Positions 1 to 64,000 of a DNA stretch of 64,000 bases are shown in pieces. A program made the translations under genes and the position numbers. A model generated the notes under the pieces. That model made no database searches. It was not told where the DNA came from and saw nothing but the letters and a program-made list of their open reading frames with translations. Origin of the DNA: Nostoc sp. UHCC 0926 (GTDB lineage: Bacteria > Cyanobacteriota > Cyanobacteriia > Cyanobacteriales > Nostocaceae); assembly GCF_028623165.1 (NCBI RefSeq), contig NZ_CP117768.1, positions 1,922,001 to 1,986,000 of the forward strand, written 5' to 3'. Numbering within the stretch: the stretch's first letter is position 1; each line of letters begins with the position of its first letter.

Positions 1-49
1 TCTCAAATGAGTCATCGTTAAAACTTTCAGTCCTTGCGGATTAATCCTG

Positions 50-397
50 ATGAAACAAACGTTGCCTTTACCGCCAGAAGTGGTGCAACAAGTAGCTGAA
101 TACTTCAGCCTGTTAAGTGAGCCGATGCGCCTGCGGCTGCTCCACTTATTACGGGATGAAGAAAAATGCGTGCAAGAGTTGGTAGAGGCAACCCAGACTT
201 CTCAGGCAAATGTGTCAAAACATCTGAAGGTAATGTGGCAAGCAGGTATCCTTAGCCGCCGCAGTGAAGGAACTTGCGCCTATTACCGGGTGGAAGATCA
301 AATGATTTTTGATTTGTGTAATCGGGTTTGCGATCGCCTCGCCACAAGGTTAGAACAGCAAGCCCGTAATTTTCGTGTGTTAAATGGTAATCGGTAA
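50..397 (+). CDS. ArsR-family transcriptional regulator
   Basis: This 115-aa protein is a single winged-helix domain of ArsR/SmtB size. The helix-turn-helix lies near residues 48-70 (ATQTSQANVSKHLKVM), and a wing follows (LSRRSEGTCAYYRV). The start is the first ATG of the frame. One Cys sits in the recognition region (EKCVQEL) and another near the C-terminus, but I see no classic ELCVCDL metal-site motif, so the inducer is unknown. The next gene is on the opposite strand, so no operon partner is visible in the window. Confidence 0.85.
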   Translation: MKQTLPLPPEVVQQVAEYFSLLSEPMRLRLLHLLRDEEKCVQELVEATQTSQANVSKHLKVMWQAGILSRRSEGTCAYYRVEDQMIFDLCNRVCDRLATRLEQQARNFRVLNGNR

Positions 398-420
398 GCT
401 TAATAAGAGTTATGAGTTAT

Positions 421-562
421 GAGTCATTCAATTTTGGATTTTAGATTTTAGATTTTAAATTTTTTTTAATCCAAAATCCAAAATTAAAAATCTAAAATTG
501 GCAGAGTTATGAGTTAAAACTCCTCACTCCTGCACAGACGCGATTAATCGCGTCTCTACTCC
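421..562. repeat. AT-rich inverted repeats plus an 18-bp palindrome
   Basis: Short runs of the Nostoc-type 'GGATTTTAGATTTT' repeat face their own reverse complement here. They are followed at about 538-556 by the palindrome GACGCGATTAATCGCGTC. The same palindrome with its flanking 'tgcag...ctcct' sequence recurs in inverted orientation near 8905-8955, and as a tandem cluster at the end of nifN (59039-59145). This is a dispersed repeat between convergent genes. It might also act as a bidirectional hairpin terminator. Confidence 0.6.
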
Positions 563-570
563 TAACTTTT

Positions 571-1191
571 TTAAAGCGGATAATTTTTCTGAAAGCTTTC
601 ACGAGTTAGTGGCTGTTCTAACTCTAGACCCTCACCACCTAAAACATCCAACGGTTTGCCGTTCACGTCAATGTACACCTTGGCTTTGGGATTTAAAGTT
701 GTCGCAGTATAAACAACTTGTCCCACGCGACCGATCATTGAGGTGCTACCACCACCGCTGGTAAAATCTTCAGATAAATTAACGTGAACCTCGTTATTTT
801 CTGACTTCAGCCCCAAGAGTTTGGTTGCTTTAGGGATGGTTGTTGAATCTGTTCCTCCTGTTGGTGGGCCTGCTAACAAACTTTGAAAAGCTGCTTCTAA
901 AGGCTGGTTGGGTAGTACAGAAGCCACTTTAACAGGCTGGGGAACCAAAGCAATATTTTTGTCCTTTGATCTTAGCCAATAAACGTTAGGCGTTTGCTCA
1001 TTACCTGGCTGCTTAGTTGATGGCTGTGCTGGTTGAGCGATCTGTTGAGAGGGGTTTGACGGTGTGAGAGTATTACTGGAGTGGGAAGTAAACCAAGCTA
1101 CACTGCCACCCACCGCTACAACCACTGCTGACACGGCTGCAATTGCGCCTGAAGAAATACGATTAGATCCTTGTTGGTCTTTCATGTTCAA
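571..1191 (-). CDS. GerMN domain-containing membrane-anchored protein
   Basis: This is a 206-aa protein. An N-terminal membrane segment (about residues 16-35, AIAAVSAVVVAVGGSVAW) is followed by a Ser/Thr/Pro/Gln-rich linker to about residue 65. The C-terminal domain resembles GerMN (ALVPQPVKV..., LEAAFQSLLAGPP near residue 100, and VHVNLSEDF...VVYTATTL...VYIDVNG). In cyanobacteria such proteins are usually annotated as GerM/spore-germination-like, although no sporulation exists. The role is probably extracytoplasmic or envelope-related, and the exact function is unknown. Confidence 0.75.
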   Translation of the reverse strand: MNMKDQQGSNRISSGAIAAVSAVVVAVGGSVAWFTSHSSNTLTPSNPSQQIAQPAQPSTKQPGNEQTPNVYWLRSKDKNIALVPQPVKVASVLPNQPLEAAFQSLLAGPPTGGTDSTTIPKATKLLGLKSENNEVHVNLSEDFTSGGGSTSMIGRVGQVVYTATTLNPKAKVYIDVNGKPLDVLGGEGLELEQPLTRESFQKNYPL

Positions 1192-1532
1192 AACCTTCCT
1201 GACTGAGGGCTGATATGGGAGTTATGTGAGGAGCAGCCTGGTTAAAGACGATACTTATAAGTGGAGAGTTTCCCACAACTTGGAGGAGGCTTGATGCATC
1301 AAAATACAATTATTTTTAATTCTGCAAGTCCCTTATTTAATTCTAGAATTTTTACTTCTAATCCGTCACCTCCAAATTATGTAAATCTCATTCTTTCTGG
1401 AGATGATTGAAAATTAAATTTACAAAGCAAAGGAACACTGAGGAAAACACAGAGGAACGCAAAGTAAAGTATTTATTCCTCTGCGTAAACCTTTACCCCC
1501 CTACCCTGCGGGAAGGCGAAGCGCCTATGCGT
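1192..1532. other. Intergenic region
   Basis: This lies between the starts/ends of two leftward genes. It contains AT-rich sequence and a short dispersed repeat ('ggaaggcgaagcgcctatgc' type) near 1510. I see no gene. The promoter of the GerMN gene should lie in its left part (1200-1300). Confidence 0.4.
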
Positions 1533-3347
1533 TTAATTTTTACCCTCTATCGCTGCGGTAATCCACTTATGAAGTGTAGCTGTAACTTCATCAATGACAA
1601 TTTCTTGAGATTTACGGGTGGCTCTTTCTACAACTTCGACTTTGCCATTAGCGATCGCTCGCCCGGTTACAATCCGATAAGGGATGCCAATCAAATCAGC
1701 ATCTTTAAATTTCACTCCCGCCCGTTCATCGCGGTCATCTAGTAGGGTTTCAATTCCCGCTTGATTCAGTTCTGTGTAAAGTTTTTGGGCGATTTCAACT
1801 TGTTGAGCATCCTTAATGTTAGGAATTGTGACAATCGCGTGATAGGGTGCGATCGCTACTGGCCAAATAATCCCATCTTTATCGTAAGATTGCTCTACGG
1901 CGGCTTGTGCTATTCGTGACACACCTACGCCAAAACAACCCATAATTAGTGGCTTTTCTTCACCCTGTTCATTGGTATAAGTTGCTCCCATCACTTCGGA
2001 ATATTTAGTACCTAATTGGAAGATGTGACCTGCTTCGATTCCACGGGCGCTTTGTAACGTTTGTTCTGGGTTATGGATGGCGCGATCGCCTGGTCTTGCC
2101 TTTCGTATATCTACTGCTTTTTCTGGTAACTTAAATTGCTCACCCCAATTAGCACCAACTACGTGATAGCCAGCTTCATTCGTACCTGTAACAAAGTTTT
2201 TTAAATCAACGGCTGTTTGATCCGCCAAGCGCAAAAACTTGGGATGAATCTGTTTTTTGGCGGTAATATACTCATCTGCGATGTCTGGCGCAATGTAACC
2301 TAAAGGTAGAGATTTTGCTCTCCATGTTTGCTGGGCTTCAACATTTGGTACATTCAAACTAATAATAGTTTTAGCACCATACTCAGGAGCTAATTTGGTC
2401 AATTCATTTTGCAACTTGACCTCATTAACTTCCTGATCGCCTCGGATGCTCACCAGAACTAACACCGTTATCCCATTATCATAAACTGTCTGATAAAGGA
2501 CGTTTTTCACTAATTGAGTGGAAGAACAGTTAAGGAGTTGACAAACCTTCTCAATCGTTTCTGTTCCAGGTGTATCGCGTTTCTCGTAGGTTGTAAACCG
2601 TGAGGTTTCGGCATCAATTGGTAAAGAAACAGCCTTTTCTACGTTAGCGGCGTATTTGCCATCCTCAGTGTAAAGAACTTCGTCTTCACCAGCTTCCGCC
2701 AAAATCATAAATTCTGTGGAACCAGAACCACCAATTGCCCCAGAGTCGGCTTCCACTGCCCGAAAAGCTAAACCAGAACGTCGCAGGATATTGCTGTAGG
2801 CTTTATACATATCCTGGTAAGTTTCTTTAAGACTGGCTTCATCGGCATGGAAAGAATAGCCGTCCTTCATGATAAATTCCCGTCCACGCATCAAACCAAA
2901 GCGGGGACGAATTTCATCGCGGAATTTGGTTTGAATTTGGTAGAGGTGCAGTGGTAGCTGGCGATAAGAGCGAATCATATCACGAGCGATCGCTGTGATT
3001 ACTTCCTCATGAGTTGGGCCTAATCCTAATTGTTGCTCACGGCGATCGATTAGGGAAAACATGATCCCCTCAGCTTTGGTGTAAGTGTCCCAGCGTCCCG
3101 ATTCTTTCCATAAATCAGCGGGTTGTAATTGCGGTAAAAGACATTCTTGTGCGCCTGTAGCGTTCATTTCTTCCCGCACAATCTGGGAAACTTTTTGCAG
3201 TACCCGCCACATCAGTGGGAGATAAGCATAGATACCGCTTCCGATGCGACGAATGTAACCTGCACGGAGTAATAATTTATGGCTAGTAATCTCAGCATCA
3301 GCTGGATCATCCCGGAGTGTAACGAATAACATTTGTGACAGTCGCAT
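1533..3347 (-). CDS. proS: Prolyl-tRNA synthetase
   Basis: This is a 604-aa class II aminoacyl-tRNA synthetase that charges tRNA-Pro in the cytoplasm, matching the bacterial-type ProRS length. The N-terminal motif 1 region is [19 protein letters not shown]...[12 protein letters not shown]. Motif 2 is near [26 protein letters not shown] (residues 142-167). The central insertion (about 230-395) corresponds to the editing domain. Motif 3 is [18 protein letters not shown] (about 468-485), followed by the anticodon-binding domain (IVTIPN...[20 protein letters not shown]). It appears intact and monocistronic. Confidence 0.97.
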
Positions 3348-3497
3348 CGTTTATAGCCTTTCTTTGCTCACTAATTTCTATGTCAACTAAAGTATGAAGT
3401 ATTAAGGATGAAGTACAAAGTATACAGTGTTATTTCTTTTTCATTTTTATTTATAGCTTTCCGCCTTTTTTGATCACAACTTTAGGAGAGAACTACC

Positions 3498-4880
3498 TTG
3501 GCAGATGTAATTTATCAAGCACAAGCACCCTTAGAATTTATTCCGCCGGCGTTTAACCCCTTATTACTACGAGTTGTCCATCTGTTGCTACCAAATTGGA
3601 TAAACTGGCAAACAGCTATTACCCAAATTGAAGCAGACAATGTAGAGGCTCTGGTAGATGTCTATCGCCAGTTTCAGGAGGGTAAGATCCGTTTTATGCT
3701 GGCATTTCGCCATCCTAAAACAGATGATCCACTTTGTTTGGGCTACTTGCTGTCTCAACTGGTGCCAAAGGTAGCACGATCGCAAGGTACAGCGTTAGAA
3801 TTTCCGATTCACGCTCATTTTATCTACGATCGCGGCATTCCTCTATGGGCAGGTGCCCATGTTGGCTGGATCATGTCTCATTTAGGTGGTACTTCGATTC
3901 AGCGGGGTAAGGCTGACTGGACGGGGTTACGTTCGGCGCGTGACTTGTTTGCCAATGGGAAATTCCCGATGGCTGCTGCGCCAGAAGGTGCTACCAATGG
4001 TTTATCAGAGAATATTAGCCCCTTAGAACCTGGTATCGCCCAATTAGGCTTTTGGTGTGCTGAAGACTTGCACAAAGCTGGACGCGACCAACAGGTTTTA
4101 ATTGTACCAGTTGGGATTAAATATAGTTACGTTGATGCTCCTTGGGATGCGATCGCCAATCTTTTAAGTGAATTGGAAGCGGCTAGTGGTTTACCTATGA
4201 ATCCATCAGAACATGCTTCTGTGGAGTCGCTTTATCCCCGGTTGTTGACTTTGGCAGAACATTTACTTTTGCTGATGGAACAATTTTACACACGGTTTTA
4301 TCATCTCAAACTGCCAGATGCCAAAACAGTAGTAGGAGAAATTGAAGATAGAAATGAAGTGCTAGCAGTTCGTTTACAAGCTTTGTTAAATGCAGCGTTA
4401 TTAATATCAGAACAGTATTTTGATTTGCAGTCAAAAGGTACTTTGAGTGACCGCTGTCGGCGGGTAGAACAAGCAGGTTGGAATTATATATTTAGAGAAG
4501 ATTTTAAGGATGTAAAAGGAGTATCTGCTGTAGAAAAAGCTTTAGGCGATCGCGTTGCGGAAGAAGCGAATGCGCGGATGTGGCATATGCGTTTAGTAGA
4601 AAGTTTTGTGGCAGTTTCTGGTAATTATATTCGTGAAAATCCAACGGTAGAAAGGTTTGCTGAGACAACTTTAATTTTATGGCAGATGATCGCTAAAATC
4701 AAAGGCGATAAAGCTGTCTGGCGTCCGCAATTGGGTAAGCAAAAAGTCAAAATTACTGTGGGTGAACCGATATCTGTTTCTGAGCGCTACCCGGCGTATA
4801 AAGAAAATCGTTTGGGTGCTAGGCAAGCTGTTGCTGAAGTGACGAATGATTTACAACACGCTTTGGAAGGATTGATTTGA
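3498..4880 (+). CDS. PlsC-like 1-acylglycerol-3-phosphate acyltransferase domain protein
   Basis: This 460-aa protein has an N-terminal glycerolipid acyltransferase domain. The HX4D-like block is FRHPKTDD (about residue 71) and the PEGATNG motif is near residue 163. The C-terminal 200 residues are helical and not recognised. It probably acylates lysophospholipid at the membrane, though the substrate is uncertain. The start chosen is TTG at 3498, preceded by AGGAGAG at 3483-3489. Upstream is the divergent proS. Confidence 0.75.
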   Translation: MADVIYQAQAPLEFIPPAFNPLLLRVVHLLLPNWINWQTAITQIEADNVEALVDVYRQFQEGKIRFMLAFRHPKTDDPLCLGYLLSQLVPKVARSQGTALEFPIHAHFIYDRGIPLWAGAHVGWIMSHLGGTSIQRGKADWTGLRSARDLFANGKFPMAAAPEGATNGLSENISPLEPGIAQLGFWCAEDLHKAGRDQQVLIVPVGIKYSYVDAPWDAIANLLSELEAASGLPMNPSEHASVESLYPRLLTLAEHLLLLMEQFYTRFYHLKLPDAKTVVGEIEDRNEVLAVRLQALLNAALLISEQYFDLQSKGTLSDRCRRVEQAGWNYIFREDFKDVKGVSAVEKALGDRVAEEANARMWHMRLVESFVAVSGNYIRENPTVERFAETTLILWQMIAKIKGDKAVWRPQLGKQKVKITVGEPISVSERYPAYKENRLGARQAVAEVTNDLQHALEGLI

Positions 4881-5408
4881 TTAGGAGGGTTGCATCTTTA
4901 GCTAGGAAGCAGAATAAAGGTGTCAGTTGTCAGGAGGCTTATTGATTTCGACCCCTTGGCTCCTGACTCCCTTAACTAGCAAGAGTGCAATGTAAATGCC
5001 CAAGTGTTCATCCGAAGCGGATATTACTTTCTAAAGTAGATCAATGCAGACAACAAATTTCTAGCGATCGCGGGTTTAGATGCCTTGTACGGAGATGCTG
5101 GCGGGATATGGTTTATTAAGCTTACACAAACCAAAAAATTTTTCAAAACTATCTAAGTAAAAGGGTGCAAAAAACCTTAGGCTACTAGGTCTACTTGGCT
5201 TTACTCCTATTTCACATTGAAGACAATTAGGTAAAATCAAAGTAATTTCAACTAAATATGTAATTGGTTATTTGAGTTTTATAAAATTACCGTTAAGTTA
5301 TCCAAATTATATTTTCAGAAGAATTACGCTTTTTTGTTTTTGTAATTCCACTTACAAATAGAGAAGTCCAGGAAATTGTGATTCCCTAAATCAATCAGGT
5401 TATAAATA
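4881..5408. other. Intergenic region upstream of the PEP-CTERM gene
   Basis: This is AT-rich sequence of 528 nt with no coding frame I can support. It probably carries the promoter of the following surface-protein gene. Confidence 0.4.
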
Positions 5409-6350
5409 ATGAAAACTCACAGCTTATTCAATTTACTGAAGATTGGCATTAGCACTTTTGGAATCTTCTTTGTGGCTGGTCAAGGAGCATATGCCTCCGA
5501 CTTAAAGGGAACAGCATTTAGCATATCTTTGGAGTGTTTGAACGACACTACCGGTCTTTTGGTGGGTCAAAACCCCAATGATGCTAGCGGCTGGCAGTAT
5601 GCATTTGATTCAAACACAGATGGAATGAACGGGAACTACTGGGTTGGTGCCGCACCAGGGACAGTAAATCCCTACGATATCTCTGGTATGGCTATCAAAG
5701 AAACTGCTACTAGCGTCATTGTGGCAATCAATGGCAATATGAAGTTGACAGGAGAGACTGAAGGGGGTGCTACAGGTGGTCAGATTGGATATGGTGATTT
5801 GTTCTTCAACATGGCGGGTAAGACCTTTGATAATGCAATGAGCAGCGGGGATTTGTTTGGTATTCATTTCTCCTCAGTGAATGCTTCAGGGGTACAACAA
5901 CTAGGGGTTTATAGTGGTGTTCAGGCAAAGACAGTTACTAATATCAAAGAAGGCTACACTGTTGCTACATATGGTGGTTTGGCAGGAGGAGGGAATTCTT
6001 ACGAAAGTCAGGTAAAAACAGGTGGTGGTGTTGCCAGTTATGGTGATTTGACGAGTAGTTACTTTACTAATAACGGCAATGACAATACATTTAATCTCAA
6101 TGTCATTGACTCTGGAAAATATCTTAATGGAATCTCGTTTTTAGCACAGGGTGATGTAACGCAGCAGTTGCTAACCACTGGCTATGATGCCAACAAATTC
6201 AACGGCACACAAACCATTGCATTTGAATTCAAGAAATCTGGTATTGTCCAATCGACTCCTGAGCCTGCTAGTCTCACTGGTTTAGGAATCGTCGGTCTGG
6301 CCTTAGCTGGCAGCAAACGGCGCAAGAGGTCTATTGTAGCAATTGGGTAG
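5409..6350 (+). CDS. PEP-CTERM exosortase-sorted surface protein
   Basis: This is a 313-aa secreted protein. A Sec signal peptide (residues 1-29) ends in GQGAYA. A beta-rich, Gly/Asn/Thr-rich body follows. The C-terminus is a sorting signal: STPEPAS (PEP motif), a hydrophobic stretch LTGLGIVGLALAG, and the basic tail SKRRKRS. PEP-CTERM proteins are cleaved by exosortase and exported to the surface or matrix. The body resembles the cyanobacterial exosortase-dependent surface proteins. The ligand or role is unknown. Confidence 0.85.
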   Translation: MKTHSLFNLLKIGISTFGIFFVAGQGAYASDLKGTAFSISLECLNDTTGLLVGQNPNDASGWQYAFDSNTDGMNGNYWVGAAPGTVNPYDISGMAIKETATSVIVAINGNMKLTGETEGGATGGQIGYGDLFFNMAGKTFDNAMSSGDLFGIHFSSVNASGVQQLGVYSGVQAKTVTNIKEGYTVATYGGLAGGGNSYESQVKTGGGVASYGDLTSSYFTNNGNDNTFNLNVIDSGKYLNGISFLAQGDVTQQLLTTGYDANKFNGTQTIAFEFKKSGIVQSTPEPASLTGLGIVGLALAGSKRRKRSIVAIG

Positions 6351-6581
6351 GGACTATCCGCAATACAGCTTGATTTATCTTCAGTGATTATGGACACCAG
6401 AAAAGATTATATTTTCCTCAGGAAAAATAATAGCTGGAGTAATGGAAATTTGGATAAAGCTTAAGCGAAAAGTATCCCAAGCTGTATAGATTTCCCCACT
6501 AAACATTAAATAAGTAAATTTCAATGCTCTTACTAGAAAGTAAGGGCATTTTTTCTCTAAGATGGTTATCAAATACAAAAA

Positions 6582-6754
6582 CTACTCAGGAAATTCTCCA
6601 AAACGTTCCCGGTAACACTGCAAAAGTTGTTCAGCTAATTCTCATTGCTGTCGTTCCTGTTAGGCACGAATACTTGATTATCCACAGGGGTGTCGTCGGA
6701 GCAAGGTAACTCTTCTGAGGAAGGAAGATACTCAGGTATATTGTAGTTTAGCAT
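6582..6754 (-). pseudogene. Remnant of a Uma2-family gene
   Basis: An ATG at 6754 opens MLNYNIPEYLPSSEELPCSD followed by DTPVDNQ, which matches the typical cyanobacterial Uma2 N-terminus. It runs about 39 codons to a stop. A shifted frame then gives ELAEQLLQCYRERFGEFPE and a stop at 6582, which resembles a Uma2 C-terminal tail. The central nuclease domain is missing. I read it as an internal-deletion remnant, recognised from memory of the family only. Confidence 0.4.
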
Positions 6755-6896
6755 GACGATTTATAGTCAAAATCTATGAATAAACGTCCGCTGACTTCAC
6801 ATTAAGAGGATACCAGGATCGGCAAAAAAGAGCAATAATAACCGATTATAGCGTGTATACAAGCTATAATGAAAATTGACATAAAGATGCTATCAA

Positions 6897-7151
6897 TTGA
6901 TTTTGAACAATATTACTATATCTAATCTTGATGATGACATCAAATCTCGTTTACAAAAACGAGCCGAAAAACATGGTCGTTCTCTCGAAGAAGAAGCTAG
7001 AGAAATTCTTCGTCTGGCTCTAGCAGAAAATCAGGAACATCCCTTAAACTTAGCTACTATGCTTGAGCAGCGTTTTGCGAATTTGGAAGACTTTGAATTA
7101 CCGGAAATCAACAGAGAACCTATTCGCACCGTATCAAACTTTGAAGAATGA
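6897..7151 (+). CDS. FitA/VapB-like RHH antitoxin
   Basis: This 84-aa ribbon-helix-helix antitoxin begins with the characteristic ITISNLDDDIKSRLQKRAEK, followed by HGRSLEEEAREILR. The acidic C-terminus should bind the toxin. The start used is TTG (6897). The stop overlaps the ATG of the downstream PIN toxin by 4 nt (ATGA), so the two are translationally coupled. The pair should autorepress its own promoter. Confidence 0.85.
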   Translation: MILNNITISNLDDDIKSRLQKRAEKHGRSLEEEAREILRLALAENQEHPLNLATMLEQRFANLEDFELPEINREPIRTVSNFEE

Positions 7152-7576
7152 TTATTCTTGATACAAACGTTTTATCAGAATTAATGAAGTCTAAAAAGTC
7201 TGAAATAGTTTGTAGTTGGGCTGCTCAACAACCCTTAATGACTCTATTTACCACAACAATCACTCAAGCAGAAATTCTCTATGGTATCGCCTTACTCCCT
7301 GCGGGAAAACGACGAGAAGAACTCAGTCAAGCAGCACAACTGATGTTCTCAGAAGATTTCGCTGGGCGTGTTCTTCCTTTTGATCAAGCTGCTGCTATAG
7401 CTTTTGCTAATATTGCGTCTCAAAGAAGACACAGTGGTACTCCTATTTCCCAAGCTGATGCTCAGATTGCAGCTATTTGTTACACCCATACAGCAACTAT
7501 AGCAACACGCAATTTCTCTGACTTTGAAGGGTGTGGTATTTCTATTATTAATCCTTGGGAACTCCCCAGCAGATAG
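7148..7576 (+). CDS. PIN-domain toxin (VapC/FitB type)
   Basis: This is a 142-aa PIN ribonuclease. The catalytic acids are visible as MIILDTNVLSELMK (D5), ITQAEILYGI (E, about 42), and ISQADAQIAAI followed by TRNFSDFEG (acidic C-terminal cluster). It is the toxin partner of the preceding RHH antitoxin and overlaps it by 4 nt. The family cleaves RNA. No truncation is seen. Confidence 0.88.
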   Translation: MIILDTNVLSELMKSKKSEIVCSWAAQQPLMTLFTTTITQAEILYGIALLPAGKRREELSQAAQLMFSEDFAGRVLPFDQAAAIAFANIASQRRHSGTPISQADAQIAAICYTHTATIATRNFSDFEGCGISIINPWELPSR

Positions 7577-7640
7577 AAGCTATAAGCTATCATCTGAGTC
7601 GAGGATAGACCGGTAGTGGCTTGTCGATCGCTCTTACACG

Positions 7641-8216
7641 TCAACCTGGAAACACCTGAGATAAATCCACAACTAAATCAGGAAAACAGGGCAGATTAAT
7701 AGATTCATTTGGCAGATAAATCAACTTGCGACGATAACCAAATTTAAATTGCAAAGTTTGATAAGGTTCACTATAGCACTCCAGATAATTATCTACTAAA
7801 TTAAATATCCAATAATCAGAGATATTTGCTTCTGCATAAATAGGTAGCTTTTCCTCTTGGTCATATTTTAAGGATGAATCAGCAATCTCAATCAAGAGTA
7901 AAATATCAGATGGGCTGGGATGATTCGCTAGATAGTCATCATCTATATTTTTTGCAATTACTCTATCTGGTTCAGGCTCACTGTTGTTAGACAAAGTAAT
8001 TGGTTGTTGTCCTCGCAGGGTTGCGCGATCGCCTACTAGTTTATATAACTCTCGCTCTAGGCGTGTTTCACAAACAGAATGCGGTGTACCTTTTGCTGCC
8101 ATCTGGATTATTTCACCCTTAATTAACTCAACTCGCTCATCCTCCTCAAAGAAGCCGAGTTCAGCTAGACGGTGATATTCAGCTATAGTAAAGCGTTTAG
8201 CAGTGGTAAGGCTCAT
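7641..8216 (-). CDS. Uma2 family endonuclease-fold protein
   Basis: This 191-aa protein has the PD-(D/E)XK-like Uma2 (DUF820) pattern: FTIAEYHRLAELGFFEEDERVELIKGEI at the N-terminus, EPEPDRVIA near residue 80, and LLLIEIADSSLKYDQEEKLPIYAEANISDYWI around 105-135. The family is massively expanded in Nostocales and its biological role is not established. The gene is complete and stands alone on the minus strand. Confidence 0.8.
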   Translation of the reverse strand: MSLTTAKRFTIAEYHRLAELGFFEEDERVELIKGEIIQMAAKGTPHSVCETRLERELYKLVGDRATLRGQQPITLSNNSEPEPDRVIAKNIDDDYLANHPSPSDILLLIEIADSSLKYDQEEKLPIYAEANISDYWIFNLVDNYLECYSEPYQTLQFKFGYRRKLIYLPNESINLPCFPDLVVDLSQVFPG

Positions 8217-8352
8217 AACAACTACGAGAATGCAGAGTTATTTTTATCTTAATTGACAAGGGTGCTACACAGACTGATACCAACAATAAATAGGGGTAAA
8301 ATTTTACCCCTACAAAGTTGTGTATTATTTGAAGAATAGCTAGAGAAGGTTA

Positions 8353-8895
8353 TTACTCTGTTAAGTGACTTTCTAGCAAAGATGCGATCGCTTCAGGTTG
8401 AATATTCTTGTATTTCTTTTTACCAACTTCTAAAACACAGTTGGGGGCGCTGCTACAGCATTTTTGGCAACCAGTATGTTCAATGGTAACTTTGTCTAAC
8501 AAGCCGCGATCGCTCAAAGTTTTTTCTAATTCTGATAAAAACCCTTTACCACCACGTTTGAGGCAACCTGACTTTTGACATACCATAATCCTCGCTTTGG
8601 TTTCAGGTGGTAAATCTTGATTTGGACACGCATCAATTGGTGTCACCCGATAGGCTTTGATTTTTATTTTACTTGTGCGCGAGTCTAGCTTACTATGACC
8701 ACAAACGCGAACTTGCTGGCCAGGAACTAAAGATGAACTTAGAGAACGGCGCAACTCTTTAGGCAGTTTAATTTCCACATTTCCAGATGGGACTGCCAAT
8801 TGCAAGTATTTATATTTTCCTGGATCACCACCAACAAAACCTAGTAACTGTCCCTCAAGATTCAATTCTGATAATCTCAGATACTTGTTACCCAT
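8353..8895 (-). CDS. Thioredoxin-like [2Fe-2S] ferredoxin-domain protein
   Basis: This is a 180-aa protein. The N-terminal about 85 residues are an OB-like beta domain (LEGQLLGFVGGDPGKYKYL...VRVCGHSKLD). The C-terminal domain is a thioredoxin-fold [2Fe-2S] domain with cysteines MVCQKSGCLKRGG and HTGCQKCCSSAPNCVLEVG. It lies immediately downstream of nifVZT on the same strand. It may be an electron carrier or an assembly factor, but a link to nitrogen fixation is inference from position only. Confidence 0.7.
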   Translation of the reverse strand: MGNKYLRLSELNLEGQLLGFVGGDPGKYKYLQLAVPSGNVEIKLPKELRRSLSSSLVPGQQVRVCGHSKLDSRTSKIKIKAYRVTPIDACPNQDLPPETKARIMVCQKSGCLKRGGKGFLSELEKTLSDRGLLDKVTIEHTGCQKCCSSAPNCVLEVGKKKYKNIQPEAIASLLESHLTE

Positions 8896-8904
8896 AATTG
8901 ATAA

Positions 8905-8955
8905 AAAGTTAGGAGTAGAGACGCGATTAATCGCGTCTGTGCAGGAGTTAGGAGT
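8905..8955. repeat. Inverted copy of the GACGCGATTAATCGCGTC repeat
   Basis: The palindrome at about 8918-8937 has flanking sequence nearly identical, in reverse complement, to the copy near 527-562. It lies between nifT and the [2Fe-2S] gene, where it could attenuate or terminate transcription. Confidence 0.7.
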
Positions 8956-9015
8956 TAAAAGTTAGGAGTTAATAATTATAAATTATCATTCATAACTGAT
9001 CACTCCTAACTTTTT

Positions 9016-9219
9016 CTACGAGAGGCGTTTAGCTTCTACAGTTTGGGGTAAATTTGCTGCGTCTGGTAAATCACGAAATTCCAATTCCCAACCATTTGCT
9101 AGGGTGAGAATCTTGCCATCATTTCCATCGGTTTGTTTGACTACTTCTTCCTCAAGGTCTTTTTTAGCAACGTAGACTACTAAGGTACCGGCGTCATTCA
9201 TGCGTAGCATTACTTTCAT
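9016..9219 (-). CDS. nifT: NifT/FixU protein
   Basis: This small protein matches the NifT family: [27 protein letters not shown]...LTLANGWELEFRDLP. I take the start at 9219 (MKVM). An upstream in-frame ATG at 9231 would add MRNL. The start lies inside nifZ, so nifZ and nifT are coupled. NifT is conserved in nif clusters but its biochemical function is unknown. Confidence 0.9.
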   Translation of the reverse strand: MKVMLRMNDAGTLVVYVAKKDLEEEVVKQTDGNDGKILTLANGWELEFRDLPDAANLPQTVEAKRLS

Positions 9220-9481
9220 GAGATTCCTCAACAGATTCTAATTCATTTTTCTTACAGCCGACGACAAACCCTGTTTCTAAGAAATGCACAGCATAGATAT
9301 ATGAACTCTGCAAATATGTGCCTATACTTGCTATGTAACCGATATCTCCTTTTTTCACTAAAACTTGCCCGACTTCTTTACCAGGAAAAGTACCATCGTT
9401 CTTGAGCAGTTTGCGAACTCTGACTTTTTCACCAATTTCAAAAGCCGGTGGCAAGTTTAGTTCTAATTCATCGCGTTGCAT
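9194..9481 (-). CDS. nifZ: NifZ protein
   Basis: This is a 95-aa Nif[45 protein letters not shown]...YAVHFLE...[10 protein letters not shown]. NifZ assists maturation of the MoFe-protein P-cluster. The gene overlaps nifV upstream by 14 nt and nifT downstream, so nifV-nifZ-nifT form one tightly packed operon. Confidence 0.93.
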
Positions 9482-10601
9482 GAGAATACCTCTGTTCTCT
9501 GACCAAATTTAATAGTTCTTCTGTAGTCAGGCTGCGTTTTTTCTGTACCGATTGATGGCGCACTGCGTCTAAAACAGACTGGGTTTCTTGGGAGTTCAAG
9601 AAAATTCCATGCTGCTCTAGCAAGTTTGAAACCAAATGCCGTCCAGAATGTTTTCCTAATACTAAACGCCGTTCCCAACCCACCTCTTCGGGAGCAAATG
9701 GTTCGTAGGTGATGGGGTTTTGTAGTACTCCATGAGCATGAATGCCAGATTCGTGAGCAAAGGTATTTTCGCCAACGATCGCTTTCCAGGGTGGTACATC
9801 TGCACCTGATGCAGCAGCAACTAGTTTAGACAATTCCAGCAAACTGGGAGTGTGGATGCCCAAATCAACGCCGTAGATGCGTTTGATCGCCATCACAACT
9901 TCTTCTAAAGCTGCATTTCCCGCCCTTTCGCCCAAACCATTAACTGTGGTATTCACTGATAAGGCTCCAGCTTTGATACCCGCAAGGGCGTTGGCTGTTG
10001 CCAGACCAAAATCATTGTGGGTATGGATTTCTAGGGGAATCATCAAAGCTGAAACCAGCCGTTTGACCTTTGTGTAGGTCGTGAAAGGGTCGAGAACTCC
10101 TACGGTGTCGCAGAAGCGGAACCGGGATGCACCCCATTCTTGGGCATAAAGTGCTACATCCAAGAGAAAGTTTTCGTCAGCCCTGGAAGAATCTTCTCCG
10201 CCGACTGCTACCCAAAGACCTTGATCGACGGCGAAGCTGATACAGTCTTTGAGTTTTTGCAAACTTACTCGCCATTGACCGTGGAATTTGGCGGCGATTT
10301 GGATACCAGAGACGGGAATGGCGATATGCACCCGGTTCAGACCGCAAGCGATAGAAGCCTTAATATCTGAGATGACAGCACGGTTCCAGCCGAGGAGTTT
10401 TGCTTGTAAACCTAACTTAGAAATTGCTGTGATCGCTCGTATTTCTTCGTCACCCATTGCCGGTATACCAACTTCTAATTCGGGAATACCAATGGCATCG
10501 AGAAATTTAGCGATCGCTACTTTTTCTTCTAGGTTAAAAGCAACACCTGCTGCTTGTTCGCCATCACGCAATGTAGTGTCATTAATTATGATTTGATTCA
10601 T
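9468..10601 (-). CDS. nifV: Homocitrate synthase
   Basis: This 377-aa enzyme of the isopropylmalate/homocitrate synthase family condenses acetyl-CoA with 2-oxoglutarate to give homocitrate, the organic ligand of FeMo-co. The metal and substrate motifs are [15 protein letters not shown] at residues 5-19, the [16 protein letters not shown] block near 195, and [15 protein letters not shown] near 217. The length is typical. It heads the nifVZT overlap series on the minus strand. Confidence 0.96.
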
Positions 10602-10774
10602 TGCAAATATCCCTCTCTTGGAAGTATTCTTAATATCCTTTCTCTCTACAATCCCCAGCGATGGTAAATGCTAAAAATATCACAATTCATAATGTAGGAT
10701 ACATGATCCTTAATTATTGACCGATTATCAGCATTACATCTGTATGACAGGGAACTAAAACCATGTATATTTTA

Positions 10775-10891
10775 CTAATCGTTTTTACCGATGTCAGTTG
10801 AAGTTTGTTCGAGTAGCAATGAACTAATATAGCTATTAGCAAATCCGGAACAAAGTAAGACACATAATCCAGCAATTAAGGATGTAATCAT
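10775..10891 (-). CDS. Possible 38-aa hydrophobic peptide
   Basis: The frame starts with ATG at 10891, preceded by GAGG about 9 nt upstream, and encodes MITSLIAGLCVLLCSGFANS and then YISSLLLEQTSTDIGKND. It resembles a single membrane segment or a signal peptide. It lies in the 355-nt gap between the DUF2949 gene and nifV, in their direction. Coding status is unproven and no family is recognised. Confidence 0.35.
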   Translation of the reverse strand: MITSLIAGLCVLLCSGFANSYISSLLLEQTSTDIGKND

Positions 10892-10956
10892 CTTGGTAAC
10901 CTCAGATTTTCTAGAGTATTGGGGTGTAATTTAGGCAGATGATGGGTACAAATTAG

Positions 10957-11172
10957 CTAACTGTGTTCTGCTAGCCAGTCAAAAATCTTTTCTAGCTGCT
11001 CCAAGTCAACTAAACCATACTGCCAGAGGAGCATCGCTAACGGGCCATTTTCTGACTCACGGTGTCGCAGAGCTACAGCAATATCCGCATTTGAAAGTTC
11101 AAGTTCCTTGTGCAAAAAATTGAGGAGTTTTATATCTCTGTTCCGAGTAGGCATAATTGATTGAACTTTCAA
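10957..11172 (-). CDS. DUF2949 family protein
   Basis: This 71-aa protein fits the cyanobacterial DUF2949 pattern: NRDIKLLNFLHKELELSNADIAVALRHRE...GPLAMLLWQYGLVDLEQLEKIFDWL. Its function is unknown. It sits in the minus-strand nif block between nifP and nifV. Co-regulation with nitrogen fixation is inference from position. Confidence 0.75.
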   Translation of the reverse strand: MKVQSIMPTRNRDIKLLNFLHKELELSNADIAVALRHRESENGPLAMLLWQYGLVDLEQLEKIFDWLAEHS

Positions 11173-11461
11173 TTTATTAATTTGGGAAAGAATTAAAATT
11201 CAGAAATTTCCAGTCTTGTTTGGTAATTTCGCCCTTGTAATTGTCGCTAGATGTCAGGAAAATTTCAGATTTAGTAGACTAAACAAAATCTAAAACTCGG
11301 TTAATCCCTCTTAGTCTGCAACAAAATCTGCTAGCGGACAGTAGCTTCAACTTCTAAATATCGAATAGGTTTGTGCATCTATGAACAAAAAGTATGAAGT
11401 GCAGTGCTTGCGTCATGAATTCAAGATTAATAGTGTCTGAATTAGGTTTAAGAAAAACACT

Positions 11462-11731
11462 TCATTTTTCATCACTGTAATGCCAGCAACGCTCTAGCCA
11501 CTCCAATAATTCCTGACGAGAAGCAAGAAATTGCATAACTGTACTGCGAATTAGAATTACTTCTAGCAAATTGTTCACTTGCACTCGTAAAGAACCATCG
11601 GGGGGACAAGAACTATTAATTTTTAACTCTTGCAAACGGTGATAGATTCGCCAGCGATCGCTCAAAGGAATCTGCAAAACTTGATCGCCTAAAGGCTCAG
11701 AACTGAGTTGTGAGGCATTTAATTCTCTCAT
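11462..11731 (-). CDS. Conserved-looking hypothetical protein downstream of nifP
   Basis: This 89-aa protein reads MRELNASQLSSEPLGDQVLQ, then a region rich in LSDRWRIYHRLQEL, RVQVNNLLEVILIRSTVMQF and ELLEWLERCWHY. It looks like a folded alpha/beta domain with a Trp-rich C-terminus. It lies 41 nt downstream of nifP on the same strand and probably shares its transcript. I do not recognise the family. Confidence 0.6.
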   Translation of the reverse strand: MRELNASQLSSEPLGDQVLQIPLSDRWRIYHRLQELKINSSCPPDGSLRVQVNNLLEVILIRSTVMQFLASRQELLEWLERCWHYSDEK

Positions 11732-11772
11732 ATTGGTAAAGTGGGGAAGATGACGGGGATGAGGGAGAATAA

Positions 11773-12534
11773 TTATTTACTACTAATTCCTGTCTGCTGT
11801 TTCCTGACTTCTAAGGTTTGGAGTTGTTTTTCGAGTTGCTCAATGCGTGAGAGCAAAGAATAAATCACGGTTGCTTCCACATCGGGTAGCTTTCCATGTT
11901 CTAAAGGAGAAAGGCTAGCGTTTTCATTTCGGGAAATAATTCGGCCGGGAACTCCCACGACTGTGCAATCGCTGGGGATATTCCGTAAGACAATCGAACC
12001 TGCACCAATACGGACGCGATCGCCAATTTCAAGATTACCTAAAACTTTCGCACCCGCCCCGATCACTGCATTTTTACCTACTGTGGGATGACGCTTACCA
12101 CTTTCTTTACCTGTCCCGCCAAGGGTGACATCCTGATAAATCAGTGTATAGTCGCCGACGATCGCAGTTTCGCCAATAACAACACCCATTCCGTGGTCGA
12201 TAAACACACCCTGACCAATCTCTGCACCTGGGTGAATTTCAATTCCAGTCAAAAATCGTCCCAAATGAGAAATAAACCGGGGAATAAAACCCACTCCTCG
12301 ACCATGTAACCAGTGAGCAAGACGATGCAAACAGAGTGCGTGCAATCCAGGATAGCAAAACACCACCTCTAGCCAATTACATGCTGCTGGATCGCGCTCA
12401 AAGATAATGCGAAAATCACTCAATAATGGCTCAAAAAAAACGCCAGAGAGGAGATTTTTCAGCAGGGATGTATGTGCAGAATCCTGCGTTTTGATAGTTT
12501 GGGGATTCTTGATATTGTCTAAAGACTGTTGCAT
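11773..12534 (-). CDS. nifP: Serine O-acetyltransferase (NifP/CysE)
   Basis: This is a 253-aa left-handed beta-helix acyltransferase: [20 protein letters not shown] near residue 50, then hexapeptide repeats [20 protein letters not shown]...[17 protein letters not shown]...[23 protein letters not shown]. It makes O-acetylserine for cysteine, which supplies sulfur for Fe-S clusters. In diazotrophic cyanobacteria the nif-linked copy is called nifP. Its upstream region shares a promoter module with nifB (see 12625-12757), which supports nif-specific regulation. Confidence 0.9.
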
Positions 12535-12624
12535 CGGTACTGTCTATCTGGTTGAAAGAGCCTTGTGCTATTTTTATGCTTATATCAGGCGACTTCCAAC
12601 TCGATAGGAAACCCAATGCTGATT

Positions 12625-12757
12625 GGATTTATTGGATTGATTAAGGTTGTACTCAAACGCCGAAACCACGACTTAAGATAAACTTAAAATATGTCTTGGG
12701 GTAGGGGCGCTAGTATTTAACTATGGGGGTACTAGTATTTTTGGGACAGGGTTTAAG
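12625..12757 (-). promoter_or_regulatory. nifP upstream module shared with nifB (candidate CnfR site)
   Basis: Read on the minus strand, this region contains a CTGTCC box and two ACTAG-NN-CCCC boxes whose ACTAG starts are 22 bp apart. A CCCCTACCC run follows, and 41 nt later comes TTTGAGTACAA with a TAAT-N-AATCCAATAAAT block. The same parts in the same order occur upstream of nifB. In Leptolyngbya boryana, CnfR is known to activate nifB and nifP through shared cis-elements. Assigning this module to CnfR is inference. Confidence 0.6.
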
Positions 12758-13402
12758 AATTTCTGTACTCGCTACAAGAAACTTTACCTGTAAGAGTTTG
12801 CTAAGATTTAGTCAAGAGATTTTGCAATAGATTAAGTTGTACTCAGATGCACTCAAATATAAGTTAGATGAGATTAAAAATCAATTTTTTGTATATGCTA
12901 CTACTATTAGTATCCTATTATTTGGTTAGGCGAAAGACAAGTTTCTTTATTTTCTCTTAGGATTTGCTGTCTGTATGTATGTATACGTTTCAAAATATAG
13001 TTATAGCTCATAGTGAATATCTTATTATATAGATGTGTTGAAGGAAAGTATTTCAATAAGTGCAAATATACCTGCTTGCCGAGTTGCTTACAACTATCAG
13101 CAATGGTGTCTCAAAGGTTTTTGAATTAGTTTGGCAACGTATTGAGTCATAGAATAAAACTTTGAGTAAAACAACAGGGTTTTTCTTTGTGCAGCAAATT
13201 ATATAATGGAGAAATATACCTACCAAATTGGCGAAGTGTGCCAAATTATTGCTGAGGACAATCCGAAACTGAGGGGTAAAAACTAACTTTTACTACTTTT
13301 ATTATTTTTTCAATTGTTCTAAATAAACAGCAATATTTATCATAATGCTGTTAGATTTTTGTTAAGAATAGTTACAGCTTCTTAACACAAGGAAATATTT
13401 TT
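12758..13402. other. Intergenic region before NDH-2
   Basis: This is AT-rich sequence without a supportable gene. The far left end is the distal part of the nifP promoter module. The right end should contain the NDH-2 promoter. Confidence 0.4.
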
Positions 13403-14749
13403 ATGGTAGTTGTGCTTAATAATAATGCACCACATCAGGTTGTTATCGTTGGTGGTGGTTTTGGTGGATTGTATGCAGCAAAGGGTCTGAATGCAGCGAA
13501 TGTAAATGTTACTCTCATTGATAAACGTAACTTTCACCTATTTCAGCCGCTTTTATATCAAGTTGCCACAGGTACGCTATCACCTTCTGATATTTCTGCA
13601 CCATTGCGATCTGTATTTAAGAAAAGCAAGAATACAAAGGTGTTGTTGGGAGAAGTAAATGATATTGATCCAAAAGCGCAACAAGTTTTTTTGGGTGATG
13701 AAGTAGTACCTTATGATACATTAATTGTCGCCACAGGTGCTAACCATTCCTATTTTGGTAAGGAAAACTGGGAAAAAGTTGCTCCTGGTTTGAAAAGTGT
13801 GGAAGATGCGATAGAAATGCGTTGCCGGATATTTGGCGCATTTGAAGCAGCAGAAAAAGAAACTGATCCTGAAAAACGCCGTGCTTGGTTGAGTTTTGTG
13901 ATTGTGGGGGGTGGCCCGACTGGTGTAGAATTAGCAGGTGCGATCGCCGAGTTGGCACACAAAACTCTCAAAGAAGATTTCCGCAGCATCAACACTTCAG
14001 AAACGAAAATTTTACTATTACAAGGGGGCCCTCGCATCCTTCCACACATTGCGCCAGAGTTATCGAAATCAGCAGCAGTAGCTTTGCAAAAGTTGGGTGT
14101 CGAACTCCACACTCACACCAGGGTGACAAATATTGAAGGTGATATCGTTACTTTCAAGAAAGGCAATGAATTTACAGAAATTACCTCAAAAACTAAATTG
14201 TGGGCAGCAGGTGTCCAAGGTTCCCCAATGGGGAAAGTCTTAGCAGAAAGTACAGGTGTAGAGTGCGATTACTCTGGGCGTGTAATTGTAGAACCTGACT
14301 TGTCTATCGAGGGTTATGACAACATTTTCGTAATTGGAGATTTAGCTAACTTCTCCCACCAAGAGAGTAAAGTCTTACCTGGTGTTGCACCCGTAGCTAA
14401 ACAACAAGGAGAGTATGTAGGTAAACTAATTCAACGACGGCTTAAAGGTCATACTTTGCCACAATTTCATTACAACGATGTGGGTAGTTTGGCGATGATT
14501 GGGCAAAATTTAGCTGTTGTAGATTTAGGCTTCATCAAACTCACAGGTTTCCTTGCTTGGGCATTTTGGCTATTAGTTCACATCTACTTCTTAATCGAGT
14601 TTGACACTAAATTACTAGTTGTATTTCAGTGGGCGTGGAATTACATCACTCGTAATCGTCGCTCTAGATTGATTACAGGTCGAGAACCTATTGTAGAAGC
14701 AAAAACTGTTAACAATAGCGTGCAACAGCCTTCTGTGACACCTCTGTAA
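13403..14749 (+). CDS. Type II NAD(P)H dehydrogenase (NDH-2)
   Basis: This is a 448-aa FAD-dependent NADH:quinone oxidoreductase. The first Rossmann motif is VIVGGGFGGLYAAKGL at residues 11-26, and the second is FVIVGGGPTGVELAGAIAEL near 165-184. The FAD-binding block is IFVIGDLA near 312. The C-terminal region (FLAWAFWLLVHIYFLIEF, about 385-405) is hydrophobic and should anchor it to the membrane. NDH-2 enzymes oxidise NAD(P)H without proton pumping, and some act as redox sensors. It stands alone. Confidence 0.92.
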   Translation: MVVVLNNNAPHQVVIVGGGFGGLYAAKGLNAANVNVTLIDKRNFHLFQPLLYQVATGTLSPSDISAPLRSVFKKSKNTKVLLGEVNDIDPKAQQVFLGDEVVPYDTLIVATGANHSYFGKENWEKVAPGLKSVEDAIEMRCRIFGAFEAAEKETDPEKRRAWLSFVIVGGGPTGVELAGAIAELAHKTLKEDFRSINTSETKILLLQGGPRILPHIAPELSKSAAVALQKLGVELHTHTRVTNIEGDIVTFKKGNEFTEITSKTKLWAAGVQGSPMGKVLAESTGVECDYSGRVIVEPDLSIEGYDNIFVIGDLANFSHQESKVLPGVAPVAKQQGEYVGKLIQRRLKGHTLPQFHYNDVGSLAMIGQNLAVVDLGFIKLTGFLAWAFWLLVHIYFLIEFDTKLLVVFQWAWNYITRNRRSRLITGREPIVEAKTVNNSVQQPSVTPL

Positions 14750-15190
14750 CTTCAGGTATCCACAGCATTAGTCAACGATAGTACAAGGGGCTATTGGAGT
14801 AATGAGTGCCGTGTGGTGGCAAATATTGGGCGAAGATTAGCTGTTCTACGAAAAGAATATGGGGATGAGATACCGCCCTCAGCAATTTTGGCAATTTGGC
14901 ATTTCATGACTTCGAGTTGCAGTTTAAATGGAGATATCAACACAACGGGAAAAGTCAGGTACGAGGGATAGGGCAAAACTTCCCGCTTCTGGTGTCCCAG
15001 CTATGCCAGTTGTCAAATGAGTGCTGTAGAATAGCTCTACATAATTGATACAGCGCTCAACAGAGTTCAGTTCCCGCTCTGCAACTGGCTAGAAATCAAC
15101 AAAACCAAATATAGCCGAGATAGCAAAACGCTTGCCGGTGCGTGAATGACCTTCGCCAAGGCTAAACATTTCGATTTTCGAGACTGATTA
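14750..15190. other. Intergenic region with a degraded minus-strand frame
   Basis: No intact gene is seen. On the minus strand around 14935-15090, a roughly 50-codon open stretch (containing ELNSVERCINYVELFYSTHL) has no start and ends in TAA. It may be a gene remnant, but I cannot assign it. Confidence 0.3.
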
Positions 15191-15441
15191 ATGGAGTTCA
15201 AAGACTTGTTAACGGAGTTCAAAGGTGGATTCATCCAGTTCAAAGACTCGTTAACGGAGTTCAAAGGTGGATTCATCCAGTTCAAATACTCGTTAACGGA
15301 GTTTAAAGGTGGATTCATCCAGTTCAAATACTCGTTAACGGAGTTCAAAGGTGGATTCATCCAGTTCAAATACTCGTTAACGGAGTTCAAAGGTGGATTC
15401 ATCCAGTTCAAATACTCGTTAACGGAGTTCAAAGGTGGATA
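15191..15441. repeat. 42-bp tandem repeat array
   Basis: About five full copies of a 42-bp unit are preceded by a half unit. Each copy is two 21-nt sub-units that both begin GTTCAAA: GTTCAAAGGTGGATTCATCC and GTTCAAATACTCGTTAACGG (one extra base each). Copies differ at only a few positions. Because 42 is a multiple of three, both strands stay open, so ORFs here are not evidence of coding. A second array with related 20-nt units occurs at 50951-51100. Confidence 0.9.
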
Positions 15442-15499
15442 AACAGAATAGGGGCGTACAAATGTACGCTCCTACAGTTTGCCGATGAGTATTAAATTA

Positions 15500-15976
15500 T
15501 CAAGAGACGGGAGTTTTAGCAGATTTGCCTTTACCAATAGCTTTAAAACGTTCGCCCAACTGTTCAGCGACACTTTTTAAGCCTGGAGTCTTTTTTGATG
15601 CTGTCTTGACGTAATCATAAACTGTTAAACTGCTAGTCATAGCTTCACTACCGACTGCCATTAGGGTATCATCTACCTGTTCAGTGAGTTGCTGGATTGA
15701 GATTAAAAGTTCAGTCAGCACAGCAGCTAATTGATAATCCCGAACAAGTTCCTCAACGTCAAAAGTGGCTGGAAGGATTTCGGGGTTAGACTGAGCAGCA
15801 GTGACGCTATTATTCACAAAGGCTAGGCTTTTGTCGCCCATTTTTACCAACTTCCGCCGTTCTTCCGTGCTGAGAGTAATTAGGAAGGGGAGCTTTTGTT
15901 GGACTTTCTGTAGCGCGGCTTTAACTTCTTGGATATCTTGTGGCGAAAGAGAGGCTGTAATATTTTGATAGGCCAT
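15500..15976 (-). CDS. Hypothetical helical protein
   Basis: This 158-aa protein is mostly helical: SLSPQDIQEVKAALQKVQQKL near the N-terminus, then TLSTEERRKLVKMGDKSLAFV, LVRDYQLAAVLTELLISIQQL, and VYDYVKTASKKTPGLKSVAEQL. The tail is basic (GKGKSAKTPVS). It resembles conserved cyanobacterial hypotheticals, but I recognise no domain. It has no operon partner. Confidence 0.65.
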   Translation of the reverse strand: MAYQNITASLSPQDIQEVKAALQKVQQKLPFLITLSTEERRKLVKMGDKSLAFVNNSVTAAQSNPEILPATFDVEELVRDYQLAAVLTELLISIQQLTEQVDDTLMAVGSEAMTSSLTVYDYVKTASKKTPGLKSVAEQLGERFKAIGKGKSAKTPVS

Positions 15977-16066
15977 CGTATATCTACCTTGGTAGTTCTA
16001 GTGGTTAAGTAGCAAGTTTTGCTAAATATAGAATTCCCATTGGTGGATGCGATCGCACATCATAAC

Positions 16067-16636
16067 CTATTTATTTATCTGTTTTAGTGCCGATGCTGAG
16101 GGATACTGACCAGATGCAATCAAAGCTTGTCGCTCTAGAATTCTTTCATCGCTGTTAAAATCTAAGATGCGTGCGGTAACTTCACCGATGTCTGTTTAAT
16201 GTTGAATCACAGCCTCATCTAGTCGAAAATGCTCACCCCAAAAGTCTCTGCGTGGGTTAAAAAAGCGCACAAGTTCGCCAGTTTGCCAATTAATTGACCC
16301 TAAATCTGTGCCTTTTTGCAGGTTACAGAAAATACAGGCATAGCAGAGATTATCTGCTGTTGTAGCGCCGCCGTGTTTGACACTGATTATATGGTCAACT
16401 TGACAACCCGATGATCTATCTACTTCAGAGACGAGACAATACTCGCAAATATGATCGGCGCGAGATGCAACTAAGTAGGTAGGCACAATTAAACCAAACT
16501 ACGTAAACTTATGTAAAGCACCAGAAGTGCTTTGAATATAAGCTTTTAAGCAATTTACATTTCTTAATTTAGTTGTATTTTTTAACGCCCACCTACTTAA
16601 AGGCCGCAATTCTACATTAATACATGGACGAGACAC
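16067..16636 (-). pseudogene. HNH endonuclease gene broken by a MITE and an in-frame stop
   Basis: Reading leftward from GTG at 16636 gives VSRPCINVELRPL, then the MITE at 16472-16599, then VASRADHICEYCLVSEVDRS, an HNH core (QVDHIISVKHGG, YACIFCNLQKGTD), and RDFWGEHFRLDEAVIQH. A TAA follows at 16196-16198. The same frame then continues TDIGEVTARILDFNSDERIL...QALIASGQYPS to a stop at 16067. Removing the MITE with one TA restores LRPL-VASRAD in frame. So the gene carries two lesions. The small gene upstream (16646-16900) is its usual-looking partner. The short ORF starting at GTG 16486 takes its first codons from the MITE end. Confidence 0.85.
16472..16599. mobile_element. MITE, copy 1 (124 bp, TA target duplication)
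   Basis: The body 16474-16597 has ends AGTAGGTAGGC and GCCCACCTACT (11-bp terminal inverted repeats with one mismatch). It is flanked by TA on both sides, which is typical of IS630/Tc1-mariner-type elements. A near-identical 124-bp copy lies at 38572-38695 inside nifD element 2. It has no coding capacity, so it needs a transposase in trans. Insertion here split the HNH gene. Confidence 0.85.
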
Positions 16637-16645
16637 TTTAAATAC

Positions 16646-16900
16646 TTACTCCGCGCTGATGTATTGACGAGCTTTTGCTTTTGCTAGTAGCATAATATGC
16701 TCTAGCGTGAGGAAATGATCTAACTCTCGCTGGTCACTTCCTGTAAGACCTTCAGTTTTTGCGCGGTAAACGAGATCCTCTAAACGGTCGTTGGCTGCAT
16801 CCGAGAGTTTGAAATCGATAACACTTTGGGGAGTGGTTCCAGCAGCAATAAACTCTATAATTTCATCGTAGACTTTGGCTGTATTTACAGATGTGTTCAT
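16646..16900 (-). CDS. Small hypothetical protein, partner of the HNH gene
   Basis: This 84-aa protein reads VYDEIIEFIAAGTTPQSVIDF, then LSDAANDRLEDLVYRAKTEG and LDHFLTLEHIMLLAKAKARQ. Similar short proteins occur next to HNH genes in Nostocales, as far as I recall. Its frame ends 9 nt before the HNH GTG start. It could be an antitoxin or accessory protein. The function is not established. Confidence 0.65.
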   Translation of the reverse strand: MNTSVNTAKVYDEIIEFIAAGTTPQSVIDFKLSDAANDRLEDLVYRAKTEGLTGSDQRELDHFLTLEHIMLLAKAKARQYISAE

Positions 16901-16925
16901 CAGCTACCCCTTTAATTCCTAAATT

Positions 16926-17150
16926 TTATGCAACTTCCAAAGACTTTTCTAACGTTTTAGGCTCTGGTAGAGTTTGACCATCAGCTAAAGATGATTCAAT
17001 CAGCATTTCTAAAACTTCTTGAGCATTTTTCAAAGCTTCATCGTAAGTCTCTCCGTGAGTGTGACAAAATTCTCCCCATTCAGGAAGACTGACAACAAAA
17101 CACTCATCTTCATCAGACCATTGAATAATTATCGTGTAGTGAGAATTCAT
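16926..17150 (-). CDS. hicB: HicB-family antitoxin
   Basis: This 74-aa protein has the HicB partial RNase-H fold pattern: YTIIIQWSDEDECFVVSLPEWGEFCHTHGETYDEALKNAQEVLEMLIE. Its start overlaps the hicA stop by 4 nt. It should neutralise HicA and may autorepress. A near-identical decayed second copy lies at 17428-17652. Confidence 0.9.
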   Translation of the reverse strand: MNSHYTIIIQWSDEDECFVVSLPEWGEFCHTHGETYDEALKNAQEVLEMLIESSLADGQTLPEPKTLEKSLEVA

Positions 17151-17374
17151 TCTTTTTCTTCCTCTTGAGTATTTTTAATTTCTTCTAACCTTTGAAGTGC
17201 ATTATTAACGTCTTTCTCTTGGTAAGCTTTAGCATTATTTCCGTCTTTACCTGATATGGTAACTCTCCCAGGTAGGAGAAGATGATACCAATTAGTGTGG
17301 CTACCTTTACCACTACGGGAGGTAAACCCTGCTTGCAGCAATAAGCTTTTGAGTTCTCTGATTTTCTTGGGCAT
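17147..17374 (-). CDS. hicA: HicA-family toxin
   Basis: This 75-aa protein carries the double-stranded-RNA-binding-like HicA fold: KIRELKSLLLQAGFTSRSGKGSHTNWYHL. The catalytic-type His lies in GSHTNW. It is the first gene of the hicA-hicB operon on the minus strand. The family cleaves mRNA. Confidence 0.9.
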   Translation of the reverse strand: MPKKIRELKSLLLQAGFTSRSGKGSHTNWYHLLLPGRVTISGKDGNNAKAYQEKDVNNALQRLEEIKNTQEEEKE

Positions 17375-17427
17375 AGCCTCTGTTTACATTTCCACTCCCC
17401 TGATTTACCAATACTCTCTTTGCTTAT

Positions 17428-17652
17428 CTATGCAACTTCCAAAGATTTTCCTAACGTTTTAGGCTCTGGTAGAGGTTCACCATCAGCCAAGGATGATTCA
17501 ATCAGCATTTCTAAAACTTCCTGAGCATTTTTCAAAGCGTCTTCGTAAGTTTCTCCGTGAGTACAAGGCTGCATTATATGCGTAAACTCAGGTAGCAAAA
17601 CCACATAATATTAGTCTTCTTCTGACCATTGAATCACGATTGTATATTTCAT
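17428..17652 (-). pseudogene. Second hicB copy with an in-frame TAA
   Basis: The 75-codon frame begins MKYTIVIQWSEED, is interrupted by TAA at 17611-17613, and continues YYVVLPEF...CTHGETYEDALKNAQEVLEM to a stop at 17428. The C-terminal half is almost identical in DNA to the functional hicB at 16926-17150, so this is a recent tandem duplicate. No hicA adjoins it. Confidence 0.85.
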
Positions 17653-17756
17653 TCTTCTGAAACAGAATTACGAATTACGTTAGCGCAGCGTAAAGCCTTC
17701 TCTTCGAGAGGCTTCGCCAACGGCATGGCTTCGCTTAGAGCGACGCAGGAGCGTCA

Positions 17757-17984
17757 TTACGAATTACGAATTGTTCTCCAGTTTTTTACCCGACCTTCAG
17801 CAATATCTTTTTTACCTCTTTCAAAGGATTCAATAAATCCAGGGATATCAAGCAACTCTTGGGTAGCGTCTTCGCTCTCTTTATCTGCTAGATACGCTAA
17901 AAAATCAGCAACCAGTTGTAGGCGTTCTGAAGATAATACATCTAGATATTGGTTGATTTGCTGACGAACGTCTGTGTTGTTCAT
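17757..17984 (-). CDS. Small hypothetical (antitoxin-like) protein
   Basis: This 75-aa protein reads DVRQQINQYLDVLSSERLQL followed by VADFLAYLADKESEDATQEL and a C-terminal RVKNWRTIRNS. That layout (helical N-terminus, then GKKDI..GRVKNW) resembles cyanobacterial antitoxin-like proteins that accompany RelE-type toxins. No toxin gene follows, so it may be an orphan. Confidence 0.6.
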   Translation of the reverse strand: MNNTDVRQQINQYLDVLSSERLQLVADFLAYLADKESEDATQELLDIPGFIESFERGKKDIAEGRVKNWRTIRNS

Positions 17985-18007
17985 AATTTTTAGCCCATCT
18001 TTTATTA

Positions 18008-18253
18008 TTAACTTTGAGAATCTTGCTTGCTTTGATTTGCTTGCTCAATGCGTTGCCTAATTGCTTCTTCTGCAATGCGAATATTTTCTTCTATTGGCGT
18101 ACCATCTTCAGCTACCATTGGCCCGTACCATGTTGCTTCTGAGTCAGGAGTGCGGCGGCCATACAAAACACGCAAAGGCTCGACATCTTCCCGGTGTGCA
18201 AGTGCGTAAGCTATTAGTTCTTTGTTAGTCATTGCTTCAAAATTCGGTCGCAT
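18008..18253 (-). CDS. DUF6887-like small protein
   Basis: This 81-aa protein starts MRPNFEAMTNKELIAYALAH followed by REDVEPLRVLYGRRTPDSEA. The pattern matches a short family usually encoded directly after a DUF6888 gene. Here its ATG overlaps the end of such a frame (18237-18503). The function is unknown. A toxin-antitoxin-like pair has been suggested by layout only. Confidence 0.6.
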   Translation of the reverse strand: MRPNFEAMTNKELIAYALAHREDVEPLRVLYGRRTPDSEATWYGPMVAEDGTPIEENIRIAEEAIRQRIEQANQSKQDSQS

Positions 18254-18503
18254 TTAAAAACCTCCAGTTTCCATTAGCGGGTACAATGATTTGGAGTTCT
18301 TCATTGACAAAAATAAATACAACTCCGGTTTGGTCATCAAAGCGAAATAGCTCAATACTCCGATAGGTGTTAGATAACATCTGACAGACACGTAGACAGG
18401 CTATAGCTTGTGCGTATGTTGGGTAAATCGTCTGTTCCTCAATTGTGACATGGATAATAGTAAGCCTTTCTTTTGCGGTTTCTACTGTGAATAGTAAATC
18501 AGC
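18237..18503 (-). pseudogene. DUF6888-like frame without a usable start codon
   Basis: An open frame on the minus strand encodes VTIEEQTIYPTYAQAIACLR, VCQMLSNTYRSIELFRFDDQ and TGVVFIFVNEELQIIVPANG. It ends with a TGA that overlaps the downstream gene by 17 nt. That matches the DUF6888/DUF6887 gene pair, but the frame lacks ATG, GTG or TTG before the conserved region. It may have lost its start or use a rare one. Confidence 0.45.
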
Positions 18504-18509
18504 TTATAT

Positions 18510-18688
18510 TTACCCTTCCCACTGCTTTAACTTCTTCTGAGCAAATTTCCGCACTTGCTCATCTGGGTCATTCTCTGTGCGATCGCGCAACAGTGGTAAA
18601 GTCTGGGGATGGCTAAGTCTTCAAGAATGGGTTTAAAAATCAACCCGGTGGCCTGAGTTACACCCCAAATAGCTAACCAGTCCAGCAT
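18510..18688 (-). pseudogene. Remnant of a NACHT/HEAT-type protein gene
   Basis: From ATG at 18688 the frame reads MLDWLAIWGVTQATGLIFKP and ILEDLA, which resembles the N-terminus of Nostoc NACHT-type NTPases. A frame change then gives TLPLLRDRTENDPDEQVRKF and AQKKLKQWEG with a stop at 18510, like a HEAT-repeat C-terminus. The whole NTPase core is missing. It appears to be an internal deletion joining the two ends. Confidence 0.55.
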
Positions 18689-18869
18689 AATACTCGCTTT
18701 TATTGAGAGTTTGATTATGAGTATATACACTAGCTTGAGTAATGTTTCCGAATTTCAGGGAATCTGGAAAACCTCTCTCTAAATCTCTCTCCTTTTAGGA
18801 GAGAGACTTTGAATTTTCCCCCTGAGAGCGTCGGGAAGGGGGTTAGGTTTCGCGTTAGTTTTTCACAGA

Positions 18870-19190
18870 TCAATTGGAAACTGCGATGTCTACGACGGGC
18901 TGCGCGATCGCAATCCCCACTGCACGCTCACGCTATAACCATGAGCCGCTGCTAGTTCTTGTAAGGGATATGTGCAATCAATCACTGCACGAATTTTACG
19001 TGCTTCAATCAATTCTTTGAGAAAAACCAAGTCCTTAGCGTTGCGTTTGTCAAGGAGAAATTTAGCTTTTTGACTGGGAAGGAATGCTGTGAAGACGCTC
19101 TGCACAACGGTTTAATGGCTAGGTTGTGGTAATATAAACACCGTTCGATTTGAGGACTTTTTGGTTTGTGAAAGCGATCGCTCTGCCTTT
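18870..19190 (-). pseudogene. Alcohol dehydrogenase/quinone reductase remnant, copy 1
   Basis: The minus-strand frame includes QSVFTAFLPSQKAKFLLDKR, then LVFLKELIEARKIRAVIDCT and YPLQELAAAHGYS, which matches the C-terminal part of zinc-type NAD(P)-dependent alcohol dehydrogenases. It lacks the catalytic and most of the Rossmann part. A diverged copy of the same segment lies at 20815-21245, on the other side of the sorbosone-dehydrogenase-like gene. Confidence 0.7.
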
Positions 19191-19368
19191 GTTTATAACC
19201 CTCTGTTCACCCATTTTTTGATGAATTAAGAAAAAATACGATTAAAAAAGTATATCTAAAGAAGTATTGCCAAAAACTCCTACCTATGGGTTAGCCTAGC
19301 TCTAACTCTTGACCAGCAAATAGTCAGGTGTAATATAAATCACTACCACAGTAGAAGGAAGTTCAAAG

Positions 19369-20739
19369 TTGTTTGATCTAAACCCGACACAGATACTCGG
19401 ACGCATAGTATCCGCATCGTTAGTTAGTTTGATCGCCTCACTTACTAGTCTGATATCCTTAGAGGTTCTTCCCACCCCAGCATTCGCCGGGCCGCCAGCT
19501 GCATCTGTTCAAACCAAGCTGAAAGTGCCTAGTGGAATGAGTTCTGCGCCCTTCAATATTAACCGTTACTTGAAAGTGCCACCCAACTTCTCTATCTCTG
19601 TTTATGCTCGGATTAACAATGCTCGCTTTATAGCAGTTGCTCCCAATGGGGATCTTCTAGTGTCACAGCCCAATACGGGGAAAGTGTTAATTGTCCGGTC
19701 AAATGGCAGCAATAACCCAATTATTTCTGACTTCGTAACGGGTCTACGCAAGCCACACGACATTGTGTTTCATAAGATTGACAACACCACATACGTTTAT
19801 ATCTCTGAGACTCATCAAATTAACCGCTTCATCTACAACTCTGGAGACCGAATTGCAAAAAATCGGCAAATCGTTATAACTGGTTTACCAGACAGCAGCA
19901 CATCGGAACTCAAAGGCGCTTATGGTCACGAACTGAAAAATATCGCACTTGATGCCAATCACAAACTGTATGTGTCGATCGCCTCTACGTGCAATGCCTG
20001 CACGGCAGATACTGTCAGCAACCCAAAGCGCGGCGCGATTTACCAGTACAACGCTGATGGAACCAATCGGCGGCTTTTTGCCCAAGGTTTACGCAATGCC
20101 GAAGGATTAGCATTCTTACCTAACACAAATGACCTTTGGGTAGCCGTAAATAATCGAGACAACATCGCCTATCCCTACAACGATGGCAGTGGCAAATACG
20201 GTAAGGTTATCCAGTCTTATGTGGACAACCACCCCCCGGAGGAGTTGACGAAAGTCCGAGATGGCGGTAACTACGGTTGGCCATTTTGCAACCCCAATCC
20301 TGACACGGCAAATGGCTTCAACAATATGCCCTTTGACCGCGACTATCAGTTCAATGCTGATGGACATATTTATTGCAATGCATTGGACAGGATTAGCAAG
20401 GGTATCCCAGCCCATTCGGCTCCCTTGGGACTAACCTTCTTACAAAATACTAACTTTCCCAGCTTGTACTCAAATGGGGTAGTGGTGGGGCTGCATGGTT
20501 CATGGAATCGGGACAAGAAAACGGGCTACAAAATAGCTTACTTTCCCTGGAATAGTACGACAAAGACTCTAGGTGAGGAGATGGATTTAGTCAGCGAATG
20601 GCTAGTTCCAGGAACGCAAGAAGTCTGGGGGCGACCGGTGGATATGGCAGTCGATCAGCAAGGTAATTTGTTAATTTCGGATGACTACAGCGGTACCATC
20701 TACAAGCTCTCCTACACGCCGTCAGCACAGGTCAAGTAA
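19369..20739 (+). CDS. Sorbosone dehydrogenase/PQQ-dependent sugar dehydrogenase-like protein
   Basis: This is a 456-aa secreted beta-propeller protein. The signal peptide (to about residue 40) is followed by AFAGPP. The body shows propeller strands such as FIAVAPNGDLLVSQPNTGKV, the NYGWPFCNP block and GVVVGLHGSWNRDKKTGYKI, and ends with MAVDQQGNLLISDDYSGTIY. The family oxidises sugars or aldoses in the periplasm with PQQ, but the substrate is unknown. The start is TTG (19369) with GAAGGAAG upstream. It is flanked on both sides by paralogous dehydrogenase remnants. Confidence 0.8.
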   Translation: MFDLNPTQILGRIVSASLVSLIASLTSLISLEVLPTPAFAGPPAASVQTKLKVPSGMSSAPFNINRYLKVPPNFSISVYARINNARFIAVAPNGDLLVSQPNTGKVLIVRSNGSNNPIISDFVTGLRKPHDIVFHKIDNTTYVYISETHQINRFIYNSGDRIAKNRQIVITGLPDSSTSELKGAYGHELKNIALDANHKLYVSIASTCNACTADTVSNPKRGAIYQYNADGTNRRLFAQGLRNAEGLAFLPNTNDLWVAVNNRDNIAYPYNDGSGKYGKVIQSYVDNHPPEELTKVRDGGNYGWPFCNPNPDTANGFNNMPFDRDYQFNADGHIYCNALDRISKGIPAHSAPLGLTFLQNTNFPSLYSNGVVVGLHGSWNRDKKTGYKIAYFPWNSTTKTLGEEMDLVSEWLVPGTQEVWGRPVDMAVDQQGNLLISDDYSGTIYKLSYTPSAQVK

Positions 20740-20814
20740 CACCAAATTTTCTTTGCAAATTTGCGATGCTCCTCTGCCCCAGCTAAACCAACCACTCACC
20801 TTACTGTCCTCCAA

Positions 20815-21245
20815 TCAACTGGAAACCGCGATGTCTACGACGGGCTGCGCCAACGCAATTTTCCCAACTGCACGCTCACTTTCACTATAACTATGAGCAG
20901 TAGCTAGTTCTTCTAAGGGATATGTGCAATCAATCACCACACGAATTTTACCCGCTTCGAGCAATTCTTTAAGATAAACCAAATCTTGAGTGTTGGGTTT
21001 CCCAAAGAGAAATTTAGCTTTTTGACCGGGAAGGAACGCTGTTAAGACGCTCTCTAAGAAGACTTCAGGGCTAGGTACTCTGGTGATATAAATTCCGTTA
21101 GGTTGGAGGACTTTTTTGGTTTATGAGAGCGATCGCTTACCCACTGCATCAAAGATAATATCATACTGTGCTGTATCTTGGGTAAAATCTTGTTGCGTAT
21201 AATCAATCACGCGGTCTGCTAAGAGAGATTTCACGCTTGGTTTGA
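20815..21245 (-). pseudogene. Alcohol dehydrogenase/quinone reductase remnant, copy 2
   Basis: About 300 nt align with 18870-19190 in the same orientation, including the segments for LGVEQLLEAGKIR and TYPLEELATAH-like residues. The copy extends further upstream toward 21245. Frame breaks are present. It is a second decayed copy of the same family, diverged from copy 1. Confidence 0.65.
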
Positions 21246-21964
21246 TTGTAGCTAAGTAGTATCAGCAACAAAGAGCGATGCCCTACGACCGGCAACTCTA
21301 CTAGAGGCTACGCCAACGCCTACGCCTTTGCGCTAAAGCCATTTAAAGTCCCAGATTTGTCACGGTATCTGGAAAACCCCACTTCTATTTCTTTCTCCTA
21401 AAAGGAGAAAGACTTTAAATTTTCGCCCTTAGAGCATGGGGAAGGGGGTTAGGGGGTTAGGTTTTTCGCCAAGGTTTGTAGTGAGCAATCAAGAAAAGTC
21501 ATAGCGATCGCTCAATCATGTTAGATTATAGTTTGTTGTTTCTTTCAAACACAAAATCTGAGAGTTCCCTACCCATCTCCTGATTGTGGGAATGAAAAAA
21601 AAAGAACTGAAAAGTTAAACTTTTTGAAAAATATGTGCAGCAACACATCTATTTATACAAGCCTGTATAGCTTGCCAGATAACATTTATAACCACAATTG
21701 AATATCATTGCCAAAGCAAAAATTAAAAAAATATAAAGTGCATTTTTACCCTCAAAAAAATGATATGTTAGATACAGAATTGAATTTCGCTTTTTTTCTG
21801 GAGTAGAACGATATAGATTACTCCAGTTTTTCACCCTCAAACCCTTGGCATTTATTGCTTTTGACGGAATTTGAGGGCAATATGAGTACACATTAAAATA
21901 ACTCAAACCCAGTTGCAAGTAGATTAAATTCCTTGCTGGAATTGGATTTGGGCTGAGTACAAAT
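21246..21964. other. Intergenic region with dispersed repeats
   Basis: This contains a 'ctcctaaaaggagaaag' hairpin-type repeat near 21380-21460, related to the one near 18770-18850, and a long AT-rich stretch. No gene is supported. A minus-strand 89-aa frame at 21649-21918 lacks convincing coding character. Confidence 0.4.
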
Positions 21965-22112
21965 AAATCCTGAACCCCTGTCCATAAACACTAGAACCCC
22001 AACCAAAAAATACTAGAACCCCTACCCGAAAAAAAGTTTTTTAATTCTTGTAATGCTTGAAGAATTAAGGTTTTTATTATTTGAGTACAAGCGTAATAAA
22101 TCCAATAAATTC
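21965..22112 (+). promoter_or_regulatory. nifB upstream module shared with nifP (candidate CnfR site)
   Basis: Three GAACCCC boxes begin at 21972, 21994 and 22016, exactly 22 bp apart. The last two are part of ACTAGAACCCC. A CCCCTACCC run follows, and 52 nt later TTTGAGTACAA (22080) leads into TAATAAATCCAATAAAT. The nifP upstream region has the same parts in the same order, with the inner spacer 11 bp (one helical turn) shorter. The phasing suggests a multi-site activator such as CnfR. Confidence 0.65.
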
Positions 22113-22470
22113 TATCCTAGATAGACGCACCGTCTGGCTAGGAGACGGCTGATATAACTCTTATATCGCCAATCACTTAACGCTCCAACACAAAACGAAG
22201 CGAAGAGTGAGTGGAGGGATGACATAGCACCATGCCTGAAGTGAATAGAAGTCGCGGCTGTAAGCACATAATTCTACCCAAGAACCGAACATTGACACAC
22301 ACCAGCCGAACATCAAATATCTATCGCCTGCCCTACTTGAAAACAAGTCGTCCGAACCCAAGGGTTTGCAGGCAGTGTGGAAGACGCGACTTCAATTCCT
22401 GGGCATGAAAAGAGTAGCAACAGCATCTCCCACAGTGGCAGCCAAGTCCACCGACCTTTTGCAAAACTCA

Positions 22471-23922
22471 ATGACATCACCGTCTACACGACTCCTCAAC
22501 TCCCCCGCCACGGAATCGACAACCCAAGCAAAATCAGGTGGTTGCGGCTGCGACAGCACCAGCAGCGCTACCGTGGAAAGGGATGAAATGCTCCAAGAAC
22601 GCATTGCTAAACATCCCTGCTACAGCGAAGACGCTCATCACCACTACGCGCGGATGCACGTTGCAGTTGCTCCAGCCTGCAACATTCAATGCAACTATTG
22701 CAACCGTAAATATGATTGCGCTAACGAAAGCCGTCCTGGAGTAGTTAGCGAATTGCTAACACCAGAACAAGCAGCACACAAAGCTTTGGTCATTGGCGGC
22801 AAGATTCCCCAAATGACAGTTGTGGGAATTGCCGGCCCTGGCGACCCATTGGCGAACCCAGATAAGACTTTCCGCACATTTGAGTTGATTGCAGAGCAAG
22901 CACCAGATATCAAGCTGTGCTTATCAACCAATGGTTTAATGCTGCCTGACTACGTTGATCGCATTAAAGAATTAAATATAGATCACGTGACGATCACCAT
23001 TAACATGGTAGATCCAGAGATCGGTGCTAAGATTTATCCTTGGGTTCACTACAAGCGCAAGCGTTACAGAGGTCTTGAAGGCGCAAAAATTCTTCACGAA
23101 AGACAGATGGAAGGATTGCAAGCCCTGAAAGATGCTGATATCTTATGCAAAGTTAACTCCGTGATGATTCCCGGAATTAATGACCAGCACTTAGTCGAAG
23201 TGAATCGAGTCATTCGTGAAAAAGGTGCATTCTTGCACAACATCATGCCATTGATTTCTGCACCAGAACATGGCACACACTTCGGTTTAACCGGTCAACG
23301 CGGCCCCACACCCAAAGAACTCAAAGAAGTTCAAGACAATTGCTCTGGTAACATGAAAATGATGCGTCACTGTCGCCAGTGCCGTGCCGATGCAGTCGGA
23401 TTATTGGGAGAAGACCGCAGCCAAGAATTTTCCAAAGAGAAATTCTTAGAAATGACTCCAGACTATGACATGGAGAAACGCCAAGAAGTTCACGACGGTA
23501 TTGAGAAGTTTAAAGAAGAACTTAAAGTTGCTAAAGACAAGGCGCTAGTCGGCAAGAAATTTGCCAACAATCCTAAAGTCCTAGTTGCAGTAGCAACCAA
23601 AGGCGGCGGATTGGTTAACCAGCACTTCGGTCATGCCAAAGAATTCCAAATTTACGAAGTGGATGGAAACGAAGTTCTCTTTGTCGGTCATCGTAAAATT
23701 GACCAATACTGCCAAGGTGGATACGGCGAGGAAGCTTCTTTTGAGCATATTATGAAAGCGATCGCAGATTGCAAAGCAGTTTTAGTCTCCAAGATTGGTA
23801 ACAGTCCTCAAGAAAAATTGCAAGAAGCTGGAATACAGAGTGTTGAAGCTTACGACGTAATTGAGAAGGTTGCTTTGGAGTTTTACGAGCAATACGTTAA
23901 GGAATTAGGGAATAAGGAATAG
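22471..23922 (+). CDS. nifB: Nitrogenase cofactor biosynthesis protein NifB
   Basis: This is a radical-SAM enzyme that builds NifB-co, the Fe-S-C core of FeMo-co. The SAM cluster motif is [16 protein letters not shown]-terminal NifX-like domain begins near [20 protein letters not shown] and contains the QYCQGGYG block. I prefer ATG 22471 ([12 protein letters not shown]), giving 483 aa. In-frame alternatives are ATG 22405 and TTG 22366. It is the first gene of the rightward nif operon, with a long upstream region carrying the shared module. Confidence 0.95.
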
Positions 23923-24101
23923 GACATAGGGCATGGGCTAAACAGGGCATGGGACAAGAATTATCCCTAATGCCCTGCCCTAAACCCAATCCTGAATGTC
24001 CAATGACGCCACTTGCTTCTAGACGCTGCGCGACGGGAAACCGCAAGGGCGCAGTGGCTCCCCAATGCCCAATGCCCCTTGCCCAAAAAAGGAGAATAAT
24101 A

Positions 24102-24458
24102 ATGGCTTACAAAATAATTACTAGCCAGTGTATTTCCTGCAATCTCTGTCTATCTGTATGTCCCACAAATGCAGTTAAAGTGGTTGACGGACAGCACTGG
24201 ATTGACGCTGAACTTTGTACAAACTGCGTTGGTAGCGTTCATACCATGCCTCAGTGTAAAGCTGGTTGTCCCACCTGTGACGGTTGCGTTAAGCAGCCTA
24301 GCGATTATTGGGAAGGCTGGTTTGCCGATTATAATCGCGTAGTTGCTAAATTAACAAATAAACAAGATTACTGGGAACGTTGGTTTAACAGCTATTCCCA
24401 GACTTACTCCAAACAGTTGCAAAAGCGTCAATCCCTATCAGTGGGAGCAGAAGTTTAA
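24102..24458 (+). CDS. fdxN: Bacterial-type ferredoxin FdxN
   Basis: This is a 118-aa 2[4Fe-4S]-type ferredoxin: CISCNLCLSVCPTNAV near residue 9 and CTNCVGSVHTMPQCKAGCPTCDGC near 41. AAGGAG precedes the ATG. It lies between nifB and nifS, its normal place. In Anabaena 7120 this gene is interrupted by a large excision element. Here it is continuous. Confidence 0.95.
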   Translation: MAYKIITSQCISCNLCLSVCPTNAVKVVDGQHWIDAELCTNCVGSVHTMPQCKAGCPTCDGCVKQPSDYWEGWFADYNRVVAKLTNKQDYWERWFNSYSQTYSKQLQKRQSLSVGAEV

Positions 24459-24546
24459 CAAATAATTTGTAGTGATGCTCGTTCTGACGCTAACGCTTCG
24501 CTATCGCTCCACTAACGTAATTCGTAATTTGTAATTGAAGACAACA

Positions 24547-25755
24547 ATGCAAAATAACTGCATCTATCTCGATAATAATGCCACCACTAAGGTAGACTCA
24601 GAAGTTATAGAGGTAATGCTACCTTACCTGACAGACTATTACGGCAATCCCTCCAGTATGCATACCTTTGGTGGGCAAGTCGGTAAAGCACTGAGAACAG
24701 CAAGAGAACAACTTGCAGCCATCCTGGGAGCCGATCAGTCAGAAATCGTCTACACTAGTTGTGGAACTGAGGGAGATAACGCGGCGATTCGAGCCGCACT
24801 ATTAGCGCACCCAGAAAAGCGACACATCGTTACCACCCAAGTTGAACATCCGGCAGTACTTAATGTCTGCAAACAATTAGAAACCCAAGGTTACAGTGTT
24901 ACCTATCTTTCAGTAAATCATCAAGGGCAGCTGGATCTAGATGAACTAGAAGCTTCCTTGACGGGTAACACCGCCCTGGTGACAATTATGTATGCTAATA
25001 ACGAAACCGGCACGATTTTCCCGATTGAGCAGATTGGGTTGCGGGTCAAAGAATATGGCGCTATCTTCCATGTAGATGCGGTGCAAGTAGTGGGAAAAAT
25101 CCCCTTGAATATGAAGACTAGCACCGTGGATATGTTAACCGTGTCTGGTCATAAGCTGCACGGGCCTAAAGGAATTGGTGCTTTGTATATCCGGCGCGGG
25201 GTTCGGTTCCGTCCCTTCATACTTGGGGGACACCAAGAACGCGGACGTAGGGCGGGAACAGAGAATGTTCCGGGAATTATTGCCTTGGGCAAAGCTGCGG
25301 AACTTGAACTGTTACACTTAGAAGAAGCAAACAAAAGAGAAACAAGGCTGCGCGATCGCCTCGAACAAACTTTACTCGCGACAATTCCTGATTGTGTAGT
25401 CAATGGTGACCCTACGCAGAGATTGCCCAACACCACCAATATCGGCTTCAAGTATATTGAAGGTGAAGCTATCTTACTATCGTTGAATAAATACGGTATC
25501 TGTGCTTCATCCGGTTCTGCTTGCACCTCTGGTTCACTGGAACCTTCCCACGTCCTTCGGGCTATGGGCTTACCCTACACAACTTTGCACGGTTCCATTC
25601 GCTTCAGCCTTTGTCGCTACACCACTGAAGCAGAAATCGATCAAGTAATAGAGGTAATGCCCAGTATTGTGGAACGTTTACGCGCCCTCTCACCCTTCAA
25701 AAATGATGATGCAGGTTGGCTGCAAGAACAAGAGCAAGCACTGGCACATCGCTAG
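24547..25755 (+). CDS. nifS: Cysteine desulfurase NifS
   Basis: This is a PLP enzyme of about 402 aa that releases sulfur from cysteine for Fe-S assembly on NifU. The start is taken at ATG 24547 (MQNNCIYLDNNATTK); TTG 24535 is possible. The PLP lysine lies in VSGHKLHGPKGIGALY and the catalytic Cys in ASSGSACTSGSLEPSHVL. It is followed by nifU. Confidence 0.96.
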   Translation: MQNNCIYLDNNATTKVDSEVIEVMLPYLTDYYGNPSSMHTFGGQVGKALRTAREQLAAILGADQSEIVYTSCGTEGDNAAIRAALLAHPEKRHIVTTQVEHPAVLNVCKQLETQGYSVTYLSVNHQGQLDLDELEASLTGNTALVTIMYANNETGTIFPIEQIGLRVKEYGAIFHVDAVQVVGKIPLNMKTSTVDMLTVSGHKLHGPKGIGALYIRRGVRFRPFILGGHQERGRRAGTENVPGIIALGKAAELELLHLEEANKRETRLRDRLEQTLLATIPDCVVNGDPTQRLPNTTNIGFKYIEGEAILLSLNKYGICASSGSACTSGSLEPSHVLRAMGLPYTTLHGSIRFSLCRYTTEAEIDQVIEVMPSIVERLRALSPFKNDDAGWLQEQEQALAHR

Positions 25756-25892
25756 GGACTAGGAATTTTAGATTTTGGATTTGAGATTTTAGATTGAAAT
25801 CCAATCCAAAATCCAAAATCTAAAATCCAAAATTGTCTGCCAATCCCCAATACCTCAATCTAAAATCCAAAATCTAAAATCTAAAATTCATT

Positions 25893-26792
25893 ATGTGGGA
25901 CTACACCGATAAAGTATTAGAACTGTTTTACGATCCCAAAAATCAGGGAGCAATCGAAGAAACGAGCGAACCTGGCGTTAAGCTTGCAACGGGAGAAATC
26001 GGTAGCATTGCTTGCGGTGATGCTCTGAGACTACACCTGAAAGTGGAAGTAGAATCTGATAAGATTCTAGATGCTCGTTTTCAAACCTTTGGTTGTACTA
26101 GTGCGATCGCATCTTCTAGTGCATTAACCGAAATGATCAAAGGTTTAACCTTAGATGAAGCCCTGAAAGTGTCCAACAGAGACATTGCAGATTACCTGGG
26201 TGGTTTACCAGAAGCAAAGATGCACTGCTCTGTCATGGGACAAGAAGCGCTAGAAGCCGCTATCTATAATTATCGCGGTATACCTCTAGCTACCCATGAT
26301 GACGATGATGAAGGCGCGTTAATTTGCAGTTGCTTTGGGATCAGCGAGTCCAAAATTCGCCGCGTCGTTCTAGAAAATAATCTCACTGGTGCCGAAGAGG
26401 TAACAAATTATGTGAAAGCTGGTGGTGGATGCGGTTCCTGTTTGGCAAACATTGATGATATTATTAAATCAGTGCAACAGGAATTCGCCGCACCTGATCT
26501 CAACAATTATGGCGTAAAAGTTGCCACAGAAATTGTTACGTCTAAAGAGCGATCGCTAACTAACGTGCAAAAGATTGCTCTAATTCAAAAAGTTCTCGAT
26601 GAAGAAGTCAGACCCGTACTCATCGCTGACGGGGGAGATGTAGAACTCTATGATGTAGAAGGCGATCGCGTTAAAGTTGTGCTGCAAGGTGCTTGCGGTT
26701 CCTGTTCAAGTAGTACAGCAACCCTAAAAATTGCGATCGAAGCCAGATTACAAGAGCGTGTCAGCAAGAGCCTTGTAGTCGAAGCAGTTTAG
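25893..26792 (+). CDS. nifU: Fe-S scaffold protein NifU
   Basis: This 299-aa three-domain NifU has an N-terminal IscU-like domain (GDALRLHLKV, TFGCTSAIASSSALTE, MHCSVMGQEAL). The central [2Fe-2S] domain is ICSCFGISESKIRR...GGGCGSCL. The C-terminal NifU domain is ADGGDVELYDVEGDRVKVVL followed by GACGSCSSSTATL. It receives sulfur from NifS and delivers clusters to nitrogenase. The full-length form is normal for heterocystous cyanobacteria. Confidence 0.96.
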   Translation: MWDYTDKVLELFYDPKNQGAIEETSEPGVKLATGEIGSIACGDALRLHLKVEVESDKILDARFQTFGCTSAIASSSALTEMIKGLTLDEALKVSNRDIADYLGGLPEAKMHCSVMGQEALEAAIYNYRGIPLATHDDDDEGALICSCFGISESKIRRVVLENNLTGAEEVTNYVKAGGGCGSCLANIDDIIKSVQQEFAAPDLNNYGVKVATEIVTSKERSLTNVQKIALIQKVLDEEVRPVLIADGGDVELYDVEGDRVKVVLQGACGSCSSSTATLKIAIEARLQERVSKSLVVEAV

Positions 26793-27109
26793 GAATTGCT
26801 GTAGGACTTAACGTACTCTACAAATACGCCCTAATATGCATTCAGCCAGAAACAAAAGTAGGATTTGAACCGAATCATTGTCTCCACTCAATGCTTCATA
26901 CCAATTCGCCAAAAGAAAGTGACAGATTCAAATCTAACTTATCTTTTTTACGAATTACGTAGACACCCGAAGGATTGCTTCCCCCAGGGGATTACGAATT
27001 ACGAATTGGTATCAGTCCTACCACTATTACTGCTAACAGCATATAGGCAAAGAGATTAAGCGCCTAAAAAGCAAATTTCATCATCTAACTCGCTTCAAAG
27101 GAACAGGAT
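26793..27109. other. Intergenic region between nifU and glbN
   Basis: This contains a dispersed 'acgaattacg...cgtaattcgt' type repeat near 26940-27010. No coding frame is supported. A glbN promoter may be present. Confidence 0.4.
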
Positions 27110-27466
27110 ATGAGCACATTGTACGACAAACTTGGCGGACAACCAGCTATTGAACAAATAGTAGATGAACTCCACAAACGTATTGCGACAGACAGCCTCC
27201 TCAATCCCATTTTTGCTGGTACAGATATGGTCAAGCAACGTAATCATCTAGTTGCCTTCTTATCTCAGATTTTTGAGGGGCCAAAGCAATACGCAGGTCG
27301 TCCAATGGACAAAACACACGCTGGAATGAATTTACAGCAACAACACTTCGATGAGATTGCAAAACTCCTGAGTGAATCAATGGCTGTGCGTGGAGAGTCG
27401 CCAGAAGACACCACAGCTGCACTAGAGCGCGTCTCAAATTTCAAGGGCGCTATTTTGAACAAGTAA
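27110..27466 (+). CDS. glbN: Cyanoglobin (group I truncated hemoglobin)
   Basis: This is a 118-aa TrHb1: MSTLYDKLGGQPAIEQIVDE, the AFLSQIFEGP region, and KTHAGMNLQQQHFDEIAKLL carrying the proximal-type His. In Nostoc commune, glbN likewise sits between nifU and nifH and is made under nitrogen-limiting conditions. It is thought to bind O2 or help respiration protect nitrogenase. A terminator-like hairpin follows. Confidence 0.93.
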   Translation: MSTLYDKLGGQPAIEQIVDELHKRIATDSLLNPIFAGTDMVKQRNHLVAFLSQIFEGPKQYAGRPMDKTHAGMNLQQQHFDEIAKLLSESMAVRGESPEDTTAALERVSNFKGAILNK

Positions 27467-27522
27467 TAGGACTTTTACATTGATTGTTGACAAATAGCAA
27501 CATCAAGTCCTATTTAGTTTTT
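27465..27522 (+). terminator. Hairpin terminator after glbN
   Basis: The arms AATAGGACTT (27465-27474) and AAGTCCTATT (27505-27514) are perfectly complementary and are followed by TAGTTTTT. It overlaps the glbN stop and would separate the glbN transcript from nifH. Confidence 0.75.
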
Positions 27523-27690
27523 CTAGCTGAAACACATTATGACGTATTTGTAAATTGCATAAGCTCTTAGTCATTAGTCAAGATAAATGATTAATGACTA
27601 ACAGAAAAGTCTGATCGCCGGTTTCCGGCGCTCAGAACTTCCGGGATAAAAGAAAAGAAAAAAACAAACAAAAATTTAACGAGGAAATAG

Positions 27691-27804
27691 ATGTACTTGC
27701 TTTCAATAATTTTAGCTGTGGAGCGATCGCCCCCAGCAGGCACCTATGCCAATGCTACCAACGATGCTCTACACGTGCTCACTACTGTCGCTCAACAGGT
27801 GTGA
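27691..27804 (+). CDS. Possible 37-aa leader ORF upstream of nifH
   Basis: ATG at 27691 is preceded by AACGAGGAAATAG, a purine-rich RBS-like run. It encodes MYLLSIILAVERSPPAGTYA followed by NATNDALHVLTTVAQQV and ends 57 nt before nifH. It could be a small protein or a translated leader. No family is recognised and coding is unproven. Confidence 0.3.
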   Translation: MYLLSIILAVERSPPAGTYANATNDALHVLTTVAQQV

Positions 27805-28755
<951 letters not shown>

Positions 28756-28911
28756 GTCACTGCTAAGAAATAATGCTCTAGCACAAGGAAAAAGGAAGAG
28801 TTCCATATCTTACCTTTTACCTTTGACCCTCTCCTCTACATCTCCCCCCTAACCTTAGAGGGGACTCCAAGTCCCCCTATGCCTGATCCTTACGAGTCAC
28901 AAAGGTTAAGT

Positions 28912-29853
28912 ATGACACCTCCAGAAAACCAAAACATCATTGAAGAAAGAAAAGAACTAATTAAAGAAGTTCTAAACGCTTACCCCGAAAAAGCTAAGAA
29001 AAAGCGGGAAAAGCACTTAAACGTATACGAAGAAGGTAAGTCCGATTGCGGCGTTAAGTCTAACATCAAATCCCTGCCTGGTGTCATGACCGCTCGTGGT
29101 TGTGCTTACGCCGGTTCTAAGGGTGTGGTCTGGGGTCCTATTAAGGACATGATCCACATCAGCCACGGGCCTGTAGGTTGCGGTTACTGGTCTTGGTCTG
29201 GTCGTCGTAACTACTACATCGGCACCACAGGTGTTGACAGCTTTGGTACAATGCACTTCACCTCCGACTTCCAAGAACGAGATATCGTCTTCGGTGGTGA
29301 CAAGAAACTTACCAAGCTAATCCAAGAACTTGATGTACTTTTCCCCCTCAACCGTGGTGTTTCCATTCAATCTGAATGTCCCATCGGTCTAATTGGGGAT
29401 GACATCGAAGCTGTTGCTCGCAAGACATCGAAAGAAATTGGCAAGCCAGTTGTACCCGTGCGTTGCGAAGGCTTCCGGGGTGTTTCCCAATCTTTGGGTC
29501 ACCACATTGCTAATGACATGGTTCGTGACTGGGTGTTCACCAGATCAGACCAAGCCAAGAAAGACGGTACACTTCAGTTTGAAGGTACTCCTTATGACGT
29601 AGCCATCATTGGTGACTACAACATCGGTGGTGATGCTTGGGCTAGCCGCATCCTGTTAGAAGAACTCGGCTTGCGCGTAGTCGCTCAATGGTCAGGTGAT
29701 GGCACCATCAACGAAATGTTGATGACCCCGAATGTGAAGATGAACCTCATCCACTGCTATCGGTCGATGAACTACATCAGTCGTCACATGGAAGAAGCTT
29801 ACGGTATACCCTGTACGAAGTATGATTTAATGTGTTGTGATACCAGGATTTAG
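28912..29853 (+). CDS. nifD: Nitrogenase MoFe protein alpha chain, segment 1 of 3
   Basis: The N-terminal about 300 residues of NifD carry the P-cluster cysteines ([30 protein letters not shown]), the [11 protein letters not shown] active-site His region and the FeMo-co Cys in [17 protein letters not shown] start at ATG 28912 (MTPPENQ) with AAAGG upstream; ATG 28879 would add 11 residues. Native sequence ends at the repeat GTATACCCTG (29804-29813). The remaining codons, ...[13 protein letters not shown], come from element 1. Joined with 36221-36681 and 53725-53891 it gives 509 aa. Confidence 0.97.
29804..29813. repeat. Left direct repeat (att site) of nifD element 1
   Basis: GTATACCCTG is identical to 36211-36220. 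The crossover falls in the codons for Gly-Ile-Pro-Trp of NifD. Only with the right-hand flank does the codon TGG (Trp) and the conserved [10 protein letters not shown] follow. Confidence 0.93.
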
Positions 29854-29924
29854 TCCACGTCTAACTTTGCTTAATTTAAACATTGTTCTAAATGGACTAA
29901 ATTTTAAGACACATTTAAGACACA

Positions 29925-31331
29925 ATGAAAAGCAAGGCACAGGACGTTTTTGAGGATTTCACTCCGCCAGCATCTACCGATGGCAGCTATCTAGGAACGC
30001 AGAAACAAATGAAAGCTACTCGGCAGCATCTGGAACGCAAGTTTGAGAAAGGTTTGGCAGACACTAGGGCCCGTCTAAAAGCGGCTAAGGTGAAAGTGGG
30101 CTTGGTCGTGGCCCGGGACACCATTCAATTGCAAGCATCCCTACCAATCAAGCCCGGCGATCGCGACACTAAAGGAACTGGTTTTAAGCAGTACAAGATT
30201 TCGCTAAACATTCCTACAAGCTTGGACGGGTTGAGAACAGCTGAGGAAGAGGCCAACGAGCTAGGCAAGCTACTCGCCCGTAAACAGTTTGAATGGACTG
30301 ACAAATATCTGGGTAAAATAGCTAAGGTCAGCAACAGATCCCAAATCCTTGGTGATGTTTTAGAAGAGTTTGAAACTGAGTATTTCAAAACACGCAAGTT
30401 AACAGAAAAAAGTAAACACACTTTCTTCTATTACAAGGACTATTTACGGCGACTGATTGGGCTAGATACTTTGTTGACTCAACCGGAGATTGATAAAAGA
30501 CTTGGAGAGTTGACGGGGGATTCTGCCAAGTACAGCGCTGTTAAATCATTGAAGGTTTTAAAATCAACTCTTAATTTAACTAGTTTCACCCTCGAACAAT
30601 TTAAAGCTACACAACCCAAAAGTCAGGCTAGGGATATTCCCAGTAATGAGGATATCATCAAATATCATGAATCTTTTCATCAGTACTCATTGACTAGGAG
30701 CTTGACAATCAAAAAGAGTTGTTTAGACAGTTGGAAAATGTGGAAATGGGTATATGGAATGCTTGCTACTTATGGATTACGCCCAAGAGAACTGTTTGTA
30801 AATCCTGAGATTGATTGGTGGTTGAGTCCTGAGAATAAAGATAATACATGGAAGGTTCACCCAGATACCAAGACTGGTTATAGGGAAGCTTTACCGCTAC
30901 ATCCTGAATGGGTTTACTTGTTTGATTTAAAAAATCTAGAGCCTTTGGAACTGTTAAAAGCTCAGACTGATGACAGAACTAGTTTTACAGATATTAACAC
31001 TATTCGGGTTAATTGTTCATCATGGTTTAGGCGGGTAAATATTCCGTTTACGCCCTATGATTTACGCCACGCTTGGGCTATTCGAGCGCATATGATGGGC
31101 ATTCCAATTAAAGCTGCTGCTGACAATTTGGGGCATTCTGTAGAGATTCACACTGAGATTTATCAGAAGTGGTTCAGCTTGGAGAACCGGAGGAAGGTAA
31201 TTAAGCAGGCGGTAGATAAAAAAGATGGCATCGATGCGTTGAATGAGGAGAATGCACGGCTAAGGGCTGAGGTGGAATATCTCAGGCAAGCTTTGGCACG
31301 GCATCAAATCAGTGAATTGCTGTCTACTTGA
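29925..31331 (+). CDS. XisA-like tyrosine recombinase of element 1
   Basis: This 468-aa recombinase is homologous to the one of element 2 over nearly its whole length (shared blocks such as LPIKPGD, FEWTDKYLG and YDLRHAWAIRAH). Catalytic-type residues sit in GLRPREL (Arg), KTGYREALPL, DLRHAWAIR, LGHS and IYQKWFS (Tyr). It has a full N-terminus with STDGSYLG and ends in a coiled coil (LNEENARLRAEVEYLRQ). It lies 112 nt inside the left border, reading inward. It presumably excises element 1. Confidence 0.93.
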   Translation: MKSKAQDVFEDFTPPASTDGSYLGTQKQMKATRQHLERKFEKGLADTRARLKAAKVKVGLVVARDTIQLQASLPIKPGDRDTKGTGFKQYKISLNIPTSLDGLRTAEEEANELGKLLARKQFEWTDKYLGKIAKVSNRSQILGDVLEEFETEYFKTRKLTEKSKHTFFYYKDYLRRLIGLDTLLTQPEIDKRLGELTGDSAKYSAVKSLKVLKSTLNLTSFTLEQFKATQPKSQARDIPSNEDIIKYHESFHQYSLTRSLTIKKSCLDSWKMWKWVYGMLATYGLRPRELFVNPEIDWWLSPENKDNTWKVHPDTKTGYREALPLHPEWVYLFDLKNLEPLELLKAQTDDRTSFTDINTIRVNCSSWFRRVNIPFTPYDLRHAWAIRAHMMGIPIKAAADNLGHSVEIHTEIYQKWFSLENRRKVIKQAVDKKDGIDALNEENARLRAEVEYLRQALARHQISELLST

Positions 31332-31756
31332 CTCACCACAGAATACGGTTTATTAACAGAGGTGCATCTCTATCTATTTAGCTTTTAAACTGTTAAACTA
31401 GCGCTGCTACGTTTTTTGGCAATGTATTAGAAAAAATGCCCATTTTTGGGGGATTTTTGTTAAAAATGGTACTGGAAAAATTTGTCTACAGTTGCTAAAA
31501 AACGTTATCCAGAGCGCTTTTGAGCCGTCTACACCCCAAAATTTAGCGCGATTTGCCTGTAGACGCTGTAGACAGATTGTCTACAGGTGAAAGATGAGGT
31601 ATTGAGCCTCAATAGTGCCACACATGAGCATGACATGTGGCACATATGAGCTAGACGTGTGCCACATATGAGGTGCTTAAGTCGAACTGTAGACAAGGTG
31701 TAGGCGGTCCCACATATGAGCTAGATGTGTGGCACATGTGAGCAACTTAAGTCAGG
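31332..31756. repeat. Palindromic CACATATGAG/GTCTACA repeat cluster in element 1
   Basis: The non-coding 425 nt hold at least four CACATATGAG or CACATGTGAG-like motifs paired with GTGTGGCACA (31618-31745). They also hold several GTCTACAG/CTGTAGAC inverted motifs (31490-31600). The dense short dyads suggest binding sites for an element-encoded DNA-binding protein. Confidence 0.7.
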
Positions 31757-32335
31757 TTATAGAGAGCCGATTGACAATAGTGTTAGCTCCTTAACAAAAG
31801 CGTCAATCGCTTTACCAGCGCTGGATTGTCTGCCCATTTTCAGCTTGGCAAGAGTGCGAACGCGGGTTACTTCATAGTGTGGCGCAAAGGATGCACCTGA
31901 TCTGAGTAGCTGGTTTACTCTCTCTAGTTCCTGAATGTATTCTTGTCTCCTTTCAAGACCATTCGTCAAAGTGTCCTTCTCTCGCTTAACGTCAGCCAAT
32001 TTCTCCACTAGTTCTTCAAGTACCTGCTCTAACTCCTTCTCTCCCTTGCGGGAAAGCTTGAGACTACTTTCTAGGCTCATAACTTGGGACTCTAACTGGT
32101 CGATGGTTTCACTGTTCGCTACAGTTGACTCAATGTTGCTTGGCTGCCCGGATGCACCTGTTGTCTGTAACTTTTGCCTGAGTAACTGGTTGTCAGTTTC
32201 AGCAAACTGTAATTGCTCATCCTGAATTCTAATTCGTTGCTGTAACTGGTAAATGATTTCGCTGTTCGCTACAGTTGAGTCTTCATTGCTTTCTTGCCCG
32301 GTAGTGCTATTATCCTCTACTACCGGGCTTTCAAT
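31757..32335 (-). CDS. Coiled-coil frame, probable -1 frameshift extension of the RHH gene
   Basis: This frame is open for 192 codons from 32335 to the stop at 31757 but has no ATG, GTG or TTG until ATG 32080, in its middle. The upstream half is clearly protein-like: two copies of STVANSE-(I/T)-I-(Y/D)-QL and IRIQDEQLQFAETDNQLLRQ. The lower half is a coiled coil (SRKGEKELEQVLEELVEKLA) ending in a basic region. It lies in the -1 frame of the RHH gene at a G_GGA_AAA heptamer, so a 310-aa fusion is likely. A start at 32080 would give 107 aa. Confidence 0.7.
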   Translation of the reverse strand: MESPVVEDNSTTGQESNEDSTVANSEIIYQLQQRIRIQDEQLQFAETDNQLLRQKLQTTGASGQPSNIESTVANSETIDQLESQVMSLESSLKLSRKGEKELEQVLEELVEKLADVKREKDTLTNGLERRQEYIQELERVNQLLRSGASFAPHYEVTRVRTLAKLKMGRQSSAGKAIDAFVKELTLLSIGSL

Positions 32336-32341
32336 TTTCCC
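32296..32341 (-). promoter_or_regulatory. Candidate -1 programmed ribosomal frameshift signal
   Basis: On the minus strand, the heptamer G_GGA_AAA (32341-32335) is in the zero frame of the RHH gene. It is followed by a 6-nt spacer and a hairpin with perfect 10-bp arms GCCCGGTAGT and ACTACCGGGC and a 13-nt loop. The zero-frame TAG lies within the first arm. This is the standard layout of -1 frameshift sites. An indel in the GGGGAAAA run is the main alternative. Confidence 0.65.
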
Positions 32342-32688
32342 CGCAGTTCCTCCAGTTGCGATCGCACTTCTGCTAGACTCTCTTCTATACGTTTGTCTAT
32401 CAAGACTTTAGTATTGTCTATATTTCTTTCTATACGCTTGTCTATCAGGGCTTCAGTACTGTCTAGACTCTCTTTTATACGCTTATCCACCAGGGCTTCA
32501 ATACTGTCTAGACTATAATTAGTGTTAAGGGTAGAAGAGGTAGAGAGAATCTGTTTTGCATCTAGACAACTCTTGATGAACTGAAGAAGAATAGCCGAAG
32601 CGGTAGAGTTACTACCTGTTGCTAGTGCTTTGAACGATTCCCACTCTTCAGGCTCAATCCGAAAAGTAGCTAGTGTTTTATCTGCCAT
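32320..32688 (-). CDS. RHH-type DNA-binding protein with repeat coiled coil
   Basis: The zero-frame product is 122 aa. Residues 1-45 (DKTLATFRIEPEEWESFKAL, then ATGSNSTASAILLQFIKSCL) resemble a ribbon-helix-helix/CopG-like family seen on cyanobacterial plasmids. Then come three to four copies of a roughly 16-residue unit, (S)LDS-x-EAL-(I/V)-DKRI-(K/E). It ends ...ELRGKLKAR. The last codons hold the frameshift heptamer, so this may be the shorter of two products. Confidence 0.75.
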   Translation of the reverse strand: MADKTLATFRIEPEEWESFKALATGSNSTASAILLQFIKSCLDAKQILSTSSTLNTNYSLDSIEALVDKRIKESLDSTEALIDKRIERNIDNTKVLIDKRIEESLAEVRSQLEELRGKLKAR

Positions 32689-32801
32689 TTTATCTAGACT
32701 CTTATCTATACTTATTTAAGCCTATCTTAAATCTATATGTTTGTCTATCAATATATTGCTTACTATGTCTAGACCCAAGTGGTGATCATGAGGTGTTCAC
32801 C

Positions 32802-33104
32802 TTGCACAACTACCTTGCACAACTACCTTGCACAACTCATGCACAACTACCTTGCACAACTCCGTCGCCCTCTAGAGTGCTTATCAGACAATCGTTTTCA
32901 GCAATGGGTAACGGAGTTGTGCAGTTGTGCATCACTTTTTTGAGTTTTTTTCTACTTGTAATTCCGTTTTTTTCTGAGTTTCTGGCATACTTAGATGCAC
33001 AACTCCTTTATAACTAGACTGAGATATATACCATACAAGGCTTACGGGCTGCTATATAGTTGTGCATCGGAGTTGTGCATGGGTTGTGCATGGGTTGTGC
33101 AATC
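32802..33104. repeat. Iteron-like TTGCACAAC repeats in both orientations
   Basis: Five direct TTGCACAACTACC-type units start near 32802, 32815, 32828, 32839 and 32852 (mostly 13-bp spacing). Inverted GTTGTGCA units lie at about 32915-32935 and 33059-33104 (the latter in a run of four), and another direct copy is near 32995. No gene is supported here. The layout resembles plasmid iterons or partition sites. Confidence 0.75.
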
Positions 33105-33615
33105 AAAATTATACATATCAATAGACTGAGGTTTTTACCTTTATTGGCAAGCTTTCTAGCCATTTTCAGAGTTCTGCACGGAGGAAAGTATTTTGTCTAG
33201 ACTATATCTATACCTACTTTAATCTATATGCTTGTCTATCAATGTTTTGACTTTTGTCTATATTTAAATCTATACTGTGTCTATCAGTGATCATTCAGGG
33301 TCGTAGCGAGTAAATCGTAGCGTCGTCTCGCTCCCCTAGTACCCACATGAAATGGATAAATTATCATCTGTCCCAGAAATAGCGCGATCGCTCCTGGGTC
33401 AAATCTGGTTCAATGATTTCAGATACCTGATGCTTTAAAATCCTGGTTTATCCTTCACCTCGACCGTTGCCGCGCTGCTGCCCTAGCAGGTATTCCCAGA
33501 TTTGGCGAATTTCAAGCTTGGGTTTGTGTCCATCTCACTTGGACAGCTTCAGCTTTTTGAAGAAAATTAGCTCAGTCAGCCTTGATGCGGACTAGGTGGT
33601 CTGGGGTGGCTTCGC

Positions 33616-33789
33616 TCATGCTACACCCTGGTCTTGGTTGGCAGCTTTTGCTTCTGCCCTATCCAAATATTCTTGAATAGCAATAGCTGCAAGTTGGCTC
33701 ACTGAGCGCTTTTCAGCGACAGCAAGACGTTTCAATCTTTCTTTATCTTCTTGGCTAATAATTATGCTTAAGTTGGGACTTTTAGCCAT
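33616..33789 (-). CDS. Small RHH (CopG-like) protein
   Basis: This 57-aa protein begins MAKSPNLSIIISQEDKERLK and continues RLAVAEKRSVSQLAAIAIQE and YLDRAEAKAA. The N-terminal beta strand (NLSIII) followed by two helices is the ribbon-helix-helix pattern. It may regulate or partition the element. Confidence 0.65.
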   Translation of the reverse strand: MAKSPNLSIIISQEDKERLKRLAVAEKRSVSQLAAIAIQEYLDRAEAKAANQDQGVA

Positions 33790-33992
33790 TGCAGTTACTA
33801 GACTCTGTTTTCTTTAATCATACCCTGTGAGAATCTAATAGCCTAGCCTGTTAGACTATAGCAACATCTACATAACTATAGTAGACTCATGATAAATGCG
33901 CCCTGGTAACGGAGATTCCCGCCTCCGATGCCAGCACGACTTCCGCTCAATCGTTCAGTTTCTAGACCCACGAATAAGAGGCAATACAAATT

Positions 33993-34271
33993 ATGCAACA
34001 AGCGCAGACCGCCAGCAATGGTACTGTACCTGTTTTTACTGCGGATGAAGGTAATGATTCTCTGGCTGCGATGGTGACACGCGCCCTGGATGAATGGAAC
34101 GTTATTCAGTATTACCAGCAGCTTTTAGAACTTGAACGCATTGAGTCCGCAGACTCCATTGCGCTGCTTACCGATTGCTACCTAAAGCTTTCAGAACCGC
34201 ATCGGGACGAGTTGGAACTAACTTTAAGAGCTATGCACAAGTTGATTAGAACTATCCCAAAAGGTACTTGA
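33993..34271 (+). CDS. Hypothetical protein of element 1
   Basis: This 92-aa helical protein contains SLAAMVTRALDEWNVIQYYQ, then QLLELERIESADSIALLTDC and HRDELELTLRAMHKLIRTIP. No purine-rich RBS is obvious. The family is unknown. Confidence 0.5.
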   Translation: MQQAQTASNGTVPVFTADEGNDSLAAMVTRALDEWNVIQYYQQLLELERIESADSIALLTDCYLKLSEPHRDELELTLRAMHKLIRTIPKGT

Positions 34272-34423
34272 GGCTGGGAGCTAAAGCCGATGTAATTAAA
34301 ATGCCTTGGCAGGGGCGATCGTCATCGAGGCGATCGCTCACCGCTCGTTGCAACGCTCCCCGACTTCCGACTTCTGACTTCCAACTTCCAACAGCTAGTT
34401 AATGAAGCTGTAAGTTGAAGTCG

Positions 34424-34921
34424 GAAGTTACCGCAACGTGCAGCAGCAAGACCAGCCGTTGCCGATTGCGTACAAAATCGTCGAGCGATCGCTGAAGGCT
34501 GCTGTAAATTATCCGCAATGCGATCGCGCTGCTCCCGATTGAGGCTTTATCCTTTAGGGCTGAGGAAACGCTACAGGGAGCGATACAGCTTTCTGTGTTC
34601 GTGTTGCGGCGATTCGCGTTTGGTTCAGTTCAAAGACCTGAACCGTGGTTCAGAATCGTTTTCTTGGCTGTCTCCTCTCGGTTTGGTTCAGTTCAAAGTT
34701 CTGAACCGTGGTTCTGAACCGTTACCAAAATCGCTACGTTCCCCGTCAGTTGGTTGGTTCAGTGGTTCAAAGGGTCGGTTCAACGGTTCAAGCCGCGATG
34801 GTGCGATCGCAACTCCTAACTTCCAACGCCTAACTTCCGACTTCCACTGACTAGCTGGTGAAGTTGGAAGTTGCCGCAACGTGCGGCAGCAAGACCAGCC
34901 ACTGGCGATCGCGTACAAATC
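34424..34921. repeat. Paired 55-bp repeats bracketing GGTTCAG dyads
   Basis: Near-identical segments lie at about 34424-34479 and 34867-34921, each with CCGCAACGTGC-(A/G)-GCAGCAAGACCAGCC. Between them, 34618-34790 holds several GGTTCAG/CTGAACC and GGTTCAA motifs in both orientations. No gene is supported in 34272-34976. Confidence 0.65.
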
Positions 34922-34976
34922 AGTTACTTCGATCTCTCCAAGTGATGACCATGAAATAGACATAGCGCACTAAAAC

Positions 34977-35561
34977 TTACGCTGAGACTCTTGCAAGCGT
35001 AGTGTATTGCCTACCATATCCAATTACCAGTTCTGCACGACCTCTTGTACCAATAATTCGTTCTACTTCAGCAGCAGTATTTAATTTGGCATAGAAAGCT
35101 GCAATCGTACTTGCCAAATTAGGTGTAGCACCTTCTACAACGAATGGAATTTGATGATGAGATTGTCCATTTTTCACATCATAGAATTTCACCCATCGTC
35201 CGTGCATTTCATTTGCAGGAACTACAACAACAGTATCATCGCCATAATACCAACGAACTTTTACAATTGGGATTTTATTACCTTTTGTAATTTCAGTAAT
35301 TGCTGAGTTAGCTGGAGGTACTGTTGTTAATCCAGCAGCAGCAGTACCACCCCATAAAGTTAAAGTACCATTAGCAACTCTCAACTTCAAAAAGCGGCTA
35401 GGCTCTAAAGGGTCACGATAATAAACTTGCGTGTAATCTATATCTGGTTTAGGAGTATAAGCTTTAGGATTAGCTGAACGATGGGCTAATCTTGCAGCAG
35501 CTTGGGAACGTTTAATCTTAGCTAACTCTTCTAACTCAACAGCACTTCTTCGACGAGACAT
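34977..35561 (-). CDS. Hypothetical protein of element 1
   Basis: This 194-aa protein is taken from ATG 35561 (MSRRRSAVELEELAKIKRSQ). The frame stays open 10 codons further upstream. A basic helical N-terminus leads to a beta-rich centre (VNGTLTLWGG-like, PIVKVRWYYGDDTVVVVPAN) and an alpha/beta end with GTRGRAELVIGYGRQY. It looks like a genuine folded protein. I do not recognise the family. Confidence 0.65.
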   Translation of the reverse strand: MSRRRSAVELEELAKIKRSQAAARLAHRSANPKAYTPKPDIDYTQVYYRDPLEPSRFLKLRVANGTLTLWGGTAAAGLTTVPPANSAITEITKGNKIPIVKVRWYYGDDTVVVVPANEMHGRWVKFYDVKNGQSHHQIPFVVEGATPNLASTIAAFYAKLNTAAEVERIIGTRGRAELVIGYGRQYTTLARVSA

Positions 35562-35673
35562 AATTTTTTGACCCTGGTTCAGTTTTCTCAACCATAACAG
35601 GGGTTTTCAGTGTTTTTTTCTCCTGCAAACCCTAAGGGTTTCGTATTTTTTTTTAGAATTACTTATTTTTTCC

Positions 35674-35901
35674 TCATGCTGTTATTAATCGAGAGTGCAG
35701 CAGCGAGTTACTGCGTTGCATCTGAACACAGACTGTACAGCAATTCTCTCGCTCATCAAACTTTTGCGACGGTAGAGCGTTAGTAACGCAAATCTTGCGA
35801 CCGCATAAAGTAAGCCAAGTTGCTTCACCAGGCTTCTCTCGATCCATTAGGTGCAGCACTCCGTTTTTGCTTATCCGCCTTCCTTGCACATTCATACTCA
35901 T
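35674..35901 (-). CDS. Small Cys-containing hypothetical protein
   Basis: This 75-aa protein contains GVLHLMDREKPGEATWLTLC, GRKIC and ENCCTVCVQMQ, giving two to three Cys pairs compatible with a zinc knuckle. Such layouts occur in phage and plasmid proteins. The function is unknown. Confidence 0.5.
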   Translation of the reverse strand: MSMNVQGRRISKNGVLHLMDREKPGEATWLTLCGRKICVTNALPSQKFDERENCCTVCVQMQRSNSLLHSRLITA

Positions 35902-36210
35902 ATACCCGTGTTTGAGTTTATGTTACCCATCGGCAATGAAGTTGGTTTCTTCGACCTTAATCCCAAAGAAAACAACTTCACTGTTGCATCTCCTGTTGAG
36001 CGTTAAGGCACAATGGTAAATTCTGTTGGGCATACAGTGAAAACTCCAAGAAACGCCTCGTCACTCCAATAAGCCACAATTTGCAAATCAAATTACCATT
36101 TCACTAGAGTTTTGGGTGTTTAAATCACAAGCTTTAAGACAAAAATAAGCCACATAAAACGCAGACTTGCAAAACCTTTGCTATATAAGGCTCTTAGTCC
36201 TCAGCCTAGC
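35902..36210. other. Right-end intergenic region of element 1
   Basis: No recognised gene is seen. A 28-codon frame at 35920-36006 (+) encodes MLPIGNEVGFFDLNPKENNF and ends TVASPVER. It is protein-like but too short to call. Confidence 0.3.
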
Positions 36211-36220
36211 GTATACCCTG
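36211..36220. repeat. Right direct repeat (att site) of nifD element 1
   Basis: GTATACCCTG is identical to the copy at 29804-29813. The base upstream differs (C here, G at the left), so the perfect repeat is 10 bp. Confidence 0.93.
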
Positions 36221-36707
36221 GTTGGAATACAACTTCTTCGGGCCCACCAAGATTGCTGAATCTTTACGGGAAATCGCTTCTAAGTTTGACGAGACAATCC
36301 AAGCAAACGCTGAGAAAGTCATCGCCAAGTATCAGCCCACAATGGATACGATTCTTGGAAAGTATCGTCCACGTTTGGAAGGTAAGACTGTCGCCATCAT
36401 GGTTGGTGGTCTACGTCCTCGCCACGTTGTCCCAGCTTTCCAAGACTTGGGTATGAAGATGATTGGTACAGGTTATGAGTTCGCTCATAACGATGACTAC
36501 AAACGTACCACTGGCTACATCGAAAACGGCACCATCGTTTATGACGACGTTACCGCTTACGAATTCGAGGAATTTATCAAAGCGCTCAAGCCCGACCTTG
36601 TAGCCTCTGGTGTGAAAGAGAAGTACGTCTTCCAGAAGATGGGTCTGCCTTTCCGTCAAATGCACTCTTGGGATTACTCCGAACCTAGCGATCGCTCTTA
36701 CAATTGA
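36211..36707 (+). CDS. nifD: Nitrogenase MoFe protein alpha chain, segment 2 of 3
   Basis: After the repeat the frame reads [20 protein letters not shown] and runs through the C-terminal half of NifD, including [20 protein letters not shown] and RQMHSWDYS, where the His is the FeMo-co ligand. Native sequence ends at GGATTACTCCG (36671-36681). Element 2 adds EPSDRSYN and a stop. On its own this part has no proper start and is meaningful only after excision. Confidence 0.96.
36671..36681. repeat. Left direct repeat (att site) of nifD element 2
   Basis: GGATTACTCCG is the known 11-bp core of the Anabaena nifD element acted on by XisA. It is identical to 53714-53724. Confidence 0.97.
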
Positions 36708-37058
36708 TATAATACAAGCTTTTTTAGCGGTGGGAGAAAAAAGAGCCTATTTCTAGCCTAAATGCAAGTTGTAGGGTTATGTAGTAACAATCTATTTTGA
36801 TGCTTTAGATAGTATAACTCTTATAGAGTCTGGTTTTTAGATTTTTAGTGCATTTTGCTCAAAGAATAACTGTAAAACAAAAGACTATTTTTAATGAAGA
36901 TTTTTTAGATTAAATTGAATGCAGGCGTAGTGCATCGTAGACATCGCGTTTACTCAACAATATTATAATTGAGAAATAGGGGGTGGAATTAGCAAAGTCC
37001 ATCCAAAAAAGTAATAATAAAATTCCTAGCCATAATCCTTCCCCTTTGTAATTCATCA
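36708..37058. other. Left-end intergenic region of element 2
   Basis: This is AT-rich and has one copy of the dispersed 'cgtagacatcgcg' repeat near 36935. No gene is supported. Confidence 0.4.
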
Positions 37059-37496
37059 TTATTCTACATCATCTGTAACTCCCTCAAGAAAACCGATAGC
37101 TGCTTTGCCCCAAGGAGTTTCTTCAGCAAAATGTTCTCCGGCTTTGAGAGTACCTTTCTTAAGGCCATTCCACAATCGCTTCAAACTTAAAAACCTCTCC
37201 CATTGATGAGGTTGAGTACGTTTAATTTCTTTGAACTCTACACCAATAATGGAAGCTGCTTGCTCCTCGTTAGCTTGAGGATACTTTTTCTGCAAAGTTA
37301 CAACCATCTTCTTCAAATCATCTAGAGCTTGCGTAATACTGGGATCAATAACATTAATATTATTGTTCTCAATAACTGAGTCTGATATTCGTTGGGTGCT
37401 AACGGACTTGTCAACACCTACCTTAAAACTACCGCTGAGATTGTATATGTCTCCTTTTGAGAAATTATAGTTTACTTGCTTTTTTTTATTATTCAT
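37059..37496 (-). CDS. Hypothetical protein with KGDIYN motif
   Basis: This protein of about 145 aa starts MNNKKKQVNYNFSKGDIYNL; ATG 37505 is an alternative. A short beta N-terminus (YNFSKGDIYNLSGSFKVGV) is followed by a helical part (ITQALDDLKKMVVTLQKKYP and FLSLKRLWNGLKKGTLKAGE) and an acidic end. The next gene carries the same N-terminal motif at its C-terminus. The family is not recognised. It may be part of a small cyanobacterial effector or sensor system. Confidence 0.6.
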   Translation of the reverse strand: MNNKKKQVNYNFSKGDIYNLSGSFKVGVDKSVSTQRISDSVIENNNINVIDPSITQALDDLKKMVVTLQKKYPQANEEQAASIIGVEFKEIKRTQPHQWERFLSLKRLWNGLKKGTLKAGEHFAEETPWGKAAIGFLEGVTDDVE

Positions 37497-37554
37497 GACT
37501 TGCAAAACTCCAAGACTATGCTAGTAGAAAAATATTATTTTATAACTCTAGTAG

Positions 37555-37755
37555 CTACATGCTAATTCCATTTTCAAACTCACCATTCATGTTAATAATA
37601 TCACCTTTGGCAACATTATATGTATAGCTTACTGGAGTATTCTGATCGTGAAGAATTTGATACATCTTGCTAATTACTGTGTCTATAAAAATCCTATCTT
37701 TGCTCGCAATAAATCTTGAGCTACCAGCATTTGTTTCTATACTTATTCCATCCAT
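37555..37755 (-). CDS. Small protein with C-terminal KGDIIN motif
   Basis: This 66-aa protein ends YTYNVAKGDIINMNGEFENG, matching YNFSKGDIYNLSGSFKVG of the neighbouring gene. It shares the strand and lies about 60 nt upstream of it, so the two probably form one operon. The function is unknown. Confidence 0.55.
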   Translation of the reverse strand: MDGISIETNAGSSRFIASKDRIFIDTVISKMYQILHDQNTPVSYTYNVAKGDIINMNGEFENGISM

Positions 37756-37870
37756 ATCTAGGTTTCTTTGATATACGCTCTACAATTCCAATTAATGCCA
37801 ATACTGTAGTAATAGTAGCAAACCAGTTAAAAGATGAGGTGACATATACACTTATAAATGCCAACCCCAT
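37721..37870 (-). CDS. Possible small membrane protein
   Basis: From ATG 37870 it reads MGLAFISVYVTSSFNWFATI and TTVLALIGIVERIS, ending RYGWNKYRNKCW. The frame stays open upstream (VKYKLRIKYIFKINFIIVC) but without a start. It gives two hydrophobic segments and overlaps the next gene's start. It may be truncated or frameshifted relative to an ATG frame at about 38017. Confidence 0.4.
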   Translation of the reverse strand: MGLAFISVYVTSSFNWFATITTVLALIGIVERISKKPRYGWNKYRNKCW

Positions 37871-38106
37871 ACAAACTATTATGAAGTTAATTTTGAAGAT
37901 ATACTTAATCCTTAATTTATACTTAACAATACTAGTAATATTTCTGACCTGGTAGACTCTTGAGGCTAAAGTAATTGTTTTGTTTAATTGTTTTGTTATT
38001 GATTAGCAGTTGACTCATTTTTAAAGCCTTACACTTATACTTAACCTCTAATTACAGTTATGATCCTGTTTACTGGTCGCCTCTGGGGTAAGCAGGCTAA
38101 TGCCGA

Positions 38107-38376
38107 CTAATGCTTATCCTTATTCCTAAAGGCAATGATCGTTGCAGTGGGAATGAAAGCATCTAATTGCTCTGTAGGATCAATGGCTTCCAACCCATAC
38201 CAGAGTCCCTCCCAGCCAAACATTGCGGCGCAGAGAACACAGCCAACGATCTCTCCAGATAACGGGACAGGAAAAAGCAAACGACCAAATGTGAAATCGA
38301 AGAGGTCGTATAAAACACATACTAAAAATTTGTACAACCACATAAGAGAACTCCATAATCTTGTTTTTTGTCTCAA
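38107..38376 (-). CDS. Hypothetical membrane protein
   Basis: This 89-aa protein has two hydrophobic stretches, WLYKFLVCVLYDLFDFTFGR and EIVGCVLCAAMFGWEGLWYG, and a C-terminal DPTEQLDAFIPTATIIAF. It resembles small cyanobacterial plasmid or element-borne membrane proteins. No function is known. Confidence 0.55.
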   Translation of the reverse strand: MRQKTRLWSSLMWLYKFLVCVLYDLFDFTFGRLLFPVPLSGEIVGCVLCAAMFGWEGLWYGLEAIDPTEQLDAFIPTATIIAFRNKDKH

Positions 38377-38569
38377 ACTCCAGCTAGTTATTAGACTGAA
38401 ACTTTCCGTCTAATAACCTGATGTCTAATAACCTGGTTTGGTGTGATTATCTGGAATTTTTCCATCTAATACCTATACATCTAAATTAGAATAAGTAAGT
38501 CGGTGGGAAAAATTATAAGTATGTAACGAAAACTTAACCAGAAGGAGTAGAGTTAAACTTAATACGTTG

Positions 38570-38697
38570 TAAGTAGGTAGGCACAATTAAACGAAACTAC
38601 GTAAACTTATGCAAAGCGCCAGAAACGCTTTGAATATAAGCTTTGAAGCAATTTACATTTCTTAATCTAGTTGTATTTTTTAACGCCCACCTACTTA
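38570..38697. mobile_element. MITE, copy 2 (124 bp, TA target duplication)
   Basis: The body 38572-38695 is about 94% identical to the copy at 16474-16597, with the same AGTAGGTAGGC / GCCCACCTACT ends and flanking TA. Its presence both in the chromosome and in element 2 shows recent activity in this genome. Confidence 0.85.
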
Positions 38698-38975
38698 GAT
38701 TGTGTGTAAGATTCATAAGAAGTAGACCGTTGGTGCGCTCGTATGATAAAGGTTGGTGTGAGATGCACAAGAAGTAGACCGTTGTAGCGATCGCCTTTAG
38801 GAATTGTGTGTAAGATGCACTTATGAGTAAACTGTTGTAGCGATGTCTGCGACGGGCTTCGCCTACGCATGATGAGATTATGTGTGAGATGCATAAGAAG
38901 TAGACCGTTGTAGCGATCACCTTTAAAGATTATCTGTAAGATGCACAAGAAGTAGACCGTTGGTGTGATCGCCTG
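38698..38975. repeat. About 60-bp degenerate tandem repeats
   Basis: Five imperfect units contain GATGCACAAGAAGTAGACCG followed by TTG and a HIP1-like GCGATCGCC. A sixth piece (GTGTGAGATGCACAAGAAGT) lies at about 41533-41557, on the other side of the restriction system. Short ORFs here are repeat artefacts. Confidence 0.75.
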
Positions 38976-39010
38976 ATGCGGAAACACAATCAACATACTC
39001 AGATACGTCT

Positions 39011-39979
39011 TTATAGACTGCACAACCAACGAGAAATAGATGCGACTTGGTTCTCTTGATTTAGGTTAGCAGCGTTACTCATAGTGCCGTTTTCCAATTG
39101 ATTCCAGATTTCGCCTGCCATCCTTCTAGCGATCGCTGATCCTACGAAGAAAGTAAGAGGTGAATGCCCTACTCTAGAAAATGCTTCACGGATACGATTT
39201 AGTGCTGCTTGTGCAGTTTTCCAATGCTCATCTGCGCCTGCGGGATCTATACCCCCTTTAAGTTCACCAAGGGCGATAACGTATGGTGCAACTACAGATG
39301 GTTCAATGGTGCTAGATTTATTGGCTACTAACTCTGGTGGGTTAAGGTTAAACAAACATAGATCCACATTACTTCTAACTAGCGGGACAGTCAGGTTATA
39401 AATTAGTGTGCGATTACCAATCTCGCTCAGCCAGCTTATTCCCCGTAAAGATAACTCAATTTCTGAGTCATTATTTGTCATAGCTATCCACTTTTTACTC
39501 TTTGAGTGTTGCCAGTGGTATCTTGTACCTGCGATCGTGAGAGTGGAGAGAATTGCACGAGTCAGCTTTCTTTGTGCCAACGCGCCTCCAACATTTCGCA
39601 TTGAGCCACCAAGTATGTCACCACGAGTCAGCAAAAATCTAAAAACCAATTCCTCTGGAAAGTTTGCACCTGCTGGTTCAAGAAAATTTTTAATCAGACC
39701 ATTTATAGCTTCTACCTTATCCTCTGACATCAGGTGCGCTAGAGATTTATCAGATAAGCCTGCCGCAGTTAACAGTCCCATCTCGATGCCCTTAATCTTT
39801 AATAATTCAACAGGACTCTCAGCTTGAATAGCAGCTTCTTTAAGTGCCCTTGCTTCTGCAACATAGGGCGTAGCACGTCGATTTTTTTCCAGTGCAAGAG
39901 CCACAAAACCTGCACGGATTGCTTCATAAGTTGTTATAAGATCATCAATGGATTGAAGATGATTACGATAGGAAGACAT
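39011..39979 (-). CDS. AvaI/BsoBI-family type II restriction endonuclease
   Basis: This protein of about 322 aa is taken from ATG 39979 ([14 protein letters not shown]); ATG 40018 is upstream. It matches BsoBI/AvaI closely: [40 protein letters not shown] and [20 protein letters not shown]. The catalytic Asp (NVDLCLFN) and Glu-Lys (GELKGG) are present. The family cuts CYCGRG. It lies just downstream of its methylase gene, which is broken. Confidence 0.92.
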
Positions 39980-39990
39980 AGGAATTCGAG

Positions 39991-41424
39991 TTATGGCTTT
40001 TTCCACACATAAACGCACTTCCGCAATGGATCGCGTCCATGATTTCCCATTTGCTGGCTACTATTACCTTTATCACTTGGCAAAATAAGGATATTTTCAA
40101 TAACAAAACCGAGCTGTTGGGCGAAATCAGAGAGAATCATATCTACTGAAATGCTTGCACCTGCATAGCGAACATTGTCGTTAACCATGAATAAAAGTGC
40201 CCCTGGTTTAAGAACACGAAAACATTCTTGTATTACACACGCCATCTCATAAAAATATCCTCTGACCATTCTTGGTATACCATTGTTATTCAACACACCC
40301 TTTGCTTTTTGGTTATCTAAATATTTCAAGATAGCCTGCAACAAATTCTGTGAGTCAGCAATAGTTAAGGCTGTTTTCCAGTCTGAGTTGATAGTCAATA
40401 AATCTTTGGGGCGATTTTCAACTGTACAACTTAGCATTTCCTGGCGAAGGTTAATTAACTCCTTTTCAGAAATACCAAGTAGAGCTAGTTATAGTGCATA
40501 GGTGCGAGTATAGTCGTATCGATTGCAATAGGGTGGGGATGTGATAATTGCATCATATGCAGCATTGGCTAGGCGCGGCATAATCTCAAGACAAGATCCT
40601 CCATAAAGATGTATTTGACCTTGAGGATTTTTAATTGGGAAAAGCTCAATTTGTTGTGTAGAAGGCAGTAAGTCATCAATAATTTCAATAATTTTATTGG
40701 TGATAGCATTATCAAACTCTAGAATTTCACCTTTATTGAAAGGTTTCTTGCTCTGTCCACGACCAGAACGATAATCCCAACGAAGGTACTGTCCATGTTT
40801 ACGTGTATAACTTATGGATTCTAAAACGCATAGCAAGACAAACTTCAAAACTGCTTGAACTCTATTATTTTCTAGTTTGCAAGCTTCCAGATACTGCTCA
40901 ATTGCATTTCTAGTTAGTTCAGCATAAGCTCCTTTTGTGATTCTCAATTCTGGTAAGTGTTTTTTCTGTTCACACTGCTTCCAAACCTGCAACTTTGACC
41001 AATTTTTTATTCTATCGAAATCTTCAGGAGTGAATTCAGAATCTAAAACCTTTTTAGCATTAATTATTTGTTGACCAATGGGCAATAATTCAATGCCATC
41101 AGCATCAATCCCAGTTTCCCTAGCAGCAAATAGCGCAGTTCCACTACCTGCAAATGGGTCTAAAACCTTGCCTTGAGTAGTTTTATATTGTTGCAATAAA
41201 TATTCTATAAGAGATGCAGAAAAAGCTTCTTTATATTTGTACCACCGATAGATAGGTCTAGTTTTGTTAGCTTGAAAACTAACTATAAGTCGCGTCAATG
41301 AAGGATGATCCAAAAATTCATTCTGGAAGCGCTGATGCAGTTGCCTATCAAGGTTGTCAATTTTGCCTAAACCATCACTTTCCAGTTCGGATACGGTATT
41401 GGAGATACTTGCTAGGCTGACCAC
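39991..41424 (-). pseudogene. Cognate DNA methyltransferase with an in-frame TAA
   Basis: The 478-codon frame has the SAM motif [20 protein letters not shown] near residue 100 and the catalytic motif [22 protein letters not shown] at 40489-40491 then interrupts it before LALLGISEKELINLRQEMLS, and the rest (LFMVNDNVRYAGASISVDMI) runs in the same frame to 39991. Total length matches M.AvaI-type amino-methylases. A single G-to-T change of GAA would explain the stop. The downstream endonuclease is intact. Confidence 0.85.
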
Positions 41425-41726
41425 AGATAAATGTTCCTAGAGAATTAACTAGTGAAGTTAGTATAGTTCTAAATTTTAGGGGTAGATATCTGATTCGTCC
41501 AAACTTTACAAAAAGTCACTGTATATTTAGAAATGGTGTGTGAGATGCACAAGAAGTAGCTTGTCATACACATCTCATCACTCACCGAAAACCTCGAAAC
41601 TGCGATGTCTCAACCGATAAATTTCTGGGCGATCACAACATCCATAAATAAGGTTTACACAAACCTTTGGGCTTCTTACTATATTCAATTATTAGCGAGA
41701 AGCTGCAACACAACGTCTGATGTTGC
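41425..41726. other. Intergenic region with a repeat copy
   Basis: This contains a copy of the GTGTGAGATGCACAAGAAGT repeat (about 41533-41557). No gene is supported. The methylase promoter should lie near 41425-41480. Confidence 0.4.
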
Positions 41727-42680
41727 TTAATACACTTGAGGGACAAAGAACTGCTCATTGCGGGGGGCGCGAACATAATTCTCACCTAAAGGTCTAGACG
41801 GAAGCTCTAAGGGAGGAGGCGTCATATCTTCGTAAGGAACTTTGCTCAACAAATGATGAATGCAGTTGAGCCGCGCCCGTTTTTTATCATCCGCTTCAAT
41901 CGTAAACCAGGGGGCTTCTGGAATATTCGTGTACGCAAACATGGTATCTTTTGCTTTGGAAAATTCTACCCAGCGATTACGTGATTCCAAATCCATCGGG
42001 CTGAGTTTCCAACGCCTTGCTGGATCGTGACTGCGAGAGAGAAAGCGTTGCTCTTGTTCTTCATCGCTGACGGAGAACCAATACTTGATTAAAACAATGC
42101 CTGAACGTACCAGCATTCGTTCAAATTCCGGGCAAGATTGCATGAATTCTTGATATTCTGCTTCAGTACAAAAATCCATCACCCGTTCAACTCCGGCTCG
42201 GTTGTACCAACTGCGATCAAAGAGGACAATTTCGCCTGCTGTAGGAAGATGTTGCACGTAACGCTGAAAATACCACTGAGTTTTATCACGATCAGAGGGG
42301 GTTCCCAAGGCAATTACACGACAGCCACGAGGATTGAGTGGGCCGGCAATGCGTTTAATTACTCCTCCTTTGCCGGCAGCATCGCGCCCTTCAAATATTA
42401 CGACAACCCGATAGCCAACGTGCTTAATCCAGTATTGCATTTTTACTAACTCAATCTGGAGTTGTTCTAGTTCAGTTTCAAAAGTCTTTTTGGGAATTTT
42501 TTTGGCAATAGCTTCAGTGCTAACTTCAAAAATCCCTTTTGATTTTTTAGGTTTTTTCTTGTCTTTTGCTTTTGCTAGGTTTTCTATTAAATCTGTAGTG
42601 GGTTGAGCTAGACCATTATTTTGCTGGTTTTTAATTTCATCAATTGACATCGCAGTTACCCCATGCCATTGAATTGGCAT
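41727..42680 (-). CDS. ppk2: Polyphosphate kinase 2 (PPK2)
   Basis: This is a 317-aa PPK2. The Walker A motif is VIFEGRDAAGKGGVIKRIAG near residue 92, and the Walker B/lid motif is IVLFDRSWYNRAGVERVMDF near 152. The C-terminal block is RARLNCIHHLLSKVPYEDMT. The enzyme transfers phosphate between polyphosphate and nucleotides. The length fits the single-domain class I type. An alternative start lies at ATG 42650. It is element cargo with no nif role implied. Confidence 0.93.
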   Translation of the reverse strand: MPIQWHGVTAMSIDEIKNQQNNGLAQPTTDLIENLAKAKDKKKPKKSKGIFEVSTEAIAKKIPKKTFETELEQLQIELVKMQYWIKHVGYRVVVIFEGRDAAGKGGVIKRIAGPLNPRGCRVIALGTPSDRDKTQWYFQRYVQHLPTAGEIVLFDRSWYNRAGVERVMDFCTEAEYQEFMQSCPEFERMLVRSGIVLIKYWFSVSDEEQEQRFLSRSHDPARRWKLSPMDLESRNRWVEFSKAKDTMFAYTNIPEAPWFTIEADDKKRARLNCIHHLLSKVPYEDMTPPPLELPSRPLGENYVRAPRNEQFFVPQVY

Positions 42681-43212
42681 AATTGCTTATCTATCAAGTA
42701 TATATTTTATTGAGTGTAAATATACACCTTCGCAAGTATTGCTAGACTAAAAATGTAAAATTTTTATCCATCTTTCGTTATAGTCAATTTCAATTTTTAA
42801 TTTAATCGCACAACGAGTATTCAGCTATTAATGTATTGCCAGACGATTTATTATCGATGTTGGTCAATGGGCTTTGTCTGACTTGTTAACCAATAACCAG
42901 CTCCTGCGATCGCACCAATAGTAACATTCGGGTAGATTGTAATTCCGCCTAACTTTGGCTCAGGAGTATTGCCGAGAACCGGATCATTAGGAATTTGAAA
43001 GGAAAATGATATTAGCTGTCACCGTTTTGCCTAATATCTCGTTCAATGATCTCCTTGATAAATTCAGGAATTTCTTTATGCAATCTAACTGCCTGTACGA
43101 TTTTACATGGTCTTATGACAGGGTAAGGCTCATTCTGTCATAACTCTTGAGCTTATTCCAAAACCTTGATTCAAACTCAATTTAATAGATGCTCAAGATT
43201 CATTCTTGTGGC
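42681..43212. other. Intergenic region with decayed minus-strand frames
   Basis: Two short frames without start codons are visible. One (about 42855-43000) includes EPKLGGITIYPNVTIGAIAG. The other (43012 to about 43130) includes KIVQAVRLHKEIPEFIKEII. They look like remnants of former genes, but I cannot assign them. Confidence 0.35.
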
Positions 43213-43791
43213 TCAATCTGGAAAAGCCAGACCAGTCATTGGATCACGGATATACAACCCTAATGTGAGACTACGCATCACTTCATCCCAAATGGGTATT
43301 AGCGGCTCTGCTTGATCTACCCAATAATCGAATGTAATCAAGCACTGAACATTTGACCCCAAACCAATGCAAGTCCGCGAAAAAGCTTCGCGTGGTTCTT
43401 CTTGAGTGTCAATAAATTTTATCTCTGTCCAGACAATTCTGGCAGTTTGGCGCTTGATGGTAACAATCTCTCCCTTGGCAATGACGTTACGACTGTCGTC
43501 TTCCATTACTTTCTTCAATGTAGATTTTAGCGGAAACTGGCTCCAGTCGTTGGGTGGCAGACGATTAAAAGATACTTCCAGACAGCAATCATCGTTGGGC
43601 GGTTTTTTATCGAGGAACTTGAAAGATTTTTCTTGTGGCTCAAAAACCCAATTCTGGGGAACATTGAAGCGAACAGCGCCTCGATCTGCGACAAAAATTT
43701 TGTAGCCTGATGGAGATTCCCAGCGATGGTCAGGTTTTAATTCAAGCGTTTCTTTAATCCACTGGAGATTGCTTTTTTTACGCTTTGCCAT
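43213..43791 (-). CDS. Hypothetical protein of element 2
   Basis: This 192-aa protein starts MAKRKKSNLQWIKETLELKP, followed by a beta-rich body (IFVADRGAVRFNVPQNWVFE, CCLEVSFNRLPPNDWSQFPL, ARIVWTEIKF). It resembles conserved cyanobacterial cytosolic hypotheticals. No catalytic motif is seen. Confidence 0.65.
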   Translation of the reverse strand: MAKRKKSNLQWIKETLELKPDHRWESPSGYKIFVADRGAVRFNVPQNWVFEPQEKSFKFLDKKPPNDDCCLEVSFNRLPPNDWSQFPLKSTLKKVMEDDSRNVIAKGEIVTIKRQTARIVWTEIKFIDTQEEPREAFSRTCIGLGSNVQCLITFDYWVDQAEPLIPIWDEVMRSLTLGLYIRDPMTGLAFPD

Positions 43792-43831
43792 AGTGTTTTG
43801 CTTTCTCTGTTGAAGAGGGCGTAGGCGTTAG

Positions 43832-43880
43832 CCGGTCGTAGACATCGCTTAGATTTGGGTCGTAGGCGATGTCTACGACC
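43832..43880. repeat. Inverted repeat of the GCGATGTCTACGACC dispersed repeat
   Basis: The arms GGTCGTAGACATCGC and GCGATGTCTACGACC are 15 bp each and perfectly complementary. Related single copies occur near 18884, 20830, 36935, 38843 and 48466, in all cases outside genes or over remnants. Confidence 0.7.
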
Positions 43881-43977
43881 AGCTGTTCGGCATCGCTCAC
43901 TTTGTTAATATTATCAAATTGCTTGAGATTATGGTGCATTGCGCCTTTGCAACAATATACCCAAGAAATAAGAAAAT

Positions 43978-44313
43978 TTAAGCGATACCGTACTCTGTGT
44001 ACTGTCGTTTATATGGAGGTTGTAAACCCAGCACAATGTCTTCCTTTGAGACTCCCATAGCAACTAACTCCTCGGCTGGATTTTGATCGGTCAAATTCTG
44101 CTAAAGCCAAATTTTACCATCTCTAATATCAAAATGCATAATGCAGCGATAAATACGGTTAGACCCTTGCCAACCAACATTCATCCACTGATAATGATCT
44201 CGCTCTGTATCAAGAATAAGTTCAACTTCTACTTCATGATCTGATTTATCATCACTAGCATAATGAGCCAGTAATGTTTGAATATATTCTCTATATTTGG
44301 CTAGTTTATCCAT
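43978..44313 (-). pseudogene. XisI-like gene with an in-frame amber stop
   Basis: This frame of about 110 codons begins MDKLAKYREYIQTLLAHYAS and includes VELILDTERDHYQWMNVGWQ. TAG at 44101-44103 follows GKIWL, and the frame continues QNLTDQNPAEELVAMGVSKE and DIVLGLQPPYKRQ to a stop at 43978. This matches the XisI family (fdxN-element excision factor), whose homologues are common. A CAG-to-TAG change is the simplest cause. Confidence 0.85.
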
Positions 44314-44360
44314 TGCACAATCACCTCATTTTCTGAATCGTATACGATTAGCAAACGCTT
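44301..44360 (-). pseudogene. C-terminal remnant of xisH
   Basis: The 19 codons KRLLIVYDSENEVIVQWIN match the XisH C-terminus. They overlap the xisI start in the usual way, but TAA and unrelated sequence precede them. The rest of xisH is gone. Confidence 0.7.
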
Positions 44361-44608
44361 TTAAGTTGATTTATAAGGTTAGAAAGTAGGCAAACTAATG
44401 TTAGGTTGTATGTGTTTAATTTCTATTATGACAAATTAGACCTAAAATTACCACTACTTAAGACTGGAAGAGAAGTTCATAATATCTCTGCAACTTGTTA
44501 AAGTGAGTGTTTTTAGTGTTGCGATCGCACTTATACAAGCAACTGGGTTAATGCGATCGCAGTTTTTATTCCCTTTTTATTTGTCTTTTACGTTAACTTC
44601 TTCACTTG

Positions 44609-44803
44609 TCAGCGAAGCTTGTAATCTGTGATACACATGAACTCTTCCAAAGATAAACCAGCTTCTCGGATACATGCTGAGACGAACTCAGGTGAATATC
44701 CAGCGATGAAATTTACCCATATGTGAATAGGATGACGTGAGCTTGTAAGATTTGTTGGTGCAAGAGCCGGATGTATAGAATCAGTAAAAAGAGAAAGCTG
44801 CAT
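44609..44803 (-). CDS. Small hypothetical protein
   Basis: This 64-aa protein includes HPIHIWVNFIAGYSPEFVSA and CIREAGLSLEEFM. It looks like a short conserved cyanobacterial protein. The function is unknown. Confidence 0.5.
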   Translation of the reverse strand: MQLSLFTDSIHPALAPTNLTSSRHPIHIWVNFIAGYSPEFVSACIREAGLSLEEFMCITDYKLR

Positions 44804-44945
44804 TAGATGGTTTTAATTTTCGGAATTTAGGTTTATTCATCATCTGGCAAATAGCTCTGACAGCGTAACATAATTTGCTAATTCTCCGGCGATCGCAAAT
44901 GAAATAAGTTTTTCTTTAAGGAAGCTGGTATCCAATCCTTTAAAA

Positions 44946-45680
44946 TCAATAAGGGCTGGCGGTGGGACGCACAATGATTTCGCTAACATCAACGTCGTTA
45001 GGTTGTTCGATCGCAAAGGCGATCGCTCTAGCAATAGCCTCTGGTGGAATAGCAATCTGCCGGAAATCCTGCATCCCCCGACGCGCCTCGCTATCCGAAA
45101 TACTATCGGCCAGTTCTGACTCCGTTACTCCAGGGGAAATCACCGTTACCCGGATGTCGCTGACTTCCTGGCGCAGTCCCTCCGAAATAGCACCCACTGC
45201 AAACTTCGTAGCACAGTAAACGGCTGCGGTGGGACTTACTGCATGTCCACCAATTGATGATATGTTGATGAACTGACCAAATCCCTGTTCCTTCATAATT
45301 GGTAATCCAGCAGCAATACCATGCAGGACACCTCGAATGTTTACGTCGATCATCCGATTCCATTCGTCAACCTTGAGGGCTTCCAGTTTTGAAAGGGGCA
45401 TGACGCCTGCATTGTTCACAATTACGTCGATGCGGCCAAAGGTCTTTTGAGCGAATCCAACAAATTCGTCTACGTCATTGCGTTGCGTGACATCCAACTG
45501 CCTATAGTGCGCTGAACCACCTTCGTTGCGAATTGCCGTTACAAGAGTTTCGAGGCGATCGGTGCGACGCGCACCTAACACGACATGTGCGCCTCTGCTA
45601 GCGAGTAAGCGGGCGCTAGCTTCACCAATGCCACTGCTTGCACCCGTAATTAAAACGACTTTCTTCTCAATTTCTAACAT
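44946..45680 (-). CDS. Short-chain dehydrogenase/reductase
   Basis: This 244-aa classical SDR has the nucleotide motif LITGASSGIGEASARLLASR at residues 10-29. It also has NNAGVMPLSKL near 89, the catalytic Ser region (INISSIGGHAV) and YCATKFAVGAISEG (catalytic Tyr/Lys). It is a probable NADP-dependent oxidoreductase of unknown substrate. Confidence 0.92.
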   Translation of the reverse strand: MLEIEKKVVLITGASSGIGEASARLLASRGAHVVLGARRTDRLETLVTAIRNEGGSAHYRQLDVTQRNDVDEFVGFAQKTFGRIDVIVNNAGVMPLSKLEALKVDEWNRMIDVNIRGVLHGIAAGLPIMKEQGFGQFINISSIGGHAVSPTAAVYCATKFAVGAISEGLRQEVSDIRVTVISPGVTESELADSISDSEARRGMQDFRQIAIPPEAIARAIAFAIEQPNDVDVSEIIVRPTASPY

Positions 45681-46706
45681 ATGTAATTATTTTATTGTTT
45701 AGGTTACGAAAATTGTTCATATATTTACCCTAATTGAGACGGAAGCTTTTTAATGTAAAGAATATTAAGCTTAATTTGGCAAATCAGTTTAAGTGTTTCT
45801 TTAATCTACAAGAGATTATTTTTTAGGCTTTGGGATAGTGTTTTTGCTGCTATATAAATACTATACAAGTATAAACATTTATTTCTTACTTCATAAGGAG
45901 CAATTATTGTCAGATCATAGTTTGACCCCAACTCGGCAGCCAAAAGATTGAGCTAGAGCTATCCTCTAACCAAACGGCGATCGCAACAGGGCGGCCGCAT
46001 TATATCAACAAGAGGAATCTATTCTCAATAGAGTCGAATCTAATCTCATTAAGCTATGCTTATTGCTAAAAATTTAGGCATCACTTTGAGTCTTGGAAAC
46101 TAAACCAAACGAGAAATGCTGATTTTTTGGTTCTTAACCTTGGTTGTGATCAAGAGTAATTTAGATGCGTTTGCCCTGGCGATCGCAAAAAATTTGTAAG
46201 TTGCGTCTTACTAATAAATGAACCAAGAGGCTTACATTAGACGGATTTCACTTTATTTAACCCAACCTTCGGCTAGAGATCGATCTGCTGCAACACATAC
46301 AGTAATTAAAAAAAAAACAAAGTTGAGCAATTACAAAATTATATTTTCATTGCTAAAAAACTCTCAAACGAAGATATATTTATCTATCTAGATAGATTCT
46401 ATATAGATAAATACATTACTCAAGGAAGATAGATTTTCAAAAAAATACTTTTATTCGGCTATAAACTTGAAAAACTAATAGTTAATATACATTTAATTCA
46501 ATGATATTCATCAGATAAATCTTCTAAATATTAGTCTTTTATTAACTTTTCCCAGCTATGATACCAAAGTAGGGAATGATAATGATTCGGACTTGGATAT
46601 CTAGGGATAGTTGTATCATCCCGGAAAAATCCCCTAGATTTATCCCCAAGCTACAAAATGTAGCTGAAAGCAACCACTGAATAGGTAAATTTTTGAGGAA
46701 ATAAGC
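45681..46706. other. 1-kb intergenic region upstream of ocp
   Basis: This is AT-rich and holds no supported gene. It separates the divergent SDR and OCP genes and should carry both promoters. A short inverted 'tatctatctagatagattctatatagata' stretch lies near 46380-46412. Confidence 0.4.
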
Positions 46707-47666
46707 ATGAGTTATACTATCGAGTCCGCACGCAATATTTTCTCTAGCACTCAAGTGGCAGATGCTGTTCCAGCCACCACAGCAATGTTTGCTGAACTCA
46801 ACATTGACGATCAACTGGCATTTCTCTGGTATGCCTACGCTGAATTAGGTCGTACAATTACTCCGGCTGCTCCCGGAAAAGCCAATCTCCAATTAATGGA
46901 AGGTATATTCAACCAAATTAAGCAGATGTCTCATGATGAACAAACGCAATTAATGAGAGATTTAGCAGGTAATGCTGATACTCCTATCAGCCGTTCCTAT
47001 GCATACTTTGGTGTCAACGCTAAATTGGGATTCTGGTGGCAGTTAGGAGAGTGGATGAAAGAGGGTATCGTCGCTCCCATGCCAGTTGGCTATCAAATGT
47101 CAACTCAAGTTAAAGCAGTGTTACAAGCAGTTCAGAGAATCGATCAAAGTCAGCAAATTACTGTACTACGCAATACTGTAGTAAATATGGGGTTCGATCC
47201 GTCTCTGGCTAAGGACAAACAGGCGCAAGTCATAAACTTTAAGTTCCCACGTGCATCCCTAAGTCCCCAATTTACTATTGAGGGAGTGACAGAACCGACA
47301 GTGCTGAAATACATTGAAGCCATGAATGCAGATAACTTTGAAGCTGCTGTTGCTTTATTTGCTAACAACGGTGCGCTGCAACCGCCCTTCCAAAAACCAA
47401 TTGTTGGTCGAGAAGCGATCACTTCCTACCTACGAGATGAAGGACAAGGGTTAGTGATGAAGCCAACCAAAGGCGTCTCGGAAACTATAGAAGATGGTTA
47501 TACACAGCATAAAGTTACTGGTACCGTCGAAACTCCTTGGTTTGGAGGTAATGTTGGCATGAACATTGCTTGGCGATTTTTACTCGATCCTCAAGGTCAA
47601 ATTTACTTCGTGGCTATTGACTTACTTGCTTCTCCCAAAGAACTGCTTAACCTAACTCGCAAGTAA
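46707..47666 (+). CDS. ocp: Orange carotenoid protein
   Basis: This full-length 319-aa OCP senses strong blue-green light with a keto-carotenoid and quenches phycobilisome excitation. The N-terminal helical domain includes SARNIFSSTQVADAVPATTA and LAFLWYAYAELGRTITPAAP. The C-terminal NTF2-like domain runs from about residue 190 with TPWFGGNVGMNIAWRFLLDP and FVAIDLLASPKELLNL. The Tyr and Trp positions that hold the carotenoid keto group appear conserved. It diverges from typical OCP1 in the N-domain, so it may be another paralogue class. No FRP gene is nearby. Confidence 0.95.
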   Translation: MSYTIESARNIFSSTQVADAVPATTAMFAELNIDDQLAFLWYAYAELGRTITPAAPGKANLQLMEGIFNQIKQMSHDEQTQLMRDLAGNADTPISRSYAYFGVNAKLGFWWQLGEWMKEGIVAPMPVGYQMSTQVKAVLQAVQRIDQSQQITVLRNTVVNMGFDPSLAKDKQAQVINFKFPRASLSPQFTIEGVTEPTVLKYIEAMNADNFEAAVALFANNGALQPPFQKPIVGREAITSYLRDEGQGLVMKPTKGVSETIEDGYTQHKVTGTVETPWFGGNVGMNIAWRFLLDPQGQIYFVAIDLLASPKELLNLTRK

Positions 47667-47916
47667 AACTTCTTTGCTCTGTTAATACAAAAGCAATTGC
47701 GCTTATCTAAGATGATGTTTTAAAAAGGTTTTTTGCTCTCATAGTTAGCAAAGCATTGCATCTTATTACATAGCTAAAACCTTAATTTGGCGTTGTACTT
47801 AACCCAGTGCAGAACTGCAAAATTATAACTTTCGGGACTTTTAAAACATCCTCTAAGCCCCATGACGCTGATCAACTAAAATCTCAATCAATGCTCGGTT
47901 CACCTAGAACCGAGCT

Positions 47917-48102
47917 TTAGTCAAATGTAGGCAAACTAGTGTAAATTGGCTGTTCACTCAAATCAACGTCAACCACGTCCCCCAATTCAAAGGCTGGAGT
48001 AGAAACAGTGAATTCTAATACATTTATTGTCTGAAATTTTTCTGAAGCCAAGTAGAGCGTTTCACCACAGCAAACAATCGCATAAATCCATGTCGTCTTC
48101 AT
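47917..48102 (-). CDS. Small hypothetical protein
   Basis: This 61-aa protein, MKTTWIYAIVCCGETLYLAS..., ends FELGDVVDVDLSEQPIYTSL. The pattern is plausible for a small soluble protein. It overlaps the end of the frame at 48062-48205. Confidence 0.4.
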   Translation of the reverse strand: MKTTWIYAIVCCGETLYLASEKFQTINVLEFTVSTPAFELGDVVDVDLSEQPIYTSLPTFD

Positions 48103-48205
48103 GTGTTAGATAAAAATCTTCATTTGAACTATTTTTATATTTTTCAAGAAGCTCAAAGGTTTTCGGTGTAAACGGGCACTCTGAATGTGGTGTAACTTCT
48201 GTCAT
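48062..48205 (-). CDS. Short ORF, perhaps a truncated gene
   Basis: This 47-aa frame reads MTEVTPHSECPFTPKTFELL followed by EKYKNSSNEDFYLTHEDDMD. The beginning resembles the N-terminus of longer cyanobacterial proteins, so a 3' truncation is possible. Recognition is weak. Confidence 0.3.
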   Translation of the reverse strand: MTEVTPHSECPFTPKTFELLEKYKNSSNEDFYLTHEDDMDLCDCLLW

Positions 48206-48658
48206 CTTTCTGGAGACTGTTAACTGAAATAACTATTGTGACAAATTAGACATAAAATTACTACTATTTAAAAATGTGAGGAAAGTCCATAATACATCTG
48301 CAACTTGTTGGAGTCAGTATTTTTGGAAGAACTGCTATTCGATTGGCATCGTCAACAATAGGTGCTGAACGTATATTCAAACTTTCTGATGTTACTTTGA
48401 ATTGCTGCATACTTGACTCAAAATTAAAAAACTAAATTGAAACTACACTTAAAAAATAAAATTTAGCGATGTCTACAACAGGCTACGTTTATACATAACT
48501 TCATCAATTTTCTAGCTTGATGGAGATTTTCAATTTTGAATTGTTAAATTATGTCCGGCAAAATCCCCATAACAAAAACTTTGTTTTGTAGTGAAGACTT
48601 CGGACTAAAGTCGTCACTACGAACATTTTTTACTAAAATTGATTAACCTGACACTAGA
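48206..48658. other. Intergenic region
   Basis: No gene is supported. It contains one degenerate copy of the 'gcgatgtctacaacaggct' repeat near 48466 and a possible hairpin near 48590-48620. Confidence 0.35.
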
Positions 48659-49456
48659 TCACAAGTTGTTTTGAAACAGTTCTAGAACATGCTTCCAAGC
48701 ATCAGGAGCAGCTTCAGAATTGTAACTTGGGTGCTGGGCTAAAAATGGGTATTGGTCTTTGAAGAATCCGGCGAAGAATCCGTGTCCGGCGTCGTATCGG
48801 AATACACGATGATTTATATTATGTTTTTTTAATTCTGCCTCAATTTGCTTGTTTTCCTCTTGTGAAATTAATGCATCTCTTGTACCAAAAAATGCATAAA
48901 TAGTACCTTTAATTTCCGAGGTGTGATTAATGGTTGGAGTGTCTTCACCATAACTAGCAGTGGTAATCCCACCACCGTAGAACGAAGCTGTTGCTTTGAT
49001 ATCGGGTAAAGTTGCAGCTATGTAAGCAACATGACCGCCAAAACAGAAACCAATAGCCCCGATCGCATCATCTTTGACATTGGGTAAAGTTTTTAGGTAG
49101 GTAATCGCAGCTTGAATATCGCTGAATATCTCTTGATACTTTACTTGTTGATAGTATTCTAAGCCAAGCCGATAGCTTTCTGGGCTATAGCCAGCATCTT
49201 CTGGGCTAAAGTCAGCCTTAAAATCGGGAGCAATACGTTGATACAGCGCGGGTGCTATTGCTACATAACCTTGTTTAGCTATTAATTCGGTGATATCTCG
49301 AATATTACTGTTGATTCCAAAAATTTCTGGAAAAACTATAACGGCCCCAAAGGTTCCCTTTTGTGCTGGTTGAGCTAAGTAAGCATCGATTTCTAAGTCG
49401 TTGTTAGGTACTTTGACTTTTGCGGTGTTAATTTCGATGTTTGTCGTTTCTACCAT
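48659..49456 (-). CDS. Dienelactone hydrolase family protein
   Basis: This 265-aa alpha/beta hydrolase has a catalytic triad visible as GAIGFCFGGHVAY (Cys nucleophile), FFGTRDALIS (Asp) and DAGHGFFAGF (His). The substrate is unknown. It is intact cargo of element 2. Confidence 0.92.
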   Translation of the reverse strand: MVETTNIEINTAKVKVPNNDLEIDAYLAQPAQKGTFGAVIVFPEIFGINSNIRDITELIAKQGYVAIAPALYQRIAPDFKADFSPEDAGYSPESYRLGLEYYQQVKYQEIFSDIQAAITYLKTLPNVKDDAIGAIGFCFGGHVAYIAATLPDIKATASFYGGGITTASYGEDTPTINHTSEIKGTIYAFFGTRDALISQEENKQIEAELKKHNINHRVFRYDAGHGFFAGFFKDQYPFLAQHPSYNSEAAPDAWKHVLELFQNNL

Positions 49457-49740
49457 CTTTGTTTCGGCTGATTTTATACCAACTTATCTATTCTGACTGT
49501 TTTTCGACACCAATGGGCGATATCTACATGGGCAAAAACATCAGGAGTATTGCTCTTCTCAATGAATGGAAATCGCTTACCCTTAAGTATGACTTTGCTG
49601 CTGTGAACAGATTAGATGAATTTCTAACTTTTGAATAGATGATATCTCAAACTTCTGGATGATACTAAGGGTTTTTGATTTGTGCAATCTTACATAAGGT
49701 AAGCATAAAGACTCAATATTAAGAAGCACAAGAAAAAACA

Positions 49741-50292
49741 ATGCCCGATGAAAGTTTTAGAACAAACGTTCCAGAAATTGACCCAACGGAGATTGAAGAT
49801 TCTCGATCTGTAATCCCAGACGAACATCGTTCGTTCCTAGAAAAAGTCCAGGTCAAAGCTGGATTTGCAGACCCCTATGACGCCAGAGACTTTACCGAAG
49901 TTGTGTTTCGCGTTATGCGCGATTTAATGACCACAGAAGCTAGCGATCGCGTCGAAGCAGAACTGCATATAGAGGCTATACCTACTGATGAGAAAGCACT
50001 CCAGTTTGAAGTGTCTGATCTCTGGAAAGACACTAATCCAATTGTGGGATTTTTGAGTCGAATCCGTCAACCTTTGACAGGCCCGGCTCCCCTTGGAATT
50101 GATTCCGATTTATTTCTCAGGCGGGTTGCTAATGAAGGAGGACTCCCAGGAACAGTCGAGGTAGAGCAAGCAGTTAAAGCGGTGTTTTCTGCCACCAAAG
50201 ACCAACTTTCCCAAGAGCGGATTCAGGAAATTGCTGGCTTGCTCCCTGACCGTATCCGTGAGCTTTGGGAGCAGGCTGAATTAGAAAGTTAA
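49741..50292 (+). CDS. DUF2267 domain protein
   Basis: This 183-aa protein has typical DUF2267 features: SFLEKVQVKAGFADPYDARD, FTEVVFRVMRDLMTTEASDR and EIAGLLPDRIRELWEQAELE at the end. The family is linked to stress or envelope functions in cyanobacteria, but the function is not defined. A strong terminator follows. Confidence 0.8.
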   Translation: MPDESFRTNVPEIDPTEIEDSRSVIPDEHRSFLEKVQVKAGFADPYDARDFTEVVFRVMRDLMTTEASDRVEAELHIEAIPTDEKALQFEVSDLWKDTNPIVGFLSRIRQPLTGPAPLGIDSDLFLRRVANEGGLPGTVEVEQAVKAVFSATKDQLSQERIQEIAGLLPDRIRELWEQAELES

Positions 50293-50301
50293 AAAAAGTC
50301 A

Positions 50302-50340
50302 AGTCTGTTTGCGAATAATCATCACAAACAGGCTTTTTTA
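50302..50340 (+). terminator. Rho-independent terminator after the DUF2267 gene
   Basis: The arms AGTCTGTTTG (50302-50311) and CAAACAGGCT (50325-50334) pair with one G-T wobble. They are followed by TTTTTT. It lies 10 nt after the stop codon. Confidence 0.85.
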
Positions 50341-50388
50341 TTATAGGTTTACTGATTCACAACCATTAATGTGAGTTTATTTAGACAA

Positions 50389-50760
50389 TCACTCCGCAAG
50401 CTTGATCATTTGGTTGACTACCGCGCGTGCTTTCCGTCGATAATCTGACTTGCGTGTTCCACCAGCCATCCCGTACTCATCACTATTTTTGCCATAACGA
50501 GATGCAACACTTATCAGCATATGCTCAGAATAACTATTCAATGCACGTTCTGTATCTTCTAATGCATTCTGTGTCTTATCGATCATTGTTCGTGCTTGAT
50601 TATGAGCAGCTAGCTTTTCTCGTAAATCTTGAATCATGGTATTGTAAGTAGCGATTGACAACCCATTGCCAAAATCTAACTCAGGGTTAATTGTTTGCAA
50701 TCCTTCAATGCGTCGTTCAGCTTTGGTCAGTGCGATCGAGTTTCGTCTCCGTTGCGCCAT
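50389..50760 (-). CDS. Hypothetical helical protein
   Basis: This 123-aa protein has RRNSIALTKAERRIEGLQTI, a long helix (LREKLAAHNQARTMIDKTQN) and a basic C-terminus (GGTRKSDYRRKARAVVNQMI). It resembles small conserved cyanobacterial proteins. No function is known. Confidence 0.6.
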   Translation of the reverse strand: MAQRRRNSIALTKAERRIEGLQTINPELDFGNGLSIATYNTMIQDLREKLAAHNQARTMIDKTQNALEDTERALNSYSEHMLISVASRYGKNSDEYGMAGGTRKSDYRRKARAVVNQMIKLAE

Positions 50761-50950
50761 AAAGTTTTCCTTTTTGGATTAATTTAATATAGAGAACTCT
50801 GATAGTGTTTTACACTGAATTCTTTATATACCATAAAGTACGCAATAAACGGATGCACCAGCCTGAGTAAAGCTACAGAACTTTTAGAGTATGGTACACA
50901 AGATAAATGCAGGTATATTTGCTGAAATTTGTTGAGATTAATAGGTTTAC

Positions 50951-51100
50951 AAGTTCAAAACTTGATTTAGAAGTTCAAAACTCGATTTAGAAGTTCAAAA
51001 CTCGATTTAGAAGTTCAAAACTCGATTTAGAAGTTCAAAACTCGATTTAGAAGTTCAAAACTTGATTTAGAAGTTCAAAACTTGATTTACGAGTTCAAAA
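50951..51100. repeat. 20-bp tandem repeat array
   Basis: Eight units of AAGTTCAAAACTCGATTTAG, with C/T variation, occur at exact 20-bp spacing (50951, 50971, 50991, 51011, 51031, 51051, 51071, 51091). The unit resembles the 21-nt sub-unit of the array at 15191-15441. There are no spacers, so it is not CRISPR. Confidence 0.9.
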
Positions 51101-51117
51101 CCAGCTTGTAGGGTCAG

Positions 51118-51315
51118 TTGTCGCGCAACGCAATGCACCAAATCAATCAATGTTTATTAGTTGAGCAGGATGAACCTTTTGTGGAACGCTACAGTAAACA
51201 AGCAGAAGGTTGGTTGCTCAGTGATTTTAGCGGCTTAGAGGTATCTATTTCTTTGGATTCAGTTGCGATCGCATTATCGATGGCGGAAATTTATCGCGGC
51301 GTTGTTTTTGAGTAA
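51118..51315 (+). pseudogene. C-terminal fragment of a Uma2-family gene
   Basis: The 65-codon frame includes CLLVEQDEPFVERYSKQAEG and WLLSDFSGLEVSISLDSVAI, ending EIYRGVVFE. That matches the C-terminal part of Uma2-type proteins. The N-terminal nuclease motifs are absent and its first codons come from a REP-like sequence. Confidence 0.6.
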
Positions 51316-51376
51316 ATATTTTCGTTATATCTCTGCATAACATATATGTTTGTGTAGCCCCAGTATCTAGTATAGG

Positions 51377-51414
51377 TAGGGTGTGTTGTCGCGTAGCGCA
51401 ACGCACCACATCAA
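51377..51414. repeat. REP palindrome 1
   Basis: The sequence GTTGTCGCGTAGCGCAACGC with flanks forms a hairpin. It lies just 5' of the RAYT gene. A related degenerate copy lies at 51116-51143. Confidence 0.75.
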
Positions 51415-51454
51415 TTATGGGCATCCTAAAAACAAACGCCATTTCCTCACGCCC

Positions 51455-52006
51455 ATGCCCAACTACCGTAGACCCCATATTCTTGGTGGCACCTACTTTA
51501 TCACTCAAGTTACCTACCAACGACAACCTTGGCTTTGCTCCGATATCGGGCGCACTGCTCTCCGTGCCGCGCTTAATCATGTCCGCAAGAATTACCCTTT
51601 TTCTATTGATGCCTTTGTTTTACTACCAGATCACTTTCATAGTCTATGGACTTTGCCTGAAGGAGATAGGAATATATCGATACGAATGCTCTTAATCAAA
51701 CGCTTTGTGACCAAATACTATGGGCATCAGCTAGGGCTTGATATAGGTATCTCCCGTTCACGAGAAAAGCGAAAAGAAGGAAACTTATGGCAACGCCGTT
51801 TCTGGGAGCATTTAATTCGAGATGATGTTGATTTTACTAATCATTGTGACTACATCCACTATAATCCTGTGCGGCATCAGCTTTGTGAATCACCGCAGCA
51901 ATGGACTTTTTCGAGTATTCATCGTTTTATTCAACAAAAGATTTACCCGTTAGATTGGGGCGGTGATGGTCAGGTTCAGCTTTCGTCGGATATTTGGGAT
52001 GTTTGA
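51455..52006 (+). CDS. REP-associated tyrosine transposase (RAYT)
   Basis: This protein of about 183 aa is taken from ATG 51455 (MPNYRRPHILGGTYFITQVT). It is a Y1/HUH-type TnpA_REP with AFVLLPDHFHSLWTLPEG (HUH-like motif, His-X-His), the helix containing IRMLLIKRFVTKYY, and NLWQRRFWEHLIRDDVDFTN. The C-terminal block is CDYIHYNPVRHQL (catalytic Tyr). REP palindromes flank it on both sides. RAYTs process REP sequences rather than move like full ISs. Confidence 0.92.
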   Translation: MPNYRRPHILGGTYFITQVTYQRQPWLCSDIGRTALRAALNHVRKNYPFSIDAFVLLPDHFHSLWTLPEGDRNISIRMLLIKRFVTKYYGHQLGLDIGISRSREKRKEGNLWQRRFWEHLIRDDVDFTNHCDYIHYNPVRHQLCESPQQWTFSSIHRFIQQKIYPLDWGGDGQVQLSSDIWDV

Positions 52007-52010
52007 AACG

Positions 52011-52045
52011 ATGGTGCGTTGCGCTTTGCGACAACGCACCCTACA
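52011..52045. repeat. REP palindrome 2 (inverted)
   Basis: This is the reverse complement of the REP 1 type (GGTGCGTTGCGCTTTGCGAC then AACGCACC), directly after the RAYT stop. Confidence 0.8.
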
Positions 52046-52127
52046 TTAGAGATGCTGATAAGTTACATAAGACTTGGAAAGTTTTTATTGACTCTTTAAG
52101 TGCTGCGATCGAGGAAAGTATTTAAAA

Positions 52128-52165
52128 GTAGGGTGCGTTGTCGCATAGCGCAACGCACCACATCA
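52128..52165. repeat. REP palindrome 3 (direct)
   Basis: This is the same orientation as REP 1 (GGTGCGTTGTCGCATAGCGC then AACGCACC). It lies between the RAYT gene and xisA. Confidence 0.8.
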
Positions 52166-52180
52166 ATTTTATTAGCAAAT

Positions 52181-53482
52181 TTAACTACACTTATAAACAA
52201 ACTCCATTTTCAACTTTTCAATTTCAAGCTTTAACTTATCATTCTCCATCCTCAAATTAGCATTTTCCTCCCTAATCAACTCAACTTCATTCTTTTTACT
52301 CAACGCCTGATTAATTGCCAACTTCCGCATATCCAGCGAAAACCAACGCTGATAAGTTTGGGTGTGAACCTGCACACTATGCCCCAAATTATCTGCTGCC
52401 GCTTTAATTGGTATCCCCAAAATATGCGCCCGAATTGCCCAAGCGTGGCGTAAGTCATAGGGCTTAAAATCCAATCCAATTTTACGAAACCACCAACTAA
52501 CTCGCTGTGTTAATGCCGTTATCTCCGCATGATTAGTGTTGTCTTTTTTAGCGATCGCACTCCCCAACATTTCTAAATATTTAGGATTTCTCAAATCAAA
52601 GTCCGAAATCCATTGCCTATATAGCGGTAATGCTTCTCTTTCCCCAGTCTTACAATCCTTATGAACTTTCCATGTCAAATCTGCATTTTCTTTGCTTAAC
52701 CACCAATCAATATCAGGATTAATAAAAAGCTCCCGTGGACGTAAACCAAAAACTGCTAACATTCCATAAGTCCAGCGCCAAAGCTGCCAGCTATCTTGAA
52801 CATTTTGATTAACTTGATTACCTCTGCTATTCAGGTAATCTTCAAACTTAATAATTCCTTCATATACTTTCACATCTGTAGGTATATTACGGGAATTATT
52901 TTCCGGTATCTTAGAATATTTAGATAAATCAATTTCGATTTTAAATGTCAAGCAAAATGCAGATATCGCCCTAGCTGCGTTATACTTAGCCCATTCTTTA
53001 TCGATTTGTTCAATTGAACTTATCAGATTTTCCGCAGTCGCTAAATCTTTGACATTAGTGAATCGTTTAGTGCGGGAAAAGTAATAAAAAAAACTATGTT
53101 CGCTTTTGGTAGTCCGTTGATGAGTTTTAAAATACTCTTCTTCAAATTGTTCGAGTAATTCTCCTATGGTTTTAAAATCTTTTCTAATTGCCTCATTTCC
53201 TAAATATTTATCATTCCACTCAAAAGTTTTACGAGCGATTAATTTCCCTAATTCATAAGCTTCTTCCTCAGCCGTCTTGAGTCCATCCAAGTTAGCAGGA
53301 ATATTCAAGCTGAGATTGTATTGCTTTCTCCCAGTACCATTGCTATCTTTGTCTCCCGGTTTAATTGGTAACGTCGCCCGTAACTGCAAACTTCCATTCG
53401 ATTCTCTAATTGTCACCTTTGCCTTTGCAGACTTCAAACGCAGATTAACTTTCTCTAATTCTAGTGGTACTTTCGTTCTCAT
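52181..53482 (-). CDS. xisA: XisA nifD-element site-specific recombinase
   Basis: This 433-aa tyrosine recombinase catalyses excision of the nifD element at GGATTACTCCG during heterocyst formation. The motifs are GLRPRELFINPDIDWWL, KTGEREALPL, YDLRHAWAIRAHILGIPIKA, LGHS and TYQRWFSLD (Tyr). A coiled-coil tail follows. From ATG 53482 (MRTKVPLELEKVNLRLKSAK) it lacks about 40 N-terminal residues present in the element 1 enzyme. Upstream in frame, CSSLQAQQQKEH looks family-like before a TGA, so the 5' end may have been altered. Confidence 0.95.
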   Translation of the reverse strand: MRTKVPLELEKVNLRLKSAKAKVTIRESNGSLQLRATLPIKPGDKDSNGTGRKQYNLSLNIPANLDGLKTAEEEAYELGKLIARKTFEWNDKYLGNEAIRKDFKTIGELLEQFEEEYFKTHQRTTKSEHSFFYYFSRTKRFTNVKDLATAENLISSIEQIDKEWAKYNAARAISAFCLTFKIEIDLSKYSKIPENNSRNIPTDVKVYEGIIKFEDYLNSRGNQVNQNVQDSWQLWRWTYGMLAVFGLRPRELFINPDIDWWLSKENADLTWKVHKDCKTGEREALPLYRQWISDFDLRNPKYLEMLGSAIAKKDNTNHAEITALTQRVSWWFRKIGLDFKPYDLRHAWAIRAHILGIPIKAAADNLGHSVQVHTQTYQRWFSLDMRKLAINQALSKKNEVELIREENANLRMENDKLKLEIEKLKMEFVYKCS

Positions 53483-53713
53483 GTGTTCTTTTTGCTGCTG
53501 TGCTTGCAGAGATGAGCAAAAAAACGGGTGATTTCTAATCGCCCTGGCTCAGGACAACATTTAGATGATGCGTGAGTCCGAAACCTGATTATGCATCGCT
53601 GTTTTTTAGCCTATATTTAGCCTAAAAATAAATGTGTTATCAGCGAACAATGTTTAGCACAGACATTGCTTACTGCAAACATTAGGCTGGTTAGAGCTAT
53701 TGAACCACAAAAA

Positions 53714-53724
53714 GGATTACTCCG
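53714..53724. repeat. Right direct repeat (att site) of nifD element 2
   Basis: GGATTACTCCG is followed by GTCCTTATCACGG, which continues the NifD codons Gly-Pro-Tyr-His-Gly. Confidence 0.97.
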
Positions 53725-53891
53725 GTCCTTATCACGGTTATGACGGCTTCGCCATCTTCGCACGCGACATGGACTTGGCACTCAACAGCCCAACCTGGGG
53801 ATTAATTGGCGCTCCTTGGAATGAAAAAGCTAACGCTAAGAAGGCTGTAGCAAAAGCTGAAGCTAAAGTTGAAGCTAAAGCTGCCGTCTAG
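53714..53891 (+). CDS. nifD: Nitrogenase MoFe protein alpha chain, segment 3 of 3
   Basis: After the repeat the frame reads [20 protein letters not shown] followed by [12 protein letters not shown], the universally conserved NifD C-terminus, and then a Lys/Ala-rich tail ([17 protein letters not shown]). The apparent start TTG (53700) and the codons MNHK before the repeat belong to element 2. It is translated only after excision. nifK follows after 201 nt. Confidence 0.96.
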
Positions 53892-54092
53892 GGAAATGAG
53901 AGCTAGATAAGTAGGGATAGCCTGGGGCTAAAACCCCAGGGGGGAGTTGGGAATCCAAAATTCAAAATTAAAAATGAAAATTAATTTTGGTTTTTGCACT
54001 TTGAATTTTGAATCATATTCCCACCTCCCACTCCCGCCTCAAATTCTCATTCCTCGATAAGTAAAGAATTCAGTAAGCTTGGAGATCCAGAA

Positions 54093-55628
54093 ATGCCTCA
54101 GAATCCAGAAAAAATTCAAGATCACGTAGAGTTATTCCACCAACCAGAGTACAAACAGCTATTTCAAAACAAAAAGCAGTTTGAAAATGGTCACGAAGCC
54201 GAAGAAGTAGAACGGGTTGCAGAATGGACGAAAAGTTGGGATTATCGTGAAAAGAACTTCGCTCGTGAAGCTTTAACCGTTAACCCTGCTAAAGGCTGCC
54301 AACCATTGGGAGCAATCTTTGCTGCTGTTGGTTTTGAAGGTACTCTACCTTTTGTTCAAGGTTCTCAAGGTTGCGTTGCTTACTTCCGCACCCACTTAAC
54401 CCGTCACTACAAAGAACCATTCTCTGGTGTATCTTCTTCAATGACTGAAGATGCAGCCGTGTTTGGTGGTCTGCAAAACATGATTGACGGGTTGGCGAAC
54501 TCTTACCAACTCTACAAGCCCAAGATGATTGCTGTCTGCACCACCTGTATGGCAGAAGTAATCGGTGATGACTTGCAGTCTTTCATCAACAACGCCAAGG
54601 AAGCTGGTTCAGTTCCTCAAGATTTCCCAGTACCCTACGCTCACACCCCTAGTTTTGTTGGCTCCCACATCACTGGTTACGACAACATGATGAAGGGAAT
54701 TCTTTCTAACTTGACAGCAGGTCATAAGAAAGAAACCAGCAACGGCAAGATCAACTTCATCCCAGGTTTTGACACCTACGTAGGCAACAACCGCGAAATC
54801 AAGCGGATTGCTTCCCTGTTCGGCTTAGACTACACCATTCTAGCTGACAACAGCGACTACCTGGATTCACCTAATACAGGTGAGTTCGATATGTACCCAG
54901 GTGGTACAAAGATTGAAGATGCAGAAGATTCAATTAATGCTATAGCTACAATTGCTCTGCAAGCACACTCCACTCTCAAGACTCGTGAGTACATTCAAAA
55001 AGAGTGGAAGCAACCAACCGCAGTTTGCCGTCCTTGGGGTATTAAGGGTACTGATGAGTTATTGATGAAAATCAGCGAACTTAGTGGTTTACCCATTCCC
55101 GAAGAATTGGAAATTGAACGCGGTCGGGCAGTTGATGCCATGACTGACTCTCACTCATGGATTCACGGCAAGCGCTTCGCTATCTACGGTGAACCAGATT
55201 TAGTATACAGCGTAACTGGCTTTATGCTGGAAATGGGTGCTGAACCTGTGCATATCTTGGTTAACAACAGCAACGAAGTATTTGAAGCAGAAATGAAAGA
55301 ACTGCTCGCTTCTAGCCCCTTCGGTAGGAATGCAACTGTTTGGCCTGGTAAAGACTTGTGGCACATGCGTTCTCTAATGTTCACCGAACCTGTAGACTTC
55401 CTTGTCGGTAACACCTACGGTAAGTACCTGTGGCGCGACACCAAGATTCCCCTCGTGAGAATCGGCTACCCGATCATGGATCGTCACCACTTACACCGCT
55501 ACGCCACCATTGGTTACCAAGGTATAATCAACCTCCTCAACTGGACTGTAAATACCCTGTTTGAAGAAATCGATCGCAACACCAACATTCCTTCTAAGAC
55601 AGATATTTCCTACGACTTGATTCGTTAG
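54093..55628 (+). CDS. nifK: Nitrogenase MoFe protein beta chain
   Basis: This is a 511-aa NifK. The P-cluster cysteines are seen in [29 protein letters not shown] and [13 protein letters not shown]. It forms the alpha2-beta2 MoFe protein with NifD. It is uninterrupted, but its transcription from the nifH promoter depends on removal of both nifD elements. Confidence 0.98.
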
Positions 55629-55753
55629 AAATTGCGTAGAAACACAACGTGTTAATTAAGGGCGGAAATAATTCGTAATTCGTAATTCATAATTCGTAAT
55701 TATGAATTATTTCCACCTTTTTCTTTGTAGCATTTACCTGAGCTGTTCAATAA

Positions 55754-56095
55754 ATGGAAACCATCAATCATACTCACGACCACACTCATCCTCATCCTAA
55801 TTACCATCCACCTAACTATAAAAAGCCAGGGAAGTTTAACAATCTTCTCAATCCGTTGCGCCGTGTAGTGGATGGAATTCAGGTTAAAAATAATCGCATA
55901 GCTCATCTAATTTGCCAAACAATTCCTTGTTGTTGTCCCTTTGAGCGACAAATTAAATTATTTGGGCGGTCTATTGATATCCCACCACTGTGTAAACTCA
56001 ATCCTTTATATGACGAATTTGTAGGATTGCGTTTCCGTGCTTTATCTTACCTCGCTGATGAATGTGGAGAGGATGTCAAAAAATACATTTGTTAG
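55754..56095 (+). CDS. Mo-dependent nitrogenase C-terminal family protein
   Basis: This 113-aa protein has a His-rich start (HTHDHTHPHPNYHPPNY). A domain typical of the Mo-nitro_C family follows: NPLRRVVDGIQVKNNRIAHL, then CQTIPCCCPFERQIKLFGRS and CKLNPLYDEF. It occurs between nifK and nifE in heterocystous clusters. A role in Mo or metal handling is inferred only. Confidence 0.82.
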   Translation: METINHTHDHTHPHPNYHPPNYKKPGKFNNLLNPLRRVVDGIQVKNNRIAHLICQTIPCCCPFERQIKLFGRSIDIPPLCKLNPLYDEFVGLRFRALSYLADECGEDVKKYIC

Positions 56096-56152
56096 TCATT
56101 AGTCATTAATCATTAGTCATTAGTCATTAGTTATTAGTTATTAGTTATTCAA
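56093..56152. repeat. STRR-type heptanucleotide repeat
   Basis: Tandem TTAGTCA/TTAGTTA heptamers overlap the stop of the preceding gene and lie 50 nt before nifE. They are typical Nostoc short tandem repeats. Confidence 0.8.
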
Positions 56153-56204
56153 ATAACAAAGGACAAATGACAAAGAACAACTGCCATCCAGCACGAAAAG
56201 AGAG

Positions 56205-57584
56205 ATGAAAATCACCCAAGGCAAAATTAACGAGCTGCTCACTGAGACAGGATGCGAGCATAATCAGCACAAACAATCCGAAAAGAAAAACAAGTCTTGC
56301 GCCCAACAGGCACAACCTGGCGCAGCTCAAGGGGGCTGCGCCTTTGATGGTGCAATGATTGCCCTAGTGCCGATCGCAGATGCTGCTCATTTAGTCCACG
56401 GGCCTATAGCCTGTGCTGGTAATTCCTGGGGCAGTCGTGGTAGTCTTTCTTCTGGCCCTCAACTCTACAAAATGGGCTTTACCACTGACTTGGGTGAAAA
56501 TGATGTCATCTTCGGTGGCGAAAAGAAGCTCTATAAAGCGATTCTGGAACTCAAAGAGCGCTACCAACCTTCAGCAGTATTCGTCTACGCTACTTGTGTT
56601 ACTGCCCTAATTGGTGATGATATTGATGCTGTCTGCAAAGCGGCAGCTGAAAAAATCGGTACTCCTGTTATTCCCGTCATTGCACCAGGATTCATTGGCA
56701 GTAAAAATCTCGGCAACCGTTTTGGCGGTGAATCTTTGTTGGAATATGTTGTCGGCACAGCAGAACCGGAACAGACAACGCCCTATGATATTAACTTAAT
56801 CGGTGAATACAATATCGCCGGGGAAATGTGGGGAGTAACACCACTGTTAGAAAAATTAGGCATCCGTATTTTGTCTAAAATTACGGGCGATGCTCGCTAC
56901 AATGAAATTCGCTACGCCCACCGCGCCAAGCTCAACGTCATGATCTGCTCACGAGCGTTGCTCAACATGGCGAGAAAGATGGAGGAGCGCTACAACATCC
57001 CCTACATTGAAGAGTCTTTCTACGGCATCGATGATATGAATCGTTGTCTGCGAAATATCGCTGCTAAATTAGGCGACGCTGATTTGCAGGAGCGCACAGA
57101 AAAGCTGATTGCAGAAGAAACGGCTGCTTTAGATTTGGCATTGGCTCCCTATCGCGCTCGACTCAAAGGGAAGCGGGTTATTTTATATACAGGTGGTGTT
57201 AAGAGTTGGTCGATTATCTCTGCTGCTAAAGACTTGGGTATTGAAGTCGTTGCTACCAGCACTAGAAAAAGTACTGAGGAAGATAAAGCCAAAATCAAGA
57301 AATTGCTTGGCAACGATGGCATCATGTTGGAGAAGGGCAACGCTCAGGAATTGCTACAGGTGGTTAAAGACACTCGCGCAGATATGCTGATTGCTGGTGG
57401 TCGTAACCAATACACCGCTTTGAAAGCTCGAATTCCTTTCCTTGATATTAACCAAGAACGTCACCATCCTTATGCAGGTTATGTGGGGATGATTGAGATG
57501 GCGCGGGAACTGTATGAAGCTCTTTATAGCCCAATTTGGGAGCAAATACGTAAGCCGGCTCCTTGGGAAGAGGAGGCAGTTTAA
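56205..57584 (+). CDS. nifE: FeMo-co scaffold protein NifE
   Basis: This is a 459-aa NifD-like scaffold subunit. The cysteine motifs are [33 protein letters not shown] and [14 protein letters not shown]. With NifN it forms the platform on which NifB-co matures to FeMo-co. It is 160 nt upstream of nifN. Confidence 0.97.
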
Positions 57585-57597
57585 TGGCTCTTATACC

Positions 57598-57730
57598 CTC
57601 GTTCCCAGGCTCCGTCTGGGGACGCATTCCGGGAGCGCTACTGCCCAAGCTTTTAGAGCAGATGAGGCAAAGCCTCACTGTCAGCATTCCCTGGCTCTGC
57701 CGGGGAACGAGAAAGTCCACCCTGTGGAAT
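57598..57730. repeat. Dispersed 'cgttcccaggctccgtctgg' repeat between nifE and nifN
   Basis: Paired partly complementary arms occur (CGTTCCCAGGCTCCGTCTGG-like at 57599-57621 and GGCTCTGCCGGGGAACGAG near 57692-57710). This is a common cyanobacterial dispersed repeat. ORFs crossing it are artefacts. Confidence 0.7.
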
Positions 57731-57744
57731 GAGGAGGTATTGTA

Positions 57745-59070
57745 ATGGCGATCGTCACTGTTTCTAACAAATCACTGACAGTTAATCCCCTCAAACAAAG
57801 TCAAGCTTTGGGTGCAACCTTAGCCTTTTTGGGATTGAAAGGGACGATGCCTTTATTCCACGGTTCTCAAGGTTGTACTGCTTTCGCCAAAGTTGTCCTG
57901 GTGCGGCATTTCCGGGAAGCGATTCCCCTAGCTACAACAGCGATGACGGAAGTCACTACTATCTTGGGTGGTGAAGAGAATGTGGAGGAAGCAATTCTCA
58001 CTTTGGTAGAAAAGGCTAACCCGGAAATTATTGGTTTATGCACCACGGGATTGACTGAAACCAGAGGGGATGACATTGAGGGCTTTGTTAAAGCAATCCG
58101 CGATCGCCATCCAGAATTGAATGATTTAGCGATCGTTTTTGCACCTACCCCAGATTTTAAAGGTGCGTTGCAAGATGGCTTTGCTGTTGCTGTGGAAAGC
58201 ATAGTTAAGGAAATTCCTCAACCAGGTGAACTCAGAACTGAACAAGTCACGATTTTGGCGGGTTCTGCCTTCACACCAGGGGATGTACAAGAAATCAAAG
58301 AGATAGTCACAGCCTTTGGACTGGTGCCTATCTTTGTACCTGACCTTGGGGCTTCCTTAGATGGACACTTAGAGGATGGTTATAGTGCGGTTACAGTCAG
58401 TGGAACTACCTTAAAACAGCTACGAGAAGTAGGTAGTTCTGCTTTTACCCTAGCATTGGGTGAAAGTATGCGGGATGCTGCAAAGATTCTAGAAGAACGC
58501 TTTGGCACACCTTATGAGGTGTTTAGCGAACTGACTGGATTAGAACCGGTAGATGAGTTTATCCAAGCATTAGCGATTCTGAGCGGTAACAGCGTACCCG
58601 AAAAATACCGCCGCCAACGCCGTCAGTTGCAAGATGCGATGTTGGATACTCACTTTTACTTCGGTGCAAAACGAGTTTCCCTAGCGCTAGAACCAGATTT
58701 GCTGTGGTCAACAGTGCATTTCCTGCAATCGATGGGAGCGCAAATTCACGCTGCGGTGACAACCACGCGATCGCCCTTACTAGAAAAACTCTCGGTTAAA
58801 AGCATCACCATCGGTGATTTGGAAGACTTTGAGAGTCTAGCAGACGGTTCTGATTTGCTGATTGGTAACTCAAATGTAAGTGCGATCACTAAACGGCTCT
58901 CGATTCCTCTTTATCGTCTTGGACTGCCAATTTATGACCGTTTAGGTAATGGTCAGTTTACCAAAGTTGGCTATCGAGGCACGATGGAACTTTTGTTTGG
59001 CATAGGCAACTTGTTTTTAGAACAAGAAGAGTCATTAGTAGAGACGCGATTAATCGCGTCTGTACAATAG
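57745..59070 (+). CDS. nifN: FeMo-co scaffold protein NifN
   Basis: This is a 441-aa NifK-like scaffold subunit: LKQSQALGATLAFLGLKGTM, HGSQGCTAFAKVVLVRHFRE and GLCTTGLTETRGDDIEGF. It pairs with NifE. The last about 10 codons (VETRLIASVQ) are provided by the first copy of a palindromic repeat at 59039, which suggests the repeat invaded the gene's end. GAGGAGGT precedes the ATG. Confidence 0.97.
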   Translation: MAIVTVSNKSLTVNPLKQSQALGATLAFLGLKGTMPLFHGSQGCTAFAKVVLVRHFREAIPLATTAMTEVTTILGGEENVEEAILTLVEKANPEIIGLCTTGLTETRGDDIEGFVKAIRDRHPELNDLAIVFAPTPDFKGALQDGFAVAVESIVKEIPQPGELRTEQVTILAGSAFTPGDVQEIKEIVTAFGLVPIFVPDLGASLDGHLEDGYSAVTVSGTTLKQLREVGSSAFTLALGESMRDAAKILEERFGTPYEVFSELTGLEPVDEFIQALAILSGNSVPEKYRRQRRQLQDAMLDTHFYFGAKRVSLALEPDLLWSTVHFLQSMGAQIHAAVTTTRSPLLEKLSVKSITIGDLEDFESLADGSDLLIGNSNVSAITKRLSIPLYRLGLPIYDRLGNGQFTKVGYRGTMELLFGIGNLFLEQEESLVETRLIASVQ

Positions 59071-59150
59071 ACGCGATTAATCGCGTCTGTACAATAGACG
59101 CGATTAATCGCATCTGTACAATAGACGCGCTTAATCGCATCTGTACAATA
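59039..59150. repeat. Four tandem 28-bp palindromic repeats at the nifN end
   Basis: Four units each contain GACGCGATTAATCGCGTC (the last two with point changes) plus TGTACAATA. The first overlaps the nifN stop (59068-59070). Single copies lie near 540 and 8920. The hairpins may slow 3'-5' decay or terminate transcription before nifX. Confidence 0.9.
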
Positions 59151-59216
59151 ATCATTCGTCAGTAGTCACTAGTCATTAGCAACTGACAACTAACAATTGA
59201 CAAAGGACAAAGCACG

Positions 59217-59630
59217 ATGAAAATTGCTTTTACGACAAGTGACCGAATTCATATTAATACTCACTTTGGAGGGTCAGAAGAAATTGATGTTTATGAAATT
59301 TCCGATGAAGGATATCACTTTGTAGAAACTATCAAATTTCATTATGAAATCAAAGAAGAGAATAATGAGAGTAAACTCGCGCCAAAAATTGAAGCATTAG
59401 GTGATTGCACAATTATTTATGTTTTAGCAATTGGCGGGAGCGCTGCGGCTCGGTTAATCAAGAAAGGTGTCACCCCCGTGAAGGCGCGATCGGAAGAAGA
59501 CGAAATTAGTCAAGTGCTAACTAAGCTAGTGAAAACCCTCAAAGGTAATCCCCCACCTTGGTTACGTAAAGCTTTACAGCAAAAACCTGCAAATTTTGCC
59601 GATGAAGTTGAAAATGAAGCAACGGTATGA
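59217..59630 (+). CDS. nifX: FeMo-co carrier protein NifX
   Basis: This is a 137-aa NifX: MKIAFTTSDRIHINTHFGGS, EEIDVYEISDEGYHFVETIK and IIYVLAIGGSAAARLIKKGV. It binds NifB-co and carries it to NifEN. It overlaps the next gene by 4 nt. Confidence 0.96.
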   Translation: MKIAFTTSDRIHINTHFGGSEEIDVYEISDEGYHFVETIKFHYEIKEENNESKLAPKIEALGDCTIIYVLAIGGSAAARLIKKGVTPVKARSEEDEISQVLTKLVKTLKGNPPPWLRKALQQKPANFADEVENEATV

Positions 59631-60103
59631 CCACAAATAATAGTGTTAATGGAACTGCTACAACTGAAGTCTTGAACTCGCCTTTCCTTAAGGTATTAAT
59701 TAAACAAATTCGGGGTCAAGACAGTTATGGAGTTTATCGTGGTTGGTCGGATGAGTTGATTCTCAAACCCTTTATTGTTACCAAACAAAAGAAACGGGAA
59801 ATCTCCATTGAGGGCGAAGTTGATCCGATAACTCAAGCACGAATTATGGCTTTTTTTCGAGCTGTAGCTGCTGGGATTGAACAGGAAACAGGTTTGATAT
59901 CCCAGGTTGTAATTGATTTGAACCATGAAGGATTTGGCTGGGCGTTAGTATTTTCTGGTCGTCTTTTGCTAACTGTGAAAACCTTGCGAGATGCTCAACG
60001 CTTTGGCTTTGACTCGCTCGATAAATTAGCCCAAGAGGGAGAAAACTACGTCAAAAAAGGCATTGATTTGGCGAAACGCTTTCCGGAAGTTGGCAACCTG
60101 TAA
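59627..60103 (+). CDS. NifX-associated DUF269 protein
   Basis: This 158-aa protein matches DUF269: FLKVLIKQIRGQDSYGVYRG, WSDELILKPFIVTKQKKREI and LNHEGFGWALVFSGRLLL. It always accompanies nifX. The biochemical role is not settled. It is coupled to nifX by a 4-nt overlap. Confidence 0.92.
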   Translation: MTTNNSVNGTATTEVLNSPFLKVLIKQIRGQDSYGVYRGWSDELILKPFIVTKQKKREISIEGEVDPITQARIMAFFRAVAAGIEQETGLISQVVIDLNHEGFGWALVFSGRLLLTVKTLRDAQRFGFDSLDKLAQEGENYVKKGIDLAKRFPEVGNL

Positions 60104-60323
60104 CAATTTTAGATTTTGGATTTTGGATTTTGGATTCAAGTTTTAATCACTAGTACACTGTGACGGAAGTTTGCCTACCTTTAACAAACAAAGGGCTTAA
60201 TCTCCTTGTCGGGTTAATTGAGATGGTAGCTAGATTTCTGCCGTGCTGTACTAATCTCATCACTATTTGATTAAAACAATATCATCCAATCCAAAATTTA
60301 AAATCTAAAATCCAAAATCCAAT

Positions 60324-60554
60324 GTGGAGTGGCTGATTGTGCAAGCAGAAGAAACCAGTATTGAGGAATTACAAGGACAAATCAGACGGCTTAACAGCAA
60401 AGCTGGTCAAATGAAAATGGATCTGCATGATTTAGCTGAAGGGCTACCAACAGATTACAAACAACTTATGGATGTTGCAGCCGCAACTTATGAAATCTAT
60501 CGCAAGTTAGATGAGCTTAAGCAACATCTGAAACAATTGGAGAATGCTAAATGA
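60324..60554 (+). CDS. DUF683 nif-associated small protein
   Basis: This protein of up to 76 aa has the DUF683 coiled helices: IEELQGQIRRLNSKAGQMKM, DLHDLAEGLPTDYKQLMDVA and YEIYRKLDELKQHLKQLE. GTG 60324 and GTG 60339 are possible starts, and I cannot decide between them. It overlaps nifW by 4 nt. Confidence 0.88.
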   Translation: MEWLIVQAEETSIEELQGQIRRLNSKAGQMKMDLHDLAEGLPTDYKQLMDVAAATYEIYRKLDELKQHLKQLENAK

Positions 60555-60868
60555 CTGGAACAATTGATGAATTCAATAAGCTCGTAGATGCAGAAGAATT
60601 TTTTCAATTCTTTAAAATGTCTTACGACTTAGAAGTTGTAAATGTAAATCGTCTACATATTCTGAAAAAGTTTTCTCAATATATGAAGGAAATTGATGAT
60701 CAGTCTCCTGACTTGAGTCAAGAAGAGAGACTAAATCAATATTCTTTGGCTTTACAAAAAGCCTATCAGGTATTTATTGAATCAACACCCCACGAACAAA
60801 AGCTGTTCAAAGTGTTTAACGACAAGCCGAAAAATGTAGTCACACTGACAGAAATCACTTCTGATTAG
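60551..60868 (+). CDS. nifW: Nitrogenase-stabilising protein NifW
   Basis: This is a 105-aa NifW: EFNKLVDAEEFFQFFKMSYD, LEVVNVNRLHILKKFSQYMK and YQVFIESTPHEQKLFKVF. It protects the MoFe protein from oxygen or aids its assembly. It is coupled to the DUF683 gene. Confidence 0.95.
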   Translation: MTGTIDEFNKLVDAEEFFQFFKMSYDLEVVNVNRLHILKKFSQYMKEIDDQSPDLSQEERLNQYSLALQKAYQVFIESTPHEQKLFKVFNDKPKNVVTLTEITSD

Positions 60869-60878
60869 GAGGTATAAA

Positions 60879-61682
60879 TTGGTTAACCTAACGCCTACCG
60901 AATTAGAACGCTATCGTCGCCAAATGATGCTTCCGAATTTTGGCGAAACAGCACAGAAGCGCTTGAAGTCAGCGACAGTTATGGTTACAGGTGTGGGGGG
61001 ATTAGGCGGTACAGCGGCGCTTTACTTAGCAGTAGCGGGCGTTGGGCGGTTAATCCTAGTCCGGGGTGGTGACTTGCGGCTGGATGATATGAATCGTCAG
61101 GTTCTGATGACGGATGATTGGGTAGGTAAGCCAAGGGTATTCAAAGCTAAAGAAACTCTGGACGCGATTAATCCTGATGTCCAAGTGGAAACTGTTCATG
61201 ATTACATCACCCCGGAAAATGTAGATTCATTAGTGCAGTCCGCTGATATGGCTCTTGATTGCGCCCACAACTTTACAGAGCGCAATTTGTTGAATGATGC
61301 CTGCGTGCGCTGGCGTAAGCCAATGGTAGAAGCTGCGATGGACGGGATGGAGGCTTACCTGACGACGATTATTCCTGGTGTGACTCCTTGTTTGTCTTGT
61401 TTGTTTCCAGAAAAGCCAGATTGGGATCGGCGCGGCTTTTCAGTTATAGGCGCTGTTTCTGGGACACTGGCTTGTCTAGCAGCGCTGGAGGCGATCAAGC
61501 TGATCACCGGGTTTAGTCAGCCTCTATTGTCACAATTGCTGACAATCGATCTGAATCGGATGGAATTTGCTAAACGCCGTTCTCACCGCGATCGCTCTTG
61601 TCCAGTATGCGGCAATAGTGCGCCTTGGAGACACGCGCAATCCAATTCGATGGAACCCACGGGTATTGCACAAAATAGTTGA
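60879..61682 (+). CDS. hesA: HesA (ThiF/MoeB-like adenylating protein)
   Basis: This 267-aa E1-like protein has the nucleotide-binding motif VTGVGGLGGTAALYLAVAGV near residue 35. Others are DMNRQVLMTDDWVGKPRV and the CLSCLFPEKPDW and CPVCGNSAP cysteine pairs. The start is TTG 60879, preceded by a strong TAGGAGGT at 60867-60874. It is probably involved in heterocyst Fe-S or metal cofactor metabolism, though not proven. Confidence 0.93.
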   Translation: MVNLTPTELERYRRQMMLPNFGETAQKRLKSATVMVTGVGGLGGTAALYLAVAGVGRLILVRGGDLRLDDMNRQVLMTDDWVGKPRVFKAKETLDAINPDVQVETVHDYITPENVDSLVQSADMALDCAHNFTERNLLNDACVRWRKPMVEAAMDGMEAYLTTIIPGVTPCLSCLFPEKPDWDRRGFSVIGAVSGTLACLAALEAIKLITGFSQPLLSQLLTIDLNRMEFAKRRSHRDRSCPVCGNSAPWRHAQSNSMEPTGIAQNS

Positions 61683-61736
61683 TTTCCGTCCCCACCTGAA
61701 ATCAGAACAACTAATCGCTATAAATCAGGAGACCTA

Positions 61737-62111
61737 ATGGGCGTTATTTTATCAGAAAAAGCAGAATTACATCTGCGGGGATTGCTCCAAGGTTCCGCAC
61801 CCAACGCTAATGGCGCAACTAAAGGTATCCGCATCTCAGTAAAAGATGGTGGTTGCAGTGGTCATGAATATGCAATGGATATCACCAGCAAGCCCCAACC
61901 AGATGATTTGGTAAGCCAGCAAGGCAAAGTGCTGGTTTACGTTGATGCCAAAAGTGCGTCGTTATTAGAAGGAATTGTGGTTGACTTCGTTGAGGGAGTG
62001 ATGGAAAGCGGTTTTAAGTTCACCAACCCCAATGCAACTGATAAATGCGGTGGTTGTGGAAAGTCCCTCAAAGCAGGTGACAGTAAGCCTACTGGTGTAC
62101 CTTGCAGCTAA
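61737..62111 (+). CDS. hesB: HesB (IscA/A-type Fe-S carrier)
   Basis: This 124-aa A-type carrier has the conserved cysteines GGCSGHEYAMDI and DKCGGCGKSL. It is probably an Fe-S carrier for nitrogenase maturation. It follows hesA by 54 nt with AGGAGA upstream. Confidence 0.95.
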   Translation: MGVILSEKAELHLRGLLQGSAPNANGATKGIRISVKDGGCSGHEYAMDITSKPQPDDLVSQQGKVLVYVDAKSASLLEGIVVDFVEGVMESGFKFTNPNATDKCGGCGKSLKAGDSKPTGVPCS

Positions 62112-62515
62112 CATCATTCCGTTAAGCAATTTTGGATTTTGGATTGCCGATTTTGGATTGAAAGAAACCACTCCACAAGAGTTGGGGCTTGAGAATTTGA
62201 AATTTTGGATAAAAGGATTTGTTCCACCCACACAATGTCGGGGCATGAACCGAAATAATTTTTAATTCTTCAATTCTTTAATCTAAAATCTAAAATTTAA
62301 AATCTAAAATTGGCACAGTCAATTGTAGAGGCTTCCCATAGATGCGTTCGCCTTGCCTTCAGGTAGCTTCTAGTTCGTGTTGCATCCTTTCCCGATATAG
62401 AGAAGCCAACTTAGCGTAGTATCTCCGTAAGAAGAAGGGAAGCAAAAAGTAGGATAGGTTGCTCAAAAACTTCGTAAATTAGACCAACTGTATAACATTT
62501 GAGGAGAATCGGAAA
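62112..62515. other. hesB-fdxH intergenic region
   Basis: This holds inverted 'ggattttggatt / aatctaaaatcc' type repeats (62128-62310) and no gene. The fdxH promoter should lie at 62400-62500, since fdxH is often transcribed separately. Confidence 0.45.
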
Positions 62516-62815
62516 ATGGCTTCCTACCAAGTTAGATTAATCAGCAAAAAAGAAAACCTCGACACCACAATTGAAGTTGACGAAGAGACCACCATCTTGG
62601 ACGCAGCGCACGACAATGATATTGACTTGCCGGCTTCTTGTCAAGCAGGTTCTTGCTCTAGTTGTGTTGGCAAGGTCGTTGAAGGTGAAATTGATCAAGA
62701 AGATCAAAACTTTCTAGATGACGAGCAGATTTCTAAAGGATTCGCTCTACTTTGTGTCACTTATCCTCGTTCTAATTGCACAATTAAGACACATCAAGAA
62801 CCTTATCTTGTCTAA
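62516..62815 (+). CDS. fdxH: Heterocyst [2Fe-2S] ferredoxin FdxH
   Basis: This 99-aa plant-type ferredoxin has cluster ligands in [20 protein letters not shown] and [12 protein letters not shown]. FdxH is the heterocyst ferredoxin that donates electrons to NifH. GAGGAGAA precedes the ATG. Confidence 0.97.
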
Positions 62816-63312
62816 ACTATTACTTTGGTTTCTACCTTTGGTGACCAAATAAAAGATGAAGGATGAAGGATGAAAATATACTTCATTCTTCCCTTCACAA
62901 TTCCTAATTTATAATTCCAATGTTTACCCGCTTTAGTATGACTGGCTGTTCATTATAATTATAGAGAACGCGAGAGCGAGGAATCCTTACCTTCTATAAA
63001 ACTCAGGATGAAACAATCTTGAAAAAACTTATATCAATGGGGATAATACCAGGAACTACTATCACTTTATAACAAAACTTTTTCTGATTAATTATTAAAG
63101 TAGGAAACACATCTTTATCAGTAGATATAGAAAGTATTCGTACTATTTATGTCCGTATTATTGATAATTGAATTAATTAACATCTATAGAATATCCTCTT
63201 GACCTCACTCCTTTCCTAATTAATTCCACGAGTGAGGTCACTCAATTTATAGATATGAATGCAATTTCGTATTAGAGATACCGCTTGCAAGAAAAGGCAA
63301 CCTGCCTATTTT
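62816..63312. other. Intergenic region between fdxH and molbindin
   Basis: No gene is seen. A hairpin-like 'cctcactcctttcctaattaattccacgagtgagg' lies near 63198-63238 between the convergent genes and may be a terminator. Confidence 0.45.
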
Positions 63313-63522
63313 TTATTCAACAGCGACTATCACATCTGATGATTTAATCACGGCATAAGCCTGCTTACCTTCTACAAGTCCCAGCTTTTCAGCTGATGAT
63401 TTTGTAATTATTGACACTAACTCTACACCTGGTGCCACTTCTAAAGTTATCTCAGTATTAACTGTACCAGGCACAACTTTTTTTACAGTACCTTGGATAG
63501 AGTTACGAGCGCTAATTTCCAT
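63313..63522 (-). CDS. mop: Molybdenum-pterin/molybdate-binding protein (molbindin)
   Basis: This single Mop domain of 69 aa is counted from ATG 63522 (MEISARNSIQGTVKKVVPGT); ATG 63555 would add 11 residues. The typical pattern is VNTEITLEVAPGVELVSIIT, KSSAEKLGLVEGKQAYAVIK and SSDVIVAVE. Molbindins store or buffer molybdate, which fits the neighbouring Mo-nitrogenase cluster. Confidence 0.93.
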   Translation of the reverse strand: MEISARNSIQGTVKKVVPGTVNTEITLEVAPGVELVSIITKSSAEKLGLVEGKQAYAVIKSSDVIVAVE

Positions 63523-63555
63523 TTTCTGTCTGTATTTTACTTGGTACTTAAACAA

Positions 63556-64000
63556 ACTAACATTTTTTTTTGAAAAGAGGAAATTTTTTGATATTTCTTA
63601 ATAACTGTCAGGGATATAAAGCAAATCTCAGCGTTATATCTCTGTTTTATTAGACACAAGATTCAATGGAAACATTACATCAAATTTGAGCAAGATAAGA
63701 CAATGGGCAAAATCCCATTATTAAAGCTAGGCAAACTGACGCTATAGCGGACTAATGACTATTTACGCAAAAGTTATATCTGCTACTACTCTAGATGATC
63801 AAATAATATTGTAAAAAATACTGCATTTCAATTGTATTTTAATATTTTTCTTAGATATATCTAGGGATCTTTATAAATGATTCATAATTTAAAATTATCA
63901 TAGTGATAATATATAACTAAGCTAAATTGTTGCTAATCAACTTAGTACTCGACCAATCCAAAATTGCTGGATGAGGGCGGGGAGTAGGGAGTGGTGAAAT
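63556..64000. other. Terminal intergenic region
   Basis: This is AT-rich. I see no gene. It probably contains the molbindin promoter at its left edge. Confidence 0.4.

Follow-up and report, generated by a model that had tools for sequence, protein, structure and literature searches.

Whether a gene that is split between two overlapping reading frames can still deliver both of its parts in one protein is the question raised by this locus. The window, meaning the whole 64,000-nucleotide stretch that was analysed, corresponds to G000:C3:1922001-1986000 of an 8.3-Mb genome. The preliminary description had proposed that an RHH gene on its minus strand is extended by a candidate -1 programmed frameshift into a coiled-coil fusion, and had suggested a comparison of homologues.

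The split gene and its setting in nifD

The nifD gene of the window is interrupted at 29804 by an element of ~6.4 kb, which was recognised as a nifD element by the direct repeats within nifD and a putative tyrosine recombinase gene (Table 1). This gene, which is convergent with the split gene, we take to be XisA-like from its place, and the element is presumably the 'position 895' nifD variant, near codon 299 when counted from the usual nifD start. In the parts of Hilton et al. 2016 (PMC4874684) that were consulted, four such nifD elements carry the recombinase gene at the element start in the reading direction of nifD, and the window likewise has its recombinase at the start and in the same direction as nifD. 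Frameshifting is not mentioned in those parts, and neither 'plasmid' nor 'pDU1' occurs in the main text. Another gene of the window, related to the recombinase and 48% identical to it, lies at 52220-53509 (-) and probably belongs to a second excision element. Directly 3' of the split gene, the segment 31619-31753 contains three imperfect copies of a 43-nt repeat in which CACATATGAGC is frequent.

Table 1. Coordinates, within the window, of the split gene, its slip signal and the surrounding element.
Feature	Position	Strand	Remark
Left direct repeat GTATACCCTG	29804..29813	+	presumed element boundary in nifD
Tyrosine-recombinase-like gene	29925..31331	+	Pfam Phage_integrase E 1.5e-4, below its cut-off
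-1 frame ORF, 192 codons + stop	31757..32335	-	coiled coil and C-terminal domain
Conserved C-terminal domain	31781..31891	-	consensus PDYEAIRDRxLxKLKxGRQSAAGKAIDAFIKEL
Hairpin right arm ACTACCGGGC	32296..32305	-	perfect 10-bp stem with left arm
Hairpin left arm GCCCGGTAGT	32319..32328	-	contains zero-frame stop TAG 32322-32320
Zero-frame ORF, 122 aa	32320..32688	-	RHH-type N-domain (by family profile) and long helix
Spacer TTGAAA, 6 nt	32329..32334	-	between heptamer and stem
Slip heptamer G_GGA_AAA	32335..32341	-	zero frame; read off sequence
SD-like GGAGG	32349..32353	-	7 nt 5' of slip heptamer; read off sequence
TATAGAC/TCTAGAC-type repeats	32691..32774	-	directly 5' of start codon; putative operator or centromere-like sites
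Right direct repeat GTATACCCTG	36211..36220	+	presumed element boundary in nifD

The 3' end of the zero frame reads CTG CGG GGA AAA TTG AAA GCC CGG TAG, and the elements of the signal follow one another as GGAGG AACTGCG GGGAAAA TTGAAA GCCCGGTAGT (13 nt) ACTACCGGGC, the 13 nt being the hairpin loop. The heptamer had been described in the RHH gene's own frame, which was exact, and the spacer and perfect hairpin overlapping the TAG were reproduced to the base. The -1 frame proved open over the length claimed for it; its earliest ATG, GTG or TTG is codon 85, at base 32080 as described, and the repeated STVANSE motif is present in it twice. The products, previously given as 122 and about 310 aa, were computed as 122 aa for the short form and 118 + 192 = 310 aa for the long one. 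Folding of 91 nt at the junction gave a z of -2.46, with 2 of 200 shuffles equally good, and the 54 nt starting at the heptamer gave -18.5 kcal/mol with a z of -5.24, which 0 of 200 shuffles equalled. Given that an in-frame X_XXY_YYZ was found at just 10 of 4642 other codon positions in related N-parts, and that 42 other loci are alike, the arrangement is not a product of chance.

Slip sites, stems and coding frames among relatives

The -1 part of the window was used as a query over 217 genomes of the family and matched in 55; two matches carried names, both Nostoc. The profile of the C-terminal domain matched in 78 of the 217 family genomes and in 31 of 388 in the order sample. Among the 54 listed C-domain loci, 41 showed an N-ORF in a frame joinable by a -1 shift with a slip site near its stop, and together with L216, from another family of the order, and the window they constitute the 43 loci of frameshift layout. 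Some N-ORF in -1 relation is present in 47 loci, six of which were left uncounted. A second L143 row and L172 were dropped from the 41-locus table of slip sites and stems as chance A-rich sites, and L218 was left uncounted, having a slip-like site yet no match to the model R1 below E 1. Two of the 43 have damaged N-parts: L146 holds a remnant and was excluded from the dN/dS and codon-position counts while being kept for the stop and heptamer counts, and L162 is truncated and was kept. The outcome named beforehand as refuting, one continuous frame without heptamer and hairpin, was not the general one, as most close relatives are two-frame with a covarying hairpin; single-frame relatives also exist.

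Five slip sequences were observed across the 43 loci, namely GGGAAAA (27), GGGGGAG (9), GGGAAAG (3), GGGGGAA (2) and GGTAAAG (2), and the zero-frame stop lies 0-15 nt past the heptamer in every one. There are 26 distinct combinations of heptamer, spacer and arms, and since a large share of the junctions are close relatives of one another, the 43 loci do not represent 43 independent events. At the 11 G_GGG_GAG/GAA sites re-pairing of the A-site tRNA in the -1 frame is imperfect, so that mainly the P-site tRNA would be relied on, and the GGTAAAG sites (L170, L171) allow good re-pairing by the A-site tRNA only. Of 35 distinct segments 5' of slip sites, 24 contain GGAG, AGGA or GAGG, and the other 11 have no SD-like motif. 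The mean SD pairing energy was -6.7 upstream of slip sites compared with -2.1 elsewhere in genes.

The best stem begins 6 nt past the heptamer in 34 of 41 loci and 5-8 nt past it in the other 7. When the stem was anchored, 9 of 9 pairs formed in 33 of the 43 loci and 6-8 pairs in the remaining 10, with arm pairs such as GCCCGGTAG/CTACCGGGC, GCCTAAGAG/CTCTTAGGC, GCCTGAGAG/CTCTCAGGC and GCCTAGAGG/CCTCTAGGC. When misses were counted as well, the 17 distinct arm pairs were 90.8% paired; the highest of 2000 shuffles reached 85.0%. In the set A4, which comprises 19 of the 43 junctions in rows picked by the analyst, 98.2% of the stem cells pair, a value reached by 0 of 500 shuffles. Within these 19 chosen junctions, two-sided changes occur in five of the nine stem pairs, the covariation measure was 0.448 against 0.231, and sliding the partner by 1-3 columns reduced the pairing to at most 49%; the measure of further pair types equalled the shuffles (10 vs 9.9). 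The stem of L216 has 13 bp. Folding of the L119 stem was no better than that of shuffles (z -0.74, 43 of 200), 3 of 200 shuffles were as good as the L179 stem, and the stems of L157, L163, L169 and L177 are weaker and have no R1 match below E 0.01. The loop length is divisible by three in 40 of the 43 loci, in line with translation through the hairpin in the -1 frame.

The preliminary description had judged the first part of the -1 frame to be clearly protein-like. In relatives the C-part is under coding selection, with a median dN/dS of 0.31 (416 usable of 537 pairs); the N-part gave 0.33 (161 usable of 172 pairs). A third-position excess was present in both parts. Stop codons in the C-part number 293 and 358 in the two other frames and 0 in the -1 frame (~4100 codons each), the last value being true by construction. 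A zero-frame heptamer, a structure 5-8 nt downstream and a conserved coding -1 frame are found together, which are the features of a -1 signal under the rules taken from the consulted parts of PMC4066793.

Frameshifting weighed against other explanations

Two frames could also result from an indel mutation or a sequencing error in GGGGAAAA that split one gene, and the existence of single-frame relatives, among them L126 as a single-frame version in a nifD element, speaks in its favour. However, 43 loci share the split; five different slip sequences are used among them, their stem covaries, and coding selection operates on both sides of the split. We therefore consider this explanation excluded by the conserved split and the stem covariation in relatives, and leave it a negligible probability.

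The single-frame relatives comprise L126, L155, L156, L161, L172 and most of 40 further regions. In L126 the heptamer and frame are altered, giving one ORF ...SLGK|IESSV... that matches exactly the predicted junction, and the hairpin is partly retained (25.4 bits with R1). On the plasmid contig L156 a single frame covers the two parts and R1 has no match, and in L181 and others an RHH-type head is fused straight to the C-domain. Such relatives show that the family normally includes proteins in which the two parts are united. R1 matched below E 0.01 in 1 of 34 single-frame loci (L126) as opposed to 20 of 24 frameshift loci outside the model rows, these 20 including some with stems identical to model rows. 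Another 17 of the 75 loci scanned were fragments or unclear, of which L158 and L207 match below E 0.01. The single-frame genes of RHH-type head and C-domain at L181-L191, L193-L201 and L205 are dispersed solitary genes, mostly without shared neighbours and present in at least two copies in some genomes; no neighbour, the gene itself aside, was common to more than five of the 33 loci compared.

A further explanation is that the C-part is a separate gene, expressed through internal initiation or coupling at the zero-frame stop. Some ATG, GTG or TTG is held by 38 of the 43 -1 ORFs, and L171 has an ATG at codon 8, which speaks for this explanation. Of the 43 loci checked, L122, L123, L137, L164 and L177 contain no start codon anywhere in the -1 ORF, and internal initiation can consequently not be general. 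The late first start codon of the window, the joining of the same two parts in single-frame relatives and the conservation of slip site and stem likewise argue against a separate gene, which we regard as very improbable.

Transcriptional slippage on the short G/A runs would generate mixed mRNAs with no slip of the ribosome. Runs of 3-6 G are present at the site, accompanied in most loci by runs of 3-4 A, which speaks for this mechanism, but transcriptional slippage usually requires longer runs. The runs here are short and variable among relatives, while the hairpin 6 nt downstream, a feature of ribosomal -1 signals according to the consulted parts of PMC4066793, is kept. Slippage of this kind thus appears to have only a few chances in a hundred.

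The frame relation, the covarying stem, the missing start codons and the single-frame relatives favour ribosomal frameshifting. The candidate signal of the preliminary description is supported by the frame relation, slip site and covarying stem among relatives, and the gene is very probably decoded by -1 programmed ribosomal frameshifting. Our best overall reading, to which we give a probability of about 0.9, is that frameshifting yields two forms, a short one that binds DNA and a long one extended by the coiled coil and the conserved tail. Most ribosomes would stop at the TAG and release a short RHH-type DNA-binding protein. A fraction would slip on G_GGA_AAA and complete a long protein with the coiled coil and the conserved C-terminal domain, the slip being aided by the hairpin and probably also by the upstream GGAGG. 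We infer the slip, its efficiency and the production of both forms from sequence.

The designation of the gene as RHH depends on the family profile, the zero-frame ORF of the window alone having no RHH match in Pfam. The top PDB matches of this profile, A5, built on 20 N-termini, were AvtR (E 0.0033) and a CopG-family protein (E 0.0057), with further RHH proteins at E 0.02-1.3 and a designed helical repeat protein at E 0.02. RHH-type Pfam families each match at most 3 of the 20 A5 members. The N-part model contains a helix at 60-121 with high pLDDT, as well as helices 13-24 and 28-43 with low pLDDT and no strand in the RHH region. The -1 part was modelled with helices 17-60 and 67-145 as a coiled coil, followed by the C-terminal domain as two helices, 151-170 and 172-190. 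Searches of Pfam, NCBIfam and the PDB with the C-part or C-domain returned weak coiled-coil or chaperonin matches only and no family, and Foldseek with models of both parts returned no match at E <=0.001. An IS-type OrfA/OrfAB transposase was considered and rejected, as the -1 part has no transposase Pfam match and is a coiled coil in the model.

DNA-binding heads, upstream repeats and a possible role

Several kinds of N-part were identified, namely heads of RHH type, a fusion to GIY-YIG (Pfam E 2.9e-6) and a domain of YWYGYRK type that belongs to no family. Within 200 nt 5' of the start, MADK heads are accompanied by TATAGAC/TCTAGAC repeats, FSFR/ISFR heads by TGT(A/C)(T/G)ACA, FRCP heads by TGTAAGACA and YWYGYRK heads by GTTACAT. 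The TATAGAC/TCTAGAC type is common to the window, a plasmid of pDU1 size (L145) and L137. The analysis took 38 of the 43 loci, leaving out L146, L162, L164, L169 and L216; the start of L129 was corrected by hand, and L159 was placed with the GIY-YIG proteins for its FRCP-type head, though it lacks a GIY-YIG domain. Two or more copies of the own-class motif were counted in 31 of 38 loci, and two or more copies of a foreign one in 0 of 38; none of 20,000 label permutations reached the observed total. Motifs and groups were set after inspection and these numbers are therefore overstated, with the segregation still nearly complete. No clear repeat of their own was seen upstream in L132, L139, L141, L151, L163, L177 and L179. 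The DNA-binding part is exchanged among relatives together with its upstream repeats. About ten GTTGTGCA-type direct repeats, iteron-like, are also present 5' of the gene at window positions 32803-33094; this type was not a top repeat in the 21 other loci compared.

Through their shared N-domain both forms would bind the repeats 5' of their own gene, the long form would add bridging or anchoring through its coiled coil and tail, and the slip, by setting how much of each form is made, would adjust autoregulation or plasmid-type maintenance. Since neither part has a structure match and the C-domain has no family, we infer the function from the layout alone. The layout resembles that of single-protein partition systems or of operator-binding systems. 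By analogy, a maintenance or centromere-type role is possible, at somewhat less than even odds. The combination seen in partition systems, i.e. a head (by profile) with putative DNA binding, a coiled coil and upstream repeats, is present. The pSK1 Par, R388 StbA and KfrA-type proteins have a DNA-binding head, a long coiled coil and repeats 5' of their own gene, and occur on small plasmids. This layout is shared here, the differences being the RHH-type or other head, the unrelated tail and the predicted frameshift-made isoforms. No ParA was noticed on inspection of the ORF lists of L156 and L171; on the Fischerella plasmid L119, however, one gene is annotated as cobyrinic acid a,c-diamide synthase, and ParA-type ATPases frequently go by this name.

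The main rival to a maintenance role is that the protein regulates the neighbouring tyrosine recombinase and thereby controls excision. In the genus, the gene adjoins the recombinase (at least 90% identity) in 14 of 14 genomes, 13 of them frameshifted, including the window, and one in frame, and several plasmids also bear a pDU1-type tyrosine recombinase. Control of the recombinase is nonetheless rather unlikely, considering that the plasmid contig L171 has a RepA and an ATPase homologue and no match to either recombinase, that the DNA-binding part varies while the recombinase is 90-95% identical to that of the window, and that the repeats matching the DNA-binding part precede its own start codon.

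The module is found in nifD elements and on small plasmids. Seventeen loci are nifD elements with this recombinase, and 16 of these show the frameshift layout. A RepA of pDU1 type is present on the plasmid-type contigs L125, L134, L145, L156, L170 and L171, and terminal overlaps were found in 5 of the 7 plasmid-type contigs tested. A tblastn search of the plasmid collection with the C-part gave four records; in viral contigs an exact-pattern search detected no cassette, and no relatives were confirmed. The plasmid pDU1, which lies behind the Nostoc/Anabaena shuttle vectors, is NC_008440.1, where the N-part alone is annotated (WP_011666306.1). This record and NC_019685.1 (L238, L118) are both 6361 bp and from Nostoc PCC 7524; RepA is named in one of them only and the -1 part is annotated in neither. 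More tentatively, the frameshift cassette may act as a portable joint: heads and cognate repeats would be exchanged around a slip site, hairpin and tail that stay, the ratio of head-only to head-coil-tail protein would be fixed, and the replicon would be maintained or silenced. The developmentally excised position-895 nifD elements, sharing the module with pDU1-type plasmids, would then be chromosomally trapped plasmid relatives.

To our knowledge, few bacterial genes beyond transposases, phage genes, dnaX and prfB use programmed frameshifting. Signals of dnaX and IS3-family type consist of an SD-like element, an X_XXZ_ZZN heptamer and a hairpin. The signal predicted here shares with them the heptamer, the spacing of 5-8 nt, the hairpin and, in most loci, the SD-like element, and would likewise direct a short and a long product from one mRNA. 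The present gene is however neither a polymerase subunit nor a transposase, and its family is centred on G_GGA_AAA with interchangeable DNA-binding domains. IS1 InsA/InsAB' and IS3 OrfA/OrfAB likewise pair a short DNA-binding form, here predicted, with a long -1 form in a mobile-element protein, whereas the -1 part here lacks a transposase match, and its model consists of a coiled coil followed by a small tail of helices. The family was not reported in titles and abstract beginnings of the open-access frameshifting literature, and the GeneTack supplements could still contain it. A large, covariation-supported cyanobacterial family that is present on pDU1 opens questions on the role of unexplained nifD-element genes and on the plasmid descent of those elements, and its five slip sequences with one stem position provide a natural test of frameshift signals.

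The signal is not confined to this family. Applied to the window's own genome, R1 found the window, the L143 locus and two further copies, which belong to another RHH gene whose -1 tail has 32 aa. These lie at G000:C3:1127006-1127056 (+) and 6612413-6612463 (-) (L223, L224, L232, L233), each in a stretch of 11.9 kb; the two stretches are inverted relative to one another and 100% identical, and one copy is near the contig end (a possible assembly duplicate); cas12k (NCBIfam E 2e-272) and CRISPR-like 37-nt repeats are located nearby. A genus search with the second RHH protein gave 13 matches, of which at least 10 carry the signal. These 10 fall into two groups, ~41% identical, with differing slip sites. 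In the phylum sample, R1 with stricter filters matched in 7 of 214 genomes. RHH-type genes that are followed by a frameshift cassette but have different -1 tails were seen in L228 (G237), L229 (G043) and L230/L231 (G321), representing three families; one tail has 31 aa, and two are longer and coiled-coil-like, ending in SLRDVEVILDYLESLQN or ADLADVETFLEILGSES.
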